This document shows positions 1 to 64,000 of a DNA stretch of 64,000 bases, one piece after another. The notes under the pieces were generated by a model. The model had not been told where the DNA came from and did not search any database. It was given only the letters and a program-made list of their open reading frames with translations. The position numbers and the translations under genes are program-made. The stretch comes from Acidimicrobiia bacterium (lineage in GTDB: Bacteria; Actinomycetota; Acidimicrobiia; Acidimicrobiales; Poriferisodalaceae), in contig JAJEEO010000006.1 in the NCBI GenBank assembly GCA_022820925.1, positions 1 to 64,000 of the forward strand, in the 5' to 3' direction. Positions within the stretch are counted from its first letter, which is position 1; every line of letters begins with the position of its first letter.

Positions 1-1383
1 GGATACGCACCCCCGCCGGCGCCGCCGGCACCCCCGTATCGCTCACAGGGCACCGGCGAGTACGGCCAGCCCCAGTACCCCCAGCCGTACCCGCCGCAGT
101 ACACGTCGGGCGCTCCGCCCAGCCAGATCGAGCCACCAGACCGCACCCCCATGTGGATCACCCTGCTCGTGATCCTGCTGCTGGTCATCGCCGGACTGGT
201 GTTCCTGCTCGTCAACGACCGCGGCGATCCCTCGCAGGTGGCAGAGCCCCAAGGCACCTCCGATGCCCGCCTGCGCGTACCCAACGTGGTGGGTCTGCAT
301 TTCGCCGAAGCCGAACGAGAGCTGGCCGACGTCGGTTTCTCACATGTGACCATCGAATTCTCCGAGCGCGACGACATCGACGAGAACATGGTGTTCCAGC
401 AGAATCCCCGCGCGGGCCTGCTGCTGGCCGAGCCCAACGATCCCGACAATCCGATCACGCTGTTTGTGGCCAGCCCCCGCACACTGGTCCAGCTTCCCAA
501 CGTGGTGGGACGAAGCTACGAAGAAGCCGAGGCCGCGCTGGTGACGGCCGGCTTCAGCGTCGATCGGATCGATGTCCGCAACGACAATCTGGCAATCGGG
601 CTGGTGACCGAACAGAGCATCCCGAGCACCGAACAGCGGCCCGCAGGAACGGTCGTCACGCTGACGGTTTCAGCGGGACGCGGAGAGGTCGAAGTGCCGC
701 GGCTCGTCGGCCAGACCGTCGACGACGCACGCGTCACGCTGGCTCGCCTCGGACTCGTGGATCGCGTCGAGCGAGAGTTCTCCACCGAATTCAGCGAGGG
801 GACGGTGATCCGCAGCAGCCCCGAGTCCTTTGAATCGGTGGAGCGAGGCAGCGTGATCACGCTCGTCGTGTCCGAAGGTCCCGAGGAGCTGGTGGTGCCT
901 GCGCTCGAGGACTTCAGCACGACGCTTGCCGATCGCATCGAGGCTGAACTGGTGGCGCTCGGATTCTCGGTGAAGCGCACCTTCAGCGAAGTATCCAACG
1001 CAGACGTCAACACCAACGTCGTCCGCGGCATCAGCCCCGAGCCAGGGACCGTGCTCATCGCCGGGTCCGAGGTCATCATCCACCAGTACACGCCACCGGT
1101 GATCGCGACCATTCCGAGCCTGCAGGCTTTGGGAACGTTTGATGCCGACGAGGTTGAAGCCGCCATGACCGAACTCGGCTTCCGGCTCACACGTCGCACG
1201 CAATCGGTTGCCGCAGGCGACCCGGCCGACGGGCAGGTCATCACGTTCGATCCGGCACCCGGCACCGATGTCAGGATCAACTACGACACGGTGACGCTCG
1301 TCGTCGGCGAGGCCGAAGCCGACACCGGTGACGGCAACTCCGAAGACGGGACCGAGGATCCGGCTGACAACGGCGGGGGGTAG
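1..1383 (+). CDS. pknB: PASTA-domain Ser/Thr protein kinase, C-terminal part (5' truncated by window)
   Basis: The frame is open from base 1, so the N-terminal part lies outside the window. A Pro/Tyr/Gln-rich cytoplasmic linker (bases 1-150) leads into one transmembrane helix (WITLLVILLLVIAGLVFLLV, bases 154-213). Five extracellular PASTA-like repeats follow, with signatures VPNVVG, LPNVVG, VPRLVG, VPALED and IPSLQA, ending in an acidic tail. In the PknB/StkP family the PASTA repeats bind muropeptides or lipid II and the cytoplasmic kinase controls cell-wall synthesis and division. No kinase catalytic motif is visible here, so kinase identity rests on architecture and on the neighbouring crgA, which is also beside pknB in mycobacteria. 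An ATG at 151 is inside the open frame and is not the real start. Confidence 0.85.
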   Translation, partial: GYAPPPAPPAPPYRSQGTGEYGQPQYPQPYPPQYTSGAPPSQIEPPDRTPMWITLLVILLLVIAGLVFLLVNDRGDPSQVAEPQGTSDARLRVPNVVGLHFAEAERELADVGFSHVTIEFSERDDIDENMVFQQNPRAGLLLAEPNDPDNPITLFVASPRTLVQLPNVVGRSYEEAEAALVTAGFSVDRIDVRNDNLAIGLVTEQSIPSTEQRPAGTVVTLTVSAGRGEVEVPRLVGQTVDDARVTLARLGLVDRVEREFSTEFSEGTVIRSSPESFESVERGSVITLVVSEGPEELVVPALEDFSTTLADRIEAELVALGFSVKRTFSEVSNADVNTNVVRGISPEPGTVLIAGSEVIIHQYTPPVIATIPSLQALGTFDADEVEAAMTELGFRLTRRTQSVAAGDPADGQVITFDPAPGTDVRINYDTVTLVVGEAEADTGDGNSEDGTEDPADNGGG

Positions 1384-1450
1384 GCGCCACGCGCTGGCGC
1401 GCACCCTCGATGCAGATCAGATTCCGATTGCACCACTAGGTTGATCAGCC

Positions 1451-1717
1451 ATGGCTCGGCCCCGCAAGACAAGCCGCATCACGCCCAAGGGCACGCGCCC
1501 GCAGGGCGCGCAGTCTGCTCCCCAGCACACCCCCAGCGACGGCCCGCAGAGCGCCTCGTGGTTTGGGTGGCTGATTGCGGCGTTGCTTGGCATCGGCACC
1601 GCAGTGATCGTGTCGAACTACATGAGCTGGTTGCCCGGCAGTCCCGCCAGCGCCTGGATTGCCGTGGGCCTCGCGATCGTGCTGGCGGGCATCCTGCTCG
1701 CAACACGCTGGAGGTAA
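1451..1717 (+). CDS. crgA: Cell division protein CrgA
   Basis: 88 aa. A basic N-terminus of about 35 residues (MARPRKTSRITPKG...) precedes two predicted membrane helices (about residues 37-58 and 67-84), and the protein ends in RWR, as CrgA proteins typically end in RW[HR]. CrgA is a small actinobacterial divisome protein that recruits FtsI and other division proteins to the septum. It follows the PASTA kinase gene by 67 bases, matching the crgA-pknB neighbourhood of other actinobacteria. There is no Shine-Dalgarno. TAGGTT at 1437-1442, eight bases before the ATG, looks like the -10 box of a leaderless transcript. Confidence 0.85.
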   Translation: MARPRKTSRITPKGTRPQGAQSAPQHTPSDGPQSASWFGWLIAALLGIGTAVIVSNYMSWLPGSPASAWIAVGLAIVLAGILLATRWR

Positions 1718-1743
1718 TGACATGGATGTAACTTTCCCCAGCT

Positions 1744-1752
1744 TGTGGACAA
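1744..1752 (-). promoter_or_regulatory. Isolated DnaA box outside oriC
   Basis: TGTGGACAA here is, on the minus strand, TTGTCCACA, identical to the actinobacterial DnaA-box consensus. It lies between crgA and the minus-strand gene ending at 1793, within the longer string TTCCCCAGCTTGTGGACAAC. A single box 30 kb from oriC could titrate DnaA or be chance; no second perfect box is beside it. Confidence 0.35.
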
Positions 1753-1792
1753 CCTGTGGGAATCGGTACACCGCGGCAGAGACGGCAGGCCC

Positions 1793-2050
1793 CTATTCGT
1801 CGGCGTTGGCTATGAGATCCATGTCCTCGCTGCAGCAGCGAGGCGGTTCCGGGTGCTGCACCGGAGCGCGCGTCATGCGCATTTCCGTGCCGCACAGGCT
1901 GCACCGGTAGGTGAGCCGCACCCTTCGCAACTCGCCGGGCGGTGGCGGTGGCGGGATCGGCCGGGAAAACGTCGCCATCATCCGCAAGCCGAGCCGGTAC
2001 ACGATGTAGATGAACACCAGCGACAGCGGTACAGCCAGCCACAGGCTCAC
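1793..2050 (-). CDS. Small membrane protein with a Cys-rich zinc-ribbon-like C-terminus
   Basis: 85 aa, family not recognised. An N-terminal hydrophobic helix (LWLAVPLSLVFIYIVYRLGL) is followed by a Pro-rich hinge (PIPPPPPPGE) and a small domain with CSLCGTEM and, 20 residues on, PPRCC, resembling a zinc ribbon of rubredoxin/zf type. The expected location is the membrane with a cytoplasmic ribbon. The GTG start at 2050 has TAGCTT (minus strand, 2062-2057) six bases upstream and no Shine-Dalgarno, which suggests leaderless transcription. Confidence 0.6.
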   Translation of the reverse strand: MSLWLAVPLSLVFIYIVYRLGLRMMATFSRPIPPPPPPGELRRVRLTYRCSLCGTEMRMTRAPVQHPEPPRCCSEDMDLIANADE

Positions 2051-2114
2051 GCTGTCAAGCTACTGGCGCGCGCCTCCGCTCTTGGCGTCGGGAACCAAGT
2101 GCTTGTGACATTGT

Positions 2115-2381
2115 TTGGCTATGCGGCCAACCGGGACCGAGCCCGGCGACTTCGTCGAGTACGACATGGACCTCTACGAGGCCCAACGTCGCAGCAGGAT
2201 GCGCGCTGCGCTCGAGGCCAGCCGGGTGGAGCTGTCGAGCGAACTCGGCACCGAGCTGCAGGTCGCCAGCGAAGGCAACGAACTGGTGCTCGCCGATGCA
2301 GACGGCGTCCGTTACCGGGCGAGCCTGAATCACGAGGGACGCCTTGTTCTCACCGCAGTTCGGGGTGCGAGCCTGCTGTGA
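2115..2381 (+). CDS. Hypothetical protein, 88 aa
   Basis: Not recognised. The predicted soluble protein has a charged helix (DLYEAQRRSRMRAALEAS) followed by a region rich in short beta-like stretches (ELQVASEGNELVLADADGVRYRASL). The start is uncertain among TTG 2115, ATG 2121 and ATG 2166. The 92-residue minus-strand frame over the same bases is less protein-like, so the plus strand is preferred. Divergent from the zinc-ribbon gene at 1793. Confidence 0.45.
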   Translation: MAMRPTGTEPGDFVEYDMDLYEAQRRSRMRAALEASRVELSSELGTELQVASEGNELVLADADGVRYRASLNHEGRLVLTAVRGASLL

Positions 2382-2393
2382 CGATCCCGGGTG

Positions 2394-2777
2394 CTACTGC
2401 GAGCGGGCGGGTGCCGCCCGGAACGCGCGCTCGAGCAACGATGGCGAGGCCGGCTCGGGCTCGGCGACTTCCGGAAGGTCGGCCGGCTCGGGTCGCGAAC
2501 GGGGTTCGAACAGCGGCGCCGCGGCCACGCTCGGCTCCGGCTGCGCCGCGACCGGATCCGGCACGGGCGCCCGACGATCGGAGAACTCCCACCCGACCGG
2601 CACGGTGATCCGGTCCGCGTGCGTTCTGCAGAGCGGCACCACCATGTCCCGACTGCGGGTCGTCCCGGCAATCGTGGCGGGATCGAGGTCGTACAGCCAC
2701 GCCCTCGCCCCGGTGATGTCGTACCCCAGCCCCGCGGTGGCCATCTCGGTGCACATCCCTCGAACACACTGCAACAT
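2394..2777 (-). CDS. DUF3499 family protein
   Basis: 127 aa from ATG 2777. Residues 1-70 match the actinobacterial DUF3499 pattern as I know it: a Cys pair near the start (MLQCVRGMCTEMATAGLGYD), a central WLYDLDP segment, and LCRTHADRITVPVGWE with a third Cys and a His, probably a small metal-binding fold. The rest is a Pro/Glu/Ala-rich tail. The function of the family is unknown. A longer frame to 2858 exists, but its extra 27 residues look like read-through of upstream DNA. TACCTT (minus strand, 2791-2786) lies eight bases before the ATG and no Shine-Dalgarno is present, again a leaderless pattern. Confidence 0.7.
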   Translation of the reverse strand: MLQCVRGMCTEMATAGLGYDITGARAWLYDLDPATIAGTTRSRDMVVPLCRTHADRITVPVGWEFSDRRAPVPDPVAAQPEPSVAAAPLFEPRSRPEPADLPEVAEPEPASPSLLERAFRAAPARSQ

Positions 2778-2860
2778 GGCTTCTGAAGGTACCGGCGCGC
2801 TCTGGCCCGCTAGGGGATGGGCAGAGCGGGGCTCAGGCCGCGGCCCGGTGCCGTGCATCC

Positions 2861-2924
2861 CGCTCTTGTTCCCAGTGCTTCTGTGATTGGGCTCACGGGC
2901 CGCCCGGGCCCGGGCTCAGCCTCC
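2861..2924 (+). repeat. Dispersed intergenic repeat, copy A (degenerate)
   Basis: Carries CGCTCTTGTT followed by GCTCACGGGCCGC, a divergent middle, and GGCTCAGCCTCC. It shares these blocks with the copies at 14830, 16312 and 28753 and, inverted, at 40529. It lies between DUF3499 and the acyl-CoA dehydrogenase. The middle reads CCCGGGCCCGG instead of CTCGGGCCACGG, so this is the most diverged copy. Confidence 0.6.
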
Positions 2925-2997
2925 CAGAACCGATCTCTGTAGGGTTCACTGCGCCGGCGGCAGACCTGCGGCTGGCGAGCACACGAGGGGAGCAGCT

Positions 2998-4332
2998 GTG
3001 GTTGGCGGAGCATTGAAGTCCGCGAGCATGGACGATTTCGATCTTCGGATGTCCACCGAGGTCGAGCCGCTGTATGAAGCGGTCAAGGCGTTCATCCGCG
3101 ACGAGGTCGACCCCATCACCGAGGAATTCCACCGGATGGGCGAGAACCGCGAGGACCGCTGGAGCTGGGCGCCCGGCCAGCTCGAACTGCTGGACGGCGC
3201 CAAGGCCAAGGCGCGCGAGCAGGGCCTGTGGAACTTCTTCCTGCCCGACGCGGACACCGGCGAGGGACTGAGCAATCTCGACTATGCCTATATCGCCAAC
3301 GAGCTGGGCAAGAACCGGCTGGCCTCGGAGTGCCTCAACTGCTCAGCGCCCGACACCGGCAACATGGAGGTGCTCGAGCGCGTCGGCACGCCTGAGCAAA
3401 AGGCCCAATGGCTCGAGCCGCTGCTCGAAGGCAAGATCCGCTCTGCGTATGCCATGACCGAGCCGGCGGTGATGAGCTCGGATGCCAAGCAGGTGCAGAC
3501 CAACGCCGTGCTCGACGGCGACGAGTGGCTGATCAACGGCGAGAAGTTCTACATCTCGGGTGCCGGCGACCCGCGCTGCAAGATCATGATCACGATGGTC
3601 CGCACCAATCCCGATGCGGACACCTACAAGCAGCAGTCGCAGATCCTCGTGCCGATCGACGCGCCCGGCGTGGAGATCCTCGGGCCGATGCACGTCTTCG
3701 GTGCCGACGACGCCCCGCACGGGCACATGCACATCCTGTTCAACGACGTGCGCGTCCCCAGGGAGAACATCCTGCTCGGCGAGGGCCGGGGCTTCGAGAT
3801 CAGCCAGCTCCGGCTGGGCCCGGGCCGCATCCACCACTGCATGCGCTCGATCGGCTCGGCCGAGAAGGCCATCGAGATGATGGTCGACCGGGGCGTGGAC
3901 CGCGAGGGCTTCGGGAAGAAGCTGATCAACCTCGGCAAGAACATGGAGATCGTGTCTCGGTCACGCATCGAGGTGGAGGCCATGCGGCTGATGGTGCTGC
4001 GGGCGGCGAAGGCCATGGACACGCTGGGCAACGCGGAGGCCCGGGTGTGGGTGAGCGCCGTCAAGGCGATGGTGCCCGAGAAGTGCTGCGACATCATCAA
4101 CGAGGCCATCCAGATGCACGGCGCGGCCGGCGTCTCGCAGTGGTTCCCGCTGGCGGACATGTGGCACGCTCAGCGCACGCTGCGGCTGGCTGATGGGCCT
4201 GATGAGGTGCATCACCATGTGGTGGCTCGGGCTGAGGTTCGCACTCGTGAGTCGGAGCGGGCCATGGGGTTCGCTGCTGATCACACGCTGGACGGGCCTC
4301 GCCAGCCTGCGATGGCTTTCTCTGGTCCCTAG
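2998..4332 (+). CDS. Acyl-CoA dehydrogenase (ACAD10/11-like)
   Basis: 444 aa from GTG 2998, chosen because GAGGGGAG stands a few bases upstream; ATG 3028 is the alternative. The flavin-dependent enzyme would introduce a 2,3-double bond into an acyl-CoA. Family signs include MTEPAVMSSDA, WLINGEKFYISGAGDPRCK, ILLGEGRGFEISQLRLGPGR and QMHGAAGVSQWFPLADMWHA. The C-terminal LADGPDEVHH is where this subgroup has its FAD/catalytic loop. The neighbours are an acyl-CoA synthetase, SDR and enoyl-CoA hydratase, so a fatty-acid or steroid side-chain beta-oxidation role is likely. The stop codon overlaps that of the convergent synthetase gene. The substrate cannot be read from the sequence. Confidence 0.88.
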   Translation: MVGGALKSASMDDFDLRMSTEVEPLYEAVKAFIRDEVDPITEEFHRMGENREDRWSWAPGQLELLDGAKAKAREQGLWNFFLPDADTGEGLSNLDYAYIANELGKNRLASECLNCSAPDTGNMEVLERVGTPEQKAQWLEPLLEGKIRSAYAMTEPAVMSSDAKQVQTNAVLDGDEWLINGEKFYISGAGDPRCKIMITMVRTNPDADTYKQQSQILVPIDAPGVEILGPMHVFGADDAPHGHMHILFNDVRVPRENILLGEGRGFEISQLRLGPGRIHHCMRSIGSAEKAIEMMVDRGVDREGFGKKLINLGKNMEIVSRSRIEVEAMRLMVLRAAKAMDTLGNAEARVWVSAVKAMVPEKCCDIINEAIQMHGAAGVSQWFPLADMWHAQRTLRLADGPDEVHHHVVARAEVRTRESERAMGFAADHTLDGPRQPAMAFSGP

Positions 4333-5960
4333 GCGTGGTGAGGGTCGCCGAGGTCTTGTAGGGCCCAGTCTCGGAGCTCTACTTTGCGGATCTTGCCGGA
4401 GGGGGTGGCTGGCATCTCCTTGACGAAGATCACGTGGCGGGGGATCTTGAAGCTGGCGATGCGGCCTCGGCAGCGCTCGATGAGCGACTCCTCGGTGATG
4501 TCGGGCGGGGCTGTTGCGGTGAGCTGCACGAAGGCGACGGGGACCTCTACGAGGCGGGGGTCGGGGTAGCCGACGACGGCTATCTGCTCGACGCCGTCGA
4601 CTTCGAGCAGATAGCCCTCCACCTCGGCCGGTGAGACGTTCTCGCCGCCCACTTTGAGCATGTCCTTGTGACGGCCGATGAAGACGGCGTGGCCGTCGGG
4701 GCGCATCCTGGCGATGTCGCCGGTGTCGAGCCATCCGTCATCGCCGAGCACTTCGGCCGTGGCCTCGGGACGGCGCCAGTACTCCTCCATCACGGTGTAG
4801 CCGCGGACGAACAGCGCTCCGGGGGTGTCGGCCGGGCATTCTTCGCCAGTTTCCAAGTCGCGAATCTGGTACTCGATGCCGTCCATGGGGTAGCCGGAGG
4901 CCTCGGTGCGCTGCTCGACGGAGTGGGTGGGGTGGCTGCAGCTCACGAACGCCCACGACTCGCTCATGCCCCAGCCCGAGATGGTCGGGCAGAACACTTC
5001 CTGAGCCCGGCGAGCGACTGGCGTGGACGACTCCATCCCGGCGGCGAGCGTTCCCATGCGCAGGCTGGACACGTCGCGGGGGTGCTCGTCTTGGGCTCGC
5101 AGCAGATCGCCCCAGTGCGAGTCGAACCCGTGCAGGACTGTGCCGCCCATCTCCTCTACCGCGGCCAGCACAGCCGCCGGGTCGAAGACGTCGAACAGCA
5201 CCTGGCAGCCGCCGGTGAGCACCGCCTGGATCGACACCTCGCCGTAGCCGAACAGGTGGAACAGCGGCAGGTAGCTCATGTGGATGTCATTGCTGGTATG
5301 GCCCAGCAGCATCGAGCGCTCACGGCTGTTGCGCAGCGGGCGGTGGCTATGCACCACACCCTTGGGATGACCGGTGGTGCCCGACGTGTACGCCAGCATC
5401 ATGCGGTCGTCCACGGTCACACTGGCGGCACGCTCGGCCAGCTCCTCATCGGAGATGCTCTCCCCCGCAGCGAGCAAGTCGTCCCAGCTCATCGCGCCGG
5501 CCAAGGCGTCGTCACGGTCGGCGCCGGTGAACATCAGCCGTTCCAGGTGGCCGGCTGCGACGATCTCGGGGTAGGCCTCACAGAGCATCTGGCGATAGTC
5601 GATCGGCCCCGACTGGTCGATGGAGATCATGAACCGGCTCTCCGACTGCGCCACCGTGTACGCGACATCGTCGGTGCGGTAGCGGGTGTTGAGCGGCACG
5701 ATGCAGCCACCCACCTTCGGGATGGCGTACTGCAGCCACAGCCACTCGGGCAGGTTGGTCATCCACACCGCAACGTGATCGCCGATCTGGGCACCCAGCG
5801 CCATCAGCCCCTTGGCGACGCGGTCGACTTCGGCGGCGAAGTCGGCGTACGTCCAGTGCCGATCGCCGAAGATCACCGCAGGACGGTTTCCCCACTTGCG
5901 GGCCGCCCGGTCGACGGCGTCGCCCAGCAGCAGCCAGTCGTAGGTCGCGTTCGCAGCCAT
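4329..5960 (-). CDS. Fatty-acyl/aryl-CoA synthetase (AMP-dependent ligase)
   Basis: 543 aa from ATG 5960. It activates a carboxylic acid to acyl-AMP and then acyl-CoA. ANL-family motifs are in order: P-loop YTSGTTGHPKGVVHSH, GWGMSESW, WLDTGDIARMRPDG followed by FIGRHKDMLKVGGENVSP, and near the end the catalytic Lys in PATPSGKIRK. The length fits medium/long-chain or CaiC-like ligases. The frame extends to 6317, but TACGCT (minus strand, 5972-5967) six bases before this ATG supports a leaderless start here. Convergent with the acyl-CoA dehydrogenase, the two stops sharing CTA/TAG bases. Confidence 0.88.
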   Translation of the reverse strand: MAANATYDWLLLGDAVDRAARKWGNRPAVIFGDRHWTYADFAAEVDRVAKGLMALGAQIGDHVAVWMTNLPEWLWLQYAIPKVGGCIVPLNTRYRTDDVAYTVAQSESRFMISIDQSGPIDYRQMLCEAYPEIVAAGHLERLMFTGADRDDALAGAMSWDDLLAAGESISDEELAERAASVTVDDRMMLAYTSGTTGHPKGVVHSHRPLRNSRERSMLLGHTSNDIHMSYLPLFHLFGYGEVSIQAVLTGGCQVLFDVFDPAAVLAAVEEMGGTVLHGFDSHWGDLLRAQDEHPRDVSSLRMGTLAAGMESSTPVARRAQEVFCPTISGWGMSESWAFVSCSHPTHSVEQRTEASGYPMDGIEYQIRDLETGEECPADTPGALFVRGYTVMEEYWRRPEATAEVLGDDGWLDTGDIARMRPDGHAVFIGRHKDMLKVGGENVSPAEVEGYLLEVDGVEQIAVVGYPDPRLVEVPVAFVQLTATAPPDITEESLIERCRGRIASFKIPRHVIFVKEMPATPSGKIRKVELRDWALQDLGDPHHA

Positions 5961-6072
5961 CGCCGCAGCGTATGCCAGCGGTCCCGCTCCACGCCCAGCC
6001 ATCCCGCTACACGCCGAAGCGGCGGGGGCTACGTTGAGCGGGTTCGCGCCCCCGTCCGAAGGAGACCCCGAG

Positions 6073-7101
6073 GTGGAATTCGACCTCATGACCGGCTCGT
6101 CCACGTGGAGCGATGCCGCCGACTTGGCCCGCAAGGTGGAAGGCGCTGGCTTCTCGGGGATGCTGTACACCGAAACCGGCCAGGTGCCCTGGATGCAGCT
6201 CGCCGCCGCAGCCATGGCGGCTCCCAGCCTGACATTCACCACTGGCATCGCCGTGGCCTTCCCTCGCAGCCCGATGGTGTCGGCCCAGATCGCCTGGGAA
6301 CTGGCCGGCGAGACCAAGGGCCGGTTCCGGCTGGGGCTCGGCAGCCAGGTGAAGGGTCACATCGTGCGGCGCTACGGAGCCGAGTTCGACCGGCCGGCGG
6401 CGCGCATGCGCGACTACGTGGGAGCGGTGCAGGCGTGCCTGCGGGCCTTCCGGCGCGAGGAGAAGCTCAGCTACGAGGGCGAGTTCTTCAACCTGAGCCT
6501 GCTGCCGGCCCAGTGGGCGCCGCGCAGCCACGAGTACGGCGACGTGAAGGTCGACATCTCCTCGGTCGGGCCGATCATGAACGGGGTGGCCGGCGAGGTA
6601 GCCGACGGCGTGCACGTCCACCCGATGCACACCATGCACTACATCCGCGAGCGGCTGCTGCCCGAGGTGGCCCAGGGCGCCGAGCGGACCGGTCGCGATG
6701 TCGACGAGATCGACCTGATCGTGCCGGTGTTCGCTGCGCCGGGCGACTCTCCCGACGAGCTGGCGCCGCTCGTCCGGCGGGCCAAGACGCAGATCGCCTT
6801 CTACGGCACCACGCCGAACTACTCGTTCCAGTTCACCGACCTGGGATACGAAGGCGTGACCGCGGCGCTGCGTGAGCGCATGGCTGCGGGCGATATCGAC
6901 GGTATGGCCGATTGCATCACCGACGACATGCTGGAGCATTTCGCGCTGGTCGCCCCCTGGGACGAGATGGCCGACCGGTTGAAGGACCGCTACACGGGCA
7001 CCGCGAGCCGGGTGGTCATGTACCTGGCGGAGGAGCAGATCCGCAAGGACCCCGACATGGTCCACAAGTGGGGCGAGGTCGCGCAGGCCACCCGCTCCTA
7101 G
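6073..7101 (+). CDS. LLM class F420-dependent oxidoreductase
   Basis: 342 aa. The luciferase-like TIM barrel is recognised from ARKVEGAGFSGMLYTETGQ, LTFTTGIAVAFPRSPM, ELAGETKGRFRLGLGSQVKG and the C-terminal region. Members use cofactor F420 or FMN; in actinobacteria F420 is usual. GTG 6073 is chosen because AAGGAG (6057-6062) sits ten bases upstream; the frame also opens at TTG 6034. It is divergent from the acyl-CoA synthetase and 39 bases ahead of the SDR gene, probably in the same transcript. The substrate is unknown; the setting suggests acyl-CoA or alcohol oxidation. Confidence 0.85.
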   Translation: MEFDLMTGSSTWSDAADLARKVEGAGFSGMLYTETGQVPWMQLAAAAMAAPSLTFTTGIAVAFPRSPMVSAQIAWELAGETKGRFRLGLGSQVKGHIVRRYGAEFDRPAARMRDYVGAVQACLRAFRREEKLSYEGEFFNLSLLPAQWAPRSHEYGDVKVDISSVGPIMNGVAGEVADGVHVHPMHTMHYIRERLLPEVAQGAERTGRDVDEIDLIVPVFAAPGDSPDELAPLVRRAKTQIAFYGTTPNYSFQFTDLGYEGVTAALRERMAAGDIDGMADCITDDMLEHFALVAPWDEMADRLKDRYTGTASRVVMYLAEEQIRKDPDMVHKWGEVAQATRS

Positions 7102-7140
7102 AACGCATCACGGCCCGAGCGCGTGACGACAGGAGACAAC

Positions 7141-7911
7141 GTGAGCGACCCAGACAGCACAGCCCGGGTGGCCTTGGTAACGGGAGGCGGCAGAGGCATC
7201 GGCCGGGAGATCTGCCTGGGACTCGCTCGAGCTGGCCAGAAGGTGGCCGTGGCCGACCTGCGCGTGCCGGAGGCCACTGAGACGGCAGCCACGATCAACG
7301 CGGAGGGCGGCACCGCCATTGCTGTCGAGATGGACGTGGCTGACGCCGATGCGGTGGCGGGAGGCCTGATGTCGGTGACCGACGAGCTCGGGCCAGTCGA
7401 AGTGCTGGTCAACTGTGCCGGCTGGGACGTGCTGACGCCCTTCGTGGCGACCGACGAGGATTTCTGGGACCGTGTCATCGAGATCAACTACAAGGGTCCG
7501 CTGCGCACGACGCACGGATGCCTGCCTGCCATGATCGAAGCAGGCTTCGGACGGATCGTGAACATCGGCTCCGATGCCGGCCGGGTGGGCTCGTCGGGCG
7601 AAGCCGTCTACGCCGGAGCCAAGGGCGGCGTGATTGCCTTCACGAAGACCATCGCCCGCGAGGTGGCACGCCGCGGCATCACCGCGAACGTGGTGTGCCC
7701 AGGTCCGACCGACACCCCGCTGCTGGAGGAGATCGCGGCAGCCACCGATACGAGCGACAAGATCATCGGGGCGATGGCTCGCGCTGTGCCGATGAAGCGC
7801 ATCGGCCAACCGCACGAGGTCGCCGCCGCCGTGGTGTTCCTGTGCAGCGAAGAAGCCGGCTACATCACCGGCCAGACGCTGTCGGTCAGCGGCGGCCTCA
7901 CCATGGCCTAG
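7141..7911 (+). CDS. Short-chain dehydrogenase/reductase
   Basis: 256 aa from GTG 7141, preceded by AGGAG at 7131-7135. Classical SDR signs: TGGGRGIG nucleotide-binding loop (residues 14-21), D67 before the NNAG-equivalent NCAG (91-94), and catalytic Ser144, Tyr157 and Lys161 in YAGAK. The C-terminal [17 protein letters not shown] is typical. It oxidises or reduces a hydroxyl/keto group using NAD(P); it resembles the 3-hydroxyacyl or cyclohexanecarboxyl-CoA dehydrogenase groups, though this is only a general resemblance. Downstream of the LLM gene and convergent with the enoyl-CoA hydratase gene, 26 bases apart. Confidence 0.88.
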
Positions 7912-7937
7912 CCGAGACTTGGCCTCTCTGGGATCGC

Positions 7938-8690
7938 TCAGGCGCCGTAGTCGGGATCGCGGCGTTCGGCGAAGGCCCGCAGGCCCTCCTTGGCATCGGC
8001 GGAGGCGAAGGCTGCCCGGGTGTATTCCTGGTAGAGCCGCAGGCCGTCGGCCAGCGACATCTCCCGGCCGCGCAGCGCCATCTCCTTGGTCATGCGGATC
8101 GCCGCGGGACCGTTGGCGGCGATCTGGTCGGCGATGCCCCGAGCCGTTGCCTGCAGGTCTTCGGGAGCAGTCATCTCGCTGACCAGTCCGATGCGCAGCG
8201 CCTCAGCAGCGTCGACGAACGAGCCGGTCAGCAGCAGTCGCATCGCGTCCGACGAACCGATCAGACCGGGCAGCCGCAGCGCGCCGTAGCCGTGCAGGAT
8301 CGCCCAGCGCACTTCCGGGCAGCCGAACTGGGCGGTGTCGTCGCAAACCCGGATGTCGCAGAACAACGCCAGCTCCAGCCCGCCCGCCAGGCAGTAGCCC
8401 TGGATCGCGGCGATCGTGGGCTTGGCGGTCTCCAACCCGATGTCGAACCGGTCAGGGCGCCACGGCATCCAAGCAGCTCGATCCGCAAATTCGCCGAGGT
8501 CGTGCCCAGACGTGAACGCCCGGCCGGTTCCGGTCACGATCGTGCAGCGCACAGCAGGGTCAGCGTCGGACGCGAGCAGCGCTTCGCCGATGCCGTGGTA
8601 CATCTCGTCGGTCATCGCATTGAGCTTGTCGGGCCGGTTCAACGTGATCGTGGCCACGTGCCCGTCAACCTCGTACGTCACCTCATCCAT
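7938..8690 (-). CDS. Enoyl-CoA hydratase/isomerase family protein
   Basis: 250 aa from ATG 8690 with GGGGGAGG just upstream. The crotonase fold shows in ATITLNRPDKLNAMTDEM, the oxyanion-hole segments TSGHDLGEF and IQGYCLAGGLELAL, and FGCPEVRWAILHGYGALRLP. Crotonases hydrate or isomerise enoyl-CoAs. The usual hydratase Glu pair is not clear: the second-Glu region reads CPEVRWAILHGYG, so isomerase, hydrolase or ligase-like chemistry is also possible. It lies beside acyl-CoA dehydrogenase, ligase and SDR genes. The 641-residue frame that extends it upstream is a shadow of the next gene. Confidence 0.85.
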   Translation of the reverse strand: MDEVTYEVDGHVATITLNRPDKLNAMTDEMYHGIGEALLASDADPAVRCTIVTGTGRAFTSGHDLGEFADRAAWMPWRPDRFDIGLETAKPTIAAIQGYCLAGGLELALFCDIRVCDDTAQFGCPEVRWAILHGYGALRLPGLIGSSDAMRLLLTGSFVDAAEALRIGLVSEMTAPEDLQATARGIADQIAANGPAAIRMTKEMALRGREMSLADGLRLYQEYTRAAFASADAKEGLRAFAERRDPDYGA

Positions 8691-8876
8691 GGCCCGCCTC
8701 CCCCATCGAGTCGCGAAATGCTTGCACGACGGGCGAACGAGTGCCGACAGTTGCCGGCGCAACACGAGAAACAACCCGGTAGTGCGGCCGATGCGGGCGC
8801 CTGTACGTTGCGGTTCTGGGCGTGACCTCCCAGCGAGTTGCGCGCCGTCACGCCGACCGAGGACCTGAGCCGACCG

Positions 8877-9872
8877 ATGACAACCCCGCTGAATGACCTG
8901 GTGAACTCCAAGGGCTATGTGGTGGCTGATGGTGCGATGGGCACGCAGCTGTTCGCGGCCGGGCTGTCGGCGGGATGGTCGCCGGAAGAATGGAATCTCA
9001 GCCACCCCGACGAGATACGTGCCGTCCACCGGGGCTACCTGCAGGCCGGCGCCGATTTGATCGTCACGAACAGCTTCGGCGGCAACTGCTTTCGGCAGTC
9101 GCTGCACGGCTTCGAACGGCAGGTGCGCGAGCTCAACATTGCTGCTGCGCAGATCGGCCGGGCCGAAGCCGACGCTGAGACGCAGAAGTCGGAGCGGCCG
9201 GTGCTGGTAGCCGGCTCGATGGGCCCGACGGGCGAGCTGCTGGCGCCGCTCGGCGACATGGGCGTCGAGGCCTGCGAAGACGCGTTCGCCGAGCAGGCCG
9301 CTGCGCTCGATGCAGGCGGGGTCGATCTGCTGTGGATCGAGACGATGAGCGCGCTTGACGAAGTCGAGGCTGCCGTCCGCGCAGCACGCCGGGTGAGCGA
9401 CCTGCCGGTCGCCGCGACCATGAGCTTCGACACCGCCGGCTGCACGATGATGGGTGTCACCGGCAATGAGCTGGCCGACCGGCTGGGGCCCCTGAAGCTC
9501 GCCGCCATCGGCGCCAACTGCGGCAACAACGTGCCCGACACCGAGGCAGCGGTTCTCGCCATCGCCCACGTCGCTCCCGACACTCCGGTCATCTCCAAGC
9601 CGAACGCCGGGGTGCCGGTGTGGCACGGTCACTCGCTCGTCTACGACGGCACGCCAGAACTGCTGGCCGCTCACTCGCACCGGGTTCGCGCGGCTGGCGT
9701 GAGCGTGATCGGCACCTGCTGCGGCAGCACTCCCGAGCACACGGCGAAGATCGTCGCCGTGCTGGCCGGCGATGAGCCCGCCCCCACTGTTGCCGCAGAG
9801 CCGAACCCTCGCGAGACGCTCGACGAGCGGCTCGTCCGCCGGCGTCCTCGGCGACGCCGGCACCGCCCTTGA
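8877..9872 (+). CDS. Homocysteine S-methyltransferase family protein
   Basis: 331 aa from ATG 8877. The TIM-barrel methyltransferase has GAMGTQLFAAGL near the N-terminus, TNSFGGNCFRQ, GSMGPTGELLAPLG, IGANCGNNVPD and GTCCGSTPEHTAKI. The Cys in GANCG and the CC pair in GTCCG are the three zinc ligands of this family. It transfers a methyl group to homocysteine from betaine, S-methylmethionine or a corrinoid donor. The Arg-rich last 20 residues are atypical. It precedes the UGSC two-gene unit by 58 bases; a link to sulfur/selenium metabolism is possible but unproven. Confidence 0.85.
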   Translation: MTTPLNDLVNSKGYVVADGAMGTQLFAAGLSAGWSPEEWNLSHPDEIRAVHRGYLQAGADLIVTNSFGGNCFRQSLHGFERQVRELNIAAAQIGRAEADAETQKSERPVLVAGSMGPTGELLAPLGDMGVEACEDAFAEQAAALDAGGVDLLWIETMSALDEVEAAVRAARRVSDLPVAATMSFDTAGCTMMGVTGNELADRLGPLKLAAIGANCGNNVPDTEAAVLAIAHVAPDTPVISKPNAGVPVWHGHSLVYDGTPELLAAHSHRVRAAGVSVIGTCCGSTPEHTAKIVAVLAGDEPAPTVAAEPNPRETLDERLVRRRPRRRRHRP

Positions 9873-9930
9873 CCGCGACCGGATTGGGGCAGCGCGGCTC
9901 GATGGCCGCGTGTGCGCTCAGCCGCGGCCG

Positions 9931-11043
9931 ATGCAGACCATGACATCGAACGGGACATCGAACGGGACATCGAACGGCGACATCGAGCTGAACGACCCGT
10001 GGCAGGCCATCGAGGCCTGCTACGACGCCGGCTGGACCGACGGCCTGCCGGTGGTGCCGCCCACCGAGCCGCTGGTGGACGCCATGGTGGCCGGCGGCGT
10101 GTGGAACGCCGACGACGTCCTGCTGCGCGAACCCGCACGCGGCCTGGAGGTCACTGCCCACAAGGCGGCTGCCAACGCCGTCATGGCCGGATGCCTGCCC
10201 GAGTACTTCCCCGTTGTGGGCGCGGCCCTCGCTGCCATCGGCGACCCGAGCTTCGAGCTGCATGCCGTGTCGGCCAGCACCGGCGGCGCAGCCATCCTCA
10301 TCGCGGTCAACGGTCCGATCCGTAACGAGATCGGCATCCACTACAAGGAGAACCTGTTCGGCCCAGGCTTCCGGGCAAACGCCACGATCGGCCGCGCGGT
10401 GCGCCTCGTGCTGCGCAACTGCCTTGCAGCCATTCCCGGCAAGCTCGACAAGAGCACCCAGGGCTGGGCAGGCAAGTACGCGATGTGCTTCAGCGAAGAC
10501 GAGGCCACCAGCCCGTGGGAGCCATACCACGTGTCGCTCGGCTACTCGCCCGACCAGAGCACGGTGACCGTCATGGCTGCCGAGTCGGGACACAACGTGC
10601 TGAACCATGCATCGCCTGATCCCGAGGGACTGCTGAGCACGTTCGCCGACACGATGTCGGCGCTGGGCTCGCTCAGCTCGGGCCGGTCGCTGGTGGTGTT
10701 CGCCCCCGAGCACGCCCGCAAGCTCGGGGCCGCCGGCTGGAGCCGCACGCAAGTGCAGGAGTACCTCTTCGCTCACGCCACCCGCACGTATGCGGACGTG
10801 AAACGCGGCGGCAAGGTAGAGGCAGCCGGGAACGTCACCGGATTTCATCCGGCGCAGTGGATGGAAACCGATCCGCAGGTGCAGCCCGGTGACGAGGACA
10901 TCTCGGTTCCCCGCGGGACGTGTCCCGACGACATCGCGCTCATGGTGGGCGGCGGCGATGCCGGCGGCCACTCGTCGTTCTTCCCTACCTGGAGCCGGGA
11001 TCGCAGCGTCCCGCTCATCACCCAGGAGTTACTCACGCCATGA
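9931..11043 (+). CDS. Conserved protein encoded with the UGSC selenoprotein
   Basis: 370 aa from ATG 9931 (ATG 9940 is equally possible; no Shine-Dalgarno). The protein opens with a TSNG repeat coded by three 12-base units. The body has no fold I recognise: GWTDGLPVVPPTEPLVDAMV, HKAAANAVMAGCLPEYFP, SASTGGAAILIAVNGPIRNE and the C-terminal MVGGGDAGGHSSFFPTWSRD. Its TGA overlaps the ATG of the next gene (ATGA at 11040-11043), so the pair is translationally coupled and probably forms one functional unit. Function unknown; the Gly-rich C-terminal loop with His might bind a ligand or cofactor. Confidence 0.75.
   Translation: MQTMTSNGTSNGTSNGDIELNDPWQAIEACYDAGWTDGLPVVPPTEPLVDAMVAGGVWNADDVLLREPARGLEVTAHKAAANAVMAGCLPEYFPVVGAALAAIGDPSFELHAVSASTGGAAILIAVNGPIRNEIGIHYKENLFGPGFRANATIGRAVRLVLRNCLAAIPGKLDKSTQGWAGKYAMCFSEDEATSPWEPYHVSLGYSPDQSTVTVMAAESGHNVLNHASPDPEGLLSTFADTMSALGSLSSGRSLVVFAPEHARKLGAAGWSRTQVQEYLFAHATRTYADVKRGGKVEAAGNVTGFHPAQWMETDPQVQPGDEDISVPRGTCPDDIALMVGGGDAGGHSSFFPTWSRDRSVPLITQELLTP
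9943..9978 (+). repeat. Three tandem 12-base units inside the start of a CDS
   Basis: acatcgaacggg is repeated three times (last unit ends in c), coding TSNG x3 at the N-terminus of the UGSC-partner protein. Being a multiple of three it keeps frame. It sits where the start codon is ambiguous and may vary in copy number between strains. Confidence 0.85.
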
Positions 11044-11945
11044 CCGTCACCCTGGTGGACCCGACGCTGCCCGTCAGCAGTGCGGGCGTCGCACTCGCGC
11101 CGCGGCCCGACTCGCTTGACGGTGCTGTCATCGGATTGGTGAGCAACGGCAAGACACACGCCCCCGCGATCCTCCAGCGTGTTGACCAGAACCTCATCGA
11201 GACCCACGGGGCGCGCGACGCCGTGCTGATGCTCAAGCCCACCGCCAACTTGCCTGCAGCCCCCGAACAGGTCGAGGCGCTGGCCGCCGACGTGACAGCG
11301 ATCATCGCCGCCATCGGCGATTGAGGAAGCTGCTCGTCGAGCAGTGTGCTCGACGCCGTGCACTCCGAGGAGCTAGGCGTGCCCGCTGCGGCCATCCTGA
11401 CCGAGCCGTTCGCCGCCACCGGCGAGGCAATCGCCGAGCTGCAGGGCTTCGCCGACTACCCGTTCGCCACTGTGCCCCACCCCATCGGCAGCCTGACATC
11501 GACCGAGGCAATGGCTGTCGCCGATGCCGTCACCCCCACGGTGCTGACCTTGCTCACCACCACCAATGCCCGTCCCGCCCGCGCTGGCCATCCGACGAAT
11601 GAGGAGGAGCTGGCCGGCGCCCGACCCCAGCCAACGCGCCGCAGTGAACCTGTCGGCGCCGAAGAGTCGAAAGCGCCGGCAATCGGCTCCGCGCCCATCG
11701 ACATCGTCGACGAACTTGCCGCTGTGCTGCGCGCAGACCGTGCCGACCTCACGGCGACGGTCGACGGTCGCCACGTCACGCTCCGTCTCCACATTCCCGA
11801 CGAAGCCTGCGCCGAATGCATCCTGCCCGCCACGATGCTCACCGCGATGTTCCAGCAACGCTTCGACGCGGAGCTCGGACCCGGCTGGACCATCACCCTC
11901 GACGACCCCCGCGCGCCCGAACACACCGGTCCCGTGAACGATTGA
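11040..11945 (+). CDS. UGSC-motif selenoprotein with NifU-like C-terminal region (TGA 11322 read as Sec)
   Basis: 301 aa if TGA 11322-11324 is selenocysteine (residue 95); otherwise the frame splits into 94 aa plus an orphan downstream frame. Codons around the TGA give IAAIGD-U-GSCSSSS, the exact U-G-S-C motif of the (seleno)protein family named for it. After the TGA the same frame stays open for 207 codons and continues a plausible domain (VHSEELGVPAAAILTEPFA, ADYPFATVPHPIGSLT). Residues 222-290 (LRADRADLTATVDGRHVTLR, ACAEC) resemble a NifU-like C-terminal domain with CxxC, so this looks like a fusion. A hairpin begins six bases after the TGA. UGSC proteins are thought to be redox proteins; the substrate is unknown. 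Standard gene calling would start falsely at GTG 11346. Confidence 0.85.
11325..11345 (+). promoter_or_regulatory. Putative bacterial SECIS hairpin
   Basis: Directly after TGA 11322-11324, CTGCTC (11330-11335) pairs perfectly with GAGCAG (11339-11344) around the loop GTC, with a possible extra G-U pair (11329/11345). Exactly 11 bases separate the TGA from the G that opens the loop. Bacterial SECIS elements lie just 3' of the UGA, inside the coding region, with a G at the start of a small apical loop that SelB contacts. The geometry fits. Confidence 0.7.
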
Positions 11946-11990
11946 GGCAACCCGATCCCGCCATTTCCGCCTGCGATCTAGGGTGAGCCC

Positions 11991-12989
11991 ATGAACGGTC
12001 AGCTGCTTGCGGGAACCACCAAGGGCGTCTTCGTCATCGACGGCGAGGGCGCCACACAGACGCTCGAAGCACGTCACGTCCGCGACCTCGTCAACGTCGA
12101 CGGCCGCCTGTTCGCCGGGTCGGCCGCCGGTCTGTTCACCAGCCCCGACGGGGGCATCACTTGGGCCGGGCCGCAGCTCGCCGGGCGCGAGGTGTGGCAG
12201 ATCCGGGCCGCCAGCGACGGCCGGCTGTACGCCAGCACCGAGCCCGCAGCCCTGTTTCGCAGCGACGACGGCGGCGCGACGTGGGACGAGATCACCGCAT
12301 TCGCTGCGCTCCCCGAAGCCGAGCGCTGGTGCGTGCCGGTCGAGCCTCCCCTGCCGGGACGGGCACGGGCGCTCGTCATCGACGAGGCCGATCCCGACCG
12401 CATCTGGGTCGGCGTCGAGGTCGGCGGTGTGGCCCGCACCACCGACGGCGGCGAGAGCTGGGCGGTCGACCTGCCCGGCGACAACCCAGACATCCACATG
12501 ATGTTCGCCCACCCCGCCGAGCCGGGAGTGCTGTTCATCAGCACCGGATACGGCCGCTTTGACGGCGTCGCCGAAGAGCTCGAAGGCAACGCCGGCGTGT
12601 TCCGCTCCGACGACTACGGCGAGACGTGGGAATACGCATGGAAGGGCGTCGTGCCGCGCTACTCGCGTCCCCTGTGCATCGACCGCCGCGACCCCTACAG
12701 CGTCACCGTCGCCAGCGCGCCCACGGCCTTCTCCCACTACAAGGACGACGGCGGGGCTCATGCGGACCTCTACCGGTCTGACGACCACGGCCAGTCGTGG
12801 CGGTCGCTCTGCGACGACGCCCACTCGCCGTCCCCGGTCAACTTCCATGGCCTGATCGCCGATCCCGACAACGTGGGCGGGGTGCTGGTCGGCACCGACA
12901 CCGGCGAGGTCTGGCAGGTGTCCGACGATGCCCAGTGGACCGAGCTCGGGTCCGGCCTGCCGCTCGTCTGGTCGCTGGCGGTGGTCTGA
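11991..12989 (+). CDS. BNR/Asp-box beta-propeller protein
   Basis: 332 aa. Five Asp-boxes are visible: SPDGGITW, SDDGGATW, TTDGGESW, SDDYGETW and SDDHGQSW. They mark the turns of a beta-propeller of sialidase/photosystem-stability-factor type. No sialidase catalytic Arg triad or Tyr was identified and there is no signal peptide, so it is probably a cytoplasmic scaffold or an unknown hydrolase. ATG 11991 has TAGGGT at 11979-11984, six bases away, so the transcript is probably leaderless; GGGTGA could instead serve as a weak ribosome site. It follows the selenoprotein gene by 45 bases. Confidence 0.8.
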   Translation: MNGQLLAGTTKGVFVIDGEGATQTLEARHVRDLVNVDGRLFAGSAAGLFTSPDGGITWAGPQLAGREVWQIRAASDGRLYASTEPAALFRSDDGGATWDEITAFAALPEAERWCVPVEPPLPGRARALVIDEADPDRIWVGVEVGGVARTTDGGESWAVDLPGDNPDIHMMFAHPAEPGVLFISTGYGRFDGVAEELEGNAGVFRSDDYGETWEYAWKGVVPRYSRPLCIDRRDPYSVTVASAPTAFSHYKDDGGAHADLYRSDDHGQSWRSLCDDAHSPSPVNFHGLIADPDNVGGVLVGTDTGEVWQVSDDAQWTELGSGLPLVWSLAVV

Positions 12990-13037
12990 GGCAGCACGCA
13001 AGAGCCGAGGACGTCAGCGACACTGGAGGCCGAACGC

Positions 13038-14333
13038 ATGCAGGACCGCTACGGCCTCGAAGTGAGCACCTCATCCGCCGAGGCCTGTGATGCATTTGTC
13101 GATGGCATCGACCGGATGCTGTCCGCTGAGGCCGGGGTGGAGGAGTGCCTGTCGGCGGCGATTGCGGCAGACCCGGGCTTCGCGCTCCCGCATGCTGCCT
13201 TTGCGCGCCAGCATCAGCTCTACGTGCGGCCCGACGAAGCCCGTGCCTCAGCGGAGACTGCCGTCCGGCTGAGCGAGAGCGCCACCGCGAGGGAACGCCA
13301 GCACGTCGAGATCGTCCGGCTGCTCGTCGCCGGCCAGGTGCCCCAGGCGCTCGACCTCATCCGCCAGCACGTCATCGACTACCCGCGGGATGCGTTCGCC
13401 CTCGCACCCGCCTGCGGCGTGTTCGGTGCCATCGGCTTCAGCGGCCGCATCGGCCGCGAAGCCGAACTGCTCGACTTCCTCGAACCACTCGCCACCCACT
13501 ACGGCGACGACTGGTGGTTCGCCACCGTGCACGCCTTCGCTCTCATCGAAACCGGCCGGTGGGACCAGGGCCGGCAGCTCGCCGAGCGTGCGCTCGAACA
13601 GCGGCCAGCCACTCCCCACGGCGCCCACACGCTCGTGCACGCGCTCTTCGAAGCCGGCGCCGATGACGAAGCGGTCGACTTCCTCGAAGGGTGGCTCCCC
13701 GAATCTGACCGGGCGAGCGTGCTGCACTGCCACATCTGGTGGCACTACGCGCTGGTGCTCATGGCAGTCAGCCGCCACGACGATGCGTGGCAGGCCTTCC
13801 GCCACAACTGCCTGCCGGGCACCACCACCAGCCCGCCGATCACCGTGTTCTCCGACTCGTCGTCGTTCATGTGGCGATCGGAGTTGGCAGGGCAACCTCG
13901 CGATCGCGCCGTCTGGCAGCAGGTTCGAGAGTTCTACGAGGAGCGGTTCCCGCAGCCCATCGTGTTCGTCGATGCCCACGCCGGACTCACCTATGCCGTC
14001 CTCGGCGAAACCGAAGAGCTGCAGGCGTGCATCACCGAACTGCAGGAGCTTGGCGAGGCAGGCCGCCTGCCGGCCGGAACCACCGGAGCGACCCTGGCTC
14101 AGGCCTACAGCGCGTTCGTCGACGAGAAATGGTCGACGGTCATCGATGTCCTCGAGCCGCTGATCCCCCAGGTCGTTCGCATCGGCGGCAGCCGGGCGCA
14201 GCGCGACCTGATGACCAACACGTTGCTCGCGGCCTATGTCAAGGCCGGTCGTACCGACGACGCCCGAGCGTTCTGTGCCCAGGTCGTCGACCGCCGGCCC
14301 ACTCGCCCGGTGGCTGGCTTCGAGTTGTGCTGA
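13038..14333 (+). CDS. TPR protein, TTC38-like
   Basis: 431 aa from ATG 13038 with GGAGG at 13025-13029. Helical repeats run throughout. The segments RATPHGAHTLVHALFEAG, HCHIWWHYALVLM and FVDAHAGLTYAVLGE resemble the tetratricopeptide repeat protein 38 family, found in actinobacteria and animals without a defined reaction. No membrane segment or signal peptide is seen. The role is presumably protein interaction. The preceding BNR gene ends 48 bases upstream, so the two may share a transcript. Confidence 0.75.
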   Translation: MQDRYGLEVSTSSAEACDAFVDGIDRMLSAEAGVEECLSAAIAADPGFALPHAAFARQHQLYVRPDEARASAETAVRLSESATARERQHVEIVRLLVAGQVPQALDLIRQHVIDYPRDAFALAPACGVFGAIGFSGRIGREAELLDFLEPLATHYGDDWWFATVHAFALIETGRWDQGRQLAERALEQRPATPHGAHTLVHALFEAGADDEAVDFLEGWLPESDRASVLHCHIWWHYALVLMAVSRHDDAWQAFRHNCLPGTTTSPPITVFSDSSSFMWRSELAGQPRDRAVWQQVREFYEERFPQPIVFVDAHAGLTYAVLGETEELQACITELQELGEAGRLPAGTTGATLAQAYSAFVDEKWSTVIDVLEPLIPQVVRIGGSRAQRDLMTNTLLAAYVKAGRTDDARAFCAQVVDRRPTRPVAGFELC

Positions 14334-14364
14334 TCGCGGTGGTGAGATCGCAGCACGCCGCCAA

Positions 14365-14823
14365 TCAGAACCCGTGCCAGCCGTCGAGTGCTGCCGACTG
14401 CTCGATCCACACTGACATCTGCGCTTCGTCGAATTGATCCTCAGGTATGTCTACCCAGCGCGAATCAGGATCCTTGCCCGAGCCGGGCGGCTCGGGAACG
14501 AGCAGCGCGCCATTCAGGAACGTCACCTTGACGTACCGGGTGAATGCATGGCAGCTCGCGAACCATCCGCGCCCCTCGACGCCGTAAAAGGGCGAATTCC
14601 ACCGCACGGCCTTGCGCACGTCAGGCACGATCTGCTCGATCAGATCATCCAGCTGCCGAGCGATGGCGCCCTTCCACCCCGGCATCGCCGCGATGAATGC
14701 CTGCACCGGGGCATCGCCGTCGCCCTTGGGAATCTGCGGATTGCCACCCGCAAGGAGCTTCGGCGACTGCGCATCGGACACCGAGCGTGCGCTGTCTGGC
14801 GCACCTTGTCGTCGTGCTTCCAT
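14365..14823 (-). CDS. DUF1801 domain protein (YdhG-like)
   Basis: 152 aa from ATG 14823. The single small domain has AIARQLDDLIEQIVPDVRKA, VRWNSPFYGVEGRGWFASCH and YVKVTFLNGALLVPEPP, the pattern of the DUF1801/iron-chaperone-like fold. Its physiological role is not established. The frame continues to 14895 into dispersed repeat copy B; those extra residues (GEAVARAARERSEQE) are repeat-derived and are left out. It ends convergent to the TPR gene, 31 bases away. Confidence 0.75.
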   Translation of the reverse strand: MEARRQGAPDSARSVSDAQSPKLLAGGNPQIPKGDGDAPVQAFIAAMPGWKGAIARQLDDLIEQIVPDVRKAVRWNSPFYGVEGRGWFASCHAFTRYVKVTFLNGALLVPEPPGSGKDPDSRWVDIPEDQFDEAQMSVWIEQSAALDGWHGF

Positions 14824-14829
14824 TACTTT

Positions 14830-14897
14830 CCGCTCTTGTTCGCTGCGCTCACGGGCCGCTCGGGCCACGGCTTCGCCCTGCAGGCTCAGCCTCATGG
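14830..14897 (+). repeat. Dispersed intergenic repeat, copy B
   Basis: Full-length form: CGCTCTTGTTCGCT, then the 32-base core (CGCTCACGGG...GCTTCGCC), then a CTGCAG spacer and GGCTCAGCCTCATGG. It fills the space between the DUF1801 start and the 3' end of tRNA-Ala and runs into its CCA. Same order as copy D at 28753. Confidence 0.75.
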
Positions 14898-14971
14898 TGG
14901 AGCTGACGGGACTCGAACCCGTGACCCCCTGCTTGCAAAGCAGGTGCTCTTGCCATCTGAGCTACAGCCCC
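14895..14971 (-). tRNA. tRNA-Ala (TGC)
   Basis: A complete cloverleaf reads on the minus strand: acceptor GGGGCTG (14971-14965) pairs with CAGCTCC, the D-arm is AGCTCAGATGGCAAGAGC, and anticodon loop CTTTGCA gives anticodon TGC. The T-arm is CACGGGTTCGAGTCCCGTC?-like with standard TTCGA, and CCA is encoded at 14897-14895. Together with tRNA-Ile at 22282 it corresponds to the ileT-alaT pair next to gyrA in mycobacteria, here separated by about 7 kb of accessory genes. Confidence 0.95.
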
Positions 14972-15075
14972 AAGAAGCGAGGGCCACCGAGGGTACCGGC
15001 CAGCCCGCCGCGCGAATCCGAGCGCGGTCTGCGGAACCCGCGGGGCGGGCCGGCGCAGGGCAGGCTTGGGGGCTG

Positions 15076-16284
15076 GTGGCCGGCACATCGAGTTTGAGAT
15101 ATCCGGATGAACCGGGGGATACGTCGGCCCCGTGGTCGATTGCGGCTGCGGCGTTCGCGGCGAACTTCGTGACGTTCGGGATCCTCTTCTCGTTCGGTGT
15201 GTTCTTGACACCCATTGCCGACGACTTCGCCACCACCACCGGTCCGGTCGCGGCGCTCTTCTCGACGGCCGTCTGCACCTACTACGCCGGCGGCGCCATC
15301 GGAGGTCGCATAGGGGACCGCTACGGAGCCCGCCTGCTGGTCGGAGTCGCAGCGGTGGCGATGTCGGCGGGTCTTCTGCTGACCGCCTGGTCGAATGCGC
15401 TGTGGCAGACCTACGCCGCGTTCGGAATCTTGGTCGGGCTCGCCACGGGATTCTGCTACCCGTCGATGATCGGTCTGATCGGTCGCAGCTTCAGCGAGCG
15501 ACGACGTCCCGCGGCGATGGGCTTCCTGCTGGCGGGCGTGGGCGCCGGGACGCTGGTCATGCCACTGGCGAGCCATGCATTGATCTCAAGGCTGGGCTGG
15601 CGCCAGACCTACGCCGTACTGGCGGCTGTGGCCCTCATCGCCATCGGCTGGGCAGCGACGCGCGGCGACCGGGTGAACGTCTCCACGGCCGGTCTCATTC
15701 GTGTCACCCGGCTGGTGCGCTCGCGCCGATTCCTGCTGTTCTTTGCAGCCGTCGTGGCAATCGGGCCGGGCTTCTACGCGCCGGTCGCGTTCTACAACGA
15801 CTATGCGGTCGACCGTGGTGTCGCGCCGGCATTGGCCGCGGCACTGATCGGCATCTCGGGCGCGACGAGCGTGGTCGCCCGCCTCGCCTGCGGCGCACTG
15901 GGCCATCGCGCCGACCCGATGTGGCTGTGCCGGGCGGCGTTCGCAGCCATGACGGCATCGCTGGCGATCTGGTGGATCTCTGACGGGAACCCCGCAGTGC
16001 TGATCGCGAGTGCCGTTGCGCACGGCGTCGGCTGGGCGATATGGGTGACCGCCACGCCCTCCGTGCTGGCTGACTGGTACGGAGTAGAGAACCTGGGCGG
16101 CGTGATCGGCATCTACTACACGGGTCTCGGAGTCGGCGCGCTCGCCGGTCCGGCGGTGTGCGGCTTCATCATCGACGCTTCCGGGTTCGGACCCGCAATC
16201 GGGCTCGTCACCGTCACCAGCCTGGCGGCGCTCGGCCTGTTGATGCTGCCGATGCGGGAAGCGGCCGTCGCAGGACCGCCATAG
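15076..16284 (+). CDS. MFS transporter, monocarboxylate/oxalate-formate type
   Basis: 402 aa with about 12 membrane helices, the normal length for the major facilitator superfamily. The first helix (VTFGILFSFGVFLTPIADDF) and the loop 2-3 motif GGRIGDRYGARLLVG are characteristic; the former resembles the MCT/OFA branch, which moves organic acids with protons. GTG 15076 is preferred and TTG 15094 is possible. The longer frame from 14434 runs through tRNA-Ala and cannot be coding. It ends 119 bases before the sterol methyltransferase-like gene, with repeat copy C between. The substrate cannot be told. Confidence 0.85.
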   Translation: MAGTSSLRYPDEPGDTSAPWSIAAAAFAANFVTFGILFSFGVFLTPIADDFATTTGPVAALFSTAVCTYYAGGAIGGRIGDRYGARLLVGVAAVAMSAGLLLTAWSNALWQTYAAFGILVGLATGFCYPSMIGLIGRSFSERRRPAAMGFLLAGVGAGTLVMPLASHALISRLGWRQTYAVLAAVALIAIGWAATRGDRVNVSTAGLIRVTRLVRSRRFLLFFAAVVAIGPGFYAPVAFYNDYAVDRGVAPALAAALIGISGATSVVARLACGALGHRADPMWLCRAAFAAMTASLAIWWISDGNPAVLIASAVAHGVGWAIWVTATPSVLADWYGVENLGGVIGIYYTGLGVGALAGPAVCGFIIDASGFGPAIGLVTVTSLAALGLLMLPMREAAVAGPP

Positions 16285-16311
16285 GGCGTGCATGGATCGG
16301 GCTTCTGCTTT

Positions 16312-16391
16312 CCGCTCTAGCTCCCAAGTCGCATGTGATTGGGCTCACGGGCCGCTCGGGCCACGGCTTCGCCCTGCAGGCTCAGCCTCTT
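16312..16391 (+). repeat. Dispersed intergenic repeat, copy C
   Basis: CCGCTCTAGCTCCCAAGT, TGTGATTGGGCTCACGGG, CCGCTCGGGCCACGGCTTCG and CCTGCAGGCTCAGCCTC run in order. The TGTGATTGGGCTCACGGG part is shared with copy A and the core with copies B, D and E. It lies immediately before the likely -10 box of the sterol methyltransferase-like gene. Confidence 0.75.
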
Positions 16392-16403
16392 AGGCTCCCT
16401 CGG

Positions 16404-17447
16404 GTGAGCAGCATCTGGCAGGTCGCGCGCGGACTGAAGGCGTCGTATCGCGGCTCGGATCTCCGGCAGCGAGTGGAGCAGCTGAACGGTCGGCTCGATG
16501 AGACGTACGCGCCGAGCGACGGCCCGACTTCCGACCACGCCGAGACAGCGACGGAGTACTACGACATCTGCAGCCACCTCATGATCTACGGCTGGAGTGA
16601 ATCGCTCCATTTCGCACCGCTGAATCCACAAGAGAGCTTGCAAGATTCCCAGCTCAAGCATCAGCGGCTGATGATCGACAAGCTGGACTTGCGAGAGGGA
16701 ATGTCGGTCATCGATGTCGGGTGCGGGATCGGCGGGCCGATGCGAACCGTGGTGCGTGAAGCAGGAGTCACGGTCACGGGCATCAACAGCAGCAAAGTCC
16801 AGCTCGTGAGGGCAAGAGAGCTGACCGCCCAAGCAGGCCTCAGCGACATGATCGATTACGTGGAGACCAGCTTCATGGACATGGGTGCCATCGAAGACGG
16901 CACATATGACCGGGCGTACGCGATCGAGTCGACCTGCCACGCACCGGACAAGGTGGGCGCTTTCACTGAGATCGCGCGCGTGCTCAAGCCGGGCGCCCTG
17001 CTGTGGGGCCAGGAAATGTGCCTGACCGACACGTTCGACCCTGACAACACGAATCACCAAGAGATCAAGCGAGAACTCATGCGCGGGATCGCGCTCAAGA
17101 AGATCGCGACGTTCGCCGAAGTCAACCAAGCACTGGAGTCGGCAGGATTCGAGGTGATCGAAGGCATCGACCGCGGAACCGCCGAATACGGATCGACGAC
17201 GCCGTGGTATCAGCCGATGGAGGCGCGCAGCGGTACAGCCCGTAACACCCCGCGCGGGACACCACTGAGTCGACGACTCGCGATCGGGGCCGCGCGCTTC
17301 GTTGAAACACTGAGGATCCTGCCCCGAGGCACCGCCGAGGTCGCCAAGCTGCTGGATCGCACCGCCCATGCCTACGTTGCGGGCGGCAAGACGGGAATCT
17401 TCACGCCGCTGTACTGCTTCGTGGCCCGCAAGCGGCCCAGAGGCTGA
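16404..17447 (+). CDS. Sterol C-24 methyltransferase (ERG6/SMT) homologue
   Basis: 347 aa from GTG 16404, with TAGGCT (16391-16396) seven bases upstream and no Shine-Dalgarno. SMT hallmarks appear in order: YGW in MIYGWSESLHF (residues 62-64; YEYGW in yeast Erg6), the SAM-binding VIDVGCGIGGPMR (103-115), YAIESTCHAPDK (172-183; YAIEATCHAP in Erg6), the acidic DPDNTNHQEI segment, and PWYQPM (267-272). These lie in the sterol-binding and SAM-binding regions, not only in a general Rossmann core. The reaction would be methyl transfer from SAM to C-24 of a delta-24 sterol. No squalene epoxidase or oxidosqualene cyclase is in the window. Composition looks slightly lower in GC than the neighbours. 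Another small-molecule methyltransferase is possible but fits the motifs less well. Confidence 0.8.
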   Translation: MSSIWQVARGLKASYRGSDLRQRVEQLNGRLDETYAPSDGPTSDHAETATEYYDICSHLMIYGWSESLHFAPLNPQESLQDSQLKHQRLMIDKLDLREGMSVIDVGCGIGGPMRTVVREAGVTVTGINSSKVQLVRARELTAQAGLSDMIDYVETSFMDMGAIEDGTYDRAYAIESTCHAPDKVGAFTEIARVLKPGALLWGQEMCLTDTFDPDNTNHQEIKRELMRGIALKKIATFAEVNQALESAGFEVIEGIDRGTAEYGSTTPWYQPMEARSGTARNTPRGTPLSRRLAIGAARFVETLRILPRGTAEVAKLLDRTAHAYVAGGKTGIFTPLYCFVARKRPRG

Positions 17448-17497
17448 GACGGCTCAGCCAACGGCGGCATTCGGGCACGTCTGCTAGGAAACCCCGC

Positions 17498-18400
17498 ATG
17501 AACATGCCTGCCATTTCGCTGGCCGCCGTGCGCGGCCGCCGTGAACGCACCCTGGAAATCGCCGCCGAGATAGAACAGCGCGGCTTCAGCGGCATCTACT
17601 GCCCCTCCATGGGCGACCCGGTGGCGCTGTGCCAGGCCATTGCCCATGTCACGAACGAGATCCACTTCGGCACCTCGGTGCAGCCGATCTACTTCCGCAA
17701 CCCGGCCGACATGGCCTCGACTGCGGCATTCATCCACGAGATCTCCGGCGGACGGTTCTGGCTGGGCATCGGGGTAACGCACGGTCCGGTGCACGAGCGC
17801 CTCGGCATCACGCCCGGCAAGCCGCTCGCCGACATCCGCGAGTACATCGCTGCCATGGAGGCGGCCTCGGCACAGCATGGCGAACTGCCGCCGATCGTGC
17901 TGGCCACGCTGCGCCAGCGCATGGCTGAGCTGTCTGCGGAGATCAGCTCGGGTGCGGTGTGGGCGAATGCGAGCTGCAACGACTTCCAGAACTCCGTGGC
18001 GCACCTCGGCGAGGCGGCGAGACGTGACGACTTCTTCGTGGGGAACATGATCCCGACGGTCATCGATGACGACCGCGCCGCCGGAGCAGCGCGGAACCGC
18101 AAGACGCTGGCCGGCTACGTGTCACTGCCGAACTACCGGAACTACTGGAAGCAAGCCGGCTGGATCGACGAGATGGAAGCGGCCGAGACGGCGATCGCCG
18201 CGGGCGACACCGAAGCGCTGAACCGGGCGATGACCGACGACTGGCTGTCGAACGCGACGCTGTACGGCTCGGCCAGCGAGGTACGCGACGGCGTCGAGGC
18301 ATGGTTCGACGCCGGCTGCAAGACGCCGATCCTGGTGCCGTCCAGCACGAGCGGCGGTCAGCTCAAGGCGCTCGAGGAGCTCTTCGACACGTTCGCCTGA
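17498..18400 (+). CDS. LLM class F420-dependent oxidoreductase
   Basis: 300 aa. The luciferase-like fold shows in ERTLEIAAEIEQRGFSGIYC, VTNEIHFGTSVQPIYFRNPA, AFIHEISGGRFWLGIGVTHG and a C-terminal SASEVRDGVEAWFDAGC. The cofactor is probably F420. It starts 50 bases after the sterol methyltransferase-like gene and 61 before a second LLM gene. Lacking a Shine-Dalgarno, its ATG 17498 has TAGGAA (17485-17490) seven bases upstream. A redox step on the methyltransferase's substrate is conceivable only from position. Confidence 0.83.
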   Translation: MNMPAISLAAVRGRRERTLEIAAEIEQRGFSGIYCPSMGDPVALCQAIAHVTNEIHFGTSVQPIYFRNPADMASTAAFIHEISGGRFWLGIGVTHGPVHERLGITPGKPLADIREYIAAMEAASAQHGELPPIVLATLRQRMAELSAEISSGAVWANASCNDFQNSVAHLGEAARRDDFFVGNMIPTVIDDDRAAGAARNRKTLAGYVSLPNYRNYWKQAGWIDEMEAAETAIAAGDTEALNRAMTDDWLSNATLYGSASEVRDGVEAWFDAGCKTPILVPSSTSGGQLKALEELFDTFA

Positions 18401-18461
18401 ATGCGCGGCGGAAGGGCGGCCGCTCGGAGACGTCGAGGGGCGCGCCGTTACGCTGCCGGGC

Positions 18462-19358
18462 ATGCATATCGAGCTGTTCGGATTCGACACCACACCTGAG
18501 CGCTTCGAGGCCAGCCTGCGCGATGCCACAGCGCAAGGCTTCGGCCGCTACTGGACCCCGCAGATCTTCGGCCACGATGCGCTGACCACCATCGCGGTGG
18601 CCGCGCAGAACGTGCCCGGCATCCGCGTGGGGACTGCCGTGGTGCCGACCTATCCGCGACATCCGATGATGCTGGCGCAGCAGGCGCTCACCGTCCAAGC
18701 GATCATCGGCAACCGGCTCGACCTGGGCATCGGGCCGTCACACAAGCCGGTGGTCGAGGGCATGTGGGGCTACTCGTTCGACCGGCCCATTGCGCACATG
18801 CGCGACTACCTCACGATCCTCACCGGACTGCTCGCTGACCGGCGAGTGTCGCACGGCGGCGATGCCGTGACCGGTCGCGGCGAGATCACTCCCCCGCCCG
18901 CCGAAGCCCCGCCGGTGTTCGTAGCGGCCCTCGGCAGCCAGATGCTGCGACTCACCGGACGGATGGCCGACGGCACCTTCACGTGGATGACCGGGCCGGT
19001 GACGCTCGGCACCCATACCGCTCCGACGATCAATGAAGCGGCGCTCGAAGCGGGACGGCCAGCGCCGCAGGTGGTAGCCGGATTTCCCGTCTGCGTGACC
19101 GATGATGCGGCGACGGCGCGGGAGCGCGCCGCCAAGGATCTCGTGGTGTACGGCACCCTGCCGAGCTACCGGGCGATGCTGGACCGTGAGGGATACGACG
19201 GGCCCGAGGACATCGCCATCATCGGCAGCGCTGCCGAAGTCAGCGACCGCATCGGAGCCCTTGCCGCCCACGGCGTCACATCATGCGCCGCCATGGCGTT
19301 CGGCACCCTCGACGAGCAGGCCGCCACCCGCGAAACGCTGATCAGCTTGCTGAACTGA
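18462..19358 (+). CDS. LLM class F420-dependent oxidoreductase
   Basis: 298 aa. Segments typical of the F420-dependent group include LTTIAVAAQNVPGIRVGTAV, PTYPRHPMMLAQQALTVQ and NRLDLGIGPSHKPVVEGMWG, where the conserved region follows the Gly-rich turn, then PVFVAALGSQMLRLTGRMAD. It is a paralogue of the previous gene but only distantly similar. ATG 18462 has TACGCT (18449-18454) seven bases upstream, indicating its own leaderless start. Convergent with lgt, 24 bases apart. Confidence 0.83.
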   Translation: MHIELFGFDTTPERFEASLRDATAQGFGRYWTPQIFGHDALTTIAVAAQNVPGIRVGTAVVPTYPRHPMMLAQQALTVQAIIGNRLDLGIGPSHKPVVEGMWGYSFDRPIAHMRDYLTILTGLLADRRVSHGGDAVTGRGEITPPPAEAPPVFVAALGSQMLRLTGRMADGTFTWMTGPVTLGTHTAPTINEAALEAGRPAPQVVAGFPVCVTDDAATARERAAKDLVVYGTLPSYRAMLDREGYDGPEDIAIIGSAAEVSDRIGALAAHGVTSCAAMAFGTLDEQAATRETLISLLN

Positions 19359-19382
19359 CAGTCAAGCGGCAGCGATCGGTGA

Positions 19383-20288
19383 TCAGCGGCCCGTCTCGGC
19401 GACCTCAGCGCCTGCGGGCTCGGGCTCAGCCGGCTCAGCTTCAACGCGGCCTTCGGCGACATCGGGGCCGCGACGCAAGCCGACCAGCACTGCTGCCAAC
19501 GCAGCCACACCCACCACGATGCTGGTCCACACGTTGATCCGCACGCCCCACAGCTCATTGGCCGTGTCGATGCGCAACAGCTCGATCCACAGCCGCCCGG
19601 CGGTGTAGCCGAGCACGTACATCGCGAACAGGTAGCCGGTGCGCAGGCGCGGCAGGACCTTGGGAACCACCCACACAAGCACTGCCGCCAAGCAGAGATT
19701 CCACAGGGCTTCGTAGGCAAACGTGGGATGGAACGTCTCTTCGAGGCCGTAGCCGGCCACACGATGCGCTTGGTCGATCTCGAGCCCCCAGGGCAGGTCC
19801 GTCGGCCGGCCGTACAGCTCTTGGTTGAACCAGTTGCCCAGCCGCCCGATGGCCTGGGCTACCGCAAGCGCGGGCGCCAGCGCATCGAGCATCGCTCCAG
19901 TGCTGTGCCCGCCCCGGCGCAGCATCCAGACCGCCACCAGCACGCCGACCGAGATGCCGCCCCAGATGCCGAGACCGCCCTGCCAGATCTTCAGCGCATC
20001 GCCGAGATTGTCCTGGTACCGGTCGAAGTCGGTGATGACGTGGTACAGCCGAGCGCCGATGAGGCCTGCGGGGACCGCCCAGATAGCGATCGTCCCGACC
20101 AGGTCATTGGCGCGGGCCCGGTACGACTCCTCACGGCCGGCGATGTCGCGGCGCCAGCGGCGGGAGGTGATCCACACTGCGACCAGCACGCCCAGAGCGA
20201 TAGCCACGCCATAGGCTCGGATGTCGAGCGGGCCGAGCGAGATGGAGCTGCGCGATGGGCTCGGGATCGACGCCAGGAGTCCGCTCAC
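19383..20288 (-). CDS. lgt: Prolipoprotein diacylglyceryl transferase
   Basis: 301 aa integral membrane enzyme that adds diacylglycerol from phosphatidylglycerol to the lipobox Cys of prolipoproteins. The Lgt signature is GRLGNWFNQELYGRPTDLPW, with further family segments AYGVAIALGVLVAVW, GLIGARLYHVITDF and HPTFAYEALWNL. About seven membrane helices are followed by an acidic Glu/Pro/Ala tail. The GTG-type start at 20288 has no clear ribosome site. Divergent from the mycothiol-enzyme-like gene, 51 bases between starts. Confidence 0.93.
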   Translation of the reverse strand: MSGLLASIPSPSRSSISLGPLDIRAYGVAIALGVLVAVWITSRRWRRDIAGREESYRARANDLVGTIAIWAVPAGLIGARLYHVITDFDRYQDNLGDALKIWQGGLGIWGGISVGVLVAVWMLRRGGHSTGAMLDALAPALAVAQAIGRLGNWFNQELYGRPTDLPWGLEIDQAHRVAGYGLEETFHPTFAYEALWNLCLAAVLVWVVPKVLPRLRTGYLFAMYVLGYTAGRLWIELLRIDTANELWGVRINVWTSIVVGVAALAAVLVGLRRGPDVAEGRVEAEPAEPEPAGAEVAETGR

Positions 20289-20339
20289 GTCGTGGCCGCG
20301 GCCATTGGCTCGACCGGCAGGAGCAGGAGATCACACGCC

Positions 20340-21077
20340 ATGGACGCCACAGAGTACGCAGAGTTCCGGGCCGCAGAGGGCGCGCGACTCAACGAGATTG
20401 CGGCAGACGCCGAACGTTCGCCGGACATGTGGTCCAGACGGGTCTCCAGCTGCGGTGACTGGACGCTCGAGGCGCTCATCGCGCACTGCGCCACGGTCTG
20501 GACATTCGTGCGCAGCAGCATCACGGCAGGAGCGCGCGTCGACCCGGTCACGATTTCCCGGCCTGCCGGTTCGGTGTCCCAGTGGCATGCAGATGCTTTC
20601 GACGCACTCACCGATCTCATGACTGAGCGACCGCCGGACGCCGAAGCGTGGACCTGGGACCCCGAGAACCGGTCGATGAGCTTCTGGTGGCGCCGCATGG
20701 CCCACGAATCCACAATGCACCGGTGGGACGCCGAGACCGCCCTCGGCATCACGCCGGCATCGATAGCACCCGAGCTCGCCGTCGACGGCGTCGACGAACT
20801 CTTCGATGTGTACGTGCGCGTGCGACGACCGGACGCATTCGCCGGCAACGGCGAGACCGTGCACCTGCACGCCACCGACGCGGACGGGGAATGGGTCATC
20901 ACCCGTACACCCGACGGGATGCAGGTCGAGCGAACGCATGCGAAGTCCGACGTAGCCGCCCGCGGCCCGGCGCAGGATCTCCTGCTGTTCGCATGGGGTC
21001 GCATCGGCCCCGGACGGCTCGAAACGTTCGGCGGCACCGACCTGCTGGACGAGTGGCAGCGGGACGTTCGCTTCTGA
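20340..21077 (+). CDS. Maleylpyruvate isomerase-family (MDMPI/DinB-like) protein
   Basis: 245 aa from ATG 20340 with AGGAG eight bases upstream. The N-terminal four-helix bundle has GDWTLEALIAHCATVWTFVR and SFWWRRMAHESTMHRWDAE, whose His/Glu residues form the metal site of mycothiol-dependent isomerases. The C-terminal MDMPI_C-like half ends with ARGPAQDLLLFAWGR. Members use mycothiol, an actinobacterial thiol, as cofactor or in detoxification. The substrate is unknown. Stop codons of this and the next, convergent gene are nine bases apart. Confidence 0.82.
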   Translation: MDATEYAEFRAAEGARLNEIAADAERSPDMWSRRVSSCGDWTLEALIAHCATVWTFVRSSITAGARVDPVTISRPAGSVSQWHADAFDALTDLMTERPPDAEAWTWDPENRSMSFWWRRMAHESTMHRWDAETALGITPASIAPELAVDGVDELFDVYVRVRRPDAFAGNGETVHLHATDADGEWVITRTPDGMQVERTHAKSDVAARGPAQDLLLFAWGRIGPGRLETFGGTDLLDEWQRDVRF

Positions 21078-21086
21078 CCGACCGCC

Positions 21087-22073
21087 CTAGAGGCGCGCCC
21101 CTTCGTAGGCGGCAGCGCGGACGCCTCGTTCGGCCAGCTCAGTGAGCCACGGCAACGGATCATCGAGCATGCCCAAGCCCCACGCCCCCGAAGGCAGTTC
21201 GTCGGCCATAGCCCATCCTGCGGCCGTCGCAGCCACTGCTGCCGCTGCCGCACTGGGATGATCGATCACGCCGAGCACGTCAGTGCAGTGGCGCCCATCA
21301 CGCAAGCCCCGCAGCTCGACCCGTACTCCTCCAGGTCCGCCCTCAGGGTGGGGTGGCCGCAGCATCGGCAACATCGCCGTCAGACGGTCACGGCGTGTGC
21401 CCGCCACACGGGCCGTGACGCGCTCGACGTCGCTGAACGCCGGCACCAGCAGGAGGGCATCCGGCAACGCAGCCCGGTAGCAGTCGTGCGCACCGAGCGG
21501 ATCGGGGAACCACACCAGCTCGCGCCCCGAACCGCCGCGCCGTCTCCGCCATTCCCCGTCACGCCAGTCGATCGAGGTGCCGGTCCGGGCGCGGTGCAGC
21601 TGGCGCTGGTTGGCGGGCCCGCCAGTACCGACGCGAGCGATGTGGACTTCGGTGACGACATCGAATTGCGCAGCTCCGTGTCGTGCCAGCAGGCAGCTGT
21701 AGCCCGGTGAGAAACCTGCACCGACCACCAGCGATCGGTCCGCGTTGAGGGCTCGCTTGTCGAACTCAAGCAGCTCCTCCACGTCCGAGATGGCAGCCGA
21801 CAGCGACACCACGTGGGCACCTGCGCGCAGCGCCTTGTCGGCCAGCGCCGCGTGACCCCCGCTGGGCAGGCTCAGCACCACGACGTCAGCGTCGGGCAGC
21901 GCACCCGGCTCCACGACCTCGACATCCACGTCGAGAAGTTGCGAAGCGAGCCCACGCAGACGTGACGTATGGCGCGAGCCGAGCACCAGGCGATCCACGT
22001 CGTGACGCGAGGCCAGCTGGCGTGCGATGCGCTGACCGACCGCACCAGCGCCGATGACTGCCGCTGTGGTCAT
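21087..22073 (-). CDS. Saccharopine-dehydrogenase-like NAD(P)-binding oxidoreductase
   Basis: 328 aa. The N-terminus TTAAVIGAGAVGQRIARQLA is a Rossmann GxGxxG. SRHTSRLRGLASQLLDVDVE and VVVLSLPSGGHAALADKAL match the NADP-binding domain of saccharopine dehydrogenase-like proteins. The catalytic half has FSPGYSCLLARHGA. The precise substrate (amino acid, lysine-type or carboxynorspermidine) cannot be assigned. The neighbours give no clue; the next features are a tiny ORF and tRNA-Ile. Confidence 0.75.
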   Translation of the reverse strand: MTTAAVIGAGAVGQRIARQLASRHDVDRLVLGSRHTSRLRGLASQLLDVDVEVVEPGALPDADVVVLSLPSGGHAALADKALRAGAHVVSLSAAISDVEELLEFDKRALNADRSLVVGAGFSPGYSCLLARHGAAQFDVVTEVHIARVGTGGPANQRQLHRARTGTSIDWRDGEWRRRRGGSGRELVWFPDPLGAHDCYRAALPDALLLVPAFSDVERVTARVAGTRRDRLTAMLPMLRPPHPEGGPGGVRVELRGLRDGRHCTDVLGVIDHPSAAAAAVAATAAGWAMADELPSGAWGLGMLDDPLPWLTELAERGVRAAAYEGARL

Positions 22074-22139
22074 CGCAGTGGGGGACTCATCGCAGTGCTG
22101 GCTTCATCGACGAGGCAGGATCATCGGACGGCTGGGTGA

Positions 22140-22280
22140 TCACCGCAGGTCGGGACCGGCCAGCTCCCGCCAGCTGCCTTCCCGGCGGGGTATGTCCTGA
22201 GAGGAGCGCAGCCGCAGGATGACGGTGATCAGCCCGCCCACCACGCTGGCGAGCAGTGCGCGCCGCAGCAGGCTCATCAT
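22140..22280 (-). CDS. Tiny single-helix membrane protein, 46 aa
   Basis: Starts ATG 22280 (or ATG 22277), two bases from tRNA-Ile, with no long leader. Residues 3-24 (SLLRRALLASVVGGLITVIL) form a probable membrane helix, followed by a charged tail RSSQDIPRREGSWREL and a stop at 22140-22142. Family not recognised. It sits where actinobacteria often carry a small ORF near gyrA and the tRNA genes; the DLW motif of that family is absent. It was judged from hydropathy and position only, so it could be chance. Confidence 0.35.
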   Translation of the reverse strand: MMSLLRRALLASVVGGLITVILRLRSSQDIPRREGSWRELAGPDLR

Positions 22281-22281
22281 G

Positions 22282-22355
<74 letters not shown>

Positions 22356-22492
22356 GCGGGGCCGCACAGACTACAGCCAAGTCGCCAGTTGCTGCGCCTG
22401 CGGTGGAGGCAGCTGGATCCTCTGCTCCCGCGATCCGGCAGGTCGCAACGTCGCAGAGCCTCCAGCTGCCTCCACCGCTGTGACGTCTGCGG

Positions 22493-23197
22493 CTAGCGCG
22501 CAGGGGGGCGGCGCTCATCCTCGAGCACCGTGACCCGCACACCGCCGGTGAGATCGCTGATCAGGTTGAACATGATCGCCATTACCACGTTGAAGGCGAC
22601 CCCGACGGTGGCGAGCACCAGGCCGATGATGCGGGCTCGCTGGTAGATCACCATCCCGTTGATCTTCCAGCTCTCGTACGAACCCACCTCGGTGATGAAC
22701 GATTCCACCTTCTCGACGAGACCTGACCGCTGCGCCGCATTCCACAGCAGCACGCCGGCGATCAGGACCGCCACATACAGGCAGGCATACAGCAGCACCG
22801 ACACCTTGAACACCGACCACGGATCGATGTGTCGCAGGATGCGATGCGTGCGCCGCGCCCGGGCTCTGCGCTGGCTGAGCCACGTCCAGCGGACGGGCTG
22901 AGGTTCTTCGGGCTGAGGCGTGGCGGGGGGACCCCCAACCGGCGGCACCTGCGGTACCGAAGGCGGAGTACTCGGAGGCATCGCGGGCGGCGGTGACGGT
23001 GCGGGGTCGGCAGATGGGCGCCCCTGAGGCGGTGGAGCGGGATCAGCCGGTGCAGCGGCGTGCGCACGATCCCCGCGGCGGCGCCGTGCGCGACCGGCTG
23101 GGGTGATGCCCAGCGCTTCGGCAAACAGCTCATCGGTGGGGGTCGGCCCGCTTGGCTCCGGCGACGGCGGTCCCCCACCAGAAGTCCCGGAGGCCAC
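22493..23197 (-). CDS. DUF3566 transmembrane protein (Rv0007-like)
   Basis: 234 aa. A long Pro/Ala-rich cytoplasmic N-terminus (about 115 residues) precedes two membrane helices (VFKVSVLLYACLYVAVLIAG and GLVLATVGVAFNVVMAIMFN) and the end LISDLTGGVRVTVLEDE, the pattern of DUF3566 proteins. The mycobacterial homologue Rv0007 sits between gyrA and ileT, and the order is kept here except that a TadE-like gene intervenes. Function is unknown; a septal or envelope role is only an inference from the family. Confidence 0.85.
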   Translation of the reverse strand: MASGTSGGGPPSPEPSGPTPTDELFAEALGITPAGRARRRRGDRAHAAAPADPAPPPQGRPSADPAPSPPPAMPPSTPPSVPQVPPVGGPPATPQPEEPQPVRWTWLSQRRARARRTHRILRHIDPWSVFKVSVLLYACLYVAVLIAGVLLWNAAQRSGLVEKVESFITEVGSYESWKINGMVIYQRARIIGLVLATVGVAFNVVMAIMFNLISDLTGGVRVTVLEDERRPPAR

Positions 23198-23214
23198 GCT
23201 TCGCAGTGTAGGAG

Positions 23215-23625
23215 TCAGCCGCCGGACATCTCGGCCGCCAAGCCCGGCGGCGGCAGCGCGAGGGCGGCGGCTGCAGCTGCGCGCTGCCCGTCGATCTCCA
23301 CGACGACCTCGACGTGTGCCGCTGCGTCGTCGACGCGCACCTCGAAGCCCACCAGCGCACCGCCGGCGTCGCTGACAGCACGCCGTGCGGCGGCATCGTC
23401 GGGCAGCACGCCATAGGGGATGGCAGCGACATCAGCGGTCGCCAGTGTCACGAGCGCAGCCGCATCGGCGGCGGCCTGGGCTCGTGAGCTCGCCAGAGCG
23501 GCATTCCCCCACCGCACCACGAGGCCCAAGCCCACGAGCAGCGCCAAGGCCAGCAACGCCACCGGCAGGGCCGCCTGCCCGCGCTGGGTCCGAACTCGGA
23601 TCGTCTGCCTCGCAGCGGTCGGCAT
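23215..23625 (-). CDS. TadE/TadG-like pilus-associated protein
   Basis: 136 aa. The N-terminus RGQAALPVALLALALLVGLG resembles the prepilin-like segment of TadE/Rv3654c-type proteins: a short basic leader, a Gly before Gln-Ala, then a hydrophobic helix. An Ala-rich soluble domain follows. Such proteins are minor pseudopilins or secreted helical proteins of Tad pili. No other tad gene is in the window, so this is a stand-alone copy wedged between gyrA and DUF3566. The ATG 23625 has TAGCGT (23637-23632) six bases upstream, indicating a leaderless start inside the end of gyrA. Confidence 0.6.
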   Translation of the reverse strand: MPTAARQTIRVRTQRGQAALPVALLALALLVGLGLVVRWGNAALASSRAQAAADAAALVTLATADVAAIPYGVLPDDAAARRAVSDAGGALVGFEVRVDDAAAHVEVVVEIDGQRAAAAAALALPPPGLAAEMSGG

Positions 23626-23634
23626 CGGCCGACG

Positions 23635-26244
23635 CTATGACGCCGACGTCTCTCGATCCGAAGGGTTTTCGCGCGATTGGTCGAGCACGTCGCCGCCGGC
23701 ATCAGCTTCAGCACTCTCGCTCGCCTCGACATCGGGAATATCCGGCAGCTCGACCGGCGCAATCGCCACAACCGTCTCTCCCTCGTCGAGTGCCATGGCT
23801 CGCACTCCAGTGGCGAGGCGACCCTGCTGGGAGATCTCCCTCACCGGCGTACGGATGAGAACACCGCTGGATGACACCAGCAGAACCTCATCGTCATCAT
23901 CGACTAGGCGAGCGCCCACGACATGCGAACTGGCGCCGGTCAACTTCACGGCGATCACGCCCATGATGCCGCGTCCCTTGCGGACAAATTCTTCGGCGGC
24001 TGTCCGCTTGGCGGCACCATTGCTCGTCACCACGAGCAGGTCGCGTGCTTCGCTCGGATGAAGCACATCGGCCGAAGCCACCACATCGCCATCACGCAAT
24101 CGCATCCCACGCACACCAGCCGCGTTGCGGCCCATCGACCGCACGTCACTTTCTGCGAATCGCACCGCCTGGCCCGCTCGCGACACCACGAGCACGTCGT
24201 CGTCGCCTGATGTCTCGAGCACGCGCACCAGTTCGTCCCCGTCACGCAGATTCAACGCGATCAACCCGTTCGAGCGGATGTTCTCGTACGCGCTCAGCGA
24301 CGTCTTCTTGGCGAGTCCATTGCGGGTCACGAACATCAAGTACCGATCCGAGGGGAACTCCCTCGCCTCCACGACTGCCTCGACACGTTCGTCGGGCGCG
24401 AGCTGCAGCAGGTTCACCAGCGCGGTGCCCCGGGCGGTGCGGTTGGTGAGCGGCACTTCGTACGCCTTCAGCCGGTGCACCCGGCCGCGGTTCGTGAAGC
24501 ACAGCAGCCACGCATGCGCTGTGGTCAGCAGCACGCGGACCACCACGTCGTCGTCCTTCAGCCGCGCACCCTGCACACCGCGGCCGCCGCGGCCTTGGGT
24601 GCGGAACACATCAGGCGAAGTGGCCTTCACGTAGCCCTCGCGGGTGAGCGTCACCACCAACGGTTCGTCGTCGATGAGGTCTTCCGCGTCGATCGCGCCC
24701 GGATCCGTCACGATCTGCGTCCGGCGCGGCTCGGCATGTGCGTCGCGCAGCGCGCGCAGCTCGTCGACGATCATCTGGCGCAGCAGCGATTCGTCGCTGA
24801 GAACGGCCTGCAATTCGGCGATCGTGCTCGTCAGCTCCGCCAGTTCCTCGCTCAGCCTGGTACGGCCGAGACGGGTGAGGCGGCTGAGCTGCATGTCGAG
24901 GATGTGGTTGGCCTGCTCGGCACTGAACGACAGCGGCTCGGCGCACAGCGCCCCCAGTGCGGCAGCTCGATCATCACTGGCGCGGATCAGCGCGATGATC
25001 TCGTCGATCAGGTCCAGCGCTCGCAGCAGGCCTTCCACGATGTGGGCACGAGCCTGCGCCTCCGCCAGCCGATGCCCGCTTCGCCGGGTCACGACATCGA
25101 TCTGATGATCGACATAGGCGACCAGCGCATCTTTGAGGTTGAGCGTGCGCGGCACCCCGTCGACGAGCGCCACCATGTTGACCGCGAAGCTGGACTGCAG
25201 CGGTGTGTGCTTCCAGAGGTTGTTGAGCACGACGTTGGCCGGCGCCGACGGTCGCAGTTCGATCACGAAGCGCGTCACGCCGCGAGCCGACTCGTTGCGC
25301 AGCGCCGTGATCCCCTCGATGACCTTGCGGTTCACGGCATCGGCGATCTTGCGCTCGATGTTGTCGAGCGATGTCTGGTACGGGATCTCGCTGACGACGA
25401 TGCGCTCGCGATTGCGATCGGTGACGATCTCGGCACACGCCCGGAGCCGCACCGAGCCACGGCCGGTCGCCATGGCCTCACGCGTGCCGGCGTGCCCCAG
25501 GATCTGGCCGCCGGTCGGAAAGTCGGGCCCCTGCACGAACTCCATCAGATCCTCGACGGTGGCGTCGGGATGGGAGATGAGATGGATCGTGGCGTCGATG
25601 ACCTCGCCGAGGTTGTGGGTGGGGATGTTGGTGGCCATGCCCACCGCGATGCCCTGGCTGCCGTTGACCAGCAGGTTCGGGAAGCGCGACGGCATCACCT
25701 GCGGCTCGGTGCGGGAGCCGTCGAAGTTGGCCGCGAAGTCCACCGTCTGTTCGTCGATGCCTTCGGCCATGGTCATCGCCAGGTCCGTCAGCCGGCATTC
25801 GGTGTAGCGGTACGCGGCGGGCGGGTCCGACGGCGAGCCGAAATTGCCGTGCGGGTCGATCAGCGTGTTCGCCAAGCTGAACGACTGGCCCATCCGCACC
25901 AGGGCGTCATAAATCGAGCCGTCACCGTGGGGGTGGTAGTTGGCGATGACATCGCCGACGACGGTCGCGCACTTGCGATGCGGCCGATCGGGTCGCATCC
26001 CAGTGTCGAACATCGACCACAGGATCCGCCGATGCACCGGCTTGAGGCCGTCCCGTGCGTCCGGCAGCGCTCGCGAGGTGATGACCGACATGGCGTAGTC
26101 CAAGAACGACTGCTCCATCTCGGTGCGGATCTCCACATCAGTGACGCCGCTCGAGCCGTTGCGGGAGGTATCCGCTTCGTTGCCATTGGTGCGCACACCA
26201 GCGGCGCCGTCACCGGTGTCCTGGGAAGGTTCGCCGTCGCTCAT
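23635..26244 (-). CDS. gyrA: DNA gyrase subunit A
   Basis: 869 aa; breakage-reunion subunit of the type II topoisomerase that introduces negative supercoils. The catalytic Tyr is Y147 in AAYRYTECR. The quinolone-determining region reads ANYHPHGDGSIYDALVRMGQ (residues 101-120). The GyrA-box QGRGGRGVQG, needed for DNA wrapping, begins the C-terminal domain of six-bladed propeller type. A 35-residue N-terminal extension and an acidic 45-residue C-terminal tail exceed the usual length. It lies 28 bases after gyrB on the same strand. At the position of E. coli Ser83 / M. tuberculosis Ala90 it has Gly109. Confidence 0.97.
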   Translation of the reverse strand: MSDGEPSQDTGDGAAGVRTNGNEADTSRNGSSGVTDVEIRTEMEQSFLDYAMSVITSRALPDARDGLKPVHRRILWSMFDTGMRPDRPHRKCATVVGDVIANYHPHGDGSIYDALVRMGQSFSLANTLIDPHGNFGSPSDPPAAYRYTECRLTDLAMTMAEGIDEQTVDFAANFDGSRTEPQVMPSRFPNLLVNGSQGIAVGMATNIPTHNLGEVIDATIHLISHPDATVEDLMEFVQGPDFPTGGQILGHAGTREAMATGRGSVRLRACAEIVTDRNRERIVVSEIPYQTSLDNIERKIADAVNRKVIEGITALRNESARGVTRFVIELRPSAPANVVLNNLWKHTPLQSSFAVNMVALVDGVPRTLNLKDALVAYVDHQIDVVTRRSGHRLAEAQARAHIVEGLLRALDLIDEIIALIRASDDRAAALGALCAEPLSFSAEQANHILDMQLSRLTRLGRTRLSEELAELTSTIAELQAVLSDESLLRQMIVDELRALRDAHAEPRRTQIVTDPGAIDAEDLIDDEPLVVTLTREGYVKATSPDVFRTQGRGGRGVQGARLKDDDVVVRVLLTTAHAWLLCFTNRGRVHRLKAYEVPLTNRTARGTALVNLLQLAPDERVEAVVEAREFPSDRYLMFVTRNGLAKKTSLSAYENIRSNGLIALNLRDGDELVRVLETSGDDDVLVVSRAGQAVRFAESDVRSMGRNAAGVRGMRLRDGDVVASADVLHPSEARDLLVVTSNGAAKRTAAEEFVRKGRGIMGVIAVKLTGASSHVVGARLVDDDDEVLLVSSSGVLIRTPVREISQQGRLATGVRAMALDEGETVVAIAPVELPDIPDVEASESAEADAGGDVLDQSRENPSDRETSAS

Positions 26245-26272
26245 CAGGTGCCCGCTGTGTCGCTTGTCGTGG

Positions 26273-28291
<2,019 letters not shown>

Positions 28292-28372
28292 CTACCGGCC
28301 GGCAAGGGATTCTCGGTGTTTGAGCAGACCTGTCGATCACAACAAAGCTGCTGGTCAGAACGTGTTTTCCGG

Positions 28373-28693
28373 TCAAGCGCCAGGTTGCACACGCAGGTGC
28401 AGCTCCGAGACCGTCACGGCACCCGGATCGGCATTGAGCGCGTCCAGAATCCGGGCACTGTGATAGCGCAACTCGGTCGCCCAGGCAGGGTCGTCCACGA
28501 CGACGGTCAGGCGCCCGGCGTCGAGCCGTTCGGGCCGCGTGTGAGCCGCGATTGCCTCGCCGACAGCCTCGCTCCAGCGGTCGGTCAAGTCGATTGCTCG
28601 CCCGCGCGACCCGAATCCGGCTGTGACGGACTTCAGCGATTCGCCGATCGATCGGGGCTCGCGGCTGCCTGTTCGGTTCCGGCGTCGTTTCAT
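28373..28693 (-). CDS. DciA-like DUF721 protein
   Basis: 106 aa from ATG 28693. The basic N-terminus KRRRNRTGSREPRSIGESL is followed by LTDRWSEAVGEAIAAHTRPE and GRLTVVVDDPAWATELRYHS, the DUF721 core. Proteins of this family are DciA, the ancestral loader of replicative helicase DnaB in bacteria without DnaC; that role is expected here since only dnaB is visible. Between recF and gyrB as in mycobacteria (Rv0004). The frame extends to 28777 into repeat copy D, and those residues are left out. Confidence 0.85.
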   Translation of the reverse strand: MKRRRNRTGSREPRSIGESLKSVTAGFGSRGRAIDLTDRWSEAVGEAIAAHTRPERLDAGRLTVVVDDPAWATELRYHSARILDALNADPGAVTVSELHLRVQPGA

Positions 28694-28752
28694 CTCACCC
28701 ACATCGGAACCGCGCGCACAAGCAAACCTTTTCGTTGTCGCATCTATTGTTG

Positions 28753-28822
28753 CCCGCTCTTGTTCGCTATCGCTCACGGGCCGCTCGGGCCACGGCTTCG
28801 CCTATCGGCTCAGCCTCATGGT
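28753..28822 (+). repeat. Dispersed intergenic repeat, copy D
   Basis: CCGCTCTTGTTCGCTATCG, CTCACGGGCCGCTCGGGCC, ACGGCTTCGCCTATCGGCTC and AGCCTCATGG run in order, the same sequence order as copy B apart from the spacer (CTATC instead of CTGCA). It fills the 165-base gap between dciA-like and recF. Confidence 0.75.
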
Positions 28823-28858
28823 CGCGCACGTCTTCTGCGGCGCCTTCGCGCCGGGTCC

Positions 28859-29977
28859 TCACTCGTTGGCGTGCATCTGCCCGTCGTGGTGAACCGATGC
28901 AGAGATCGCTTCGCCGTCGTGAACCTCGATGCGACGGTCGATGTCGATCCCGTCGGGCACATGCCCGGTGGCTGAGGTCACCACCGTCTGCGCGTCCGGC
29001 AAGCAGTCGACGAGCCGGCGCGCTCGACCCTCATCCAATTCGGAGAAGACGTCGTCGAGCAGGACGATGGGGGTGGTGCCGACCCGGTCGGCGATGTAGC
29101 GATGCTGAGCCAAGCGCAGCGACAGTGCGATGCTGCGTTGTTCGCCTTGCGAAGCGTGCGTCCGCGCACTCAGACCCTCCAGCGTGATCTCCATCTCGTC
29201 GCGATGCGGACCGACAGAGGTCGTGCCGCGCCGCAGATCCTCGGAGCGTGCGCCTGCCAGTGCAGCTGCCAGCGACGCATCCGACCACGAGGTCACGTAG
29301 GCCAGCTCCAGCGGTGCATCGGTGCCCGCCAGCCGCCGGTAGGCCTCGTCGGCGACAGGTGCCAAGGCGCTGGCCAGTCCAGCTCGGCTCCGGGCCACGG
29401 TCTCGCCCGCCGCGGCGAACTGGTCATCCCAGACGTCCAGCGTGTTCAGGGCATCGCCGTCGGGTCGCTGGCCGGCTTGTTTCAGCAGATTGTTCCGCTG
29501 GCGCAGGATTCGCTCAAGGTCCGCGCGCGCTGACCGGAACTCACGATCGGTGCTGGCAAGCACCTCATCGAGCAGAGATCGCCGCATCGAGGGCCCACCA
29601 GCAGCAATGGCCAAGTCAGCCGGGCAGAACACGACGGCGGTGACGACCTCAGCGAGGTCCCGCAGCGATCGCACGCGCTGGCCGTTGACCTGCGCTCGGG
29701 ATCGCGCTCCTGCGAGGATCTCCATCTCCACCAAGCTGCTGCGGTTCCTCCGACGGATCTTCGCGCGCACGTAGGCCCGCTGCGAACCCGCTTGCACCAG
29801 CGTCTCGGCAGTCGCACCCCGGAACGAACCCGAGCCGTCCAGCATCGCCACTGCCTCGAGGAGGTTGGTCTTGCCGTGCCCGTTCGGTCCGACCACCAGT
29901 GTCCGACCGGGATCGAAGGAAATCTGGGTGGATCGATGGTTCCGGAAGTTCTCGACGCTCAGCCAAGCGATGATCAC
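28859..29977 (-). CDS. recF: DNA replication and repair protein RecF
   Basis: 372 aa SMC-like ATPase acting at gaps and stalled forks to load RecA with RecOR. Walker A GPNGHGKT (residues 30-37), signature-like region SQGEQRSIALSLRLAQHRYI and Walker B PIVLLDDVFSELDEGR are present. The start overlaps the dnaN stop by four bases (29974-29977), so the two are translationally coupled. The gene after it in the operon, dciA-like, is separated by repeat copy D. Confidence 0.95.
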   Translation of the reverse strand: MIIAWLSVENFRNHRSTQISFDPGRTLVVGPNGHGKTNLLEAVAMLDGSGSFRGATAETLVQAGSQRAYVRAKIRRRNRSSLVEMEILAGARSRAQVNGQRVRSLRDLAEVVTAVVFCPADLAIAAGGPSMRRSLLDEVLASTDREFRSARADLERILRQRNNLLKQAGQRPDGDALNTLDVWDDQFAAAGETVARSRAGLASALAPVADEAYRRLAGTDAPLELAYVTSWSDASLAAALAGARSEDLRRGTTSVGPHRDEMEITLEGLSARTHASQGEQRSIALSLRLAQHRYIADRVGTTPIVLLDDVFSELDEGRARRLVDCLPDAQTVVTSATGHVPDGIDIDRRIEVHDGEAISASVHHDGQMHANE

Positions 29978-31083
29978 GACACCCGGACGGGCATCAGCAG
30001 GTACAGGAATTCGCCTTGGCCTGGGGTCTGCAGCACAGCCGGCTTCAGCGCATCGAGGCGGACGAGCTCGACGGTGTCGCCCCCTGCGGCCTCCAAGCCC
30101 TCGATCAGGTAATCGGGATTGAAGGCAACGGTCGTCGACTCCCCGGAGTACACCGCATCGACTTCTTCGCTCGCGCTGCCGACGTCTTGGCTGATAACCG
30201 TGAGCTCAATGCTGTCGTCGCGCAGTTCCATTCGCAGCGGTGCATTCGTATCGCGTGCCAGCAAGCGGAGCCGGCGGGCGCCGTCCAGCAGCGCAGCACG
30301 ATCGATCTCCAGGCGATTGTCGAACGAATCCGGGATGAGCGGCTCGTAGCTGGGGAAGTCGCCAGCGATGAGGCGGCAGGTGACGTGCGCGGACTGGTTC
30401 TCGTCGCTGACCTCGAAGGTGACCTCGCGTTCGCCCAGACGCATGGTCACGTCCTTGTCTTCATCGAGGATCCGGCCCAGCTCCTCCAGCGCGCGCGACG
30501 GCACGAGCACCTCCTGGCCGGCTTCGAGCACTTGCGCTTCGGGCAGATCCCGCAGTGCCAACCGATAGGAATCAGTTGCCACGAGACGTAGGCCGTCACC
30601 TCGTGCAGTCAAGAGCACTCCGGTCAGGATGGGCCGGGCATCGTCTGAACTGGCTGCCCGTACGACTTGCCGGAAGGCCTCCGCAAGGTCACCGGCCGGC
30701 ACAGTCACACTGTCGCCCGCCGGCACGGGAAGCGTCGGGAAATCGGCGACAGGCAGGGTTCTCACCGAGAATTGAGCTCGGGCGCTGCTGATCTGCACGT
30801 CCTCATCGGTGACCTCGAGACTCACCTCCCCGCCCGGCAATGCCCGAACGATGTCGGTCAACAGGCGTGCAGGCACGACCGTCTCGCCCTCAGCCTCCAC
30901 CGGTGTGCTCAGACGGGTGCGCACGGTGAGATCCAGATCAGTCCCTGTCACCGTGAGGCCCTCGCTATCGGCCCGCAGATGCAATCCGGTGAGCACAAAC
31001 AGGCCACCCCCGCGTGCGTTGACCCCTCGACTCGCCAAGGTCAACTGGTCGACCAGTGCATCTCGTTCAATGCGCAGTTTCAC
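29974..31083 (-). CDS. dnaN: DNA polymerase III beta subunit (sliding clamp)
   Basis: 369 aa, the normal clamp length. Three repeated domains: N-terminal LRIERDALVDQLTLASRGVN and GLHLRADSEGLTVTGTDLDL, the central FRQVVRAASSDDARPILTGV and RLVATDSYRLALRDLP, and the C-terminal end FLYLLMPVRVS. LMPVR is the conserved end of the protein-binding groove. The ring clamps polymerase III to DNA. Transcribed from the oriC side toward recF, which it overlaps. Confidence 0.96.
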   Translation of the reverse strand: MKLRIERDALVDQLTLASRGVNARGGGLFVLTGLHLRADSEGLTVTGTDLDLTVRTRLSTPVEAEGETVVPARLLTDIVRALPGGEVSLEVTDEDVQISSARAQFSVRTLPVADFPTLPVPAGDSVTVPAGDLAEAFRQVVRAASSDDARPILTGVLLTARGDGLRLVATDSYRLALRDLPEAQVLEAGQEVLVPSRALEELGRILDEDKDVTMRLGEREVTFEVSDENQSAHVTCRLIAGDFPSYEPLIPDSFDNRLEIDRAALLDGARRLRLLARDTNAPLRMELRDDSIELTVISQDVGSASEEVDAVYSGESTTVAFNPDYLIEGLEAAGGDTVELVRLDALKPAVLQTPGQGEFLYLLMPVRVS

Positions 31084-31407
31084 GGGCGGTTCTCCTTGGC
31101 CAGGTCAGACCGGTGAGATGGACAATCCTCAATGTGATGGTTGAGAGTTCTTCGGTAGTAGCTGTAGGGGCTGTGGATTGTGGATGACCAGCCGTTCTTG
31201 CAGTTCAGAGCGGTACAGCCTGTCAACAGTGGTGCCTGCTGTGTCCACAGCTCTCAGTCGCCTTGTTCTACTCGCCGTCACGATGGTGGATAAACCCAAT
31301 TTGTCCCGAGGTCTGCGAAGGACTTTTCCACTCGTTGTCCACAGTGTGTGGAGACACCCTACGTCTGCTGACCCGTGCGGCAGCGGAACGCTCGCAGCGA
31401 TGCCCGA
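31084..31407. other. oriC: dnaA-dnaN intergenic region with a DnaA-box cluster
   Basis: 324 bases without a gene. DnaA-box-like 9-mers: TTGTCCACA (31335-31343, perfect), GTGTCCACA (31241-31249), TTATCCACC on the minus strand (31285-31293), TCATCCACA minus (31179-31187), CAATCCACA minus (31172-31180), TTTTCCACT (31324-31332) and GTCTCCACA-like minus (about 31346-31354). A less GC-rich stretch, GGATAAACCCAATTTGT, lies inside and may be the unwinding element. In mycobacteria and streptomycetes oriC lies in this same dnaA-dnaN interval. The spacing or number of boxes was read by eye. Confidence 0.88.
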
Positions 31408-33009
31408 TCAGGCAGCCCGTACTCGCGCGATCAGCTGCGCTACCTGGTCGTAGACCTTGCGTTCGGACGGCAACAGGCTGTTGATCTTCTTGACGGCGTG
31501 CATCACCGTGGTGTGGTCTCGGCCGCCGAAGACGCTCGCGATGGCGGGGTAGCTCAGGTCGGTCAGCTCGCGCATGACGTACATGCTGATCTGGCGCGCC
31601 TTCACGAGGCCTTGCTGGCGCCCTTGGCTGGTGAGCTCGGTGATGCCGTAGCCGAACATGTCCGCAGTCAGCTCAAGGATCCGGTCGGTGGTAATCGGGC
31701 GCTTTTGGGGCGCACGCACGTCGCTGAGAATTTGCTGCGCCATCTCGAGGCTCACCGGACTGCGCGTGAGGCTGGCGTAGGCGGTGACGCGGACGAGAGC
31801 GCCTTCGAGTTCACGGATGTTGTTCGTGATGAGATGCGCTATGTGCTCGAGCACCTCATCGGGCACATAGCCGCGCTCGGTCTTCTTGCGCAGGATGGCG
31901 ACGCGCGTCTCCAGATCCGGCGGCTGGATGTCGGTGATGAGTCCCCATTCGAACCGGCTGCGCAGGCGGTCGGACAGCGTCGCGATGCTGCGAGGCGGCC
32001 GGTCCGAGGAGATCACGATCTGCCGGCCGGCCACGTGCAGCGAATTGAAGGTGTGGAACAGCTCTTCTTGGAGGCCTTCCTTTCCTTCCATGAACTGGAT
32101 GTCATCGAGCAGGAGCACGTCGAGTTCGCGGTAACGCCGCTTGAACGCCGGCGTCGTATTGGTGCGGATGGCCTCGATGAACTCGGAGAGGAACGTCTCC
32201 GTCGAGACGTAGCGAACGCGATGCTCCGGCAGTGTCTCGCTGAGGTAGTTGACGATGGCCTGCAGGAGGTGGGTCTTGCCGAGGCCCGTGCCGCCGTGAA
32301 TGAACAGCGGGTTGTATGCAATGCCGGGTGTCTCGGCAACCGCCAGCGCAGCAGCTTGGGCAAAGCGGTTGCTGCTGCCGGTGACGAAGCTCTCGAACGT
32401 GTACCTGGGATTCGTGATGTCGGCACCGGACACCGGACGCTGCGTCTCGACGACCGGGAGCAGCGTGCTGTCGCCAGGCTGGGCTGTCGCCGGTGGCGCA
32501 CCTTGAGCTGTGCCGCCTGCGGGGTGCCACGTCTCGCTGCCTTCAGCGCTTGAGGTCTCGTCATCAGCGACGATGGCGTCGAATTCGTGGGCGTCCGCGT
32601 CGGTGCCGTTGGCAGCATCGAGGTCGTCGAGCTCGGGCCGGGTCTCGATCTCGTACGTCCCCGGCCGTATCGGCAGCCGCTCGAAGGCTGCGTGGAGCAT
32701 GGGGATATAGCGGCGCTGGATGCGATCGCGGATCATGTTGCTGGGTGCGATCAACACTGCCAGCTCGTTGTCGATGTGCAGAGCTTGCAGGTGTCGGAAA
32801 TAACCCAGCCAGAGCGCGTCCGACACGGTGTCGCGCAGGATCTTGCGGCACTGGGACCACAGCTCGTCGGTGTTTGCACGGGTGCTCGCGTCGGCTGTTG
32901 CGGGCTCCTGTGACATTCCCCGAGAGGGACTGAGTGTGTTCTGAGCGTCTGGGGCGTCGGGGTGGTCGTCGGGTTCGTGCGATGCGGAATGCGCATGCGA
33001 AGAACTCAC
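31408..33009 (-). CDS. dnaA: Chromosomal replication initiator protein DnaA
   Basis: 533 aa from GTG 33009, chosen because AAGAAGG (33024-33018) sits eight bases upstream; ATG 32916 is an alternative. Domain I begins near residue 47 ([13 protein letters not shown]...). Acidic linker domain II lies at about 140-215. The AAA+ domain holds Walker [15 protein letters not shown] and Walker [14 protein letters not shown]. The C-terminal DnaA-box-binding helix-turn-helix has [17 protein letters not shown]. It opens oriC for DnaB loading. The protein ends in LIARVRAA. Confidence 0.96.
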
Positions 33010-33470
33010 CACGACAACCTTCTTCGTCTGCGGCCGTCGGAGGCCCGGGCGACCTCGGTGATCACCTGCGGGCCACGGAGCGGCGTCCGGTAGAGGGAAC
33101 TTATGGCCGCGCTTGTGATGTCGCAAGCGCGCGTTTTCGGGTCCTTGCAGGGCCGCAGGCAACACGTGGCCGACAATTCGTCAATTGCTCCATAACACCC
33201 GTACAACAGGCGGTTGACACCGGGATTTGTGAGGAGGGCTCCGCGCGTGTCGTCGTTCGAATCCTCTCGTGGGCACACGCACATCTCGGAGCTGCCGCGC
33301 GCGTTTGCGCGCGGCCAGCGCCGCGCTGGCGCCACGAGACGCCCGCGGTGCCTACCCGCATCGACACCCGTAGGCTGTCAGTGCTTCCGGGGCGACTCCC
33401 GGGCACGCTCCGGCCGCCGCACCGCATTTCGTGGACCAGCCCGCGGCCTGAACCTCCAGGAGGCTGCAGC
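33010..33470. promoter_or_regulatory. dnaA-rpmH divergent promoter region with two strong hairpins
   Basis: 461 bases without a gene. Two adjoining perfect stems are at 33294-33315 (GCCGCGCGC / GCGCGCGGC, loop GTTT) and 33314-33330 (GCCAGCG / CGCTGGC, loop CCG). A TTGACA-like -35 is at 33214-33219 and TAGGCT at 33371-33376 may be the rpmH -10. ACCCGTAGGCTG (33366-33377) recurs at 39132-39143 before the KH-R3H gene. An inverted repeat, CAATT-N3-CAATTG-like, lies around 33170-33186. No DnaA-box cluster was found here, so oriC is placed on the other side of dnaA. Confidence 0.6.
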
Positions 33471-33605
33471 GTGAAGCGCACGTACCAACCTCACAATCGC
33501 AGACGAGCACGCAAGCACGGCTTCCGTCATCGCATGTCCACCCGCGCAGGTCGGGCAATTGTGAACTCTCGCCGACGCAAGGGCCGGCAACGGCTGAGCG
33601 CCTGA
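33471..33605 (+). CDS. rpmH: Ribosomal protein L34
   Basis: 44 aa from GTG 33471 with AGGAGG at 33458-33463. The highly conserved sequence runs [20 protein letters not shown]... to ...GRQRLSA, the standard L34. It is a component of the large ribosomal subunit. The last bases overlap the likely CTG start of rnpA (33602-33605). Divergent from dnaA, as in nearly all bacteria. Confidence 0.97.
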
Positions 33606-33949
33606 TCGATTCGTGCCGCAGCAGGGCCGACTTCGCAGCGTTGCGCCGCGGCCGTCGCTTCGGCAGCGAGTTGCTGTGGATGTCGTTCGCGGCAGACCCC
33701 GAGCTCGTGCGACCGCGTGTGGCCTTCGCGCTCAGCCGCTTCAGCGGCACCGCCGTCGAGCGAAACCGGGCGCGACGGCGTCTGCGGGCCCTCCTCAGCG
33801 AGCACGCCGAACGCATGACACCCGGGCGCTACCTCGTCGGCGCACGCGGAGCGGCCTCGCAGGTGACCTACCGCCGGGCACAGACCCAGCTGCTGGAGAT
33901 GCTGAGATCCGCCGGTGCGCTGCAGGAACCGGAGGACTCGACAACATGA
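33602..33949 (+). CDS. rnpA: Ribonuclease P protein component
   Basis: 115 aa if read from CTG 33602, which overlaps the rpmH stop as CTGA. The only ATG/GTG/TTG starts in frame are TTG 33641 and later, which would remove [12 protein letters not shown], the conserved N-terminal R..DF..L..G block of RnpA. The family core continues [34 protein letters not shown] and [11 protein letters not shown]. Arg-rich helix [12 protein letters not shown] binds the RNA subunit in tRNA 5' processing. The non-standard start is inferred from domain coverage. Its stop overlaps the yidD ATG by four bases. Confidence 0.85.
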
Positions 33950-34233
33950 GATCTGGGCCTCTCGCGCGCGCCGCGATAGCGGCCGTGCGGCTCTACCGGT
34001 CACTCCCCCGCTCGAGACCGCCCTCGTGCCGATTCGATCCGACGTGCTCGCAGTACGCGTTGGATGCGCTGCGCACTTGGGGAGCTCTCCGCGGAGGTTG
34101 GCTGGCCGTCCGACGCATCTGCCGGTGCCATCCATGGGGTGGCTGGGGCTATGACCCGGTGCCTGCGCGAGTGTCCCCTGGGGAAGAATCAGACGTCGTC
34201 ACCGAGGTATCGGAGCACTCATGTTCGACGTGA
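33946..34233 (+). CDS. yidD: Membrane protein insertion efficiency factor YidD
   Basis: 95 aa from ATG 33946 (overlaps the rnpA stop, ATGA). Family motifs: [34 protein letters not shown] and [18 protein letters not shown]. The three Cys and the CRF.PTCS motif are characteristic. YidD is a small membrane-associated protein that helps YidC-dependent insertion. It overlaps yidC by 13 bases. The C-terminal tail [17 protein letters not shown] is not part of the conserved fold. Confidence 0.93.
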
Positions 34234-35432
34234 TCTTCGACGGCATCGCCGGCGTGATGGCGTGGTTCTACTCGCTGGTCAACGACTACACGTTCGCCAT
34301 CGCCATGCTCACGCTGGCGATCATGCTGGTGTTCACCCCGCTGACATTGCGGGGCGCCCGTTCGATGACGAAACAGCAGGCGCTGCAGCCCGAGATGGCG
34401 CAGTTGCGCAAGCAGTACGCCGGCGACCGTCAGAAGATGAACGAAGAGATCATGAAGCTGTACCAGGCCCACGGGGTAAGCCCGCTGGGCGGGTGCTTGC
34501 CGAATCTGGTGCAGATCCCGATCTTCTTCGTGCTGTACCGGGTGATCTGGAATCTGCGTATTCCCGACCCGAACCCCCCGAATCCGGGCGACGACCCCTA
34601 CCCGCGCAACCTGAACCCCGATTCGCAGATGTACGAGGACATCGTCGCGGCAGGCGGCGAGTTGCGCTCGCTCGGCATGGACCTGGCCAAGTCGGCCCGC
34701 GAAGTCGTGCAGGCCGACTTCGTGGAAGGGCTGCCGTACCTGGCCCTCGTGGCAGTCACCTTCCTGCTCGCCTTTCTCCAGCAGCGGCAGATGGCGAGGC
34801 GGCGGGGCAGTGCAGCCATGCCGAACCGCCAGATGGAACTCATGATGAAGTACCTGCCCTTCATGCTGCCGGTGTTCAGCTTCTTTGTGGCAGCAGCCTT
34901 GGTGCCGTACTTCATCGTGTCGAGCATCTACCGGATGCTGACCCAGGCATTCATTCACGCCACGATGAAGCCGCCGCAGTCCATCGCTGCGGCTGGCAGC
35001 AACGGCGACGTCATCGAGGCCGAGACGGTTGCCGACCCCGAGCCAGACCCAGAGCCCCAGCGTTCGGTGCCGAACCAGCGGTCACGCAAGGCCCTTGATG
35101 CCGAAGCAGCTCGACGCGCGGCCCGGGCAGAACGTCGAGCAGAGCGCCGCACAGACGCCCCGGATGCGCATCGCAACAGCACTGAAGAACCTGAACCGCC
35201 CCAGGCGCCCGTGGTTCGCCGGACTCGGGCCACCCCCCAGCAGCCCCTCGAGACCCCCAAGCGCAGCCGGCGGGCTGCGTCGTCTGCGGGCCGCGATTCC
35301 TCCGCGCGCCGGGATGCCTCCGAAAGCCGGGGTCGCCGCCGCGGGCGCTCGGCTCCCGCACCGGAACCCAAGCGAATCCAGAGTCGCCGCACCTCGGGAG
35401 ATGGTCGAACCCGCAACCGTCGCAAGCGATGA
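34221..35432 (+). CDS. yidC: Membrane protein insertase YidC/Oxa1
   Basis: 403 aa. An N-terminal helix, then [69 protein letters not shown], and two further helices ([18 protein letters not shown] and [20 protein letters not shown]). The hydrophilic groove Arg is expected in TLRGAR. A long Arg/Glu-rich cytoplasmic tail (about 150 residues) is typical of Gram-positive YidC and binds ribosomes. It follows yidD in the rpmH-rnpA-yidD-yidC order. Confidence 0.95.
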
Positions 35433-35470
35433 ACGGCATGCAGGCGAGTCCGGAGGCCTAGGGCGAGCAC

Positions 35471-35803
35471 ATGGAGTGGATCGTGATGACTGCCCCGACC
35501 GTGGACGAGGCGCGAGACCGCGCGCTCGACGCGCTGTTCGTCACCGCTGAGGACGCAGACGTCGAAGTGCTGGCGACGCCGACGCGATCGCATTGGGGAC
35601 TCCGGCACCACCCCGCTCGGGTGCGGGTGCGGGTGCGCCCCACGGGTCCGCCGCCACGCGTGGGCGACGCTCGGCGCGATCGACGACAGCGCCGGCGATC
35701 CGGCGGGGGCAGCCGCAACGCGAAGCGACGCCAGAACGCCGGCCAGGGTCAGAACAGCAGCGGCAAGCGTTCCCGCCGCCGTTCCAGGTCAGGTTCTCGC
35801 TGA
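35471..35803 (+). CDS. Stand-alone Jag_N-domain protein with basic tail
   Basis: 110 aa. Residues 1-57 (EWIVMTAPTVDEARDRALDA, EDADVEVLATPTRSHWGLRH, PARVRVRVRP) match the Jag_N fold that normally precedes KH and R3H domains in the RNA-binding protein Jag/KhpB. The rest is Arg/Gly/Ser/Gln-rich (QRRRSGGGSRNAKRRQ), which could itself bind RNA. The KH-R3H part is not here but at 39244, beyond an intervening divergent P450/Rieske pair. So jag appears split, or an ancestral two-gene arrangement was invaded. It starts 38 bases after yidC. Confidence 0.7.
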   Translation: MEWIVMTAPTVDEARDRALDALFVTAEDADVEVLATPTRSHWGLRHHPARVRVRVRPTGPPPRVGDARRDRRQRRRSGGGSRNAKRRQNAGQGQNSSGKRSRRRSRSGSR

Positions 35804-35814
35804 TCCGTACCGGC

Positions 35815-37857
35815 TCAATTCGCCAGAGTGTGCCGCTGTTTCGCGATCTTGAGCTTGAACCGCTTGTTGGGCGACATCGACGGGAACGGGCTGATCTTCA
35901 GCTTGTAGTTCGACGGCGAGATCTCAAAGGTGAAGTAGTGCGCGAGCATCAGCACGCTCAGCAGCATCTGGAGCTCGACCATATGAGAGCCAAGGCAGCT
36001 ATGCGTGCCGAGACCGAATGGCGCGTATCCCGGTGTCCGGTGCTCGCCGCGTGAAGGCAAGTAGCGGTCAATATCGAAAGTGAACGGATCCGGGAAGACC
36101 TCGCTCATGTAGTGCGGTGCAGTCGTGGCGATGAATACCTTGGAGCCAACCGGCAGTTCATAGTCTTCGACAACACATGCGTGCATCACCGTACGGATCG
36201 ACATTGGCACCGTGGGCCAGAGCCGCAAGCACTCCATGATGAAACGTCGAGTGACGTCGATCCCCGAGGAACTCAGGTCTTCTGGCGATGGATCTCCGTC
36301 GGCAAACAGAGCGTCGGCTTCGGCCTGGATGCGCTCATACAAATGCGGTTGAGATACCATCGCATGCAAAATGAAGCTCAGCTCGTCTCCTGCATACATT
36401 CCCGCGAGTACCGGTGCCGAGAAAGTAAAGCTGAGATTTGACTCAGGCACGAAGATCGGATCGCTGGTGTGCAGGCTGAGTACGTCGTCGGCAAGATCGC
36501 GAGGGCAACCAGCCCTCTGTGCGGCCGTGTGAGATTCCAGCACGCGCTCGTACAGAACGTCGACAACTTTCTTCTTGCGCTTCATGCCCGGTGTATTGAG
36601 CATGAAATTCGGCAAGACGTTGACGACTTGGGTCATGAGCACCCGGGATTTATAGGCGATGAGGTCATCGATGACATCATCTGCCTCAATGCTCGCGAGG
36701 AACGGTGTGACCTGAGCGCCGGAGAAGCTACGACACATCGATACGGCGCCAAATGTGTCCCCCACATTCCACTTGCTGATGTGTGTTCGAGCGTGCTGAT
36801 ATACCGTCTCAATCTGCTGCTCGAAACGCGCTCGACCGTAGCCAGCACGCAGCGATTTGCGCATGCGGAAATGATCCGCACCATCCAGCGCTGGCAACAA
36901 CCCGGAGGCGTGATACGCAGTTTCGAGACCTCGGAGATAATCGCTCGACCTGAGGTGCATGCGACCATGACGGTGAACCCAGCGATTGACGCGAGGGCCT
37001 GATAGGAACGTGATCTCCTGCCCGGAGAAGAGAGGATTGAGTCTGAAGACAGGACCGAGTTCTTCGGTCATTTGCGCATAGACGGCAGGAATGTTCCCCC
37101 GAAGGAAGTGACGGTTGAGCAGCAGCTTGTTCAGTGGCAACTTCGGTATCGACTTCGTCAGCGCAGAGCTTCTGAGCAGCGACGCCACCAAGTTGTGCGC
37201 GACGGCATCCGCGATGGCCCTGCCGATGAGGTCCATCTGGCAGATGAGCTGAACTCGCTCCTCCGCCTCGTCGTCAAGCTCGAAGATGAAGCGCAGGACA
37301 TCGCAGGTGTGGGCGAGACCGATGATGATGACGTCTCGCGGGCTGGGAATCTCGCCCAGCAAGATTGATCTGCCAATGCGCGTCTTGATGAAGTGGGCCG
37401 CCGAGCCGTCGTCATCGCCGGCGAAGAAATCGCTGTGCCGGGCCGCTGCTGTCAGGCTCCAGAAGTCACCGTCGTGATGCCCGAGGATGCCGACCCTGAC
37501 CAGCTGCTCCAATGCCAAGTCGAGCATCATCTCGGCACGCGGCGCGAGACGCTCCACCCAGTACTGGGCACTGCGCTGATCGGGCTCGTTGGAGATCTGC
37601 TGGAGGGCGAGGTCCAAGATCGGCTTGCCGGTCGGCGTCTTGTCCAGCAGGATCAGCGACTCCATGTCGGTGTCGATGCGCGCCTGCAGCGAGAGCTCAG
37701 CCAACGCCGCACCGGCCATGGCGCAGTTCAAGTGCCAACCGGGAACCTGATGGAAGTACCCGCTCTCCTCGCTGAGCAGCACCAGGATGAGTTCCTCGGT
37801 CAGGTCGAGCGGTTGCGAAACTGCGACTTTCGTCGATGCCGTCGATGCAATAGTCAA
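35815..37857 (-). CDS. GPP34 (GOLPH3-like)-cytochrome P450 fusion
   Basis: 680 aa from TTG 37857 with AGGAG just upstream. Residues about 15-235 resemble a GPP34/GOLPH3 phosphoprotein domain: LDLTEELILVLLSEESGYF, MAGAALAELSLQARIDTD, TPTGKPILDLALQQI and WVERLAPRAEMMLDLALEQL. Residues about 240-680 are a cytochrome P450: WxxxR-type region near DHFRMRKSLRAG, I-helix MYAGDELSF, ExxR in MECLRLWP, and heme Cys621 in FGLGTHSCLGSHMVE. P450s oxidise hydrophobic substrates; the GPP34 part would anchor to membrane lipids. GC content looks lower than in flanking genes. It stands divergently 167 bases from the Rieske oxygenase gene. The substrate is unknown; steroid is an inference. Confidence 0.85.
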   Translation of the reverse strand: MTIASTASTKVAVSQPLDLTEELILVLLSEESGYFHQVPGWHLNCAMAGAALAELSLQARIDTDMESLILLDKTPTGKPILDLALQQISNEPDQRSAQYWVERLAPRAEMMLDLALEQLVRVGILGHHDGDFWSLTAAARHSDFFAGDDDGSAAHFIKTRIGRSILLGEIPSPRDVIIIGLAHTCDVLRFIFELDDEAEERVQLICQMDLIGRAIADAVAHNLVASLLRSSALTKSIPKLPLNKLLLNRHFLRGNIPAVYAQMTEELGPVFRLNPLFSGQEITFLSGPRVNRWVHRHGRMHLRSSDYLRGLETAYHASGLLPALDGADHFRMRKSLRAGYGRARFEQQIETVYQHARTHISKWNVGDTFGAVSMCRSFSGAQVTPFLASIEADDVIDDLIAYKSRVLMTQVVNVLPNFMLNTPGMKRKKKVVDVLYERVLESHTAAQRAGCPRDLADDVLSLHTSDPIFVPESNLSFTFSAPVLAGMYAGDELSFILHAMVSQPHLYERIQAEADALFADGDPSPEDLSSSGIDVTRRFIMECLRLWPTVPMSIRTVMHACVVEDYELPVGSKVFIATTAPHYMSEVFPDPFTFDIDRYLPSRGEHRTPGYAPFGLGTHSCLGSHMVELQMLLSVLMLAHYFTFEISPSNYKLKISPFPSMSPNKRFKLKIAKQRHTLAN

Positions 37858-38023
37858 GTGACGCTCCTGATCACGTCGGGCGCGGTAGACAGCCCGGCGT
37901 CCGGGAAGATCGTCCCAAGTGTACGGATACTTGAGGGTGAGGGGTGCAGCACCAGCACCTTTCGGTGACGCTGAGTATCCCGTCTAGCCTGCCGCCATTG
38001 CTTCGGATGGAGAGCGCGCCTCG
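37858..38023. promoter_or_regulatory. Divergent promoter with inverted repeat
   Basis: Between the P450-fusion and Rieske genes, CAAGT-N8-ACTTG occupies 37916-37933 and could be an operator for a TetR-like repressor. TAGCCT at 37985-37990 may be a -10 box for the Rieske gene. No regulator gene is adjacent. Read by eye only. Confidence 0.4.
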
Positions 38024-39076
38024 ATGATCGCCCGACCCCAGCAGTATACGAACGTTAGTTCGCTTCCGCCATTCCCGGAAGGCTGGTACTTCGTCGCGAC
38101 ACTCGAAGCTGTCCAGAAGGCGGGGTTGATTCAACGGACCTGGATGGGTGATGAGATCGTCATCTGGTCGGATGCGGCCGGCCAGATCTGCATTGCGAGA
38201 TCGATATGTCCCCACCTGGGCTCCGATCTTGGACCTGAAGCCGGGGGGAAGATCGTCGGCGGGCGACTCGTCTGTCCCTTTCACGGATTCGAGTTCGAGG
38301 CCAGCGGTCAGTGCGTGGCCACGCCATTTGGAGCACCGGCCCGTTCCGCGAAGCTGGACCTCTTCGAAGTGCGTGAGGTCGAAGGCCTGATCTTTGGTTG
38401 GTGGGGCCTCGGGGGACGACCTTCGCAGTGGCAGTTGCCTGATGTCCCTGGAACCGGCGACGACTGGACCGATTTGCAGATCAGGACGATCCGCTTTGCG
38501 GGTCACCCGCAGGAGACCAGCGAGAATTCGGTGGACATCGCGCATCTGAGCTTTATCCACGGCTACCACAACGTCGCCAACGAAGCGCCGGTGTTGATTG
38601 ACGGGCCGCGGCTTGAGAGCCGATTCGGTTTCTCGACAACCCGGAAGATTGCCAAGTTCGCCAAGCTCACCCTGCATGTATCGGCTACTGCCCACGTTGT
38701 GGGACTGGGCTACTCGTTCGTCGAGTTCCAGGAGCGTTCGATCGGCATTGATGCCCGGTTGTGGGTGTTAGCGACGCCAGTCGACGGCACGCTGATCGAT
38801 CTGTCGATCGTGTCGAGGATGCGCGCGTTGCACGCACCCAAGCGCCCGATCGCTGGCCTGAGCTTCTTGCCGCGACGGATGCGAGCGCCCATCATCAACA
38901 AGTTCATAGCGGATCTCCAGATCCGAGACGTTCAGCAGGATGAGATCATCTGGAGTCGCAAGCACTACGTGCCGCGCCCCCGGCTCGTGCACACGGACGG
39001 TGAAATCCTGAAGTACCGGGCGTACTGCACCCAGTTCTACGCTGATGAGCCTCGATGCGAGTCGTCGCGACCCTGA
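38024..39076 (+). CDS. Rieske non-heme iron oxygenase (cholesterol-desaturase/KshA-like)
   Basis: 350 aa from ATG 38024. The Rieske 2Fe-2S ligands are C62, H64, C84 and H87 (SICPHLGSDLG ... CPFHGFEF). The mononuclear iron triad is D171, H174, H179 in ENSVDIAHLSFIHGYH. This N-x-x-D-x-x-H-x4-H spacing and the single-component length resemble DAF-36/Neverland cholesterol 7-desaturases and KshA ketosteroid hydroxylases. No ferredoxin or reductase gene is nearby. It oxidises or desaturates a hydrophobic substrate, plausibly a sterol. It is paired divergently with the P450 fusion and shares its lower GC. The exact substrate is an inference. Confidence 0.82.
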   Translation: MIARPQQYTNVSSLPPFPEGWYFVATLEAVQKAGLIQRTWMGDEIVIWSDAAGQICIARSICPHLGSDLGPEAGGKIVGGRLVCPFHGFEFEASGQCVATPFGAPARSAKLDLFEVREVEGLIFGWWGLGGRPSQWQLPDVPGTGDDWTDLQIRTIRFAGHPQETSENSVDIAHLSFIHGYHNVANEAPVLIDGPRLESRFGFSTTRKIAKFAKLTLHVSATAHVVGLGYSFVEFQERSIGIDARLWVLATPVDGTLIDLSIVSRMRALHAPKRPIAGLSFLPRRMRAPIINKFIADLQIRDVQQDEIIWSRKHYVPRPRLVHTDGEILKYRAYCTQFYADEPRCESSRP

Positions 39077-39131
39077 ACGCCGCATCCCGTCGCAATGAAC
39101 GTCAGGAATCCCAGGGGTTACGCGGTCGCAG

Positions 39132-39143
39132 ACCCGTAGGCTG
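39132..39143 (+). promoter_or_regulatory. Putative promoter element before the KH-R3H gene
   Basis: ACCCGTAGGCTG here is identical to 33366-33377 before rpmH. The TAGGCT (39137-39142) would act as -10. The site lies in the 167-base gap after the Rieske gene and would let the KH-R3H gene be transcribed on its own. Confidence 0.35.
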
Positions 39144-39243
39144 AGCCGCGCTCACGACGTGCGAGCAATGTGACATCGGCACGTGTGGGCAGCTTCCGTG
39201 CGGCGGGCCACTGCCTATGCGAGCCCGATCAGAGGTGACGAAG

Positions 39244-39732
39244 ATGACAGGTGAGACAACGACAGCCGAACAGCAGGCCATGGTGCAGGAGTTCTTGGAT
39301 GGCTTAGTGCAGGCCTTCGGCATCGAAGCGACGGCGGTACCTGTCGCCGCAGATGACGACAGCTTCGAGATCAATCTTGAAGGCGCCAACGAGTCCCTGG
39401 GATTGCTGATCGGTCCGCGCGGCCGTCATGTGGTGGCCCTTCAGGAAGTCGCCAAGACCATGCTGCAGCGCCGGCTTCCAGGAGTGCGCCGCGCCCGCGT
39501 CCGGGTCGACGTGGGCGGCTACCGGCAACGACGCCGGGAGGCACTCGAGGCATACGTTCGTGAGCTTGCCCAGGCCGTGGTGGACCGGGGGACCGAACGA
39601 GGGCTTGAACCGATGAACGCAGCGGACCGCAAGGTTGTGCACGACACCGTCAACGAAATCTCGGGCGTTGACACCATTTCGGTCGGTGACGAGCCGCGAC
39701 GCCGGGTGGTGCTCGTGCCGTCGAAGTCATAA
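39244..39732 (+). CDS. jag: KH-R3H RNA-binding protein (Jag/KhpB C-terminal part)
   Basis: 162 aa from ATG 39244 with AGAGGTGA upstream. The KH domain has LGLLIGPRGRHVVALQEVAK (GxxG loop GPRG) and the R3H domain has LEPMNAADRKVVHDTVNEIS, ending DEPRRRVVLVPSKS. It binds RNA and influences cell-wall and membrane functions in other bacteria. Actinobacterial homologues such as Rv3920c are similarly short, without Jag_N, so this can stand alone. However, a Jag_N-only gene is at 35471, and the order yidC-Jag_N-insert-KH-R3H suggests separation of the two. Confidence 0.9.
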   Translation: MTGETTTAEQQAMVQEFLDGLVQAFGIEATAVPVAADDDSFEINLEGANESLGLLIGPRGRHVVALQEVAKTMLQRRLPGVRRARVRVDVGGYRQRRREALEAYVRELAQAVVDRGTERGLEPMNAADRKVVHDTVNEISGVDTISVGDEPRRRVVLVPSKS

Positions 39733-39808
39733 CGGGCACATTTCCGGCTCGCGTGGCCGGGCCCAGGCGGCCCGTATCGACAGCAACGGACGGCACCGGG
39801 CAGCTCGT

Positions 39809-40441
39809 TCAGAAGATGGGCCGCTTGCGGATCTGCTTCCAAGCTCGCGGGTAGGTGTCGAGGTGTGACGGCTGGCGGATCAGCACCGCAAAGGCAGGCT
39901 CCCCCCCGCTCAGACCGCTGAAATCCCAGCCGAGCTGGGCCAACCCGTCGGCCGGCCAGCGCTCGAGCGCGTCACACCCTGTCAGATGCGGCGGTTCGCT
40001 GACCACCAACCGGCCGTCGGGTCTCACCAGGCCGCTGCTGCACTCAGCAACTGCCGCCGGCGGGCCGAACGCTCGGCTGACGACACCGTCGTACCCATGT
40101 CGATGCTCGGGTTCGTGTGCGAGCTGGGCGGCATCCCCGCTGGCGATCTGGACCCTGTCGCTGATCCCGAGGCGCCGAATCGCGTCCCTCAAGAACTCCG
40201 TTCGGCGCTCAGATCGATCCAGCAAAGCGAACTCGACGTCCGGTCGATCGAGGGCCATGACGAGCCCCGGCACTCCCCCGCCGCTGCCGAGATCGCACCA
40301 GCGTTCGCCCGGTTCAGGACGGGCTGCTCTGCAATGGGCCCGCGCGTGCTCGATATGAGCCTGCAATTCGCCCGTTCCGAGGTAACCGAGCCGCTGACCC
40401 CGCGCGAGCTGATCCAGGAGGAGTTCGGGGGCCGGATCCAT
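39809..40441 (-). CDS. rsmG: 16S rRNA (guanine527-N7)-methyltransferase RsmG
   Basis: 210 aa from ATG 40441 (GGTGA eight bases upstream; GTG 40453 also in frame). Conserved residues: WCDLGSGGGVPGLVMALD for SAM binding, LLDRSERRTEFLRDAI and VVSRAFGPPAAV. It methylates G527 of 16S rRNA. In nearly all relatives rsmG is co-directional with jag and parA; here it is inverted between them. Its start faces the parS site and parA. It is shorter at the N-terminus than typical RsmG, lacking the W..R....S block. Confidence 0.88.
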   Translation of the reverse strand: MDPAPELLLDQLARGQRLGYLGTGELQAHIEHARAHCRAARPEPGERWCDLGSGGGVPGLVMALDRPDVEFALLDRSERRTEFLRDAIRRLGISDRVQIASGDAAQLAHEPEHRHGYDGVVSRAFGPPAAVAECSSGLVRPDGRLVVSEPPHLTGCDALERWPADGLAQLGWDFSGLSGGEPAFAVLIRQPSHLDTYPRAWKQIRKRPIF

Positions 40442-40464
40442 GGCGAGAATCACCGTAGTCCAGA

Positions 40465-40480
40465 CGTTTCACGTGAAACA
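40465..40480. promoter_or_regulatory. parS: parS centromere-like site
   Basis: cGTTTCACGTGAAACA matches the 16-base bacterial parS consensus TGTTTCACGTGAAACA in 15 of 16 positions, with a perfect 14-base palindrome at its core (40466-40479). It lies between rsmG and parA, 89 bases before parA. ParB binds and spreads from this site to condense and segregate the origin. No second copy was seen in the window. Confidence 0.95.
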
Positions 40481-40528
40481 TTGGATGTCGGGACCCCGTC
40501 GCCCGTACGGCGACGGCGTACGCTCGGA

Positions 40529-40560
40529 GGCGAAGCAGTGGCCCGAGCGGCCCGTGAGCG
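40529..40560 (-). repeat. Dispersed intergenic repeat, copy E (core only, inverted)
   Basis: The minus strand reads the repeat core, CGCTCACGGGCCGCTCGGGC followed by CACTGCTTCGCC, one base different from the other copies. Flanks diverge. It sits just before parA, close to parS. Confidence 0.7.
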
Positions 40561-40568
40561 GAGACAGA

Positions 40569-41438
40569 ATGGGCCGGATCATTGCGGTGACGAACCAGAA
40601 AGGCGGCGTCGGTAAGACGACGACGGCCGTCAACCTGTGTGCATCGCTCGCGGAGGCCGGTCAGCGGACCCTCCTCGTCGACATGGATCCGCAAGGAAAC
40701 GCTGCGACTGGCGCCGGCATCAACCCGCGTGTGCTGGATCTCTCGATGTACCAGGTCCTGCTGGGGGCTGCCGATCTGCAGGACTGCATCCAACCGACCG
40801 AGATCGAGAATTTCGCCGTCGCGCCCGCGCGGCTGGAGATGTCTGGAGCCGAAATCGAACTCGTATCTGCCTTCAGCCGTGAGTTGAAACTCCGTCATGC
40901 ATTGCAACCGCTGATCGACGACTACGACTACATCTTCATTGATTGTCCCCCATCGCTCGGTCTGCTGACGGTGAACGCCCTGAGCGCTGCCACCGAGATC
41001 CTTGTGCCCGTCCAGTGCGAGTACTACGCGCTCGAAGGACTCGGCCAGCTGCTGCACAACGTCGACATGGTGCGCGAAGGGCTCAACCCAGCCCTTGTCA
41101 TCAGCGCGATCGTGATGGTCATGTACGACGCTCGGACCCGGCTCGCGGCCGAAGTGGTCCGAGATGTACGTCAACACTTCGGAGACCGGGTCTGCAGGGT
41201 TGTCATACCTCGGTCAGTACGCCTGTCGGAAGCGCCGAGCGTCGGACAACCCGTGACTGTCTACGCACCGTCGAGTCGCGGCACCGTTGCATACAGAGAA
41301 CTCGCCCGGGAAATTCATGAGCGCGGGGATCCGCACCATGGCGTCGTCGATCGTTCCGCCGCCGTCCAGACCGATGGTGCTGATGACGCCCACATCACCG
41401 AGGAGCGTTACGAGATAGTCGAAGGAGCGTCCACATGA
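40569..41438 (+). CDS. parA: Chromosome partitioning ATPase ParA
   Basis: 289 aa from ATG 40569 (CGGAGA upstream). Deviant Walker A: KGGVGKTTTAVNLCASLA. Also DMDPQGNAATGAG, DYIFIDCPPSLGLLTVNALS and VIPRSVRLSEAPSVGQPV. ParA forms a nucleoid gradient that moves the ParB-parS complex. It overlaps parB by four bases (41435-41438). The frame extends to 40440 through parS and repeat copy E; that extension is not expected to be coding. Confidence 0.96.
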   Translation: MGRIIAVTNQKGGVGKTTTAVNLCASLAEAGQRTLLVDMDPQGNAATGAGINPRVLDLSMYQVLLGAADLQDCIQPTEIENFAVAPARLEMSGAEIELVSAFSRELKLRHALQPLIDDYDYIFIDCPPSLGLLTVNALSAATEILVPVQCEYYALEGLGQLLHNVDMVREGLNPALVISAIVMVMYDARTRLAAEVVRDVRQHFGDRVCRVVIPRSVRLSEAPSVGQPVTVYAPSSRGTVAYRELAREIHERGDPHHGVVDRSAAVQTDGADDAHITEERYEIVEGAST

Positions 41439-42340
41439 ACCCCCAGCGGGGTCTTGGACGCGGGCTCGGCGCCCTGATCCCGACTGGCCAGTCGGCCTAC
41501 CGCGAGGTCCCGCTCAGCGCCGTCGAAGTCAACCCCTTGCAACCCCGGCAGCACTTCGATGCAGCGTCGCTCGACTCGCTTGCCGACTCGATCCGCCAGA
41601 TCGGCGTCCTGCAGCCCATCGTGGTGCGTGAGACCGGCATCGTCGGGCGTTACGAGATCATCGCCGGGGAACGTCGCTGGCGGGCAGGCCAGATTGCCGG
41701 CCTCGACACCATCCCGGCGGTCGTGCGCGCTGCCGATGACGAATCGAGCCTGACACACGCCTTGATCGAGAATGTCCACCGGGCGGATCTCAATCCCTTG
41801 GAAGAGGCTGCCGCGTACCGGCAGCTCATCGACGACTTCGGTGCCACACACTCCGAGCTCGGACGTCGGATGGGACGCAGCCGAGCAGCAATCACCAACG
41901 CGCTGCGGCTCCTGTCACTGCCCGTCACCGTGCAGCGCTATCTGCTGGATGGCGAACTCTCGGCCGGTCACGCCCGCGCGCTCCTCGGCTGCGAGGATCC
42001 TGTCGAGATCGAGTTGCTTGCCGAGCGCATCGTGGACGAGGGCTGGTCGGTCCGTGCGGTCGAGGACGCTGTCCGGTCCTTGGGTACCGCACCTGGGGCT
42101 GACGACCAGCCGGCCTCGAGCGATGATCGGGACGCAGGCCCCGCTCCTGCTCCCGAAGCAGATCGCCCGGCCGCGGTCTTGGAGGTAGAGGCGGCATTGT
42201 CGGCCGCCTTGGCGACCTCAGTGGAAGTTCAGATGGCGAGCCGTGGGGGACACATCGTCATCAGATTCGCCGATTTGGCAGACCTGTCGCGGCTCTTCGA
42301 CACCATGACAGCCAACCTTCAAGAATCAGACGAAGGTTGA
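41435..42340 (+). CDS. parB: Chromosome partitioning protein ParB
   Basis: 301 aa CTP-dependent DNA clamp. N-terminal MNPQRGLGRGLGALIP, then VNPLQPRQHFDAASLDSLAD, the CTPase-site block IIAGERRWRAGQIAG, and ENVHRADLNPLEEAAAYRQL. The helix-turn-helix that reads parS is ELGRRMGRSRAAITNALRLL. An acidic linker and a C-terminal dimerisation helix follow. Translationally coupled to parA; convergent with the cwlM-like gene. Confidence 0.96.
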   Translation: MNPQRGLGRGLGALIPTGQSAYREVPLSAVEVNPLQPRQHFDAASLDSLADSIRQIGVLQPIVVRETGIVGRYEIIAGERRWRAGQIAGLDTIPAVVRAADDESSLTHALIENVHRADLNPLEEAAAYRQLIDDFGATHSELGRRMGRSRAAITNALRLLSLPVTVQRYLLDGELSAGHARALLGCEDPVEIELLAERIVDEGWSVRAVEDAVRSLGTAPGADDQPASSDDRDAGPAPAPEADRPAAVLEVEAALSAALATSVEVQMASRGGHIVIRFADLADLSRLFDTMTANLQESDEG

Positions 42341-42411
42341 CGGCATCATTCGCGCGCGTTGAATCTCTGGCGCGGATTCGCCAGAAAGCCCGGATTCACA
42401 GCCTCAATCTG

Positions 42412-42441
42412 AACTTGTTGTCCACTTCCTGTGGACAAGTT
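42412..42441. promoter_or_regulatory. Inverted DnaA-box pair / hairpin between parB and cwlM-like
   Basis: TTGTCCACT (42418-42426, plus) and TTGTCCACA (minus strand, 42438-42430) face each other around TCC. The arms GTCCAC/GTGGAC and AACTT/AAGTT make a hairpin usable as a bidirectional terminator between the convergent genes. It also is a pair of DnaA boxes about 11 kb from oriC. The rest of the 195-base gap shows nothing else. Confidence 0.5.
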
Positions 42442-42535
42442 GGGGAGAACGAGAAGCGAGTTCGCCGTCGCACGCGACACAGTGAGATGGCGAACTCGCA
42501 ACAGGGATCACGTAGACGGGGTGACGCAGCGGAGA

Positions 42536-43501
42536 TCACGCAGATGGCTGGGCGGCCAGCAGGTCTCGCGTGGACTGTGCAACGGCGCTGGCTACCTCAC
42601 GGTTGCACTCCAGAAGGATGTCGAGCCCCTTAAACCTGCACAGGACTGCCGGCATGGCGCTCTCGCGCAGCATCGGCAAGCCCATGCCGCTCGTCGGCAT
42701 CTCGCCGAACATTGGTTCGAGACGCCCGGCGATATCTGCGGCCAGCCGTTGACCAGCCCGACTTACGAAGTTGCGTCCCTGGAAGTAGCTGATCGAAGGT
42801 GCCGCAGGCTTCACCTCGAAGCCGATGTACACGGCTGCGCCGAACCGGTTGACCTGCACTGCTTGCGCGGACCAGTCGGGATGGTGCACCGTGAGAACCT
42901 CCGCACCGTTGCGCCCGACAGCCCGCCTGACCGACGCAGTGACCGGTTCGAGTCCACCGGCTTCGCCGACGGCAATCCGGTGTCCCGCCAACTGGCCTCC
43001 CGCGGATGCCAGCCGTTGACTCTCGGTGATGTGCGCGACCACCGAAGCGTCGCCGAGGGGGCGCACGAGTCGCTGCAGCATCCGCAGGGTATGACTGCCG
43101 CAGACGCCGTCTCCGCCGAGTCCCATGTTGAGCTGGAAATCGGCCAGTGCCCCCGCCGTCAGCGGGCCCCAGATGCCGTCGATGCGCCCGACCGAGAACC
43201 CCAGCGTGCTGAGCATGCGCTGCACCTCGGACACATCGTCGCCTCGCAGCTGCGGGGTTCGCAGGTACAGCAGGCGATCTCCGAGTCGCTGGCCGGCTTC
43301 GATCAACAGGGACCAGGTCTCAGGACCGCAAATGCCGTCGACATCGATGGAGCGGTGGTGCTGGAATGCCCGGACGGCGTCGGCCGTTGCAGCATCGAAG
43401 ACCCCGCTGACTGGGCCGTTCCAATGACCCGTCGCGCTCAGCCGGTGCTGGAGGTCCCGTACGTGGGGACCTGCAGCACCGATGCCGAAGGGTCGGATCA
43501 G
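42536..43501 (-). CDS. cwlM: CwlM-like peptidoglycan-binding pseudo-amidase
   Basis: 321 aa if started at CTG 43501, overlapping the trxA stop as CTGA; with the only standard start (TTG 43306) a whole peptidoglycan-binding domain would be lost. Domains: PG-binding at about 12-67 ([32 protein letters not shown]), a second at about 85-138 ([20 protein letters not shown]), then an amidase_3-like domain. The usual zinc ligands are missing: GHGG is GEAGG, SIHAN is GFEVKPA, and the final PAVL.E.GF reads [10 protein letters not shown]. Mycobacterial CwlM is likewise a regulator of MurA. Order parB-cwlM-trxA-trxB as in mycobacteria. Confidence 0.85.
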
Positions 43502-43821
43502 AGGAATTCGCCTATCTCAGCCAGCAAGGCACTCTTCGGCTTGGCGCCGACCAGGCGCTTCGCCGGTTCTCCGTCCCGGAACATGATGAGCGTCGGGATG
43601 CTCATCACTTGGTAGCGCATCGCCAAGTCGGGGCTCTCGTCCACGTTGACCTTCGCGATGCGGATGTTGTCCTGCTCGGCGGCGATCTCTTCGAGGATCG
43701 GGGCGATCATCTTGCACGGCCCGCACCACTCGGCCCAGAAATCCACCAGCACCGGGCTGTCAGCGCTCCCGACGGTCTCGTCGAATGTGCTGTCGTCCAA
43801 GGTGGATATGCCTTCGGCCAT
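43498..43821 (-). CDS. trxA: Thioredoxin
   Basis: 107 aa. Active site WCGPCK with catalytic Cys33 and Cys36 in [20 protein letters not shown]; also [20 protein letters not shown] and the cis-Pro. Reduces protein disulfides with electrons from the next gene, thioredoxin reductase, 74 bases upstream on the same strand. The stop overlaps the CTG start of the cwlM-like gene. Confidence 0.95.
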
Positions 43822-43895
43822 TGGGGGCTCCTCATGTCGCGATTACAGCGAGGCTAACGCCCCGACTTGGACATATGGCGGCTGATCTGGCAGAG

Positions 43896-44873
43896 CTAGT
43901 GCCCGTGAGCCTCGAGCCAGCGCTCAGCGTCGATGGCGGCTTGGCACCCCGAGCCTGCGGCCGTCACCGCTTGCCGGTAGTAGTCGTCCTGGACGTCGCC
44001 GCAGGCGAAGACGCCGGCGATGTTGGTGCGCGCGCTGCCGGCATCAGTCACGAGATAGCCGTTCGGCTTGCGATCCAGCCAGTCCGCGAACAGCTCGGTG
44101 TTCGGTCGATGTCCTATGGCGACGAAGAGTCCAGTGACATCGAGAGGGGAGTGCTCGCCGGTCTGGGTGTCCTCCAGCGTGAGGCCCTCGAGCCGCTCGT
44201 CGCCATGGATCTCTTGCACCCGACGGTTCCACAGGAACTCGATGCCCTCGTTGGCGAACGCGCGGTCCTGCATGATCTTCGAAGCCCGGAGCTGGTCACG
44301 CCGGTGCACGAGGTACACCTTGGAGGCGAATCGCGTCAGGAACAGGGCCTCTTCGAGGGCGCTGTCGCCCCCGCCGACCACGGCTATCTCCTGACCCCGG
44401 AAGAAGAACCCGTCACAGGTCGCGCAGGTAGACACGCCGTGTCCGATCAGCCGCTCCTCATTGGGCAGCCCGAGCAGCAAGCTCTGAGCCCCGGTCGACA
44501 CGATCACCGTGCGGCCGAGATAGCGGTCGTCACCGATCCAGACTGCAAACGGTTGTTCGCCAAAATCCACCTTGGTCGCCTTGGCCGTGCGGAACTCGGC
44601 GCCGAACCGCTCTGCCTGCGCCCGAAAGCTCATCATCAGTTCAGGTCCCATGACGCCGTCGGGAAAGCCGGGGTAGTTCTCCACGTCGGTGGTCAGCATC
44701 AGCTGGCCGCCGGGCTGATCGGAAGTCGATGACGGTTCGCCCTCGATGACCAGCGGCGCCAGCCGGGCGCGGGCGGTGTAGATCGCCGCGGTCAGGCCTG
44801 CGGGTCCGCTCCCGATGATGATGACGTCACGTACCCCCGCGGCACCGTCAAGGGCGCTGTCAGCGATCGTCAT
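43896..44873 (-). CDS. trxB: Thioredoxin reductase
   Basis: 325 aa from ATG 44873, which overlaps the stop of the preceding membrane-protein gene (ATGA). FAD site IIIGSGPAGLTAAIYTARA, redox motif STCATCDGFFFRG, NADPH site VVGGGDSALEEALFLTRFA with HRRDQLRASK, and the C-terminal FAD motif GVFACGDVQDDYYRQAVTAA. Uses NADPH to reduce TrxA. The frame extends to 44915, but the overlap favours 44873. Confidence 0.95.
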   Translation of the reverse strand: MTIADSALDGAAGVRDVIIIGSGPAGLTAAIYTARARLAPLVIEGEPSSTSDQPGGQLMLTTDVENYPGFPDGVMGPELMMSFRAQAERFGAEFRTAKATKVDFGEQPFAVWIGDDRYLGRTVIVSTGAQSLLLGLPNEERLIGHGVSTCATCDGFFFRGQEIAVVGGGDSALEEALFLTRFASKVYLVHRRDQLRASKIMQDRAFANEGIEFLWNRRVQEIHGDERLEGLTLEDTQTGEHSPLDVTGLFVAIGHRPNTELFADWLDRKPNGYLVTDAGSARTNIAGVFACGDVQDDYYRQAVTAAGSGCQAAIDAERWLEAHGH

Positions 44874-45238
44874 GTGTGAGCCGTCCCGCTGCGACGGCGC
44901 TTGGACCAGGCCCACGCACCCGCGAGACCGAATGCCGCGCTCGTGATGAGATGGGCGGCCCAGACGTCTCCGGGCACCACGATGTCGAGCGCCCGAACTG
45001 CTGCGACTGCGACGAGCACCACGACACCCACAGCCGCCGTTGCGATCGCGACGCCGTAGACGAGCGCCCGAACGGCGATCACCAGGGGTCCGCTCGTGCG
45101 TGAACGGACAGTCTCGACCGCATCGGTAAACCTGGCTACGGCTGCGTCGATGCTGTCGTCGAGCACGGGTTCGTGCTCGGGTCCCGACGCGCCGCTGCGC
45201 CCTGTCTTCGAACGGCCGGCGCCACGCACGGGGCTCAT
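44870..45238 (-). CDS. Small two-helix membrane protein
   Basis: 122 aa from ATG 45238. A charged N-terminal region of about 45 residues, then DAAVARFTDAVETVRSRTSG and two hydrophobic stretches (ALVYGVAIATAAVGVVVLVA and WAAHLITSAAFGLAGAWAW). Ends KRRRSGTAHT. Family not recognised. In relatives a membrane protein of unknown role is often between the pseudokinase and trxB genes. Overlaps trxB by four bases. Confidence 0.6.
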   Translation of the reverse strand: MSPVRGAGRSKTGRSGASGPEHEPVLDDSIDAAVARFTDAVETVRSRTSGPLVIAVRALVYGVAIATAAVGVVVLVAVAAVRALDIVVPGDVWAAHLITSAAFGLAGAWAWSKRRRSGTAHT

Positions 45239-45316
45239 CGGCGGCAGGTTAGTGGTGTGTCCCGGCCGCACCCCGCGATCGCCCCACGCCCGAACCGACC
45301 AAGGCAATACTGACTG

Positions 45317-46822
45317 CTACGGCGTCACGGCATCGGTGCCCGTAGGTGCCTGCTGCGCCTCCGATGTCGTGCTGACTTCGATCCTGGACACGGTGACCCG
45401 GTGCCCACCGCTGGGAAGCTCGTCGCCGAGGTCGGTGATCCACACCAGCAGGGCGGCGGCGTCGGCGGCGGGCAGATCGAGCGTCGTCGAACCGGTGATG
45501 TCAGAAGCGACTGCCACGGGGTTGCCCCAGTCGATCAGCGTCCGGTTCCGCTCGGTCGACACATACACCTCGATCGACCAGCCCACGGTGGGGGAGTCGA
45601 TTGCCACTCGGTCCAGGTGTGCTGGACCGCCAGGAGCGAGCACGATGATGAGACCGACGCCGTCCTTCAGACCGCCGAAATCGCGGGTGCTGTAGCGCGC
45701 CGTGCTCCAGCCGGTGGTGGGATCGCCGTTGTTGATGAAGGTCAATCGCTCGGGGTGCTCGACCCGGTCGTCGCCGGCCGGGTCGAAGTCGGTAATGGAC
45801 TCCAGCGGCACGGGCACGCGCCGCAACGGCGCCGTGGTCGGGACCGGGACGGTGGACTGCGGCGTGGTCGTCGTAATCGCAGGGGGCCCGGTCGGCGCCA
45901 CGGTGACGACAGGCGGCGATTCGCCACTGGGATCGACACTCGGAGCGGCCGTGGCTACGGCCTGGGACGCTGGCTGGTCGGATTCTTCGGGCTGCTCGAT
46001 AAAGACGGCAATGCCGACGAGGGTCGCAGCGGCAGCCACCAGCACGCCGACCGGCGCGAGCCAGTGGCGCTCGGCTTGCCACACCGACCTGCGGTCGGTG
46101 TGACCGTCGTCGGCGTGCGGCAGGTCGTCGACCACCGAGCGCAGGGCGAGCAGCATCGACGGCACGTCGGGCCACGGGTCCGACGCACTGATGGCGCGCG
46201 CCAGCACCGGCGCCACCACGTCAGGCACCGAGGGATCCAGCTCCCAGGTGCCGTCGGGTCGTCGCTGGGGAGCGGCGCCGGCGATCAGCCGATGGGCGAG
46301 CACGGCCACCGACATCAAGTCGGCCCGCCGGGTGGCGGGAATGGTGACAGCGTCGTCGGTCGGCGGACCGTTGAGGATGACCCAGCCGACCTCGGCTCGC
46401 CATCCGATGTAGTCGGCGTCGACGCCGCCGTGGGCGAAACCTGAGCTGTGCAGAACTGCCAGAGCCTCAGTCACCCCGATCACAATGCGGACGGCTTCGG
46501 ACGCGGCGAGCCGCTTGATGTCGCCATTGGGCGCGGTGAGTTCGTCGACAAGCAGTCTGGCAGGCAACTGCTCGGTGACGATCGCGAAGTGCTCGACTTC
46601 GTCATAGGTATCCAGGATGTGCAAGAGGCCGTGATGCTCCACCCGAGCGAGGGCTTTGGCCTGCAGGCGCAGCCGGTGCCCGATTTCGCTGTCTGCGGCC
46701 GACCTGCGGATGGTCACGGGCCGATTGAGCGTGCGGTCGAGACCTGACCACGTCTCGACTGCACCCGGCTGAAGCAGTTCGCGCCGCTCGTATCGGTCGC
46801 TTGTGACGCTGGGGTCCGTCAT
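45317..46822 (-). CDS. Membrane pseudokinase (MviN/Rv3910-associated type)
   Basis: 501 aa. An N-terminal kinase-fold domain (about residues 10-230) keeps hydrophobic pattern and helical lobes, but the catalytic sites are degenerate: the VAIK Lys is in VTIRR, HRD is FAHGGVDADYIGW, and no DFG is visible. A transmembrane helix (LAPVGVLVAAAATLVGIAVF), a Pro/Thr/Val linker and an extracellular beta-rich domain (GDPTTGWSTARYSTRDFGG, VGWSIEVYVSTER) of discoidin-like type follow. In mycobacteria the MurJ flippase is fused to such a pseudokinase and FhaA binds it. Here it is a separate gene in the murJ-degV-pseudokinase run. Confidence 0.8.
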   Translation of the reverse strand: MTDPSVTSDRYERRELLQPGAVETWSGLDRTLNRPVTIRRSAADSEIGHRLRLQAKALARVEHHGLLHILDTYDEVEHFAIVTEQLPARLLVDELTAPNGDIKRLAASEAVRIVIGVTEALAVLHSSGFAHGGVDADYIGWRAEVGWVILNGPPTDDAVTIPATRRADLMSVAVLAHRLIAGAAPQRRPDGTWELDPSVPDVVAPVLARAISASDPWPDVPSMLLALRSVVDDLPHADDGHTDRRSVWQAERHWLAPVGVLVAAAATLVGIAVFIEQPEESDQPASQAVATAAPSVDPSGESPPVVTVAPTGPPAITTTTPQSTVPVPTTAPLRRVPVPLESITDFDPAGDDRVEHPERLTFINNGDPTTGWSTARYSTRDFGGLKDGVGLIIVLAPGGPAHLDRVAIDSPTVGWSIEVYVSTERNRTLIDWGNPVAVASDITGSTTLDLPAADAAALLVWITDLGDELPSGGHRVTVSRIEVSTTSEAQQAPTGTDAVTP

Positions 46823-46883
46823 CTGCGCGTCGATGGAGCCTGTGAGGCTGGACCTGGGAGGTCCGCGGCACCCGCTGTTGCGG

Positions 46884-47753
46884 TCACTCCGGAGTGAGGG
46901 ACGCGGGTTCCCGCTCGATGAAGACCACGCCGATCGTTCCGGCGCCCGTATGCGCGCCGACCACCGGCCCGATCATCATCACCTCGGGTTCGGCGTCGGT
47001 GAGGGGGGCGACTCGGGCCACAAAGTCATCGACGTCCGCGCAGTCGGCGTGCATGACGGCGAGCCGCTCGATGTTCGCGCGTTCAGTCGACACCAAATCG
47101 ACCAGGTGTGCGAGCGCTCGTGTGCGAGTCCGCTGCTTGCCGGCCGGTTCGACCCGCCCGTCGGTCACCGTGATCAGCGGCTTGATCGACAGCACCGATC
47201 CGAGCAGTGACTGGGCTGCCCCGATGCGGCCGCCCTTGCGGAGGTTCTCCAGCGTGTCCAAGGCGGCGTGAATGCGGACGCGCGGCGCGACTGTCCGAAC
47301 GAACTCGACAATCTCTGCGCCGCTGGCGCCGTTGGCGGCGAGTTCGGCTGCGGCGATGACGACGAGACCGAGTCCCGCGCTCACCGAACGGCTGTCGACG
47401 ACGTGGCACCGAAGCTCATCGTGCGCCCCGGCGGCCTGCTGGGCAGCCTCGATCGTGGCCGAGAGATCGCCGCTCAGCGTGATCACGACCACTTCGGGAG
47501 CGCCTGCGTCCACCGCACGCTGGTACGCCTGCGCGAACGCGCCCGGCGCGGGTGCGGCCGTGGAGGGCAACTCGGGGTCGGACCGGCAGCGCTCCCAGAA
47601 GTCGGCCGTGCTCAGCTCGACGCGGTCGACGAACGTCTCGGTGCCGAAGCGAATCTCCAGCGGAACGATCGTGATGCCGAGCTCGGCGACGGCGGCGTCG
47701 CTGAGATCGCAGGAGCTGTCGGTGATGATGTGCACCGGTGATTGGGTTGTCAT
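46884..47753 (-). CDS. DegV family fatty-acid-binding protein
   Basis: 289 aa. HIITDSSCDLSDAAVAELG at the start, FWERCRSDPELPSTAAPAPG, VVVITLSGDLSATIEAAQQA and GRIGAAQSLLGSVLSIKPLI are the family blocks. DegV proteins bind fatty acids; some feed FakB for phospholipid synthesis. The start overlaps the murJ stop by four bases (ATGA), and the downstream pseudokinase gene is on the same strand, so these probably share a transcript. Confidence 0.9.
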   Translation of the reverse strand: MTTQSPVHIITDSSCDLSDAAVAELGITIVPLEIRFGTETFVDRVELSTADFWERCRSDPELPSTAAPAPGAFAQAYQRAVDAGAPEVVVITLSGDLSATIEAAQQAAGAHDELRCHVVDSRSVSAGLGLVVIAAAELAANGASGAEIVEFVRTVAPRVRIHAALDTLENLRKGGRIGAAQSLLGSVLSIKPLITVTDGRVEPAGKQRTRTRALAHLVDLVSTERANIERLAVMHADCADVDDFVARVAPLTDAEPEVMMIGPVVGAHTGAGTIGVVFIEREPASLTPE

Positions 47754-49570
47754 GGCTGGGAGCCTCCTTCATCGCCGTCGGATGACGGTCGTGTCGCCTC
47801 GCCGACTGTGCCATCGGGGACTGTGCCATCTGGCGAAGAGCCGACGGGGCGTCGACGCCAGTTCAGCATGAGACGCGGCAGCTGCGAGATCAGTGCCCCG
47901 GCGGCGGGCAGCTTGAGTGCCAGCCCGCAGCCGACGTGCACCGCGGCCATGAGCGCTGCCACGGCAGCGAATCGCAACACGGCGGGCAGCACGTCCAGCG
48001 CCAGTGATGCCGGGATGCCGGCAGCAAGCGCGACGGCGGCAGGCACCAGGTGGCGCGCCCCCGTACCGCCGAACAGCCGCTGGGCGGGCCAGTCGGCGCG
48101 CCGAGGCAGCCCTCCTCGCGCGGTGCGGCGGGCCAACACTGCTCTGCGCAGCAGTCCCATCTCCACCCACGCCCCGACAGCGGCACCGAACGCGAGCCCC
48201 ACAGCACCCAGACGAGCCGGCAGCGCCGGGTCGGAACGGATCTTGGTGTCGAGCAGTGACCAGGTGGACTCCCGCGAGAACAGATCGATATCGCCGAAAC
48301 CGGTCAGGGCGCCGTCGATGATCAGCACCCGGTCCAGCGGCAGCATCAGTGCCGCGCCGATGATCAGCGACACCGCCAGGCGGATGGCGGCAATCACCGC
48401 AGCCGTGCGCGTGTCTCGCGCGGCAAACAGGACGTTCTGGCACAGCCGCGATGCCACCAACGGCACCAGACCGAGCGAGTAGGCGCCGAGCACGAGCGCG
48501 ATGAGGGCGATGTCGTCGTCCGCTATGGCAGTACGGAGTCCGGCCAGGTTGAAGATCGCGTCGCTCAGCGGAGAGCCTGCAGCGAGGTAGATCGCTGCGA
48601 CGCCGGAGATCCCGAAGACGGTGGCGCACAGGCGCTGCGACGTCCGCTCCGCAATGACTGCGGTGTCACGGGCTCGACTCAGCTCGGTCAGCTCGGCCGC
48701 TGCGATGCTCGTGCCGATCAGGCTCAGCGGCAGCAGGTAGAGCGTCTGTGCGGCAGCCATCGCCGCTGCGGCCCCGACACTGAGCAAGGACGCGAGCGCG
48801 AGATCCAGGAACGCTGAAATCTGCAAGACCCCACGGCCTGCAACGGCGGGACCGAAGCGCTTGATGACGCCGGCTGCCTCGTGCTCGCGCCAGCGGAAGT
48901 TCAGCGTGATCCGGGGATTGGCCCGCCACACGCCGCGCAGCTGGACCAGGACCTGCCCGGCCGCACCTGCGGTGACGCCCCAGGCCAACGCCGTTGCCCG
49001 GCTGGTGCCGGCTACACCCCACAGGATCACACCGACGAGCACGGCGATCTGGGTGGCGTTCCACACCACGGGCGCCACATAGGACAGGAAGAAGCGCCGA
49101 TGGCTGTTCAGCACTCCCAGGCACCACGCGCTCAGCACGGCCAGTGCTGTGCCGCACACGGTGATGCGCACGAGGGTGACGGTGAGCTCGAAGCGCTCGC
49201 CGACAAAGCCCCAGGCAATGAGGCGCACGAGCGGTCGCGCCGCAAAGATGCTGATCAGCGCTGCGGCGGCCGTGATTGCGAGCAGGAACGTGGCAACGGC
49301 GCCGGCGAGCCGGCCGGCGGCGCGTTCATCGCGTTCGCTGAGCGAGCTGTACGCCGGCACAAACGCGCCTGACAGCGCGCCCTCGCCCAGGAGATTCTGC
49401 AGAAAATTCGGGATCCGCATCGCGGCGGCGAAGGCGTCGCCGATGGTGCCGATTCCGAGGACATTGGTGACCAGTGCCGTGCGGGCCAGCCCAGACAGGC
49501 GCGAGACGCCGATGCCGGCGGCGGCCGCCGCAGCGCCCTGTCGTCGGCGCAATCCGGGCCGTCGGCGCAT
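47750..49570 (-). CDS. murJ: Lipid II flippase MurJ (MviN)
   Basis: 606 aa with about 14 membrane helices, MOP flippase fold. RLSGLARTALVTNVLGIGTI, DAFAAAMRIPNFLQNLLGEG, ALSGAFVPAYSSLSERDERA are strongly conserved in MurJ, including the Arg residues of the central cavity. It flips lipid II across the membrane for peptidoglycan synthesis. In many actinobacteria the gene carries an appended pseudokinase; here it does not. Ends in a cytoplasmic tail with low-complexity SPDGTVPDGTVGE. Confidence 0.93.
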   Translation of the reverse strand: MRRRPGLRRRQGAAAAAAGIGVSRLSGLARTALVTNVLGIGTIGDAFAAAMRIPNFLQNLLGEGALSGAFVPAYSSLSERDERAAGRLAGAVATFLLAITAAAALISIFAARPLVRLIAWGFVGERFELTVTLVRITVCGTALAVLSAWCLGVLNSHRRFFLSYVAPVVWNATQIAVLVGVILWGVAGTSRATALAWGVTAGAAGQVLVQLRGVWRANPRITLNFRWREHEAAGVIKRFGPAVAGRGVLQISAFLDLALASLLSVGAAAAMAAAQTLYLLPLSLIGTSIAAAELTELSRARDTAVIAERTSQRLCATVFGISGVAAIYLAAGSPLSDAIFNLAGLRTAIADDDIALIALVLGAYSLGLVPLVASRLCQNVLFAARDTRTAAVIAAIRLAVSLIIGAALMLPLDRVLIIDGALTGFGDIDLFSRESTWSLLDTKIRSDPALPARLGAVGLAFGAAVGAWVEMGLLRRAVLARRTARGGLPRRADWPAQRLFGGTGARHLVPAAVALAAGIPASLALDVLPAVLRFAAVAALMAAVHVGCGLALKLPAAGALISQLPRLMLNWRRRPVGSSPDGTVPDGTVGEATRPSSDGDEGGSQP

Positions 49571-49593
49571 GTTGGCGCCCAGTCGCTGCCCGC

Positions 49594-50076
49594 TCAGCCG
49601 GCGAGCCGCAGTTCCACCTGCTGGCGGGCTTCGTCCTCGGTGACGTCCATGCTGATGGACAGCTCGGAGACGAGGATCTGGCGGGACTTCTCGAGCATGG
49701 ACTTCTCGCCCGCCGACAGGCCCTTGGCGTTCTCGCGCAGTGCGAGATTGCGTACCACCTCGGCGACTTGGTAGATGTCGCCGGACTTCAGCTTCTCCTG
49801 GTGATTCTTGAAGCGACGGCTCCAGTTGGCCGGCTCGCGTACGTCCTTCTTGGCGAGCAGTTCGAAGAGATCCTCGACGTCATCGGTGTCGATCGGCGGT
49901 CGCATGCCGACTTCGTCGACCATGTCGGCAGGAACCTTGACCGTCAGATCTCCGTGCGCTGTCCTGAGCACCAAGTACTCGCGCGCCTCACCGAATTCGT
50001 CCCGCTCCTCGCGCGCCGTGATCTCCGCCGCCCCGTGATGGGGGTAGATCACGCGGTCGCCAAGCTCAAACTTCAT
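49594..50076 (-). CDS. carD: CarD family RNA polymerase-binding regulator
   Basis: 160 aa from ATG 50076 (GGAG nine bases upstream; GTG 50082 is an alternative). N-terminal RNAP-interaction domain KFELGDRVIYPHHGAAEITA, then KVPADMVDEVGMRPPIDTDD and the helical C-terminal part NWSRRFKNHQEKLKSGDIYQ with ALRENAKGLSAGEKSMLEK. CarD stabilises open promoter complexes, especially at rRNA promoters. The Trp in ANWSRR marks the DNA minor-groove wedge. Shares a strand with murJ, 23 bases away. Confidence 0.92.
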   Translation of the reverse strand: MKFELGDRVIYPHHGAAEITAREERDEFGEAREYLVLRTAHGDLTVKVPADMVDEVGMRPPIDTDDVEDLFELLAKKDVREPANWSRRFKNHQEKLKSGDIYQVAEVVRNLALRENAKGLSAGEKSMLEKSRQILVSELSISMDVTEDEARQQVELRLAG

Positions 50077-50223
50077 CCTCACCTGCTCCGCTGCCGACTG
50101 CTGCGGGAGCCGAATGAGACCCGCGCCGGACAGCTAGAAGGATGCCAGAAAGTGATCTAGCTGCCACTTCGAGAGGACCCGCCCCGATGGTCGGTGCTCC
50201 GGCTGGGTCGAGAACAGATCTGA

Positions 50224-50619
50224 TCAGCCGTCGCCTATCGGGTAGCGCCGGATGAGGTGGTTCCAACCGCAGTCGGGACACACCTCGAGTTCGTACGCCA
50301 CGAAGTTCCCGCGGCGCCGTGCCACACGCTGGAGTTCTGCGTCCGACAGGACGCACTTGCCGCCGCTGCCCATCCGGGGTCCGAAGACGTAGCCGACGAT
50401 GCGAAGCTCGCCGTCTGGACACAGCGGGCAGCTGCGGCCGAGCGGCGGAGCTGCGTTGCGGGCCGCCCGAAGCAGTTCAGGGTGGGCGTCGCACGCCTCA
50501 GCACGCGAGACCACGCCGGCTTCTACGTCCGCCAGCAGCCGTCGTCGCTTGAGCCGGTAGTCGACCGAGCCTGGCACCGGCGATGCCGGCTCGGGTGCGA
50601 TGTAGGGCTGGAGCGCCAC
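50224..50619 (-). CDS. DUF5318 family zinc-ribbon protein
   Basis: 131 aa from GTG 50619, seven bases after TATCGT (50632-50627); the frame opens nine bases earlier at 50628. Segments DYRLKRRRLLADVEAGVVSR, ACDAHPELLRAARN, CPLCPDGELRIVGYVFGPRM and EVCPDCGWNHLIRRYPIGDG match DUF5318, including two CxxC pairs that probably bind zinc. Function unknown. It is conserved in actinobacteria near murJ/cca, consistent with its position here. Confidence 0.82.
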   Translation of the reverse strand: MALQPYIAPEPASPVPGSVDYRLKRRRLLADVEAGVVSRAEACDAHPELLRAARNAAPPLGRSCPLCPDGELRIVGYVFGPRMGSGGKCVLSDAELQRVARRRGNFVAYELEVCPDCGWNHLIRRYPIGDG

Positions 50620-50667
50620 GCAGTTCACGATAGTTGCGTGTCTCGAGCCTGATCGCGCTCCGCCGGC

Positions 50668-52038
50668 TCAGCCGCTTCGCTGACGATCCCACTCGCGAAG
50701 CAGTTCACTGGCGCGCTCTGGGCTCAGCGGACCGAGCTCGATCTGCCGCTCCCGCAGCCAGCTCAAGGCCTCGCCGACACCGGCACCGGCCGTCCCGAGC
50801 AGTTCCATGACTCGGTGGCCGTCGACGGGGAGGCAACCGAGCGCCGGGCCTTCTTCGGCGCGCACTTCGGTCAGCCACGTCTCGAATGGCTCGATGAGGG
50901 GACGGCCCCACGCTCGCAAGGCGACGAGAGCGGCGTCGAGGCTCGCATCGTGATCGGTGACGAGACGGCGGGCGATGGGCCGCCACCCCGCGGGGTCAGC
51001 GATGTCTGGCCCCGGAGCGTCGGCGCTCGCGGCCTGCACCGCGTGGGCGGCTCGCAGGATGGACCGGGTCGCCTTGATCGTCGCGCCCTTGATGCGCAGA
51101 GTGGACAGGCAGCGTGCGGCTTCGGTGTCGTCGCCGCAGACGGATCCCAGCAGGATCGCCCAGCGGACGGCGACACGGTCGCCGACGTCGCCGACGCTGT
51201 CCAGCGCTGCTGCGGGGACCTCGGTATCCGAGGCTCGCCATGGGTGCACGAGATCGCCGAGCAGCCCAGTTTCGGCGAGAAAGGCGACACCTGCCGCGAC
51301 GCTGGGCAGCTCGAGCAGCTTGGTGAATTCGGTTGCGATGCGTTCGCGCGACACGATCGCCAGCCGCGGTCGCACGCTGCGAATGGCAGCGACAAGCTCG
51401 GGCCCGGCCGACAGGCTCAACTGCGAGCAGAACCGTGCCGCTCGCAGCATCCTCAGCGGGTCGTCGGAGAACAGTCCTTCTGGCTCCGAGGGCGTGCGAA
51501 GGACACCGTTCGTCAGATCCTCCATGCCTCCGAATGGATCGAGTACAGCCCAGCCCGGCATCTCGACGGCTATGGCATTGACGGTGAAGTCCCGCCGTCC
51601 CAAGTCGGTGGTGATGTCGGAAGAGAAGCGGACGTCCGGCTTGCGCGACTCGCGGTTGTAGGACTCGGCACGATGGGTGGTGATCTCCACCGTCGTGCTG
51701 CCTCGGCGCGCGCCCACGGTGCCGAAGTTCTTTCCCTGGTCCCAGATGGTGTCGGCCCAGCCGGCGAGGAGCTGGGCGATCCGATCTGGGACGGCGTCGG
51801 TTGTGATGTCGAGGTCGCCAGTCAGCCCGCGGCCCAGCAGCGCGTCACGCACGAGCCCGCCGACCAGAAAGAACCGGTGCCCCGCGCCGGCGAACGCCTC
51901 AGCGAGCGGCCCGATCCGCTCATTGAGCTCGCGCTGGTCGTCATCGCTGATCGTCGTACCGAGCCGGGAGGCTCGGGCAGGGGTCGATGGCGTTGGGTTC
52001 GACCCCGCTGAATTCGATCTCCCTGGGCTCGATCCCAC
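50668..52038 (-). CDS. cca: CCA tRNA nucleotidyltransferase
   Basis: 456 aa from GTG 52038, start uncertain because the N-terminal region is open to 52218 without a good ribosome site. The catalytic head has FFLVGGLVRDALLGRGLTGD and LDITTDAVPDRIAQLLAGW (the G-S/G-D-x-D pattern), then KPDVRFSSDITTDLGRRDFT, AIAVEMPGWAVLDPFGG and DDPLRMLRAARFCSQLSLS. It adds or repairs the CCA 3' end. tRNA-Ile here lacks an encoded CCA, so this enzyme is needed. Divergent from the PBP-like gene, 77 bases between starts. Confidence 0.93.
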   Translation of the reverse strand: MGSSPGRSNSAGSNPTPSTPARASRLGTTISDDDQRELNERIGPLAEAFAGAGHRFFLVGGLVRDALLGRGLTGDLDITTDAVPDRIAQLLAGWADTIWDQGKNFGTVGARRGSTTVEITTHRAESYNRESRKPDVRFSSDITTDLGRRDFTVNAIAVEMPGWAVLDPFGGMEDLTNGVLRTPSEPEGLFSDDPLRMLRAARFCSQLSLSAGPELVAAIRSVRPRLAIVSRERIATEFTKLLELPSVAAGVAFLAETGLLGDLVHPWRASDTEVPAAALDSVGDVGDRVAVRWAILLGSVCGDDTEAARCLSTLRIKGATIKATRSILRAAHAVQAASADAPGPDIADPAGWRPIARRLVTDHDASLDAALVALRAWGRPLIEPFETWLTEVRAEEGPALGCLPVDGHRVMELLGTAGAGVGEALSWLRERQIELGPLSPERASELLREWDRQRSG

Positions 52039-52115
52039 CCGTCCGAGAGTACAAATCAGAGTCGATCTCTTCGTCGTCCGTCCCCGTTCGTTGTACTCTG
52101 CGCGGCGCGAGCGAC

Positions 52116-53861
52116 ATGGACCGTCCATCCTCTGACGGCACAGCCGCCTTGCGGCGACCGCCGGCTTCCGGCACGCCCGGCGCGGCGACCCACGGCCCCG
52201 GCCGGTCGCGCACGGCACCTGCCGCTCACCGCACCGGCCGGCGCTGGGCTCGAGTCATGCTGTGGCTGGGCGCAGCAGTGCTGGTCGCCGTCGGCGTGGG
52301 GAGTCGAGCGCTGGACACCTTGGGGGCTCCGCCGGCCCACGTCGAGGTGGCCCCGAGCGTGCTGTACGACCGTCACGGCACAGCGCTCGCCGAGATCGGC
52401 CCCCCGGTCTCGCACGCTTCGTTGGGTCTCGAAGACGTGGCTCCTGCGCTCGTCGACGCCATTGTCGCGACGCTGGATCCGTTGTTTCTCGAAGGCGAAG
52501 GCGTCGATGCGTCCTCGTATGTCGACTCGGTGCGACGCTTGGGGACTGTTGCTGAGGGCGGGGGCATCGGTGACGGGATCATGCGCCGGTACCTCAACAC
52601 CGTCCACCTCTCCGATGGGAGCGTGATCACCGAAGCGCAGCTGCTGCTCGCGGAACTGCGGCTCGCCCGCGAGCTGAGCCGTCCGGAGATTCTCGAACGC
52701 TTCGCCAACGTCGTCTACCTGGGCCGTGGTGCATACGGTGTGCACGCCGCCGCAGCTGCGTGGTACGGGATGCCGGCGTCCGATCTCACAGTGCCGCAGG
52801 CGGCGTATCTCGCGTCGCTCATCGATGCACCGTGGGGCGTCGACGCGCCTCCGGCAGATGCAGACGATCCGAACCGGGCGGCGCGCCTGCGCCGGGACCA
52901 GGTGCTGGTGGCCATGTTCGAGAACGGCATGCTCACGGCTGACGAGCTGGCTCTCGGCCGAGCGACTGCGGTCACCGACGGGATCCGGCCGGCTGCCGAT
53001 GTGGGCATCGTCGCCGCGTCGGCTCGCACGGCTGCACCCGACGCAGCCTCGGGCGGGTTCATCAGGCTGCTGGTTGCCGACGCAGGCCTCGCGACCGCGG
53101 CAGCGAACGCGTACCTGCAGCTCGTCGAACGCTACGGAGTGCATCGCGTGGTCACCGGTGGCCTGCACGTCACGACGAGCATCGACTTGCCGGCCCAGCG
53201 GGCCGCCTTCGAGACGATCCAGAGCCAGCTCGGCGCCGCAACGGAGGCAGAGGCAGTCGTACTGGACCGCAGCGGCGATGTGCGTGTAATGCTGAGCCTC
53301 AACGCGAGCGTGGCCACGGAAGCGCAGCCTGTGGCCGGACTGCGCCGCCGACCGCTCGGTGATCTCGGCGGATCGGATCCCAGCACGCTCAGGTCGTTGT
53401 TCGGGCCGGTTCCTGCAGGCGGCAGCGCCGGCGCTGCGGGTGACGCGGTCGATGTGGCATCAGCGTTCGGAGTCATCGCTGCCGGCGGTGCCGAGCGGCC
53501 CTCGCGCATCGTGCTGGACGCCACAATCGCGCCGCATCGGACGCCCCGGGACCCCGATCTCGATCGCTGGCGCATGACCCCGCGGCCCGTGCTGGACGCC
53601 GATGCGGTCGCTCGGATGCGCACAGGCATGGACGAGCACTCGCTGGCATCAGGCGTGACTGCATGGGGCCGCGCCGGAGTCGTTCAGCAAACCGGTGATG
53701 CATGGTTTGCCGGCTGGACGTCTCACTACACGGCTGCCGTACGCGTCAACCTCGACGCTCCGGATTCGGCTGCTGCCGCAACGGCCGCTCGCGAGCTGTT
53801 CCTCGCAGTGTTGGAGCCCTTGCAGTACGCGCCGAGCTCGTCGGTCGTCTCGCCCCGGTGA
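52116..53861 (+). CDS. Degenerate class A penicillin-binding protein
   Basis: 581 aa from ATG 52116. A cytoplasmic Arg/Pro region, one membrane helix (47-63), then a GT51-like transglycosylase fold: region 117-131 is VATLDPLFLEGEGVD where active enzymes have AxEDxxFxxHxGxD, so the catalytic Glu is lost (L120). GGSTITQQ is EGGGIGDGIMRRYLN, while later GT51 segments (RPEILERFANVVYLGRGAYG, WYGMPASDLTVPQAAYLASL) remain. The transpeptidase half is shortened: after IDLPAQRAAFETI no SxxK is visible, and KTGT is QTGDAWFAGWTS. It should be a membrane pseudoenzyme with a scaffold or regulatory role in peptidoglycan synthesis. Divergent from cca. Confidence 0.8.
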   Translation: MDRPSSDGTAALRRPPASGTPGAATHGPGRSRTAPAAHRTGRRWARVMLWLGAAVLVAVGVGSRALDTLGAPPAHVEVAPSVLYDRHGTALAEIGPPVSHASLGLEDVAPALVDAIVATLDPLFLEGEGVDASSYVDSVRRLGTVAEGGGIGDGIMRRYLNTVHLSDGSVITEAQLLLAELRLARELSRPEILERFANVVYLGRGAYGVHAAAAAWYGMPASDLTVPQAAYLASLIDAPWGVDAPPADADDPNRAARLRRDQVLVAMFENGMLTADELALGRATAVTDGIRPAADVGIVAASARTAAPDAASGGFIRLLVADAGLATAAANAYLQLVERYGVHRVVTGGLHVTTSIDLPAQRAAFETIQSQLGAATEAEAVVLDRSGDVRVMLSLNASVATEAQPVAGLRRRPLGDLGGSDPSTLRSLFGPVPAGGSAGAAGDAVDVASAFGVIAAGGAERPSRIVLDATIAPHRTPRDPDLDRWRMTPRPVLDADAVARMRTGMDEHSLASGVTAWGRAGVVQQTGDAWFAGWTSHYTAAVRVNLDAPDSAAAATAARELFLAVLEPLQYAPSSSVVSPR

Positions 53862-54130
53862 GGGTGCCGGCACGTTCGCTGCGCCGTGGTCCGACCGAGC
53901 GGCGCCGGTTGCGGCCGGAAATCCAGGTGCGATCCGCCGTCCCTGGGCCTAGCGTTGCGGGAGCACCACGGGCGCTCTTGTGTCCGTAGCGCCTCAGGCG
54001 GCGATGGCTTATGCCAGTGACGTCTGTACGGGGCCTGCTCATTGGGGCCGGGCTCGCAGGCCGGTGCAGCAACACATACCTGCCCCGCAAGGGGCCCCGC
54101 TGCGGCGGGTCCACAGGAGGATGCCCCCAA
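53862..54130 (+). promoter_or_regulatory. rpsF leader with GNRA-capped hairpin
   Basis: 269 bases between the PBP-like gene and rpsF hold no gene. CCCC-GCAA-GGGG at 54083-54094 is a perfect hairpin with a GNRA loop, enclosed by a longer possible stem ACCTGCC (54078-54084) with GGCGGGT (54104-54110). AGGAGG at 54115-54120 follows. The position recalls the S6:S18-binding leader structure found before rpsF in many bacteria, but no exact match was checked. Confidence 0.4.
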
Positions 54131-54466
54131 TTGCGCGCGTATGAGCTGATGGTCATCTGTGACGGTGACCTGGAGAATTCCGAAGCCCGCACTGCCATGG
54201 ACGAGGTCCAGGGCCGGATCTCCGAGATCGGCGAGGTCGCCTCGTTCGATTTCTGGGGCCTGCGAGACTTCGCGTACGAGATAAACCACAAGACACGCGG
54301 CTACTACTCGGTGATCGAGCTGCGGGCCGAGCCCGGGGCGATGGACCCGGTAGAGCGATACCTGCGAATCGCGGACGGCGTCGTCCGCCACAAGCTCATC
54401 CGACTCCCTGACGACGAAGCGCAACGGCGCGGGCTGCTCGATGGGACGTCGGCAAACAGCCAATAA
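54131..54466 (+). CDS. rpsF: Ribosomal protein S6
   Basis: 111 aa from TTG 54131, ten bases after AGGAGG (54115-54120). RAYELMVICDGDLENSEART, ISEIGEVASFDFWGLRDFAY and EINHKTRGYYSVIELRAEPG are S6 blocks. A component of the small subunit that pairs with S18. First gene of rpsF-ssb-rpsR-rplI, all closely spaced. The longer frame from 54011 covers the leader and is not the gene. Confidence 0.94.
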   Translation: MRAYELMVICDGDLENSEARTAMDEVQGRISEIGEVASFDFWGLRDFAYEINHKTRGYYSVIELRAEPGAMDPVERYLRIADGVVRHKLIRLPDDEAQRRGLLDGTSANSQ

Positions 54467-54477
54467 GCGGAGGCGTC

Positions 54478-54945
54478 ATGGCTGACAACACCATCACCGT
54501 CGTGGGGAACCTGACCCGCGACCCCGAACTTCGATTTACCCAGACCGGCCGTGCCCGGGCGCTGCTGGGCATCGCCGTGAACCGGCGATGGATGAACCGC
54601 CAGACCAACGAATGGGACGAACAGGTCTCGTTCTTCAACATCGTCTGCTGGGCCGAGCTGGCCGAGAACGTCAGCGAATCGCTGGCGAAAGGCAATCGCG
54701 TCGTCGTCACGGGCCGGCTCGAGCAGCGGAGCTGGGAAACCCAGGAGGGCGAGCAGCGCAACGTCGTCGAGATCGTCGCCGACGAGATCGCACCATCGCT
54801 GCGCTGGGCAACTGCCGAGATCACACGGACCCCGCGGGGACCGGGGGCTGAGAGTGCCGGCTCCCGCGAGCGCCGCCCGTCCGGCTCCGGCTGGGACGGC
54901 GGGGACGCGCCCGCACAGCACGCTCCTGAGGAGGAACCCTTCTGA
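54478..54945 (+). CDS. ssb: Single-stranded DNA-binding protein
   Basis: 155 aa. The OB-fold has [60 protein letters not shown] and [18 protein letters not shown]. The Gly/Pro/Ser linker leads to the acidic tip PEEEPF for partner binding. It protects single-stranded DNA at the fork. Starts 11 bases after rpsF; its stop shares one base with the rpsR start (TGATG). Confidence 0.95.
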
Positions 54946-55391
54946 TGCCACCACGCAAGCGAACCGGTCGAGCACGGACGAAGGATCTGCGCAACCGCCC
55001 ACGCCGCCGCAAGGTCAGCCCGCTGACTACGGCGGGGGTGAGCTACGTCGACTACAAGGACGTCGAGTTGCTGCGGTCGTTCATTTCCGAACGAGCCAAG
55101 ATCCGGGCTCAACGGGTCTCGGGGAACAACCGACTGCAGCAGCGCGAGGTTGCGCGGGCCATCAAGACCGCCCGCGAGATGGCTCTGCTCGAATACGCGC
55201 GTCGGCCGATGACCCAGCGCCGCGGCGACAAGCGACGGGGACCGCGCCCCGGCGACGACCGCCGGCCGGGCCCCGAGCGCGCCGAAGCGCTCGGCGACGA
55301 CGAGCAGACCGACCTCGGGGACTCTTTCGGCGAGCAGCGTCACGACCCAACCAGCCCGGAGCCGGCTGCGGTCGCAGGGGAGCAGGCATGA
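54945..55391 (+). CDS. rpsR: Ribosomal protein S18 with C-terminal extension
   Basis: 148 aa. The first 80 residues are S18 ([67 protein letters not shown]). About 65 further residues are rich in Arg, Asp and Pro ([20 protein letters not shown] ... VAGEQA) and are not part of ordinary S18. The tail may be disordered and contact other ribosomal or cellular factors. Overlaps rplI by four bases. Confidence 0.93.
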
Positions 55392-55837
55392 AGATCGTGC
55401 TGCGCAGCGATGTGGACGGCGTTGGCACCGCAGGCTCAGTGGTCGATGTCGCCGACGGGTTCGCCCGCAATCACCTCATTCCTCGCGGGCTGGCCTTGCG
55501 CGCGACCGATGGCACCGTCACCCAGGCCACGGCGATGGCTCGGGCACGGGCGGCGCGTGACCTGCGCGAGCGCGAGACAGCCGAGGGCGTGGCGAGACAG
55601 CTGGTGGCCGAGGGCGTGACGATTGCCGCCCGTGCCGGATCTGGCACGCACCTGTACGGCTCGGTCACCACCAGCGAGATCGCCGCTGCCGTCACGGCGC
55701 GGACCGGCGTGGATGTCGATCGGCGGAAGCTGGCGCTGCCCGTGCCGATCCGTACCATCGGCTCTCACGAGGTCTCTGCACAGTTGCACCCCGAGGTGGC
55801 GTTCACCTTCAACGTCGAGGTCGTCGCACTGAGCTAG
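55388..55837 (+). CDS. rplI: Ribosomal protein L9
   Basis: 149 aa, normal length. [40 protein letters not shown] and the C-terminal [20 protein letters not shown] followed by [17 protein letters not shown] are L9. It binds 23S rRNA in the large subunit. ATG 55388 overlaps the rpsR stop. Followed by 204 bases with no gene before dnaB. Confidence 0.95.
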
Positions 55838-56041
55838 GCCGGCACCGTGCGGCTGCCGGCACGGCGGCGTCACTGGTATTCCTGTCACACCCCTCTGGTG
55901 CGATGGCGCCATGGCCTTACCCCGCTGTGGTGCCTGTGGAAAAGCAGCCGCTTATGCACATGCGGCCGCGCTGATTTCCACCGGAATTCCCCGTGATGTG
56001 CCCAAGCGTTCCAGAGGGTCTGCACGGCAGGATCGCGGGCG

Positions 56042-57406
56042 ATGAGTCTCGCCGAGTTGCCGACGGATGTCGCGCGCCGAGTAGGCGGGCGATTGCCGCC
56101 GCAGAACATCGACGCAGAGGAGTCGGTGCTCGGGGCGATGCTGCTCTCGAGCGATGCCATCGGCGCTGCCGTCGAGCGGCTGGATGCCCAGCACTTCTAC
56201 GTGCCGGCCAACGGCCTGGTCTTCGATGCGATCGAGACGCTGTACATCTCTTCAGAACCGGTCGACTGCCTGACGGTCGCCGATCAGCTTGAACGCACGG
56301 GCAATCTGGCGGCGGCCGGCGGTTCCGAGCGCCTGCTGGCGCTCGAAGCAGCCACGCCGACGCTGGCCCACGTCGACCGGTACGCGCGCATCGTCGAGGA
56401 CAACGCCTTGCTGCGACGGCTGATCGCCGTTTCTGCGGAGATCTCCGAGCTGGCTTATGACCGTCCCTCCGATACTGCCGCCGCCATTGACCAGGCAGAG
56501 TCGCTGGTCTTCAGCGTGGCTGAACGCCGCATCGTCGACTCCACCGAATCGCTGCACGACCTGCTCGATCAGAGCCTCGACCGCCTCGAGGAGATGTATG
56601 AGCGCGGCGATGCGTTCTCGGGATTGGCGACCGGGTTCTCATCGCTCGACCGCATCCTGTCGGGGATCCAGCCGTCGTCGCTGGTGGTGGTCGGCGGTCG
56701 ACCTGCCATGGGCAAGACGGCGTTCGCCCTGACGATGGCCTCCAACGTGGCACTGGAATTGCAGGAGCCCGTGCTGCTGTTCTGCCTCGAGATGAACCAC
56801 GCCGAGCTGACCGGTCGTCTGCTGGCCTCCGACGCACGGGTCGACGCCACGCGGGTGCGGACCGGCCAGCTGCGAGCCGAGGAGTGGAACCGCATCACGC
56901 GCAGCGTGGGCCGTCTCGGCGATGCGCAGATGTGGATCGATGACAACCCCAACGTGACGGTCGCCGAGATCCGCGCCAAGGCCCGGCGTTTGCGCAGCCG
57001 CTTGGGCAGCTTGGGCCTCATCGTGGTCGACTACCTGCAGCTCATGAGCGGCCGCGCCACGGCTGAGAACCGTCAGGTGGAGATCGCCGAGATCTCTCGC
57101 GGCTTGAAGATCCTCGCTCGCGAGCTCGAGACGCCGATCGTGGCGCTGTCGCAGCTGAGCCGGAACCTCGAGTCCCGCGGCGACAAGCGTCCGATGCTCT
57201 CGGACCTGCGCGAGTCGGGTTCCATCGAGCAGGACGCCGATGTCGTGATGTTCATCTACCGCGATGAGGTGTATGACGAGGACACGACCGACCGCGGCAT
57301 GGCTGAGATCATCGTCTCCAAGCACCGCAATGGCCCCACCGGCACGGCGCGTGTGGCGTTCATGCCGCAGTACACGCTCTTCGCCGACATGGCGCACGAA
57401 ACGTGA
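56042..57406 (+). CDS. dnaB: Replicative DNA helicase DnaB
   Basis: 454 aa ring helicase that unwinds DNA at the fork. The N-terminal domain has PPQNIDAEESVLGAMLLSSD. The RecA-like ATPase has SLVVVGGRPAMGKTAFALTM (Walker A GRPAMGKT), LIVVDYLQLMSGRATAENRQ (Walker B) and ISRGLKILARELETPIVALS, with the linker LSDLRESGSIEQDADVVMFI. No intein is seen. Likely loaded by the DciA-like protein at 28373. Its stop overlaps the next gene (GTGA). Confidence 0.96.
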   Translation: MSLAELPTDVARRVGGRLPPQNIDAEESVLGAMLLSSDAIGAAVERLDAQHFYVPANGLVFDAIETLYISSEPVDCLTVADQLERTGNLAAAGGSERLLALEAATPTLAHVDRYARIVEDNALLRRLIAVSAEISELAYDRPSDTAAAIDQAESLVFSVAERRIVDSTESLHDLLDQSLDRLEEMYERGDAFSGLATGFSSLDRILSGIQPSSLVVVGGRPAMGKTAFALTMASNVALELQEPVLLFCLEMNHAELTGRLLASDARVDATRVRTGQLRAEEWNRITRSVGRLGDAQMWIDDNPNVTVAEIRAKARRLRSRLGSLGLIVVDYLQLMSGRATAENRQVEIAEISRGLKILARELETPIVALSQLSRNLESRGDKRPMLSDLRESGSIEQDADVVMFIYRDEVYDEDTTDRGMAEIIVSKHRNGPTGTARVAFMPQYTLFADMAHET

Positions 57407-57672
57407 GCGGGGTGCCCCCATGGCCCGATCCGGCGGATGCCTTGCTGCCTGCTACGGGTGCCACGCCGTTCCTCGGCGACGATCTCATCCCGTACCTGGT
57501 GCTGGCGCTGGGCGCGGCGTTGCTCGTCGGCAACGTGGCAGCGTTGGCGCGACCTCGGCGTGCCGGCCCCAACGACGAGATGGTGCGGGCGCCGGCGTGG
57601 CGTGCCGTGCCGCTCGCCCTCGTCGGGCTTGTGGCATCCATCTGGGCGCTCGCAACGCTCGTGGCCGGGTGA
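57403..57672 (+). CDS. Small two-helix membrane protein after dnaB
   Basis: 89 aa from GTG 57403, overlapping the dnaB stop. Two membrane helices (LIPYLVLALGAALLVGNVAA and VPLALVGLVASIWALATLVA) flank a charged loop RPRRAGPNDEMVRAPAW. The overlap with dnaB makes translational coupling likely. Family not recognised; no enzymatic motif. Its end is five bases from the tRNA-like element. Confidence 0.6.
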   Translation: MSGVPPWPDPADALLPATGATPFLGDDLIPYLVLALGAALLVGNVAALARPRRAGPNDEMVRAPAWRAVPLALVGLVASIWALATLVAG

Positions 57673-58060
57673 GGTGAGCGGGTGAGGGGAATCGAACCCC
57701 CGTTATCAGCACCCACAGCCGACGCTCGGATCACCGTTGCCTGCGTTGCGCGCTCTGCTAACCCGCATTCATGACTGGATTCCAGCATTCGTCGACAACT
57801 CGGCGAACCAGTTGCTCGGTGACGTGCAGCCGATCAGCGAGCGCCCTACCGAGCAAGCGGGTCGTCATGGAATCCGAGCCGACGCCGGAGATGAGTCCTT
57901 GAGTCCACCTTCACCTGTGGCTCGTGCCGAACGCCAATTGGGGAGTGTCCTCTCACACCGCTCCTAGGTGAGCTCAGTAAAATAGTTGATAACCTACTTT
58001 TAAACTAGTACAGTATATATTCAACTTGATATTACGCAGTCGGTTAGAAATGGAAATGCG
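57673..58060. other. Junction of core genome and defence island
   Basis: 388 bases without an established gene. Left: the tRNA-like 3' end (57677-57766). Middle: a 36-codon minus-strand frame at 57758-57868 (MTTRLLGRALADRLHVTEQL...), which looks helix-turn-helix-like but is too short to trust. Right: bases 57970-58040 are strikingly AT-rich (TTGATAACCTACTTTTAAAC, CAGTATATATTCAACTTGAT), unlike anything else in the window, and likely hold the promoter of the next gene. No integrase is seen. Confidence 0.55.
57677..57766 (-). tRNA. tRNA-like 3' end (possible degenerate class II tRNA or att remnant)
   Basis: The minus strand ends with a proper T-arm (GGGGG-TTCGATT-CCCCT) and acceptor strand CACCCGC plus T. 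Before it, TCGGC-TGTGGGT-GCTGA makes a class II variable arm. The first 40 bases (GCGGGTTAGCAGAGC...) pair GCGGGT with ACCCGC but give no normal D-arm or anticodon stem. No TCA anticodon for Sec. It is best read as the 3' half of a Ser/Leu-like tRNA left at an integration site, with an unrelated 5' half. An unusual intact tRNA is not excluded. Confidence 0.4.
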
Positions 58061-58912
58061 ATGAACGAGATTGAGGATACCGGGACGGAGTCGGCCCCTC
58101 ACGATGGCAGTGCCAAGAGGCCGCGCCGCAAGCGCGGCACGGGCTTCCCGGTCGTGTCCTTGTCAGAGGCAGCTCGGATCCTGAAGGAGGCGGGGAAGTA
58201 TGGCTTCGAGCACCCGGCGCCGGCGTTCGCCTCTTACATGGGGCACAGCACAACCAACAGTGGTTCGTTTAGACAGCGGCTGGCGGCGTTTCGGGACTGG
58301 GATCTGATCACCGGCCGCGGAGAGATGCTCACCATGACTGAAGTGGCGCGGCTGATCGCCATGCCGACAGATGCGACGGCTGAGAGGAGGGCGATGCAGA
58401 CGGCTTTCAACAACTGCGGTGTATTCGCCCGTCTCTACGAACAGAGCGCAAAGGGGCAGCCGCTCACCGCTGAGGGACTTGGTGGCCGGGCCGTCCATGA
58501 ATTGGGGGTTGCACCTTCGTCGTCTCCTAAGTTCATTGAGTCGTTCATCGAGAGCGCAATCGCCGCGGAGCTCGCCGAGTTGAGTGAAGACGGTGATGTC
58601 ATGCTCTGGGGCCCGGAGAACGGTGCCGCCGCCGAGTCAGCAGCAGCCGAAACGTCCGACCTGCAGCAGCCTTCGCCGGATGCTTCGCATACTCGTGGAT
58701 CTGCAACCGAACGGGCAACGGCAGTCCCGACGGTCCGACAGTCGTGGCCGATTGCCGGCGGAGAGATCTTGTTTGAGCTCCGCTCGGATCAGGCTCTGCC
58801 CGCAGCAGCGTTTGTAGCGATCGGCGAACTCGTCGCCAAGCTTGAGACCCTCGCCAGTTCTCTCGGACCTGAAGACGGCGCTGGGTTGTCCGAGGGTGAG
58901 ACCGAGTCCTGA
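58061..58912 (+). CDS. Winged-helix-like protein (DUF5343-like), first gene of the island
   Basis: 283 aa. After a basic start (KRPRRKRGTGFPVV) comes a helical domain (SLSEAARILKEAGKYGFEHP, MGHSTTNSGSFRQRLAAFRD, WDLITGRGEMLTMTEVARLI) with the order helix-helix-recognition helix-wing, resembling DUF5343-type wHTH proteins. A linker rich in Ala, Ser and Glu and a C-terminal helical part (VAIGELVAKLETLASSLG) follow. Probably DNA-binding; function unknown. Only two bases separate it from the RelE-like gene, so it may regulate or neutralise that toxin. Confidence 0.55.
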   Translation: MNEIEDTGTESAPHDGSAKRPRRKRGTGFPVVSLSEAARILKEAGKYGFEHPAPAFASYMGHSTTNSGSFRQRLAAFRDWDLITGRGEMLTMTEVARLIAMPTDATAERRAMQTAFNNCGVFARLYEQSAKGQPLTAEGLGGRAVHELGVAPSSSPKFIESFIESAIAAELAELSEDGDVMLWGPENGAAAESAAAETSDLQQPSPDASHTRGSATERATAVPTVRQSWPIAGGEILFELRSDQALPAAAFVAIGELVAKLETLASSLGPEDGAGLSEGETES

Positions 58913-58914
58913 TC

Positions 58915-59343
58915 ATGGCCACCGTGTCTCGTCCCGTTCCTTGGCTGATCCACTTCTTTCGGCGCGCCAAGGCTGCCGATGCGAACGAGGCCGTCCCGGT
59001 GCTCGAATTCTTCGAGACGCTCTCGGACAAGGTGGCTGCTGAGATTCACGCCGTTCTGGACGCCGTCGCCGAAGCTCCCCCACCCGCATTCGCTGGCGGG
59101 GGGAAGTGGGAGGCCATGCGTGGCGAAATGGCTGGCTTCTACGAAGTCCGTGTCCAGGGCGGCGGCTCGAATCATCGGCTGATCTGCCTGCTGGAGCGAG
59201 ACGCCGATGACCTCGGCGGCCCGTCAATTGTCTGCTTGGGAGGGCTGACAAAGCCGCGTCGTCAACCGGCGGATCCAAAGGACTACCGCCGCATCCGCCG
59301 GTACCGCGAGGAGTTCGAGCAGAATCGGACCGTTCTCAGCTAG
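58915..59343 (+). CDS. RelE/HigB-like toxin (Gp49 family)
   Basis: 142 aa. The ParE/RelE-fold pattern AEIHAVLDAVAEAPPP, GGGKWEAMRGEMAGFYEVRV, HRLICLLERD and GGLTKPRRQPADPKDYRRIR is that of Gp49/HigB-like toxins, which cut mRNA on ribosomes. The KPRRQP and C-terminal Arg/Lys cluster would hold RNA-binding residues. It is the second gene of the island transcript and overlaps the convergent XRE gene by eight bases (59336-59343), an unusual arrangement for a toxin and its partner. Confidence 0.72.
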   Translation: MATVSRPVPWLIHFFRRAKAADANEAVPVLEFFETLSDKVAAEIHAVLDAVAEAPPPAFAGGGKWEAMRGEMAGFYEVRVQGGGSNHRLICLLERDADDLGGPSIVCLGGLTKPRRQPADPKDYRRIRRYREEFEQNRTVLS

Positions 59344-59653
59344 CCCGGCGTTCCTCAAGCGGCTCGGCTGTCATCTTGAGTTCGAGCGCGTCAGCGAGCG
59401 CGACGAGCGTCGACAGTGTCGGGTTTGGGTTCTCGGCTGAGAACAGGCGTCTGATCACCTCTGGGCGTAGGCCGGCCCTGCGAGCGAGTTCGGCCTTGCT
59501 GAGCTGCAAGCCGCATCGGCGTTGGTCGAGTGCCCGGATGATTCCATCAATCTGATCAATGCGTTGCCGCGCCGCGGCATAGGCGCGTTCATACTCCGGA
59601 TCAGTCTTGCGATCTTGCAGATACCGCTCTGCGCCAGTGCGCGCTGCTGCCAT
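59336..59653 (-). CDS. XRE-family HTH protein (HigA-like antitoxin candidate)
   Basis: 105 aa from ATG 59653 (the frame opens at GTG 59662). N-terminal helix DPEYERAYAAARQRIDQIDG, then the helix-turn-helix QLSKAELARRAGLRPEVIRR and LFSAENPNPTLSTLVALADA. This is the usual make-up of a HigA-type antitoxin/regulator. It is convergent to and overlaps the RelE-like toxin gene. TATAGT seven bases before the ATG suggests a leaderless transcript, inside a TCAC-TATAGC-GTGA palindrome likely bound by the protein itself. Confidence 0.75.
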   Translation of the reverse strand: MAAARTGAERYLQDRKTDPEYERAYAAARQRIDQIDGIIRALDQRRCGLQLSKAELARRAGLRPEVIRRLFSAENPNPTLSTLVALADALELKMTAEPLEERRAS

Positions 59654-59658
59654 AAGTC

Positions 59659-59672
59659 TCACTATAGCGTGA
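59659..59672. promoter_or_regulatory. Palindromic operator over the XRE gene promoter
   Basis: TCAC-TATAGC-GTGA is a perfect inverted repeat of four bases around six, covering the likely -10 (TATAGT on the minus strand) of the XRE gene. Position and symmetry suggest autorepression. Confidence 0.5.
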
Positions 59673-59780
59673 CATAAAAGTTACGCCGAGTGCTCGTCCG
59701 TAGGTTCGCGAAGGGAGCGCTTATCGTGTGCGGGGTCCCACACGGCTTGAGGCCGGTTGCTCTGTTTAGGCTTGATCTTT

Positions 59781-62138
59781 GTGGTGGCAGGCCCTACCGA
59801 GAGCGAAACGTGCCGCGAGCTGATTCGTCCGGCCCTGCATGCAGCGGGATGGAATGACGACGAGATCATTGAGCAGTACCGCATCACTGACGGGAGGATT
59901 CTCCCGCTAGGCGACCGGCACCGCCGCGATACGCCCCTCAGGGCTGATTACGTACTCGAAGTGGAGGGTGTACCTGTCGCCGTCGTTGAGGCGAAGCGGA
60001 CCAAGCGAAGTGCGGCTGATGGCGTCGGCCAGGCGAAGGTCTATGCGCAGCTGCTTGACGTCCCGCTCGCTTACGCATCGAATGGCATGGTCGCCATCCG
60101 CATCGATATGGCCTCAGGCAGCGAGGACTTCAACGCGCAGTTCCCGACGCCGGTCGAAGCCTGGAGCCACTTTCAGTCCGCCAAGGGTCTAACGGACAAC
60201 ACGAGGGGCGCTTACACCGAACCCTTCAACCGCGACCTACGGCTTTCTGACGGCCGAGTCAAGGAACCGCGTTACTACCAACGAACTGCGATCAACCGAA
60301 CTGTGGAGCGGGTGCTGGCAGGGGACAAGCGCCTGCTGGTGGTCATGGCGACGGGGACGGGCAAGTCGTTTCTCGCAATGCAGATCGTTTGGAAACTGCA
60401 GAAGACGGGTTGGGTCGAGGGGCGTACACCAAGGATCCTCTACCTCGCGGATCGCAACATCTTGATTGACCAGCCCCGGCTGCGTGAGTTCGTTCCGGCC
60501 TTCGGCGAGCACGCGATCCACAAGTTCACTGGTCAGATGAAACTGGGCCGCGATATCTACTTCGGGCTGTACCAGAATCTTGGAGCCGGTGAGGCAAGCT
60601 GGTATCGCGAGTACCCGCCCAGCTACTTCGACGCGGTCATCGTCGACGAGTGCCATCGCGGGAGCTCGACAGCCGACTCGACATGGCGCGAGGTCCTTGA
60701 GTACTTCGAACCTGCGACCCAGATCGGCCTCACTGCTACGCCGGTCGTCAGCGAGGACGCCGACACCTATCGGTACTTCGGCAAACCGATCTTTGAGTAC
60801 TCCCTCGCTCAAGGTATCGACGATGGATTCTTGGCGCCCTACACCGTGCGGCGAGTGGTGCTCAGCGCCGACGCGTTCGGGTTCGCACCCGAAGAAGGCG
60901 AGCTCGACCTCTTCGGCAATGAGATTCCCGCTGGGCTATATGAGACCACCCAGTTCGAGCGAGTGGTGGCCCTTCTTTCTCGCACCGACTCTGCTGCCGC
61001 TCATCTCACGGCCTACCTCAAGCGCCACGGTCGGGGCGCCAAGACGATCATCTTCTGCGTCAACTCCGAGCACGCCGACTCGATGCGCCGCGCGATGCAC
61101 AACGCCAACTCCGACATCACCGCCGCCGATCCCGACTACGTCGTGCGCATCGTTTCCGCGGAGTACGAGAACGACCGCCTGCTCAGCCAGTTCTCTGACC
61201 CCGAGCGCAAGTCACCGACCGTCGCTACGACCTCACAACTCCTCTCGACTGGCGTCGACATCCCCTCTGTCCGGAACATCGTCCTCTTTCGTCCTATTGG
61301 ATCGATGCCATTTTTCAAACAGATCATCGGGCGCGGCACCCGCCTCGACCCCGACACCAACAAATGGCAGTTCCAGATCATCGACTACTGCGGAGCGACG
61401 CGATTGTTCGAAGATCCCGAATTCGACGGGCCGCCGTTGGTGGAGATCGACGAGGAGATCGATGAGACCGGTGAGGTCGTCGACCGTCAAGACGAAGTCA
61501 GCGAAGCTGATCTGGCTGAGCCCCACCGAGACGAGCCCGGTGAAGCGGATCTCGATGCCGAAGAAGGCGTGAGCAAGTTCTACGTCGATGACGAGCCGGT
61601 GTGGATCGTGGCAGAGGGAGTCTTCTGCCTGGACCCGGCTACCAAGAAGCCGCGTTTGGTCGAGTACCGGAGCTTCGTCGCAGATGCCGTACGTGCGCTG
61701 GCGCCGACCCCGGCCGAGTTCCGCGCACACTGGGGCGAAGCAGGAACTCGGCAATCAGTGATTGACGCTCTTGGCGCTCGCGGTATCAGTCTCGCAGACG
61801 CGATGGACCAAACCGGCCTGCACGACGCTGACCCGCTCGACCTCCTCATGCACTTGGCTTGGAACGAGCCGCTCGCATCGCGGTTCGACCGCGCTCGCCG
61901 GGTACGGGCTGAGCGAGCGGCGTTCTTTGAGCAGTACAGCCCCGAGGCCCGAGTAATTCTTGATGAGTTGCTCGATAAGTACGCCGCCTTTGGGCCCGGC
62001 GAGCTGACGCCGGCTTCACTGCAAGTGCCGCCCCTGTCGGCGATGGGTTCGCCAGTCGAACTGGCCAACCGGTTCGGGGGTGCGAAGCAGATGCGATCAG
62101 CGATATCAGCCCTTCACAACGAGCTGTACGCGGCTTGA
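59781..62138 (+). CDS. hsdR: Type I restriction enzyme R subunit
   Basis: 785 aa from GTG 59781, eight bases after TAGGCT (59767-59772); longer frame from TTG 59757. The nuclease domain shows ESETCRELIRPALHAAGW and LEVEGVPVAVVEAKRTKRSA (the E-A-K of D...EAK). The SF2 translocase has VVMATGTGKSFLAMQIVWKL (Walker A), VIVDECHRGSST, IGLTATPV and QIIGRGTRLDPD. The C-terminal helical part binds the methylase core. It cleaves DNA lacking the host methylation. hsdM comes after an AbiE pair at 63683; hsdS would lie beyond the window. Confidence 0.92.
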   Translation: MVAGPTESETCRELIRPALHAAGWNDDEIIEQYRITDGRILPLGDRHRRDTPLRADYVLEVEGVPVAVVEAKRTKRSAADGVGQAKVYAQLLDVPLAYASNGMVAIRIDMASGSEDFNAQFPTPVEAWSHFQSAKGLTDNTRGAYTEPFNRDLRLSDGRVKEPRYYQRTAINRTVERVLAGDKRLLVVMATGTGKSFLAMQIVWKLQKTGWVEGRTPRILYLADRNILIDQPRLREFVPAFGEHAIHKFTGQMKLGRDIYFGLYQNLGAGEASWYREYPPSYFDAVIVDECHRGSSTADSTWREVLEYFEPATQIGLTATPVVSEDADTYRYFGKPIFEYSLAQGIDDGFLAPYTVRRVVLSADAFGFAPEEGELDLFGNEIPAGLYETTQFERVVALLSRTDSAAAHLTAYLKRHGRGAKTIIFCVNSEHADSMRRAMHNANSDITAADPDYVVRIVSAEYENDRLLSQFSDPERKSPTVATTSQLLSTGVDIPSVRNIVLFRPIGSMPFFKQIIGRGTRLDPDTNKWQFQIIDYCGATRLFEDPEFDGPPLVEIDEEIDETGEVVDRQDEVSEADLAEPHRDEPGEADLDAEEGVSKFYVDDEPVWIVAEGVFCLDPATKKPRLVEYRSFVADAVRALAPTPAEFRAHWGEAGTRQSVIDALGARGISLADAMDQTGLHDADPLDLLMHLAWNEPLASRFDRARRVRAERAAFFEQYSPEARVILDELLDKYAAFGPGELTPASLQVPPLSAMGSPVELANRFGGAKQMRSAISALHNELYAA

Positions 62139-62171
62139 CGAGACCCCGGAAAACTAAAGATTACGTTGAGG

Positions 62172-62210
62172 ATTGATCCCGCAGAACTACAGTTTCAGTA
62201 TAGGATCAAT
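62172..62210. promoter_or_regulatory. Inverted-repeat operator before the AbiE genes
   Basis: ATTGATCC (62172-62179) and GGATCAAT (62203-62210) are perfect 8-base inverted repeats 23 bases apart. The second overlaps TATAGG (62199-62204), the likely -10 of a leaderless abiEi transcript. AbiEi antitoxins repress their own promoters by binding inverted repeats, so this is the expected operator. Confidence 0.6.
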
Positions 62211-62212
62211 GG

Positions 62213-62806
62213 GTGCCCGGAGACCGCCAAGCTCTTCGCCAGACGCTGTATCGCCTAGCCGCCGGCCAGGCCGGGTACTTCACGGCGGCCCAGGCACTGG
62301 AGGTTGGCTACTCCTATCAGGCGCAGAAACACCATGTTGACCACGGCAACTGGACCCGGATTGACCGGGGGATCTTCCGGATCCCCGAGTGGCCTGCTGG
62401 AGTGAACGACGAGCTTGTCCGATGGGTGCTGTGGTCTAAGCACCGTGCAGTCGTATCGCACGACTCCGCGGCAGCAGCGTATGGATTCGGAGTCGCTAAC
62501 CCGGCCAAGGTTCATCTCAGCGTGCCACCAGGATTCCGCATGGATGACCCGGCTGTGATCCTCCACCATCGAGTGCTCCCAGAGACTGACGTCACGGTGA
62601 TCGACGGTGCTGCGATCACCACTGCGCTACGGACTGTGCTCGACGTGGTCGAGGCGCACTTCGACGAGGAGTTCGTCGAGGGCATCACTGCAGATGCGAT
62701 TGCGAGCGGGGCGATCACTGCGGGGCAACTTGACCGCCGATTTCACGAGCTTGACAAAGAGAACCAACAGCGGGGCGTGCGACTCTTGGCGAGGGTGAAC
62801 TCATGA
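62213..62806 (+). CDS. abiEi: Type IV toxin-antitoxin AbiEi-like antitoxin
   Basis: 197 aa from GTG 62213. N-terminal wHTH of AbiEi_4 type: AAGQAGYFTAAQALEVGYSY, HVDHGNWTRIDRGIFRIPEW. Then WVLWSKHRAVVSHDSAAAAY, a long beta/alpha part with VHLSVPPGFRMDDPAVILHH and VTVIDGAAITTALRTVLDVV. Antitoxins of this family act on the toxin's activity and repress the operon. The stop overlaps the toxin start (ATGA, 62803-62806). The pair lies between hsdR and hsdM. Confidence 0.88.
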   Translation: MPGDRQALRQTLYRLAAGQAGYFTAAQALEVGYSYQAQKHHVDHGNWTRIDRGIFRIPEWPAGVNDELVRWVLWSKHRAVVSHDSAAAAYGFGVANPAKVHLSVPPGFRMDDPAVILHHRVLPETDVTVIDGAAITTALRTVLDVVEAHFDEEFVEGITADAIASGAITAGQLDRRFHELDKENQQRGVRLLARVNS

Positions 62807-63681
62807 GGTACCGGGACCCTGAGGCATTCCGAGCAGCCCTGGAAGCTCGACTGCGGCAGGCGTCCAAGGATCCTCAGGACCTTTCCCGCCGCCGCCGGAT
62901 CGTCGCGTTCGACCGCCTCCTGGCCCGTTTGGCGATGACCGATCACTGTGGCTGGGTCCTCAAAGGTGGCGCAGCGCTCGAATTCCGAATGCCCGAGCAG
63001 GCGCGCTCGACTCGAGACATAGATCTCGCCTTGGCAAGCGATCTCGAAGCAGCTGACCGTTTGCTGCAGGATCTCGTGGGAGACACCTTTGGCGACTACT
63101 TCTCATTCCGTGTCACGCGTCGCAGAGAGCTGTCTGATATTTCCGACCGTGGCCTTGTGGTGCGTTTCTCTGTCGACGTATTGCTTGGCAGCCGAATGTT
63201 CGAGAGCATCGTCGTCGATGTCGTCGCTGGCGAAGGGATGCCGGCCATAGCGGAACGGGTTGAACTGGGCCGCGCGCTTGGCTTCGCCGACGTGCCGACA
63301 GTGGAGCTGGCTGTCATCGATCTCCGCACGCATTGGGCCGAGAAGCTGAGTGCATACCTGAGGCGCTATGACGACCGTCCCAATACGCGGGTCAAGGATC
63401 TCGTCGACTTGGTGTTGCTCGTGGAGCACGGTCTCGAACCCGATGACTTCTTGCGAGAAGCAGTCGAGGCGACCTTTGCCCGGCGCAGCCAACACCTGCC
63501 GCGATCGAACCTGCCTTCGATGGCAGATGCCTGGGCTGAGCCCTATGCCGAGATGGCGTCCGATCTTGGCCTCACGACCGTGACAGCGAGCGGTGCACAC
63601 GACCTGATCGAGAGCTTCTGGCGTCGCGCCCAAGCCGCTGGTCCATCCACTGCAGGCGACGTTCAGCCACCCACGACCTGA
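62803..63681 (+). CDS. abiEii: AbiEii-type nucleotidyltransferase toxin
   Basis: 292 aa. The nucleotidyltransferase fold shows GWVLKGGAALEFRMPEQARS with TRDIDLALASDLEA (the G-G-S/A...D-x-D pattern: KGGAALEF and DIDL), then ELAVIDLRTHWAEKLSAYLR and RVKDLVDLVLLVEHGLEPDD. Toxins of this family modify tRNA or other targets with nucleotides, giving abortive phage defence. The GTG/ATG start overlaps the antitoxin stop; expression is therefore coupled. Confidence 0.9.
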   Translation: MRYRDPEAFRAALEARLRQASKDPQDLSRRRRIVAFDRLLARLAMTDHCGWVLKGGAALEFRMPEQARSTRDIDLALASDLEAADRLLQDLVGDTFGDYFSFRVTRRRELSDISDRGLVVRFSVDVLLGSRMFESIVVDVVAGEGMPAIAERVELGRALGFADVPTVELAVIDLRTHWAEKLSAYLRRYDDRPNTRVKDLVDLVLLVEHGLEPDDFLREAVEATFARRSQHLPRSNLPSMADAWAEPYAEMASDLGLTTVTASGAHDLIESFWRRAQAAGPSTAGDVQPPTT

Positions 63682-63682
63682 G

Positions 63683-64000
63683 ATGAGGAATTCCGTGGCA
63701 CGAAAGCAGCGATCGCAAGCACCCAGCACACCGCAGGCCAGGTTGCGGTCCGTCATCGATTCAGCCCGTAAGACCATGCGGAAGGACGCCGGCCTCAACG
63801 GCGACCTGGACCGGATTCCTCAGTTCGCGTGGTTGCTGTTTCTGAAGGCCTTCGACGGCCTGGAGATGGAGCGCGAGATCGTCGAAGACGACTATCGCCC
63901 TGCCATCGAGGCACCCTTCCGTTGGCGTGATTGGGCTGCTGATCGAATCAACGGCCGGACCGGCGACGATCTACTGGGCTTTGTTGAGAACGAGCTGTTC
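63683..64000 (+). CDS. hsdM: Type I restriction-modification methylase subunit, N-terminal part (3' truncated by window)
   Basis: 106 codons from ATG 63683, one base after the AbiEii stop. ARLRSVIDSARKTMRKDAGL, NGDLDRIPQFAWLLFLKAFD and RPAIEAPFRWRDWAADRING are the N-terminal domain of HsdM, which joins HsdS and the methylase core. The NPPF catalytic motif is not yet reached. The locus order hsdR-abiEi-abiEii-hsdM is the reverse of the usual hsdM-hsdS-hsdR set and has a toxin-antitoxin insert. Continues past 64000. Confidence 0.88.
   Translation, partial: MRNSVARKQRSQAPSTPQARLRSVIDSARKTMRKDAGLNGDLDRIPQFAWLLFLKAFDGLEMEREIVEDDYRPAIEAPFRWRDWAADRINGRTGDDLLGFVENELF

Follow-up and report, generated by a model that had tools for sequence, protein, structure and literature searches.

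UGSC-containing selenoproteins were described in 2008 in the GOS survey and are widespread in aquatic samples (PMC2398784). The same survey counts 255 selenocysteine (Sec) versions against 21 Cys versions, suggests a thioredoxin-like fold for UGSC proteins, and includes a UGSC/Unknown_1 fusion in its Figure S1A (PMC2398784). A 2026 review lists the UGSC family without a function. This review also gives a model of the bacterial SECIS (bSECIS) element, with a loop of 3-9 nt that carries an early G, a stem of 4-16 bp, a distance of 16-37 nt from the UGA codon and an energy of at most -7.5 (PMC13188914).

In this study, we analyzed a 64,000-nucleotide stretch of DNA from an Acidimicrobiia bacterium (hereafter, the window), which encodes a UGSC protein with an additional C-terminal CxxC domain directly behind a gene for a partner protein. 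Based on the sequence analyses described below, we propose that the UGSC protein is a true selenoprotein and is probably part of a redox module together with the neighboring genes (rough probability, 0.9).

The UGSC gene and its in-frame TGA codon

The UGSC gene is located at 11040-11945 on the plus strand, and its ATG codon lies within an ATGA overlap with the upstream gene. When the TGA codon at 11322-11324 was translated as U, we obtained an uninterrupted product of 301 residues, in which D-U-G-S-C corresponds to residues 94-98 and Sec to residue 95. The earlier note had proposed this reading, with a frame that remains open to 11945 and a domain that continues across the TGA codon, and both our translation and our profile search bear it out. 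The Pfam model of the UGSC family (PF24696) covered residues 5-173 without a break (166 bits against a gathering score of 25; E 1.1e-48), and the TGA codon is inside this match; the UGSC domain is encoded at 11052-11558 on the plus strand. The NCBIfam equivalog model NF041046 gave 121 bits when C was written for U, and its cut-off of 125 was narrowly missed. The window protein is filed under PF24696 and not under the stricter NF041046. The UGSC-NifU-like gene is a member of a known selenoprotein family in a new architecture.

AlphaFold predicted a Rossmann/flavodoxin-like alpha/beta unit for the UGSC domain with high confidence (pLDDT mostly >90), and Sec95 is placed at the N-terminus of the helix that follows the third strand. 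Sequence and fold searches of the UGSC domain against the PDB found no close relative, only generic alpha/beta matches.

UGSC matches were found in all 39 genomes searched of the bacterial family to which the window belongs, and orthologues with the fused UGSC-NifU-like architecture were present in nine of 11 genomes of the genus. Among the UGSC domains of the cross-phylum loci described below, the Sec position is encoded by TGA in 77 of 77. We calculated mean pairwise dN/dS values for seven orthologues of the fused gene: 0.234 upstream of the TGA codon and 0.275 downstream of it within the UGSC domain. Because the values are similar on both sides, the region past the TGA codon appears to be translated and selected like the region before it.

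The same genome encodes selA (395 bits), selB (272 bits), selD (356 bits) and tRNA-Sec (67 bits), each above its cut-off, and ARAGORN assigned the anticodon TCA to this tRNA. Moreover, there are five UGSC genes in the genome, and every one of them contains a single in-frame TGA codon. The proposal that the organism uses selenocysteine thus agrees with the full gene set and with the paralogues. The selD gene itself (L023, C13:426129-427082) has one in-frame TGA codon; therefore, SelD is probably a selenoprotein too. Ordinary TGA stop codons end both the partner gene and the UGSC gene. Thus, UGA is still a stop codon in this genome, and the genetic code is not an altered one.

The SECIS element

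Two hairpins can be drawn after the TGA codon. The 6-bp hairpin CTGCTC-GTC-GAGCAG at 11330-11344 has a folding energy of -6.7 kcal/mol, and its loop starts 11 nt past the UGA codon. The second is a 9-bp stem, CGTCGAGCA-GTG-TGCTCGACG, at 11335-11355 on the plus strand, with a folding energy of -13.5 kcal/mol and a loop 19 nt past the UGA codon. These two structures overlap and are mutually exclusive. The stem at 11335-11355 satisfies all constraints of the bSECIS model; its loop has 3 nt with G first and U second. The loop of the hairpin at 11330-11344 is too close to the UGA codon and falls outside the published range.

Folding, pairing and covariation all point to the stem at 11335-11355. It is found at an equal distance from the UGA codon in nearly all relatives, and its six core pairs are all kept in 86 of 94 distinct family sequences. 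When synonymous codons were resampled, all core pairs were present in a mean of 5.9 sequences and in a maximum of 14 in 500 runs, as compared with the 86 observed. For 28 representative sequences, the covariation score was 0.283, as compared with 0.109 for shuffles and at most 0.111 for slid versions, and five pairs were altered on both sides. Residue swaps track the pairing: the S-SVLD, C-SVHD and W-SLHD versions preserve the stem with other bases. Thus, the expectation of a SECIS hairpin just after the TGA codon was correct, but the hairpin that the earlier note had chosen (11330-11344) is the wrong one; the true stem is conserved, stronger and within the range.

The C-terminal NifU-like domain

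The UGSC domain is followed by a variable linker (11568-11687, plus strand; residues 176-215), which is modeled with low confidence, and then by a CxxC domain (11688-11918, plus strand). The CxxC motif is CAEC, formed by residues 257-260 (Cys257 and Cys260; 11808-11819) within the last 80 residues. In the seven orthologues, the mean pairwise dN/dS value was 0.283 for the CxxC domain versus 0.82 for the linker. A NifU fold is expected to have the order helix-strand-strand-helix-strand, and the same order is predicted for the window domain.

The NifU profile (PF01106) gave no Pfam match with the window domain, and its matches were weak for one member of the alignment (E 0.0059) and for the domain of the orthologue L033 (E 0.11). 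Stand-alone homologues of the domain scored 35.5 and 33.5 bits, above the cut-off of 27, with E values as low as 1e-8. On these results, we call the CxxC domain of the window NifU-like, by homology via intermediate sequences, and do not file it as a member of PF01106. The fusion to a NifU-like CxxC region, which the earlier note had inferred, therefore holds, although the likeness is indirect.

Homologues of the CxxC domain were found in 36 of 296 genomes sampled from the class. The domain is mostly encoded as a separate small gene, and UGSC or the partner was alongside in 17 of 19 further CxxC-domain loci; in the other two, neither was within 1.5 kb. In addition, in bacterium HR28 a stand-alone CxxC-domain gene immediately precedes UGSC and the partner, and in a Bacillota genome such a gene is beside partner genes. 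Because the CxxC domain is a separate gene in other UGSC loci, the window gene is a fusion of two components of one system.

The partner protein encoded upstream

The partner gene (9931-11043, plus strand) overlaps the start codon of the UGSC gene by ATGA; its own start codon is provisional. The product belongs to a GWxDGLPxxPPT...NAVMAGC family that has two conserved cysteines, one of them invariant and the other nearly so, and it matched no Pfam or NCBIfam model. Sequence searches against the PDB found no close relative of the partner, and its model (pTM 0.81) gave no trustworthy match there, the best Z value being 6.8. The chorismate mutase and YjgF/RidA folds, class I fumarase and cyclic amide hydrolases gave weak matches, which were below a trustworthy level. 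A 12-base unit, GACATCGAACGG, is repeated 3.7 times at 9942-9986, where the partner gene begins, and encodes a TSNG repeat.

Relatives of the partner were encoded within 1.5 kb of all 34 UGSC genes examined in the bacterial family of the window. We also collected 80 partner loci from Acidimicrobiia, Chloroflexota, Proteobacteria, Rokubacteria, Binatia, Bacillus and others. At 74 of these 80 loci a UGSC domain is encoded, in 73 cases on the same strand, with a median gap of 100 bases. It should be mentioned that we retrieved these loci by searching with the partner and not with UGSC; therefore, the association is not built into the sample.

Natural fusions were also observed. In the genome of the window (L006, C17:119598-120125, minus strand), a UGSC paralogue runs past its Sec codon into a partner homologue as one protein. 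The sixth partner copy of this genome (L202:990-2588, C16, minus strand) is not beside a UGSC gene; instead, its N-terminus carries a fused domain that has a CPTC motif and matches thioredoxin weakly. In many relatives, the partner frame has about 500 codons, which may correspond to the same CPTC-domain fusion. Gene adjacency and fusion show that UGSC and the partner are linked in function, which is distinct from a physical complex or from electron flow.

Other genes at the locus

A gene for a homocysteine S-methyltransferase (8838-9872; NF005718, 343.8 bits against a cut-off of 338) is located directly upstream of the partner gene. A gene for a BNR/sortilin-like beta-propeller (11991-12989) starts 45 bases past the UGSC gene, and in other phyla the UGSC-partner loci repeatedly have propeller genes (NHL, PQQ and others) as neighbors. 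Among 124 neighboring genes surveyed with Pfam, there were several beta-propellers, alpha/beta hydrolases, luciferase-like enzymes and acyl-CoA enzymes, with no dominant pathway.

Proposed mechanism and alternative explanations

We propose the following mechanism. SelB and Sec-tRNA(UCA) would bind the stem with the GUG loop at 11335-11355, so that ribosomes would read the UGA codon at 11322-11324 as selenocysteine. Sec95, where a helix begins, would then form a selenol/thiol redox center with Cys98 as its resolving partner (U-x-x-C). The NifU-like CxxC domain would most likely feed or reset this center with electrons (or a cluster). The partner, with its conserved cysteines, would most likely be the subunit that binds the substrate or catalyzes the reaction, and the Sec center would reduce it or work with it. 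Because the partner has no recognizable fold and no family, a catalytic role for it is a guess. That UGSC, thioredoxin-like and NifU-like partners are swapped for one another points to redox. The sequences show the context for Sec decoding, the conserved SECIS, the domain make-up, the natural fusions and the nearly constant association with the partner, and we infer the redox chemistry, the direction of electron flow and the formation of a complex by the module; for the specific mechanism of electron flow, we consider the chances to be even. It is somewhat more probable than not that UGSC, the DGLP...NAVMAGC protein as a constant second subunit in many phyla, and a NifU-like protein as a third, electron-supplying subunit constitute an undescribed enzyme that depends nearly obligately on Sec, and that its UGSC and NifU-like subunits are fused in this lineage.

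Other explanations should be weighed. If the TGA codon were a real stop, the downstream frame would be either a separate gene or a degenerate leftover (pseudogene). Standard ORF calling yields two ORFs, 10920-11324 and 11346-11945, which favors this idea; the earlier note had foreseen such a split in automated annotation. However, the UGSC profile extends across the TGA codon, the dN/dS value past it (0.275) is close to that before it (0.234), TGA is kept at this position across phyla (77/77) and once in each of the five paralogues of one genome, and the Sec machinery is complete. Therefore, we regard a real stop as extremely improbable. Even if selenocysteine is inserted, the module might serve selenium or metal handling or cluster transfer, in which the NifU-like domain would carry an Fe-S cluster or metal to the partner and Sec would be a ligand. 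The resemblance of the CxxC domain to NifU fits this idea, and Sec can ligate metals. Nevertheless, the NifU-like component is absent from most UGSC loci, an ordinary NifU domain is encoded elsewhere in the genome, and the CPTC domain with weak thioredoxin matches on the other partner paralogue points to redox. Thus, cluster or metal transfer is unlikely, but it deserves more weight than the other alternatives.

UGSC might also be distantly related to the Sec-bearing portion of GrdB/PrdB (B subunit of glycine/proline reductase) and catalyze a similar reductive cleavage. In both, a P...HP pattern comes after U-x-x-C with similar spacing, which we take to be a superficial likeness. In contrast to this expectation, hhalign comparison of UGSC with PF07355 gave probabilities of only 0.5% and 0.2% with two GRDB alignments, whose sequences were taken from a single phylum and lack an in-frame TGA codon, and none of 18 UGSC proteins matched GRDB at E 10. 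We therefore dropped this homology as highly improbable. In the genome of the window, two proteins (C6:139411 and C12:86862) gave weak matches limited to the C-terminal half of the GRDB model, and neither has a TGA codon; such half-matches are common in the phylum. A selenoprotein within a redox module thus remains our preferred reading.

Comparison with known systems

In aquatic samples, UGSC proteins rank with the most common selenoproteins of bacteria. The near absence of Cys versions, both in our loci and in the counts of the 2008 survey (PMC2398784), suggests a chemistry in which sulfur replaces selenium poorly. The UGSC gene and its neighbors form a widespread, apparently undescribed system of two to three components, with a probable role in redox. 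In the literature searched, which was mostly outside subscription journals, we found no mention of the partner, the NifU-like component or the three-component module. The constant partner, the natural fusions and the third CxxC component provide a handle on what to co-purify and which cysteines to probe. Of these results, we value the three-component module and its constant partner above the selenoprotein itself.

As compared with the UGSC family (PF24696/NF041046), the window protein has the same domain, the same U-G-S-C motif, the same in-frame TGA codon and a bacterial SECIS directly after this codon (PMC2398784). It differs in its linker and C-terminal NifU-like CxxC domain, in scoring 4 bits under the NCBIfam cut-off, and in its constant partner gene, which we did not find described. 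The UGSC/Unknown_1 fusion also joins a UGSC protein to a conserved extra domain, and Unknown_1 may correspond to the CxxC domain, to the domain of the partner or to another one (PMC2398784). The earlier note could not match the combination to a described case; the fusion is real, but because a UGSC/Unknown_1 fusion was published in 2008, this claim may be too strong. The C-terminal domain shares with that of NifU (PF01106) a homology through stand-alone relatives, a CxxC motif and a compatible predicted topology. In contrast to PF01106 members, it has no Pfam match of its own and is encoded together with UGSC. Moreover, it has ADRAD where stand-alone relatives have (A/S)DG(G/A)D, and it carries CAEC...P and a DPR ending.
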